From: Candidatus Altarchaeum sp.
GTDB lineage: Archaea > Altiarchaeota > Altiarchaeia > Altiarchaeales > Altiarchaeaceae
DNA: 18,505 bases
Reading direction: 5' to 3'
NCBI GenBank assembly: GCA_018260755.1
Contig: JAGTWP010000014.1
Coordinates: forward strand, 8,594 to 27,098
Part shown: positions 1 to 18,505 of the stretch, in pieces
How positions within the stretch are numbered: the first letter of the stretch is position 1
How the letters are laid out: each line of letters begins with the position of its first letter
The notes under the pieces: model-generated
Seen by the model: only the letters and a program-made list of their open reading frames with translations
Database searches by the model: none
What the model was told of the DNA's origin: nothing
Position numbers and translations under genes: made by a program

Positions 1-88
1 TAAAATTAAAGAAAATTAATATAAAAATTAAACTCAAATAAAATTAAAGAAAATTAATATAAAAATTAAACTCAAATAAAATTAAAGA
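1..88. repeat. 38-bp tandem repeat, about 2.3 copies
   Basis: Two head-to-tail copies of a 38-bp AT-rich unit (1-38 and 39-76) begin with TAAAATTAAAGAAAATTAAT and end in CTCAAA. A partial third copy follows from 77 to about 88. The copies are essentially identical and there is no spacer between them, so this is not a CRISPR array. The array may extend to the left of the window. No function is apparent. Confidence 0.8.
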
Positions 89-150
89 TAATATGATAAA
101 TTTTAAATTTACTTAGCACGAAATAAAAATGTTCTTATGTTAAAATTTAG

Positions 151-238
151 GATAAGTTCGCTTACGCTCACTATCTTTTGTGTATTTAAAAAGCAAGTTT
201 TAAAATAATCTCATATTTTAAAAACTTTGTTTTTAAAA
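151..238. repeat. Palindromic repeats, divergent copy plus second hairpin
   Basis: The stretch 155-210 has a CGCTTACGCTCACT-type leader followed by the near-palindrome ATTTAAAA-AGCAAG-TTTTAAAAT (about 184-206). It resembles the better-conserved copies at 571-613, 3887-3931 and 4583-4621. Right beside it, 217-238 forms a second hairpin (TTTTAAAAAC, loop TTT, GTTTTTAAAA). These look like dispersed palindromic elements that could fold in RNA or DNA. The assignment of this copy to the family is weaker than for the others. Confidence 0.45.
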
Positions 239-540
239 TAGACATGTTGCAAATTAAGAATAGTAACTTAACTTTGTTACTTGTTTAAATTATATTTTTC
301 ATTATTTTAAAAGAAATCAGAAATTTTGAATCAAGAAATCTGAGAAATTTCTGAAAAATATCCTATTTTACATAAACTTTGGACAAAATAGCCCTATAAA
401 CACTAAACAAATTAACATCTTATTGTCCGATTTCCTTAATTTTAAACAATAGAGTTGTTGCAAATTAAAAATTTTAAAGGTGAAAACCGATAAAATTTAA
501 AGGTGTTTAAAGGTGAAAAAGTTATTTTGCAACATGTCTA
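239..540. mobile_element. MITE-like non-coding element with terminal inverted repeats
   Basis: The left end, TAGACATGTTGCAAA at 239-253, is a perfect 15-bp inverted repeat of the right end at 526-540. The element starts and finishes in TA, as expected for insertion into a TA target. It is non-coding. A variant end, TAGAGTTGTTGCAAAT, lies inside at 450-465, so a shorter 91-bp element (450-540) or nested insertions are also possible. The last 55 bases, with AAAGGTGAAAAAGTTATTTT, recur in inverted orientation from 18300. The transposase family is not known: no transposase is present in the window. Confidence 0.6.
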
Positions 541-544
541 TTAG

Positions 545-668
545 ATAAACCCTCTGAAAATTTATTTTTTTATCACCTCGCTTTGCTCGGAGATTTAAAA
601 CAAAGTTTTAAATGGTGGCAATAAATTTAAAATAAGAATAGATTGAAAATTATTTTGCAACATGTCTA
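545..668. mobile_element. MITE-like element, right part, with nested palindromic repeat
   Basis: The right end (652-668) ends in GCAACATGTCTA like those at 540 and 1325. The segment from ATAAACCCTCT (545) through the T-rich run resembles 1226-1253 in the element at 1175-1325, so the two are probably copies of one element. This copy differs by carrying the palindromic repeat at 571-617. The left end is not recognisable and may have been displaced by the element at 239-540. Confidence 0.45.
571..617 (+). repeat. Dispersed palindromic repeat, well-conserved copy
   Basis: This copy has the leader TATCACCTCGCTTTGCTCGG, then GAG, then a perfect 9-bp hairpin: ATTTAAAAC (593-601), loop AAA, GTTTTAAAT (605-613). 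CACC at 574-577 can also pair with GGTG at 614-617, closing a larger structure. The first 26 bases match the copy inside the AMP phosphorylase gene (3887-3912) at 23 positions. Confidence 0.7.
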
Positions 669-678
669 ATATGGGCAT

Positions 679-1098
679 TCAAACCATATCCTTAGAAACG
701 ATAAATCCCTCCTTTGTCATGACAAGTTTATTTAGCGGATTCCATTCCTGTGTTTTTTGTGTAGTATATTCCGGATTGAAGAAGTCAATCTTAAACATCT
801 TGCATAGTTCGCCTGCCTTGTTTCCGAAGGTGCTTTTTTTAACATCAAAAAACGATGAGACCAAATCCATAGTGATGCCTTCTTCACTTTTGAAATTCGC
901 CCGGCAAAACGCCCATATTATAGAAGCAGCCCAAGTATCGGATTTTGTTCTCGTAATGTCTATTTTCTGCTTTCGCGATAATTTTTCCAATATGTGCAGA
1001 CAAATTCCTTCTTCCTCTTTCGTCAGGTTTTCTTTTGCAAAATCAGATATAAAATTTCTTACTTCATTTATTTTCGTATTTTTCTTTTCGGCGTCCAT
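679..1098 (-). CDS. DUF6398-like domain protein
   Basis: The product has 139 residues and is probably cytosolic, with no signal peptide or membrane segment. Residues 10-110 resemble DUF6398 from memory: a helical N-terminus, an E-x-I-C-x-x-I-x-x-K-L-x-R-K stretch, the WAASIIWAFCRANF block (about residues 55-68), and a small helix-turn-helix-like segment (SSFFDVKKSTFGNKAGEL). The family has no established function. The ATG at 1098 is preceded by AT-rich DNA without a Shine-Dalgarno. The stop lies only 11 bp from the end of the MITE-like element at 545-668, and another element lies upstream (1175-1325), so the gene sits between two copies of one element. It could be accessory DNA, or a host gene whose 3' flank was invaded. 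The complementary strand also has an open frame (662-1114), judged a shadow. Confidence 0.7.
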   Translation of the reverse strand: MDAEKKNTKINEVRNFISDFAKENLTKEEEGICLHILEKLSRKQKIDITRTKSDTWAASIIWAFCRANFKSEEGITMDLVSSFFDVKKSTFGNKAGELCKMFKIDFFNPEYTTQKTQEWNPLNKLVMTKEGFIVSKDMV

Positions 1099-1174
1099 TT
1101 TTCATAGATTATAAATTTCAATTATTTTATATATTTTATTTACATTCTTAATTATAATTATAATTTATTTAAAT

Positions 1175-1325
1175 TAGAGTTGTTGTTAAATAACGTTTAT
1201 GCGGTATTTTGTATCATAACAATATATAAACCATCTAAAAAATTTATTTTTTAAGATTGAAAAAATTTATATTTGTTGTGAATATATCATAACAATATGT
1301 TGAAAATTAATTAGCAACATGTCTA
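1175..1325. mobile_element. MITE-like non-coding element
   Basis: This 151-bp element begins TAGAGTTGTTGTTAA and ends TTAGCAACATGTCTA (1311-1325), which are imperfect inverted repeats flanked by TA. Inside, ATCATAACAATAT occurs twice (about 1213 and 1287). The central ATAAACCATCT plus T-rich segment resembles 545-572. It lies between the divergent DUF6398-like gene and the nucleotidylyltransferase gene, so it may carry or displace promoter sequence. It has no coding capacity. Confidence 0.5.
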
Positions 1326-1375
1326 TTATAAACGAAATTTAATAATAACTAAATTTTTAACTAAATTTTACAAAA

Positions 1376-2698
1376 ATGACAGATACGAATACATATATTG
1401 ACGAAAAAATCAAGGAAATTTATGTTGTGCTTACAGTCGGAGGCGAAGGAACTCGGATGTATCCTTTGACATTACACTGTCCGAAACCGCTGATTGATAT
1501 GTGCAACTATCCGATAATCAAAAGAATATGCGAAATTTTTATAGTGCAGGGATGCAGGAAATTTATTTTTGCGAGCAAGGGCTATGAAAATAGTGTGCGA
1601 ATTAAAGAGGTTATGGGATTAGGACGGGACTTAACAGGGAGAATGCAATCCAGAGGTATTAAAATTTCAGACCTTGAATTTAACTATGTTCCAAAATATG
1701 GCGACAAGGGAAGTGCGGACGCAACAAAATTTGCCGCAAAATTTTTTAATGTAAATACAGATATGGTTATAGTCGGCGGTGATCAAATAATGGACATAAA
1801 TGTTGAAAATATGTTAAAATTTCACTACGAAAAGAATGCACTGATGACAATCGGATTGTTAAAAGTTGATGATGTTTCCCAATACGGCGTTGCCGAATTA
1901 AATGAAAAAGGAAGGATTGTGAAATTTGTTGAAAAACCAAAAACGGGCGAGACAAAGAGTAATCTGGCAAATATCGGGGTCTATATATTGTCCCCGAAAA
2001 TAAGAGAAATTTTTGAAAAAGAAAATATTGATGTCATTAAGGACTTTGGAAAGGATTTAATTCCCTATTTAGTGAATAATAATTATGAAATTTACGGATT
2101 TTCACACGAATATTACTGGAACGATGTCGGAACCCCTGACAGATATTTACAAACAACAGCAGATATTCTTAATGGTAAACTGAATAATATAAAATTTAAC
2201 AAAAGCGAGGAGCGATATGATAGAATCTGGATAAAGGAAGATACATACAATCGGATTATGTCTAAAATAAAAAATAAAGAAATCGGACTGCAAAAACCGC
2301 TTCGCATAGGAAAAAACTGTGATATTTATGAAAATACAATTATTGAAAATTCGGTGCTCGGTGATTCGGTTATTATCCATAAGGGCTGTAAAATAACAAA
2401 TGCCGTTATAGGTGATTTTACGGTTGTTGAAGAAAACTGCGCGCTTAATAAATGTATTATTGGAAAGCACGCCACAATAGGAAAAAACAGCAGGATAGAT
2501 GCCGATGTGAATGAGTTTGTAGCGACAAAATCAAGGATACCTGTAATCGGCGATGATGCTGAAATTTATCCGAATTCAACGGTTGGACCTGGAAAGAGAG
2601 TTGCATGTATTGCCGATTCTTACAAAGTTCTTGCGACTGGAAAATTTACTACACTGGGAATGGATGCAAAGAGCGTATATTTTATAGAAAAAGAGTAA
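1376..2698 (+). CDS. Sugar-phosphate nucleotidylyltransferase with left-handed beta-helix tail
   Basis: This 440-residue cytosolic enzyme is predicted to couple a nucleoside triphosphate to a sugar 1-phosphate, releasing pyrophosphate and giving an NDP-sugar for glycan or cell-surface synthesis. The N-terminal Rossmann-like domain (about 14-260) has the family signature GGEGTRMYPLT then PKPL (residues 22-40). It also has VGGDQ with the metal-binding Asp near 136, EKP near 189, and YWNDVGTPDRYL near 246-258. From about 305 a left-handed beta-helix of hexapeptide repeats follows (IGKNCDI, VLGDSVII, IIGKHATIGKNS). The sugar and base cannot be told from sequence; archaeal mannose-1-phosphate guanylyltransferase and glucose-1-phosphate thymidylyltransferase are the nearest ideas. 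No Shine-Dalgarno precedes the ATG. AMP phosphorylase starts 45 bp after the stop, so co-transcription is possible. Confidence 0.85.
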   Translation: MTDTNTYIDEKIKEIYVVLTVGGEGTRMYPLTLHCPKPLIDMCNYPIIKRICEIFIVQGCRKFIFASKGYENSVRIKEVMGLGRDLTGRMQSRGIKISDLEFNYVPKYGDKGSADATKFAAKFFNVNTDMVIVGGDQIMDINVENMLKFHYEKNALMTIGLLKVDDVSQYGVAELNEKGRIVKFVEKPKTGETKSNLANIGVYILSPKIREIFEKENIDVIKDFGKDLIPYLVNNNYEIYGFSHEYYWNDVGTPDRYLQTTADILNGKLNNIKFNKSEERYDRIWIKEDTYNRIMSKIKNKEIGLQKPLRIGKNCDIYENTIIENSVLGDSVIIHKGCKITNAVIGDFTVVEENCALNKCIIGKHATIGKNSRIDADVNEFVATKSRIPVIGDDAEIYPNSTVGPGKRVACIADSYKVLATGKFTTLGMDAKSVYFIEKE

Positions 2699-2743
2699 AG
2701 TGAAATTTAAAATTTATGTGCCATCACAAATTATAAAATCGCT

Positions 2744-4333
2744 ATGAAACTAAAATCCAAAATTCTAAACATTGAAGCGGGAAATTTTGTCGTTGTAATA
2801 CATGAGGAAGATGCAAAGGAAATGGGAATTTGCATTATAGACAGAGTAGAGGTTTATTCTGATAATTGCAAAAATAAGCTCAATGCAATTCCGAATTTTA
2901 CAAAAATTTATCTTAATAAAGGGGAAATCGGGATTTACGAAGAAGTAAGACAAATGTTAAATATCAATGATGGAGATATGGTTGATGTTTCGCTTTCTTC
3001 CCGTCCCGTATCGCTTGAATATATAAGAAAAAAAATTGACGGAATAAATTTGAGCGATGAAGAAATTAAAGCGATTGTAAGAGATATTGTGAATGGAAAT
3101 TTAAGTTCTGTTGAATTAGCAGGCTTTGTAATTGCTACTTATGTTCATGAAATGACGAGCAGTGAGATGATTTCTTTAATAAATGCGATGGTTGAAACGG
3201 GACAAAATATTGATTTCGGGGAAAATGTGGTTGATAAGCATAGTATCGGAGGTATCGCAGGAAACAGGACAACGATGCTTTTAGTTCCACTCATAGCGTC
3301 GGCAAATTTAAAAATTCCGAAAACATCATCACGGGCAATAACTTCGGCATCTGGAACAGCAGATACTATGGAGGTCCTGGCAAAGGTTGAATTTGATGTG
3401 GAAAAAATAAAAGATATTGTTGGGAAAACAAACGGGTGTATGGTTTGGGGAGGGGCGATAAATTTAGCACCTGCTGATGATAAAATAATAAAGGTGGAAT
3501 ATCCGCTTTCAATTGACCCGGATTCCCAGATGCTCGCGAGCGTCATGGCAAAAAAGAAAAGCGTTAATGCGAAGTATTTACTCGTTGATATTCCCGTCGG
3601 AAGGGGTGCAAAAATAAGCAACACCGAAAAAGGAAAAAAATTAGGCAATGAATTCATAAACATAGGAGCAAAATTAGGAATTAAGACAAGATGTCTAATA
3701 ACCGACGGATATTCTCCGGTTGGAAACGGAATAGGTCCCGCATTGGAAGCGAGAGATGTTTTAATAGCGCTTGATTATGAAAATTATAAAAACAAAACTG
3801 CTGAAAAAAATCACGGGAATTTTAAAATTCCTTATGATTTGATAAATAAATCCCTTGACATGGCTGCAAATATTTTTGAAATGGCATATCACCTCACTTC
3901 GTTCGGAGATTTTCAAAGCAAGTTTGAAAATAATAAAAAGGACGAATACAGAAAAACAGCAGAAGAAATTTTAAAGACAAGGGCATTAAAAAAGATGAGG
4001 GAAATTATTGAAGCGCAGGAGGGAAATCCGGAAATAAAGGCAGAAGATATAGTCATAGGGGAAAATTTTTATGATGTCCAAGCAAAATATACTGGTAAAG
4101 TAAAATTTATAAGTAACTGGAAAATTTCCCAGATTGCGAGAGCATCAGGAGCACCTTATGATAAAAAAGCCGGAATATATTTAAAAATTTCAGTAGGGGA
4201 CTTTGTAAGGAACAATGAATCATTATTCACAATTTATTCTTCCTCGGCTCACAAATTACAACACGCAATAGAGCTCGCAGAACGATTAAATCCGGTAGAA
4301 ATAGGGGGAGCGATAATTGAGAAAATTGAATAG
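2744..4333 (+). CDS. deoA: AMP phosphorylase with an in-frame palindromic-repeat insert
   Basis: This enzyme converts AMP (and CMP/UMP) plus phosphate to the free base and ribose 1,5-bisphosphate, the first step of the archaeal nucleotide degradation route that feeds type III RubisCO. Visible features are the archaeal N-terminal domain (1-84), KHSIGG (165-170), the TSSRAITSASGTADTMEVL phosphate/substrate region (194-212), DPDSQMLASVMAKK, and a C-terminal lipoyl-like barrel (about 437-529, GAPYDKKAGIYL). At 529 residues it is longer than the roughly 500 usual for archaeal homologues. The excess lies at residues 382-396 (YHLTSFGDFQSKFEN), exactly where the DNA matches the dispersed palindromic repeat at 571-613. 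The insert falls in a loop between a helix ending IFEMA and the helix AEEILKTRALKKM, away from the catalytic motifs, so the protein is probably active. The closest alternative family is thymidine phosphorylase, but the N-terminal domain argues for AMP phosphorylase. Confidence 0.9.
   Translation: MKLKSKILNIEAGNFVVVIHEEDAKEMGICIIDRVEVYSDNCKNKLNAIPNFTKIYLNKGEIGIYEEVRQMLNINDGDMVDVSLSSRPVSLEYIRKKIDGINLSDEEIKAIVRDIVNGNLSSVELAGFVIATYVHEMTSSEMISLINAMVETGQNIDFGENVVDKHSIGGIAGNRTTMLLVPLIASANLKIPKTSSRAITSASGTADTMEVLAKVEFDVEKIKDIVGKTNGCMVWGGAINLAPADDKIIKVEYPLSIDPDSQMLASVMAKKKSVNAKYLLVDIPVGRGAKISNTEKGKKLGNEFINIGAKLGIKTRCLITDGYSPVGNGIGPALEARDVLIALDYENYKNKTAEKNHGNFKIPYDLINKSLDMAANIFEMAYHLTSFGDFQSKFENNKKDEYRKTAEEILKTRALKKMREIIEAQEGNPEIKAEDIVIGENFYDVQAKYTGKVKFISNWKISQIARASGAPYDKKAGIYLKISVGDFVRNNESLFTIYSSSAHKLQHAIELAERLNPVEIGGAIIEKIE
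3887..3931 (+). repeat. Palindromic repeat copy inside the AMP phosphorylase gene
   Basis: The leader TATCACCTCACTTCGTTCGG is followed by GAG and a perfect 9-bp hairpin: ATTTTCAAA (3909-3917), loop GCAAG, TTTGAAAAT (3923-3931). It is read in frame as residues 382-396. The leader agrees with the intergenic copy at 571-596 at 23 of 26 positions. The hairpin arms match the intergenic copy at 4600-4621. Confidence 0.8.
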
Positions 4334-4655
4334 GACTGAACACACGCTCCGTTCGGAAATTTTAAAACATATCTTGAAATAATTTCACTTTGTTCAATTT
4401 TAAAATTTTACAGTAATCTCACGACATTAAAATTTTTCCCAACAATTTAATCATAGCAATAATCTTAATTACACTTTTTGTCTCTGCCTTTGTAATTTAG
4501 TACAAAAAATTCAAAAAATAAAATTTAAATAGTAACTATTCAGCCACTCAAAAAACTATGAGTAAATTTTTTGACTTTTTACGCTCACTTCGTTCGTGTA
4601 TTTTCAAACAAGTTTGAAAATCGCAGGTATTAAAAAATATTTGAATATTTTTGGT
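4334..4655. repeat. Intergenic region with palindromic repeats
   Basis: This gap holds a clear repeat copy at 4583-4621: leader CGCTCACTTCGTTCGTG, then a perfect 10-bp hairpin ATTTTCAAAC (4600-4609), loop AA, GTTTGAAAAT (4612-4621). A diverged copy lies at about 4346-4370 (CACGCTCCGTTCGG then AAATTTTAAAAC). The word GTAACTATTCAG at 4532-4543 recurs at 18350-18361. A further imperfect 12-bp hairpin (TATTAAAAAATAT / ATATTTTTAATA) spans about 4628-4670. No convincing gene was found in this stretch. Confidence 0.6.
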
Positions 4656-4739
4656 TCATATTTTTAATAGCGTGATACTCTTAATAATTTCAAGGCGATC
4701 CTCTTCAGTAAGATACATGATGCTTTTTTTCGTTTTCAT
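4656..4739 (-). pseudogene. Short ORF or gene remnant, 27 codons
   Basis: An ATG-started frame of 27 residues reads MKTKKSIMYLTEEDRLEII and ends TLLKI. The YLTEEDRLEIIK stretch looks like the start of a helix-turn-helix or transposase-type protein, and AT-rich promoter-like DNA (TTATAAATTATATTT) lies upstream. The stop falls inside the imperfect hairpin at 4628-4670, so a repeat insertion may have cut the gene short. It could also be a chance ORF. Confidence 0.25.
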
Positions 4740-4821
4740 TTCAAATATAATTTATAACAAATATAATTAATCACCCCTTAAGAAATATGAGCCAAAATTT
4801 TAACCATTTAAAAAATTTAAA

Positions 4822-5658
4822 ATGATAAAATTAGTTCCGAAATTTAAAACAACAATACCTGTATTTGCAGAGAACATAAGTCCAGACAAATTTTCCGGAA
4901 AGTCGCCTGATGAAATCAAAACGATTGAGATATTTCACGGAAATCGGAGAAAAATTTTAGCCGATCTGTTTGAAATTTATAAAGAAAATGAAGGAAATGA
5001 CACCAATGAGGAAATTTTAGTCGTGGGCGATGTATCAATGGTCAGAGAAATCGGAAAGGGAATGACAAAAGGAAAAATTACTATTAACGGAAATGCAGGA
5101 ATGCATTTGGGAGCATATATGGAAGGTGGAATAATTGAAGTTGAAGGAAATACTGACGACTGGCTTGGGGCAGAGATGAAAGGCGGACTGATAAAAGTAA
5201 GCGGAAATGTGGGAAATTTTGCAGGCGGGGCATATTACGGAAGCAATGTGGGAATGGATGGAGGAATGATAATTATTAAAGGAAATGCAGGTAATGAAGT
5301 CGGAAGATTTATGGCTTTGGGAACAATTGTAGTTAAAGGAAACACCGGAAATTTTGCAGGCACTCATATAAAAGGCGGCACGATATTTTGCTTTGGAAAT
5401 TTAGGTGCAAGGGCGGGAGCGGAGATGCATGATGGGACAATTGTGATAATGTGTAATCCTGATTCTAATTCATCCGATTTACTTCTTCCGACATTTAAAT
5501 CAAATGCAATTGCAAAATTTGCATTCATAAATTTATTTTTAACCGAATTGCAAAATTACGGCATTCAAATAGATGCTCAATTTTTCGGAAATTACGAACG
5601 TTTTAGCGGCGACTTTGCCGAACAGGGAAAAGGAGAAATTTTTTTATTCAGAGGATAG
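4822..5658 (+). CDS. fwdC: Formylmethanofuran dehydrogenase subunit C
   Basis: This subunit belongs to the complex that reduces CO2 onto methanofuran, or runs the reverse oxidation, at the formyl level of the archaeal C1 pathway. Its beta-helix resembles the C-terminal domain of glutamate synthase large subunit. The product has 278 residues, the normal length. The N-terminal part has SPDKFSGKSPDEIKTIEI. Residues about 90-215 form a run of repeats built on G-N-x-G-x-x-x-G and M-x-G-G-x-I (GNAGMHLGAYMEGG, GAEMKGGLIKVSGN, GAEMHDGTIVIM). No fwdA, fwdB or fwdD is in the window, so the gene stands apart from its usual partners. No Shine-Dalgarno is seen; the ATG follows an A/T run. The alternative, a stand-alone glutamate synthase domain, is less likely given the matching N-terminal segment. 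Confidence 0.9.
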   Translation: MIKLVPKFKTTIPVFAENISPDKFSGKSPDEIKTIEIFHGNRRKILADLFEIYKENEGNDTNEEILVVGDVSMVREIGKGMTKGKITINGNAGMHLGAYMEGGIIEVEGNTDDWLGAEMKGGLIKVSGNVGNFAGGAYYGSNVGMDGGMIIIKGNAGNEVGRFMALGTIVVKGNTGNFAGTHIKGGTIFCFGNLGARAGAEMHDGTIVIMCNPDSNSSDLLLPTFKSNAIAKFAFINLFLTELQNYGIQIDAQFFGNYERFSGDFAEQGKGEIFLFRG

Positions 5659-5749
5659 AAAAATTTTTATTTTAGAAGTTTTATTTTAGTATTTGTTTTT
5701 TAGTATTTATTTACACCTCCTTCTAATTAATAAACCCTAAAAATTAAAG

Positions 5750-5760
5750 TTATAAATTTA
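5750..5760 (+). promoter_or_regulatory. Candidate TATA box of the RNA polymerase cluster
   Basis: TTATAAATTTA preceded by purines (AAAG, BRE-like) is centred about 27 bp before the rpoH TTG at 5781. That spacing would place transcription initiation at or next to the start codon, giving a leaderless mRNA. It is a pattern match in an AT-rich background, so confidence is modest. Confidence 0.4.
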
Positions 5761-5780
5761 AAAAGTTAAAATTTTCTAAA

Positions 5781-6101
5781 TTGGTATCTCACATTTTAAT
5801 TCCCAAACATGAGGTGATAACAAAAGAAGAAGTTGAAGGACTGTTAAAAAAATATAATATAACAAAATATAAACTTCCGAAAATTTATGAATTTGATGCA
5901 GCAATAACCGAATTACATGCAAAACCGGGCGAGGTAATAAAAATAACACGAAAAAGCCCGACAGCAGGAACGGCATTCTATTATAGGGTAGTTATTTCAG
6001 GAACAATTCACGGAAAGGGTGCTTCGGAACGTACCGAAGAGGAAATTGCAGAGTATGCCGACGATGTTGGAGAGGAAGAAGATGACGCACCTGAAATTTA
6101 A
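5781..6101 (+). CDS. rpoH: RNA polymerase subunit H (Rpo5) with acidic C-terminal tail
   Basis: RpoH is the small archaeal homologue of the C-terminal domain of eukaryotic Rpb5 and forms the lower jaw of RNA polymerase. The family core is clear: HILIPKHEVITKEE, KYNITKYKLPKI, then KPGEVIKITRKSPTAG and YYRVV (residues about 4-72). A TTG codon is the only sensible start and fits the candidate TATA spacing. Archaeal RpoH usually ends just after the YYRVV strand at about 75-85 residues. Here roughly 34 more residues follow, ending in a strongly acidic tail (GEEEDDAPEI). rpoB begins 90 bp downstream. Confidence 0.93.
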   Translation: MVSHILIPKHEVITKEEVEGLLKKYNITKYKLPKIYEFDAAITELHAKPGEVIKITRKSPTAGTAFYYRVVISGTIHGKGASERTEEEIAEYADDVGEEEDDAPEI

Positions 6102-6190
6102 GATATGCTCTTTATGTTTTTTATCACTCTTTAATATAAATTTTAATTAAATTTAAGTGTTTTACAAAATAAAAATAAACCAAAATAAAA

Positions 6191-9100
6191 ATGTTACGGA
6201 TGACTGATTTTCTTGATAAAGATGCAATAATGAAGTACCAGATTGATTCTTATAACTGGTTAATATCAGAAGGGCTTCAACAGGTAATTGACGAAAGAAA
6301 AATTTTACCTGTGAATATTGAAGGATATAATATAACCCTGAAAAAAATCAAAGTAGTCCCTTTGAACGAAGAAACAGACGGGGGATTAAAAGACAGACAT
6401 GTATCAGAGTATAGAATTAAAAACCTAACATATCACGCAAGGATGATCTTAACAGTTGAAGAAACATATAAAAAGAAAGACAAAGAAGGTAACGAAAAAG
6501 ATGAAAGTCATATAGTAGATCTGTTTATAGGTCATATCCCTATTATGTTAAAAACAAATATATGTTTGTTAAACGGATTGTCTGATAAAGAATTAATCGC
6601 AAACGGAGAGGACATGGAAGATCCGGGCGGATATTTTATTGTAAATGGAACCGAAAGAGTGCTTATCGGAGTTGAAGATGTGGCACCAAATAAAATAATA
6701 GTTACTTTTGAAGATAATTTGGGAAAGAATACGGCGATGGCAAAGGTTTCGTCAATAAGACATGGTTTTAGATCAAGAACGACTGTGGAAAAAACAGAAA
6801 GTACTCCGTCTATTAATGTTTCATTTCCGGGTGCAACAAATGTACCATTCGGATTTTTATGCAAGTCGCTGGGTCTGACAAATAGTGAAATTATGGAGTT
6901 GTTTGACGAAGATACCCGTGCAGAAATAGAACCAACCTTAACAGAAGAGTCATCCGATGAGGCATTTAAAAAATTATGCAAGAAGATTAGTTTCGGACAT
7001 GCCGAAGAATATCAGGAATTGCGAACAGAACAGACAATAGACAATTATCTGTTGCCACACATAGGAAACAGTAAGAATGAAAGAAAGGCGAAAGCAAGAT
7101 TTTTAGCGATTATGGCAAAGAAAGCAATAAAATTATTGCAGGGAAAAAGGAATGAGGACGACAAGGATCATTATCAGAACAAAAGGGTTCGGCTTGCAGG
7201 TGATTTGCTTCAGGAATTGTTTAGGGTGAGTTTTAGTATGCTTCTTAAGGATATAAAATACCAGCTTGAAAAACAGCATACAAGAAAGAGAGATATAACC
7301 GTAAGCAATGCTGTTCGTAGCAGGACAATGGATGAACGAATAGAATTCGCATTAGCAACAGGTAATTGGACCGGAGGAAGATCCGGAATAAGTCAGGTTC
7401 TTGACAGAACAACATTTCTTTCTTCAATTTCACACAGAAGAAGAATATCTCTTTTACTGGAAAAAACACGACCTCATTTTGAAGCAAGAGATGTTCATGC
7501 CACACAATGGGGGAGGGTTTCCGCTAACGAAACACCAGAAGGAAAAAACTGTGGATTAGTTAAAAATTTAACTGTCGGAGCGATTATAAGCAAAGAAAGG
7601 GACGATTCTTATGTAAAAGAAAAATTAGAAAAAATATGTTCTCAAAGCGAATATGGTACTGATGTATATGTTAATGGGGTACTTATCGGAAGCTATCCTG
7701 ATCCGAAAAAACTTGTTGAGGACTTAAGAGAGGAAAGAAGAAACGGAAAGATTGACTATGATGTATCTATTGCTTATGAAGAAAGAAATAATGAAGTCCA
7801 GGTTTATTCCGGTGCCGGAAGAATTCTGAGGCCATTAATGGTAGTAAAAAATTTAAATAAAAAAGGAGAAGGTCTGATTGAAGATGTAAAGAACAAGAAT
7901 GTAAAGTTTAATGTTTTAGTGAATAAAGGTATTGTTGAATATGTTGATGCCGCCGAGGAAGAAGAAGCGTACATTGCAATTACCCATGACAAGATAACAA
8001 ACGAACATACTCATGTAGAGATTACTCCTTCTATATTAACAAGTATTGCCGAGGGGTATATTCCATTCGCAAATTATAATTCCGCACCAAGAGTAGAAAT
8101 GGCATCGGCAATGGCAAAACAGGCGGTAGGAATCCCGACAACATCTTTTCCATCCCGTCTTGATAGTTTAATGCATGTTATGAATTATCCTCAAAGGCCG
8201 ATAGTAAGAACAGATGTTTCGAAAATATTTCATTTTGATAAAATGCCAGCGGGACAAAATTTTGTCGTAGCTCTTTTATCTTATGAGGGATATAATATGG
8301 AAGATGCGGTAGTAATTAATCAAAGTTCTATCGAAAGAGGATTAGCCAGATCAACTTTTTACAGAACTTATACGGCAGAAGAAGTTCATTATCACGGTGC
8401 TCAGCAGGATAGATTTGAGATTCCAAAGGAAGATGTTGAAGGCCACCTGCCAGCAGACGCGTATAAAAATTTAAGTAATGACGGAATAATACTTCCCGAG
8501 ACAGAATTCAACAGTGAAGAAGTACTCATAGGAAAAACCGCCCCTCCCAGATTTTTGGAGGAAATAAGTATGTTTGGAAGAATTGCCGAGAGGAGAAGAG
8601 ATGCCTCGGTAACTGCAAATGAAACGGAAAGCGGGTGGATTGATGGTGTTGTTCTCACGGAAACAGATGAAGGAAACACCATGGTAAAAATTAAAACAAG
8701 AAGTCCGAGAATACCTGAAATTGGAGATAAATTTGCCTCAAGATACGGACAAAAAGGAGTTATCGGAATGACAGTAAGACATGAAGATATGCCATTTACC
8801 AATGAAGGAATTGTTCCCGACCTTATTATGAATCCTCATGCCATACCTTCAAGAACAACTGTCGGGCATCTTATTGAAATGCTCGGAGGCACAGTAGGAT
8901 GCTTATCTGGAAGATTTGTTGACGGGACAGCGTTTGAAAATGAGAAAGAGGTGGATTTAAGGAAGGTCCTTGAAAAATTTGGATTTAAGAACAACGGAAA
9001 GCAAATTTTATATGCTGGAAAGACAGGTGAAAAAATAGAGGCAGAAATTTTTATCGGTGTTATTTATTATCAGCGGCTTCATCACATGGTTGCAAATAAA

Positions 9101-9457
9101 ATTCACACCCGGGCAAAAGGACCTGTTCAGATGCTTACAAGACAACCGACAGAAGGTAGAACAAAGCACGGTGGTTTAAGATTTGGAGAGATGGAGAGAG
9201 ATTGTTTGATTGGACACGGTGCATCTGCGGTATTAAAAGACAGATTGCTTGACGAATCGGATAAGGTTAAAATACCTATTTGTTCAAAATGTGGTGTGAT
9301 GGCAGTTCATGATTATGAAAGAAATAAATTTACTTGTCCTGTTTGCGGGGACTCTAAGGTTTATGAGATAAAAATTGCCTACGCATTTAAACTTTTAATT
9401 TCAGAGCTATTAGGTATGGGAATAATTACAAAATTTAAATTGAAAGATAAAATTTAA
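6191..9457 (+). CDS. rpoB: RNA polymerase subunit B (Rpo2), unsplit
   Basis: This is the second-largest catalytic subunit and forms one side of the active-centre cleft. The product is a continuous 1088 residues; most methanogens, haloarchaea and Archaeoglobus have separate B' and B'' genes. The N-terminal protrusion (YNWLISEGLQQVIDERK) and fork region (GNWTGGRSGISQVLDRTTFLS, about 394-414) are intact. So are the NETPEGKNCGLVKNL block, SYEGYNMEDAVVINQSSIERG (about 696-716), GDKFASRYGQKGVIG, and the GGLRFGEMERDCLIGHGAS hybrid-binding region. A C-terminal zinc site has C1031, C1034, C1049 and C1052. It is slightly short beside other unsplit B subunits (about 1115-1200). rpoA1 follows after 50 bp. 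No Shine-Dalgarno is present. Confidence 0.98.
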   Translation: MLRMTDFLDKDAIMKYQIDSYNWLISEGLQQVIDERKILPVNIEGYNITLKKIKVVPLNEETDGGLKDRHVSEYRIKNLTYHARMILTVEETYKKKDKEGNEKDESHIVDLFIGHIPIMLKTNICLLNGLSDKELIANGEDMEDPGGYFIVNGTERVLIGVEDVAPNKIIVTFEDNLGKNTAMAKVSSIRHGFRSRTTVEKTESTPSINVSFPGATNVPFGFLCKSLGLTNSEIMELFDEDTRAEIEPTLTEESSDEAFKKLCKKISFGHAEEYQELRTEQTIDNYLLPHIGNSKNERKAKARFLAIMAKKAIKLLQGKRNEDDKDHYQNKRVRLAGDLLQELFRVSFSMLLKDIKYQLEKQHTRKRDITVSNAVRSRTMDERIEFALATGNWTGGRSGISQVLDRTTFLSSISHRRRISLLLEKTRPHFEARDVHATQWGRVSANETPEGKNCGLVKNLTVGAIISKERDDSYVKEKLEKICSQSEYGTDVYVNGVLIGSYPDPKKLVEDLREERRNGKIDYDVSIAYEERNNEVQVYSGAGRILRPLMVVKNLNKKGEGLIEDVKNKNVKFNVLVNKGIVEYVDAAEEEEAYIAITHDKITNEHTHVEITPSILTSIAEGYIPFANYNSAPRVEMASAMAKQAVGIPTTSFPSRLDSLMHVMNYPQRPIVRTDVSKIFHFDKMPAGQNFVVALLSYEGYNMEDAVVINQSSIERGLARSTFYRTYTAEEVHYHGAQQDRFEIPKEDVEGHLPADAYKNLSNDGIILPETEFNSEEVLIGKTAPPRFLEEISMFGRIAERRRDASVTANETESGWIDGVVLTETDEGNTMVKIKTRSPRIPEIGDKFASRYGQKGVIGMTVRHEDMPFTNEGIVPDLIMNPHAIPSRTTVGHLIEMLGGTVGCLSGRFVDGTAFENEKEVDLRKVLEKFGFKNNGKQILYAGKTGEKIEAEIFIGVIYYQRLHHMVANKIHTRAKGPVQMLTRQPTEGRTKHGGLRFGEMERDCLIGHGASAVLKDRLLDESDKVKIPICSKCGVMAVHDYERNKFTCPVCGDSKVYEIKIAYAFKLLISELLGMGIITKFKLKDKI

Positions 9458-9507
9458 CAACAGTATTGAAATATAATAAAATTTAATTAAATTTAATAAC
9501 AAATAAA

Positions 9508-12027
9508 ATGTCTCTCCAAAAAAAGATTGAGTCAATACAATTTGAATTAGCATCGGAAAATCTCATAAGAAAATTATCTGTTGCGGAAATAAAAGACCCG
9601 ACAACTTATGCTGATGACGGATACCCTATGCCGGGTGGCCTGATGGATCCTCGTATGGGGGTTATTGATCCGGGAATAAAATGCAAGATCTGCGGTGGCA
9701 GGATGAATGATTGCCTTGGGCATATAGGACATATTGAACTTATCAGACCTGTTGTTCATGTTGGTTATGCAAAAGAAATATATAGAATTTTAGAGATGAC
9801 TTGCAGAAAATGCGGAGAATTAAAATTTACAGATGACGAAAGGAAAAAATTTAATGAAGCACTTAACAGAGGTGATGAAGAGGAATGTACAAAAATAGAA
9901 AAAGAGGTAAGAAAGAGGGATGACGAATCATGTCCGCACTGCGGGGCAGAACCGATGAAAATAAAATTTGTAAAACCCTATTCTTATTATCAGGTAATGG
10001 GAAAAGATGAGGAATATTCTATATTGATAACTGATATTGAAGAGTGGCTTAAGAAGATCAAAGATGATGACCTTAAATATTTAAGGATATCAGTTAGGCC
10101 TGAAAACATGATTTTAAGGGTTCTTCCGGTTCTTCCGATAATTTCAAGACCTTCAATAACATTAGAGTCCTCTACAAGAAGTGAAGATGATTTGACACAT
10201 AAATTAGTGGACATATTAAGAATAAATGAAAGAATAAAAGCAACAATTGATTCCGGGGCACCGCAAATTATAATTGAGGACTTATGGAGTTTATTACAAT
10301 ACCATGTGGCAACATATTTTGATAATGAATTAGGAGGAGTACCGCCTGCAAGACACAGAAGCGGAAGACCTTTAAAAACAATCTGCCAGCGATTAAAAGG
10401 AAAGGAAGGAAGATTCAGGAATAATCTTTCGGGGAAGAGAGTAAATTTTTCGGCAAGAACAGTAATAAGTCCTGACCCGAACATAGATATTAATGAACTA
10501 GGTGTTCCAAAACTTATTGCAAAGGATATGTCTGTTCCGGAAAGAGTAACAGAGTACAATATTGAACGATTAAGAAAAAATATATTAAACGGAAGTAATT
10601 ATCCTGGCGCATCCAGAATTGTTACGAAAGATGGAAAAAGCAAGAGAATCCTTGATAATAATAAAGAAGAAATAGCAGAAACATTAAGTACAGGCGATAT
10701 TGTGGAGAGACATCTGACGGATGGAGATATTGTAATATTTAACAGGCAACCCTCACTTCATATAATCTCTATGATGTGCCACAAAGTAAGGGTTATGGAC
10801 GGAAAAACATTTAGGATAAATATCGCTGTTTGTGCCCCCTACAATGCTGATTTTGACGGAGACGAAATGAATCTTCATGTAGCCCAAAGTGAAGAAGCAA
10901 TAGCAGAAGAGGAAATTTTAATGGGTATCAATCAGCATATTATTTCTCCGAGATACGGGGGTCCTGTTATAGGCGGAAGACACGACCATGTTTCGGGAAT
11001 GTATCTTTTAACTAACAAAGAAAAAATTTCAAGAGAAATAGCACTACAAATAACAGGAGGAATATTGGAACTTCCTGAAGAAAAAACGGAATTTACCGGA
11101 AAGGACATATTTTCGTTATTGTTACCTAAAGATTTAAATGCTACTTATGTGAATAAATTTAAAGAAAATGTGATAATAGAGAACGGAAAATTAAAGGAAG
11201 GCAATATTGATACAGAAGGTATGGCAGGAGAATTAGTGCAGGAAATATACAATAACTATGGCGCGGATGCGGCAGCTGATTTTATAAACAAATCAACAAA
11301 GGTAGCAATCAGAGCAATCGCTATAAACGGATTTACTTTAGGTATTGATGCCACAGATATAACCGATGATGCAAAAGTAAAAATAAATAACCGGCTGGAT
11401 GGTGCAGAAAAAAGAATTACCAAATACATATCCCAAAAGGAGAAGGGCGAGCTAAAACCGATAGTCGGAAAATCATTGGAAGACACCCTGGAAGATTATA
11501 TTATGATAGAACTAGGTAAAGCAAGAAATGAATGCGGGGAAGTGGCAGCATCGGCACTTGTTGATAAGGTTCCGATAATCATGGCAAAGACGGGTGCAAG
11601 AGGTAGTATGCTTAATGTCACACAAATGTCGGCAACAGTCGGACAACAAGCCGTAAGAGGAAAAAGAATAAAAAGAGGGTATATAAACAGGACATTATCT
11701 GCATTTAAACGAAATGACTTTTCACCTTCGGCATGCGGTTTCGTCAGGTCGTCATTTAAAGACGGACTAAGTCCTACGGAGTATTTTTTTCATGCAATGG
11801 GAGGGAGAGAAACATTAGTTGATACGGCTATCAGAACAGGAAGAAGCGGATATCTACAAAGACGACTTATAAACTCTTTACTTGACCTTAAAGTTGATGA
11901 AAACAGGGCTGTGCGAGACAGTGGTGGAAATATTATTCAGTTTTTGTATGGCGAAGACGGGATAGATCCTTCACGAAAAACATTAGTGTATAAAAAACAG
12001 GAAGAAAAATTTGAATGGTTTTCATAA
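9508..12027 (+). CDS. rpoA1: RNA polymerase subunit A' (Rpo1N)
   Basis: This is the N-terminal part of the largest subunit, carrying the catalytic magnesium site. The active-site motif NADFDGDEMN gives Asp448, Asp450 and Asp452. The clamp-core zinc site uses C59, C62, C69 and H72/H75, and a second zinc site uses C99, C102, C142 and C145. The DNA-binding/lid region (RFRNNLSGKRVNFSARTVISPDP) and the bridge helix (HAMGGRETLVDTAIRTGRSGYLQ, about 762-785) are present. At 839 residues it is a little shorter than the usual 870-890. It ends at GEDGIDPSRKT plus a short tail, the standard A'/A'' boundary. rpoA2 begins 52 bp downstream. A TATA-like AAATTTAA lies about 26 bp before the ATG. Confidence 0.98.
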   Translation: MSLQKKIESIQFELASENLIRKLSVAEIKDPTTYADDGYPMPGGLMDPRMGVIDPGIKCKICGGRMNDCLGHIGHIELIRPVVHVGYAKEIYRILEMTCRKCGELKFTDDERKKFNEALNRGDEEECTKIEKEVRKRDDESCPHCGAEPMKIKFVKPYSYYQVMGKDEEYSILITDIEEWLKKIKDDDLKYLRISVRPENMILRVLPVLPIISRPSITLESSTRSEDDLTHKLVDILRINERIKATIDSGAPQIIIEDLWSLLQYHVATYFDNELGGVPPARHRSGRPLKTICQRLKGKEGRFRNNLSGKRVNFSARTVISPDPNIDINELGVPKLIAKDMSVPERVTEYNIERLRKNILNGSNYPGASRIVTKDGKSKRILDNNKEEIAETLSTGDIVERHLTDGDIVIFNRQPSLHIISMMCHKVRVMDGKTFRINIAVCAPYNADFDGDEMNLHVAQSEEAIAEEEILMGINQHIISPRYGGPVIGGRHDHVSGMYLLTNKEKISREIALQITGGILELPEEKTEFTGKDIFSLLLPKDLNATYVNKFKENVIIENGKLKEGNIDTEGMAGELVQEIYNNYGADAAADFINKSTKVAIRAIAINGFTLGIDATDITDDAKVKINNRLDGAEKRITKYISQKEKGELKPIVGKSLEDTLEDYIMIELGKARNECGEVAASALVDKVPIIMAKTGARGSMLNVTQMSATVGQQAVRGKRIKRGYINRTLSAFKRNDFSPSACGFVRSSFKDGLSPTEYFFHAMGGRETLVDTAIRTGRSGYLQRRLINSLLDLKVDENRAVRDSGGNIIQFLYGEDGIDPSRKTLVYKKQEEKFEWFS

Positions 12028-12070
12028 AAATTTAAAATTTATAAATTTTATAACATAAATTTAAGAATAA

Positions 12071-13240
<1,170 letters not shown>

Positions 13241-13330
13241 AATTTTATATTTACTTTAAAATTTTATATTTATTTACTTTAAATTTAATTTATTTATAAG
13301 TAATTTAATTTATTTACTTCCTAATTGATA

Positions 13331-13385
13331 GATAATAAACATCATAATTAACAGATAATAAACATCATAATTAACAGATAATAAA
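13331..13385. repeat. 23-bp tandem repeat upstream of rpl30e
   Basis: Copies at 13331-13353 and 13354-13376 (GATAATAAACATCATAATTA plus ACA) are followed by a partial copy to 13385. The array ends about 17 bp before the rpl30e ATG, so GATAATAAA in the last copy may act as its TATA box. The word AAACATCATAAT also occurs at about 16388. Confidence 0.75.
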
Positions 13386-13402
13386 ATATCGACTATTTGG
13401 AA

Positions 13403-13693
13403 ATGGACTTGAAAACAGCGTTAAGTGTTTGTGTTAAAACAGGAAAGACGTATTTGGGGATAAAAGAAACAATGCGTGCATTGTTAATAGGCAATCCAAA
13501 GAAAATAATTATAAGCAAGGACTGTAAAGATAAGGACAGGATAGAATATTACTGCAAGCTTTCCGGTACGGACTATGCAACGGTTAATTTAAGTAGTTTG
13601 ACCTTAGGAGAATATTGTGGAAAGCCGTTTCCTATTTCTTCCTTAACAATAATTAATCCGGGTGACTCAAATATATCAGATATAAAAGAATAA
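13403..13693 (+). CDS. rpl30e: Large-subunit ribosomal protein L30e
   Basis: This 96-residue 50S protein belongs to the L7Ae/L30e/S12e-like fold that binds kink-turn RNA. MDLKTALSVCVKTGKTYLGIKE is the family N-terminus, and ALLIGNPKKIIISKDCKDKDR and YYCKLSGTDYATVNLSSLTLGEYCGKPF follow the L30e pattern. A TTG two codons earlier (13397) is in frame, but the ATG at 13403 gives the family's usual start (Met-Asp) and a better distance from the TATA-like GATAATAAAA. It sits in its normal archaeal place between rpoA2 and nusA; nusA starts 18 bp downstream, so these two are probably one transcript. Confidence 0.92.
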   Translation: MDLKTALSVCVKTGKTYLGIKETMRALLIGNPKKIIISKDCKDKDRIEYYCKLSGTDYATVNLSSLTLGEYCGKPFPISSLTIINPGDSNISDIKE

Positions 13694-13711
13694 AAGTAAA
13701 AGAATAAAAGA

Positions 13712-14305
13712 GTGGGTACCATAAAGTGGGGCGCGGACGAAATAAAGAATATGACTTTGTTTGAAATACTTACAGGTGTGTCCGCAATGGATTGTGTAAG
13801 CGTTGGTGATGCGACAGGGTTTTTGGTTGAAGAAAATGACATGGGAATGGCAATTGGCAAGAATGGTGAGACTATCGATAAAGTTAGGGATAAATTGGGA
13901 AAGCAGGTATTTTTAATGCAGCATTCTCAGGATATGCAAAAATTTATAATATATGCATTACATCCTGCTTATGTCAAGAGTGTCCGAATTTCAGATACAA
14001 GAAAAGGAAAAATTGCCTCCGCAGATATATCCAAAGAGGACTATAGAAAAGCAGTAGGTGAAGGTAATAAAAAGCTCGCAATAGCAAAGTTGTTTGCCCA
14101 TAGGATGTTTGATATTGAGGATATTATTATAAAAGCGGATATGTCCGAGATGCCTCATCAACATAGAAATGTTTCATTTCGCCAAAATAATTTTAAAAGA
14201 GATGACAGTTCCGGAAAAGAAAGATCGGAACGACCGTTTGACAGTAGAGACAGAAGAGGTAAAGGAGATAGAAGTAGAGAAAGAGATAGGAAATTTAACA
14301 GATAA
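13712..14305 (+). CDS. nusA: NusA-like transcription elongation/termination factor with basic RD-rich tail
   Basis: Archaeal NusA consists of two KH domains only and is thought to bind nascent RNA at the polymerase. The start is GTG. Residues 8-90 form the first KH domain with the GxxG loop G49-K-N-G52. Residues about 90-145 form the second, where the usual GKGG loop reads G116-E-G-N119, so it is degenerate. Normal archaeal NusA is about 140-145 residues. Here residues 151-197 add a strongly charged tail rich in Arg, Asp and Ser (RDRRGKGDRSRERDRKFNR), likely a disordered RNA-binding extension. Gene order L30e-NusA is conserved in archaea. The rpsL/rpsG genes that often follow are missing. Confidence 0.93.
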   Translation: MGTIKWGADEIKNMTLFEILTGVSAMDCVSVGDATGFLVEENDMGMAIGKNGETIDKVRDKLGKQVFLMQHSQDMQKFIIYALHPAYVKSVRISDTRKGKIASADISKEDYRKAVGEGNKKLAIAKLFAHRMFDIEDIIIKADMSEMPHQHRNVSFRQNNFKRDDSSGKERSERPFDSRDRRGKGDRSRERDRKFNR

Positions 14306-14380
14306 ATAAGTTTGCTCCATCTGGCTCTTTAAAATTTATAAAATTTCAAAAAACATAAATTTAACAAACAATAAATTTAC

Positions 14381-14400
14381 TGAAAACCTTTGGGTTTTCA
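14381..14400. repeat. Perfect 8-bp hairpin upstream of small ORF
   Basis: TGAAAACC (14381-14388), loop TTTG, GGTTTTCA (14393-14400). With its flanks (AC before, ATCTTTAAAA after) it resembles 18443-18468 (ACTGAAATCTTTTGATTTTC then AATCTT), so it looks like a second dispersed hairpin family. It could also act as a terminator-like structure after nusA. Confidence 0.5.
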
Positions 14401-14427
14401 ATCTTTAAAATTTTTTAATAACTTAAA

Positions 14428-14526
14428 ATGGATGAAGACTTTATATCTCTTACAGTTGGAGGTGTTATAAGTGTTGTTTGGGTAATACTTGTATTGTGGT
14501 TTTTAATGGTTGCATTTGGAATATAA
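14428..14526 (+). CDS. 32-residue single-pass membrane miniprotein
   Basis: The ORF reads MDEDFISLTVGGVISV and ends LWFLMVAFGI. A charged N-terminus (Asp2, Glu3, Asp4) leads into one hydrophobic helix of about 22 residues that runs to the C-terminus. This is the composition of a small membrane subunit, such as those of Sec, oligosaccharyltransferase or secondary transporter complexes. No family is recognised and its partner is unknown. The start is of the AAAATG type seen for other genes here. Positioned 122 bp after nusA on the same strand, it may be read from the same transcript. The clean hydrophobic pattern argues against chance, but the length makes this uncertain. Confidence 0.5.
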   Translation: MDEDFISLTVGGVISVVWVILVLWFLMVAFGI

Positions 14527-14834
14527 GAAGATAATATAATAAGAATGTAAGAATAGTAGTTGGAAGATAATAAATTTATTATATTATAGTATTTGTGGAT
14601 TAAATTTTAGTTTGTTTATGACAGCGAGTGAAGTTATTTAACAACGATTCCCTTGAGAATATAAATTTAGTTGCTGATTGATTTATTACTCACTAGCAGG
14701 ATAAAATTTTTGTTTCTTTAAATCATACTTGTACAACTTATATTTAAGTATTGACTTACATTTTTGAATGTGAAATATCTGTTATTTTTTGTTTCTGTGT
14801 CGGTTTAATTTTTCCGTCATGCTAATGGTTTATT
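14527..14834. other. Intergenic region without recognised feature
   Basis: About 308 bp of AT-rich DNA between the membrane miniprotein (+) and the MazG-type gene (-). No ORF of note, tRNA or complete C/D box pattern was found. As a convergent junction it probably holds transcription ends for both sides, with T-rich runs such as TTATTTTTTGTTTC near 14780-14793. Confidence 0.4.
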
Positions 14835-15131
14835 TTACTTAATATTGCATTCGCACGGATTTTTCCCACATTTCGGGCAGCCATTTCCATACTTGTCTAT
14901 TACACACTTTTCAACCTCAATCCCGTATAAATTTGCCTCCGAACACAACCATGCAAACACATCTGCAAATTCTGCCTCCATTGCTTTATTTTTCTTATCA
15001 CTCTTCCTGATTTCTTCCGCCAGTTCCCCGATTTCTTCTACCAGCCAGATAAATGTTTTTTCCTTTCCCCGCTTTGAATCATTTGCAAAATAAATTTCCT
15101 TTATATGCTTTTGGAATTCGGAAATTTCCAT
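14835..15131 (-). CDS. MazG-type nucleotide pyrophosphohydrolase with Cys-rich tail
   Basis: A 98-residue all-alpha NTP pyrophosphatase-family protein, likely hydrolysing a (perhaps non-canonical) nucleoside triphosphate to the monophosphate and pyrophosphate. The magnesium-binding pattern is present: WLVEEIGELAEEIR gives E32, E33 and E36, and EAEFADVFAWL gives E54 and D57. After the catalytic four-helix part, C85-P-K-C88 and C93-E-C95 form a small zinc-binding-like knuckle. Some archaeal members carry such a tail; the substrate is unknown. It lies 55 bp downstream of the agmatinase-family gene on the same strand and may be co-transcribed with it. No Shine-Dalgarno precedes the ATG. Confidence 0.85.
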   Translation of the reverse strand: MEISEFQKHIKEIYFANDSKRGKEKTFIWLVEEIGELAEEIRKSDKKNKAMEAEFADVFAWLCSEANLYGIEVEKCVIDKYGNGCPKCGKNPCECNIK

Positions 15132-15186
15132 TTAAAAATTTTAAAAATTTTCTGGATAAAATATAAAATTTATTCTGAAAAATTTA

Positions 15187-16029
15187 TTACGCAAAAGACA
15201 AAATACCTTCTCTGACAATCTTTGCCGCCATCATTGCCGTAATTCCGCTTGCATCAACCATCGGATTTACCTCAACAACATCAAAACCGATAATATCAAA
15301 TTTTTTCAGCGAATTTAAAATTTTAAACATGTCGGCAGATGATATTCCTCCCGGTTCCGGTGTTCCGGTACCAGGGGCATAAGCCGGGTCAAGCACATCT
15401 ATGTCAATTGTCACATAGACCTTTTTGTCTATATTTAATTCGTCCAGGACTTCTAAAATTTGTGCTGCGTCGTATTTATGAAGCGGAAAAAAATTTGTCT
15501 TTTCTGCAAATTTCAGTTCTTCTTCGTCCCCGGATCTTATTCCGAACTGATATACATTTTCAAAGCCAATATCCTGCCCGATCAGGTTCATAACACACGC
15601 ATGGGAAAATTTTTCAAAATCAAATTCTGTTCTTAAATCGACATGTGCATCAAACTGTATTACCGCAATATCTTTATAAATTTCTTTTAGTGCCTTTACA
15701 ATTCCATAACTTACGGTATGCTCTCCGCCAAGTCCGACTATGAATTTACCTGATTTTAATAATTCCATTGTTCGTTCGGAAATTTCAGAGATTGCGTTCT
15801 GCGGATTTGTATAAAAATCAGTATCTCCGGCATCAAAAATTTTAATGTTGTTGATGTTTCTTTCAAGTGCCATGCTGTAAAATTCCAGATTATACGAAGC
15901 GTCTCTTATTGCTCTTGGTCCGAATCGTGTTCCTGGTTTAAAACTTACTGTTGAATCAAACGGCATTCCCAATATATATACATCGGCATCTTCTTTTTCT
16001 GAATTGGCAAATAAAAATTTATCCCCCAT
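15187..16029 (-). CDS. speB: Agmatinase-family ureohydrolase
   Basis: This 280-residue binuclear manganese enzyme is predicted to hydrolyse a guanidino compound, most likely agmatine to putrescine and urea for polyamine synthesis. All metal-ligand motifs are present: GGEHTVSYG with H104, QFDAHVDLR with D127, H129 and D131, and TIDIDVLDPAYAPG with D209 and D211. The GTGTPEPGG segment and the C-terminal EVNPMVD are typical. Length is normal. In many archaea this gene sits beside eIF-5A, which is not found here. Substrate is not proven by sequence; arginase, formiminoglutamase and other ureohydrolases share the fold. A TATA-like AATTTTATCC lies about 26 bp upstream of the ATG on the reverse strand. 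Confidence 0.9.
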   Translation of the reverse strand: MGDKFLFANSEKEDADVYILGMPFDSTVSFKPGTRFGPRAIRDASYNLEFYSMALERNINNIKIFDAGDTDFYTNPQNAISEISERTMELLKSGKFIVGLGGEHTVSYGIVKALKEIYKDIAVIQFDAHVDLRTEFDFEKFSHACVMNLIGQDIGFENVYQFGIRSGDEEELKFAEKTNFFPLHKYDAAQILEVLDELNIDKKVYVTIDIDVLDPAYAPGTGTPEPGGISSADMFKILNSLKKFDIIGFDVVEVNPMVDASGITAMMAAKIVREGILSFA

Positions 16030-16139
16030 TTTGGTTAATTATATAAAATAGGATAAAATTATGCACACATTTAAAAATCTTTAAGACACATTTGTAAAAA
16101 TTTCATTCTCTAAATTTAATTATTCCTAAATTTAATTGT

Positions 16140-16231
16140 ATTTTCGGATGATGAGATTGACCTATTCTGAAACGCCTTACAGACAAGTTAAGATATATAT
16201 TTGTGATGAATAATAGGCGTCTGACGAAAAT
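16140..16231 (+). ncRNA. Candidate C/D box sRNA (rRNA or tRNA 2'-O-methylation guide)
   Basis: A perfect 7-bp terminal stem (ATTTTCG 16140-16146, CGAAAAT 16225-16231) encloses box C ATGATGA (16148-16154), box D' CTGA (16167-16170), box C' GTGATGA (16203-16209) and box D CTGA (16221-16224). All four match consensus. The guides are GATTGACCTATT before D' and ATAATAGGCGT before D, of normal length. By the fifth-nucleotide rule they would direct methylation of a G in AATAGGTC and of a C in ACGCCTATT; targets were not identified. The D'-C' spacer of 32 nt is much longer than the few bases usual in archaea. It contains ACGCCT, complementary to the D guide. A TATA-like AAATTTAA lies about 26 bp upstream of the stem. 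Confidence 0.6.
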
Positions 16232-16425
16232 TTAAAGAAATTTATCTATTGTAAATTTTGCATCTACAAAAAAATTTTGGTTGTGATTAAGGAATATCTC
16301 CACGCTAAACTATAATATTAAGTATGGTTTCAAAGGTTTCAAATATCTGAACTTATAACATATAAAAAATAAAATACTCTTGTTCCTAAACATCATAATG
16401 AAAATTTTGAAATTTCAACGATGGC

Positions 16426-16470
16426 ATTTTCAAACTTGCTTTAAAATCTTTGAATGAAGTGGGGTTATCA
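16426..16470 (-). repeat. Dispersed palindromic repeat, reverse-orientation copy
   Basis: Read on the reverse strand, the leader TGATAACCCCACTTCATTCA leads into ATTTTAAA-GCAAG-TTTGAAAAT. This matches the copy inside the AMP phosphorylase gene, with the same loop GCAAG and one arm mismatch. It lies about 70 bp upstream of carB1. Confidence 0.6.
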
Positions 16471-16506
16471 GGATATTGAAAATAAGGGCAAAATATTTAA
16501 AACAAA

Positions 16507-16517
16507 GATAAATTTAA
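16507..16517 (+). promoter_or_regulatory. Candidate TATA box of carB1
   Basis: GATAAATTTAA is centred about 27 bp before the carB1 ATG at 16539, again consistent with a leaderless transcript. It is a pattern match only. Confidence 0.35.
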
Positions 16518-16538
16518 TTGTTAAGCGAATAAAAAACA

Positions 16539-17939
16539 ATGGAAAAGCCAAAAAATGTATTAATCATTGGTTCAGGTCCAATAGTAATCGGGCAGGCAGC
16601 GGAATTTGATTACAGTGGAACACAGGCATGCCTTACATTAAAAGAAGAAGGCATTAAGGTAATACTTATTAATCCGAATCCTGCCACAATAATGACCGAT
16701 ACAGATATTGCTGATCGCGTTTATATTGAACCGTTGACAGTTGAAATTTTGGAAAAGATTATTGAAAGAGAAAAGATAGACGGGATTTTGCCCACAATGG
16801 GCGGTCAGACAGGACTAAATATGGCTATGGGATTGCAGGATGCAGGAATTTTGGACAAGTATAATGTGAGGATTTTAGGGACACCTGTTGAAGCAATCAG
16901 AAACGGGGAAGACAGAGAAAAATTTGCTAATTTAATGAAAAATATCGGTGAAAAGATCCCCGCAAGTAAAGCGGTCTTATCTGTTGAAGGGGCAAAAAAT
17001 TTTGCAGAAGAAATTTCCTATCCAGTTATTGTAAGGCCCGGATTTACTCTCGGGGGAACAGGCGGAGGAATTGCACATAATGAAGAGGAACTTGAAGAAA
17101 TTGCCAAAAAAGGGCTTTATTATAGTTTAAATCATCAGGTTTTAATAGAAAAGAGTATATATGGGTGGTATGAATACGAATATGAAGTTGTCAGAGATAA
17201 TAAAGATAATTGCGTTATTATTTGTGGTATGGAAAATTTTGATCCCGTCGGGATTCATACTGGTGAGAGTATTGTTGTTGTACCTACACAAACATTAACC
17301 GATAATGATAACAGAGTCCTAAAAGAAGCATCCGTAAAGATAGTAAGGGCATTGGATATAAGAGGGGGATGTAATGTTCAGTTCGGAGTAAATCCCGAAA
17401 CGATGGAGCATATTGTTATTGAGGTAAATCCAAGAATGTCAAGGTCATCCGCATTAGCTTCAAAGGCGAGCGGTTATCCAATAGCGAGGGTTGCTACAAA
17501 AATTGCAATAGGAAAAAATTTAGATGAAATTCCGAATGCAATCACAAAAAAGACAATGGCATTCTTTGAGCCGGCACTTGATTATGTTGTTGTGAAAATT
17601 CCGAGATGGCCGTTTGATAAATTCAGGACTGCAAATAAACAAATCGGAACGCAGATGAAAAGCACGGGAGAGGTTATGGCAATTGGCAGAAATTTTGAAG
17701 AAGCATTTCAGAAAGCAATAAGAGGTCTGGATATAAAAAAATACGGGCTTGAAAATATAAGCAGCGATATTGACGAAATACGGAAAAATTTAATCGAGCC
17801 GACAGATGACAGGATGTTTTATATTTATAGTGCTTTTGAATTTATGAATGTTGATGAAATTTGCGAATTGACGAAGATAAGTAAATTTTTCATTGAAAAG
17901 ATGAAGCATATTTGGGAGTTAGAAAAGGAAGAAAGGTAA
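16539..17939 (+). CDS. carB1: Carbamoyl-phosphate synthase large chain, N-terminal half
   Basis: The CarB N-half makes carboxy-phosphate and carbamate from bicarbonate, ammonia (from CarA) and ATP, for pyrimidine and arginine synthesis. Visible are the preATP-grasp [20 protein letters not shown] (11-30), [20 protein letters not shown], the ATP-grasp glycine-rich loop [12 protein letters not shown], and [22 protein letters not shown]. Then comes [10 protein letters not shown] and the start of the oligomerisation domain (about 400-466). The ORF ends with a normal stop at residue 466, whereas whole CarB is about 1070 residues. The split falls where Methanocaldococcus-type carB1/carB2 genes are divided, so this is a genuine half gene, not a broken one. 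carB2 and carA are not adjacent. No Shine-Dalgarno is present. Confidence 0.93.
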
Positions 17940-17987
17940 AAAACTAAAATATTTGAGGGTGTTGCCAAAGACAGATAAAAATTTATT

Positions 17988-18226
17988 TTAAACGCATTCA
18001 ACCAACCCCCTTTCTACCCATTCATTTCTAATCTCTTTAAAATCATGAGCAATTGTCTATATACTGTGCGGGGTTATTGGTGATTTTGTAGAGATGATAT
18101 AAAGATATTATGAGCGTTAAGTATATTCAGAACAAATTTAAAATTTATTTCTTTGCCAAAAATAATAACGCTTTTCGCCACGGTTTCTATCAAATTTTTC
18201 AGAATTTCTTTTTTAACCTTGTACAA
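17988..18226 (-). pseudogene. Degraded gene of unknown function
   Basis: Coding-like fragments appear in different reverse frames. From a TTG at 18226 a 50-residue frame reads YKVKKEILKNLIETVAKSVI and ends at a TAA at 18074. An overlapping frame gives ITNNPAQYIDNCS. A third (about 18055-17988) gives IAHDFKEIRNEWVERGLVEC then V and stop. Joined across two frameshifts they would make one helical protein of about 80 residues. No family was recognised. The MITE-like end at 18300 lies just upstream. Chance is possible, but the third fragment in particular looks like real protein. Confidence 0.35.
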
Positions 18227-18299
18227 TTAAGCATGACATTTTTATGTCATTAATGGTATTAAATATATAAATTTAAATTAATAAAGTTTAAATTAATAA

Positions 18300-18350
18300 T
18301 AGACATGTTGTAAAATAACTTTTTCACCTTTGAACTCCTTTAAATTTTGT
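18300..18350 (-). mobile_element. MITE-like element end, inverted copy
   Basis: TAGACATGTTGTAAAATAAC followed by TTTTTCACCTTT is the reverse complement of the right end of the element at 239-540, with only a few differences over about 50 bases, and is preceded by AATAA. The other end is not identified within the window and may lie beyond 18505. Confidence 0.55.
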
Positions 18351-18417
18351 AACTATTCAGAGGTATTAAATTTATGTTAATACATTATGATTATTAATAT
18401 ATAAATTATTCAGAGAG

Positions 18418-18505
18418 TATTTTCAAAATGAAATTTTGAAATACTGAAATCTTTTGATTTTCAATCTTACAAAATGTTTGGAACATTTTGTAATACTGAA
18501 ATCTT
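18418..18505. repeat. Palindrome array with 52-bp period, running off the window
   Basis: ATTTTG(A/T)AATACTGAAATC plus TT occurs at 18433-18453 and 18485-18505, a spacing of 52 bp. Between them are a GAAATC-TTTT-GATTTTC hairpin and a perfect 11-bp hairpin TACAAAATGTT (18468-18478), loop TGG, AACATTTTGTA (18482-18492). Before them, GTATTTTCAAAAT and ATTTTGAAATAC pair with one bulge (18418-18443). The array continues past the window, so its extent is unknown. Confidence 0.6.

Follow-up and report, generated by a model that had tools for sequence, protein, structure and literature searches.

A short hairpin element, very probably mobile, inserted in frame in AMP phosphorylase and other protein genes of Candidatus Altiarchaeum

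The window, as we call the whole stretch of 18,505 nucleotides analysed here, is part of contig C47 of an archaeal genome of 1.32 Mb in 78 contigs (G000). On its forward strand, positions 2744 to 4333 encode a protein of 529 amino acids that matches the AMP phosphorylase family TIGR03327 with 576 bits against a cut-off of 535. Among solved structures, the 4GA5 and 4GA4 chains are closest in sequence, and the AlphaFold2 model of the protein (mean pLDDT 89, with a well-predicted core) matches the AMP phosphorylase 4GA5 with TM-scores of 0.86/0.92. The nearest named relatives come from the Candidatus Altarchaeum (Altiarchaeum) MAGs HURL_140 and CG2_30_32_3053. A preliminary description of the locus had remarked that the protein is longer than the roughly 500 residues usual for AMP phosphorylases; TIGR03327 indeed has 500 positions.

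The gene hosts a palindromic element of 42 nt on the forward strand at 3889-3930 (3890-3931 if an ambiguous T is shifted), inserted at GCATA^TAATA and read in frame as residues 383-396 (HLTSFGDFQSKFEN). The translated insert had been noticed before as residues 382-396, a numbering that is off by one. Its first 20 nt (3889-3908, TCACCTCACTTCGTTCGGAG) are the conserved head of a repeat family, and a 25-nt match to this family, CTCACTTCGTTCGGAGATTTTCAAA, spans 3893-3917. The rest is a palindromic tail, ATTTTCAAA-GCAAG-TTTGAAAAT (3909-3931), with a DNA fold of -6.2 kcal/mol (z -2.3). The common intergenic form with the same type of tail is 41 nt long and has the loop CAAG; the AMP phosphorylase copy is 42 nt because its loop, GCAAG, has one extra base.

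The nearest orthologue, 93% identical, is in another Altiarchaeum genome (G003, JAGWDQ) and its site is cleanly empty. The window has GAAATGGCATA[TCACCTCACTTCGTTCGGAGATTTTCAAAGCAAGTTTGAAAA]TAATAAAAAG at this point and G003 GAAATGGCCTAC-AATAAAAAG, with the junction GCCTAC|AATAAAAAG. Deleting exactly 42 nt in silico gives EMAYNKKDEYRKTAEEIL, matching EMAYNKKGEYRKTAGEIL of G003, and leaves the frame open (EMAYNKKDEYRK, versus EMAYNKKGEYRK in G003) with the same EMAYNKK junction as in G003. Residues 383-396 are also missing from 21 further relatives at class and domain level, and the AMP phosphorylase of a third Altiarchaeum genome (G002) has no element but an unrelated (KDNN)n expansion at the insertion point. 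Since that expansion occurs there and the 21 more distant relatives have neither it nor the element, the site can be taken as a tolerant loop. Could the segment then be a native loop of a length-variable protein, with a coincidental likeness to intergenic repeats? The tolerance of the site would allow this, and one apparent coding copy elsewhere in the genome, in HypF, is truly native. Against it, the 25-nt identity over head and arm has no chance expectation, the tail completes a hairpin, and the exact empty site in G003 is one of fifteen such sites. We find a native loop scarcely credible.

In the AlphaFold2 model the insert lies in a loop that joins helices 364-382 and 395-412 and whose pLDDT stays under 50 over residues 385-396, in keeping with the surface loop that had been proposed. 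A second length-variable loop, in which no repeat was recognised, is found at residues ~346-360 (the TAEKNHG region); it is shorter in G003 and G002 and missing from other families. G003 also has, some 3 kb away from its intact gene, a broken, partial second AMP phosphorylase C-terminus with stop codons (G003:C79:19101-19627).

Searching the window with the head pattern (up to 3 mismatches) gave two matches, at 3893 and 4584, against an expectation of 0.00 from 200 shuffles. The second belongs to an intergenic copy on the forward strand at 4580-4620, with a head of the GTG type (TACGCTCACTTCGTTCGTGTATTTTCAAACAAGTTTGAAAA), which sits inside a larger MITE-like repeat; the left terminal repeat of the latter, GTAACTATTCAG, begins at ~4531. 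Three poorer copies accompany these two: a diverged intergenic one with a GGAG-type head (CTCGCTTTGCTCGGAGATTTAAAACAAAGTTTTAAA) at about 571-612 on the forward strand; a degenerate one with a weak hairpin score, also on the forward strand, just past the stop codon of the AMP phosphorylase gene (about 4343-4375); and a diverged inverted one on the reverse strand (16426-16461), upstream of an ORF at 16539 and found as inverted repeat I8, which is 81% complementary to 4586-4621. An Rfam search of the window returned no match. Elsewhere in the window, a 27-nt coding tandem repeat (12134-12241) lies near the N-terminus of a 386-aa ORF, which we took by eye for the RNA polymerase A'' subunit.

The MITE-like repeat is ~100-290 bp long and has perfect 12-bp terminal inverted repeats (GTAACTATTCAG...CTGAATAGTTAC). 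It occurs in the window (~4531-4640), at L007 1397-1640, L022 1398-1576, L253 3176-3276 and many more loci, often holds one or two GTG-head hairpin copies, and may account for contigs ending at repeats. The short element is distinct from it: a MITE has terminal inverted repeats and a target duplication of several bases, and the element has neither, with its hairpin on one side.

Genome-wide, the pattern CACTTCGTTCGNNNATTTTCAAA (head plus arm) gave 93 matches and its reverse none, and the GGAG-type head gave 108 against one in the reversed control. The repeat noticed in the window is thus real and far above chance. Stretches around the matches were catalogued as 123 copies, only about one in ten of them inside genes. 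The copies share one anatomy, a conserved head of ~20 nt followed by a tail that is variable in sequence yet palindromic: 88% of 115 copies have a tail hairpin score of at least 8, compared with 2-22% at shifted positions, and the tails include 32 distinct arm sequences, too freely variable for sequence alignment. The length of the inserted unit, as given by alignment with empty sites, is 36-48 nt (12-16 amino acids). In two other Altiarchaeum genomes, tandem runs of the element form short ORFs made up mostly of TSLRSDISK or SLAFGYLQN peptide repeats (G001 L204, G002 L243).

The distribution of the head (up to 2 mismatches) was determined in four Altiarchaeum genomes, 65-87% complete, and in 25 other genomes of the class. 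The four Altiarchaeum genomes have 44, 131, 80 and 168 copies, with none in the reversed-pattern controls, and 24 of the 25 others have none. The one remaining, a 2.5-Mb, 74%-complete MAG outside Altiarchaeum (G026), has two copies, for which contamination and transfer are both possible. The exact head was not found in the viral contigs searched.

Are other genes interrupted in the same way? In G000, ORFs crossing a copy, within the stretches around repeat matches, were translated; counterparts of the host segments were looked for in the sister genomes and then aligned as DNA. Hosts were named from NCBIfam where listed and otherwise from our own reading of the sequence. Counting AMP phosphorylase, there are 15 insertion sites in 13 genes that have an empty counterpart in a sister; MAGs being assembled from populations, these filled/empty contrasts are between genomes. 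Two of the other hosts in G000, a DNA methyltransferase-like protein (42 nt) and class-I lysyl-tRNA synthetase LysS (39 nt), have empty sites in three sisters each. A CdhA-like CO-dehydrogenase subunit is interrupted at two places (by 42 and by 36 nt), and an unnamed protein of 164 aa and a secreted protein are interrupted once each, by 45 and 48 nt respectively. Three more hosts have the insertion near the N-terminus: a membrane protein (48 nt), an isopropylmalate/isocitrate dehydrogenase (39 nt), and TsaC, whose two tandem copies both lie in the opposite orientation. Glycogen debranching enzyme has two clean sites in different species, one in G001 and another in G002; an ASKHA-type protein is filled in G001 and an acetyl-CoA synthase (ACS) subunit in G002. 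Finally, NcsA has an insertion common to G001 and G002 and is empty in G000 and G003. The preliminary view of a mobile palindrome in frame, like the Rickettsia palindromic elements (RPEs), is thus upheld by the exact empty site and extends well beyond AMP phosphorylase.

Several candidates were kept out of this count. ORFs without orthologue support, among them an antisense ORF of 179 aa at C71:37584, were omitted, as were two gene-edge copies, one upstream of a start codon (C1:7339) and one at a C-terminal end (C6:1925). Two more G001 glycogen debranching sites and a G002 Bud32 site have ragged alignments. The HypF match (C68:8327) was rejected because its residues recur in the orthologues and it lacks a hairpin tail; it is native sequence and serves as a negative control. 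At C1:7339, comparison with G001 L188 shows that the end of the hairpin copy supplies an ATG start (AAAAATGGC), the sister gene having GTG. The CdhA-like ORF (910 aa, contig C27 of G000) contains a DNA-binding-like stretch (CSRQYIYNVLKK) between ferredoxin-like parts, which is also present in the sisters.

Each of the 15 insertions has a length divisible by three, is in frame and brings in no in-frame stop; the host genes keep open frames and conserved cores. Among copies with a clear hairpin, six out of six coding ones are divisible by three, compared with 20 of the remaining 101. The stop-free frames used are xLTSFGDFQ and TSLRSDIS in the sense direction and KISERSEV in antisense. An element removed after transcription or translation, as an intron or intein is, would leave a protein without the insert. 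Archaea possess introns that fold into structures, and this hairpin could form in RNA. Removal, however, would not require the frame to be kept, yet it is kept at every one of the sites and mostly not in non-coding copies, and 12-16 amino acids is far below intein size. The lengths and stop-free frames, read from sequence, therefore argue for translation and against intron-like removal, which we judge very improbable.

If the inserts are translated, have they been taken into service, for example in regulation, in interactions or in control of the mRNA through the hairpin? The NcsA insertion has been kept in two species with most of its residues retained, and several hosts act in tRNA modification, C1 or energy metabolism. 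Recruitment is nevertheless unlikely, although less so than removal: the insertions vary in site and gene between species and are mostly confined to one, and they fall at termini or, in the AMP phosphorylase model, in a disordered loop. The NcsA insertion (G001 L259, G002 L254) is read in the antisense frame as FKSAK..NISEQS.V, ~16 aa; it is older and a possible phylogenetic marker.

How does the element spread? Across sites the inserted unit starts with T-N-AC-CTC or nearly so and ends with AAA(A); a T follows the insertion and mostly an A precedes it, and the junction N^T is consistent in coding sites. Filled and empty copies of the larger MITE-like repeat with GTAACTATTCAG ends give the same boundary, and the aligned sites have no target duplication beyond one ambiguous T. 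The constant boundary hints that joining is a specific step. An alternative to be taken seriously does without a dedicated transposase: the element would spread by template switching, gene conversion or repair at hairpins, and its palindromic arms would be renewed as one arm templates the other. This would suit the 32 arm sequences, which stay palindromic, and the adjacent tandem copies. It would also suit the result for the Y1 transposase (Y1_Tnp, PF01797), which was not found in any of the four Altiarchaeum genomes (65-87% complete) whereas five of 14 control genomes were positive. The fixed head and the constant N^T at many unrelated sites point instead to an enzyme or a recognition step, and we hold spread without one to be possible, if on balance doubtful.

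The AMP phosphorylase insert is very probably a copy of a mobile, non-autonomous DNA element restricted to the genus Altiarchaeum. Such an element would consist of the ~20-nt head (T-N-AC-CTCACTTCGTTCGGAG) and a short hairpin with variable arms, 36-48 nt in total. It would insert as DNA directly before a T, mostly between A and T, leave no target duplication longer than the ambiguous base, and spread chiefly between genes. A host or element enzyme would move the hairpin, perhaps as single-stranded DNA. Insertions in genes would be kept and translated if their length is divisible by three, they offer a stop-free frame and they fall in a loop that tolerates them or close to the N-terminus; these would be tolerated as 12-16 extra residues, and others presumably purged. 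In AMP phosphorylase the insertion would postdate the split from the closest known relative; the host protein would be made and active, and the insertion near-neutral. A bolder version, which we put forward as possible but less likely than not, is that an undescribed archaeal mechanism recognises the ~20-nt head of this 36-48 nt single-hairpin element and joins it at N^T. The element would still be diversifying Altiarchaeum protein loops, and the re-templating of its arms would yield new peptides from one mobile unit.

New protein segments are known to arise, though rarely, from palindromes that enter coding sequence in frame, and this has been studied mainly in Rickettsia and Wolbachia. RPEs (Ogata et al. 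2000, 2002) are 105-146 bp long and lie in frame in many Rickettsia genes (PMC2229807, PMC10969869); one RPE host enzyme has been shown to be active (PMC2229807, PMC2996958, PMC10969869). The Altiarchaeum element would work like RPEs, by analogy: it is dispersed in many copies, forms a hairpin, lies between genes and in frame in many unrelated conserved genes with empty sites, and is non-autonomous, genus-restricted and tolerated. Compared by description, it differs in being archaeal, in having a non-palindromic conserved head with a variable hairpin, in using several frames and both strands, and in its 36-48 nt, well below the RPE range. REP elements, 20-40 bp palindromes with a tag at one end that are moved by RAYT transposases (PMC3733652), resemble it in size and in the layout of a one-end tag plus hairpin. 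Unlike it, however, REPs are extragenic and have a tetranucleotide tag, as against a head of ~20 nt, and no Y1/RAYT-type transposase was found in the four incomplete Altiarchaeum genomes. What moves a gene-less hairpin of 42 nt is a defined question.

Coding palindromic repeats are also known from Wolbachia (Ogata 2005) and from PARCEL, whose tandem surface-protein domains were absent from Archaea as then reported (PMC2996958); the Altiarchaeum copies are mostly single insertions in enzymes. The preliminary description knew of no archaeal precedent. There is one: coding palindromes (MJRE1-3) were reported in Methanocaldococcus jannaschii (Suyama, Lathe and Bork 2005, FEBS Lett 579:5281, as cited in PMC2229807 and PMC2996958). 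These too are described as archaeal palindromic repeats fused in frame into protein genes, but they belong to another lineage. The M. jannaschii study is said to have had no more than three coding copies and to have shown no empty sites in sister species. Literature searches, limited mostly to open papers, turned up no account of such elements in Altiarchaeum. The kind of element is thus already known; the genus-wide family, the short size, the anatomy of head plus variable hairpin and the filled/empty evidence look new. Altiarchaeum is a second archaeal lineage with such insertions, and its unit is much shorter. Across its sister genomes one and the same gene can be seen filled and empty, even where it is essential, as lysyl-tRNA synthetase is, and the cost of an insertion, its age, its reading-frame bias and any possible benefit are therefore directly measurable.
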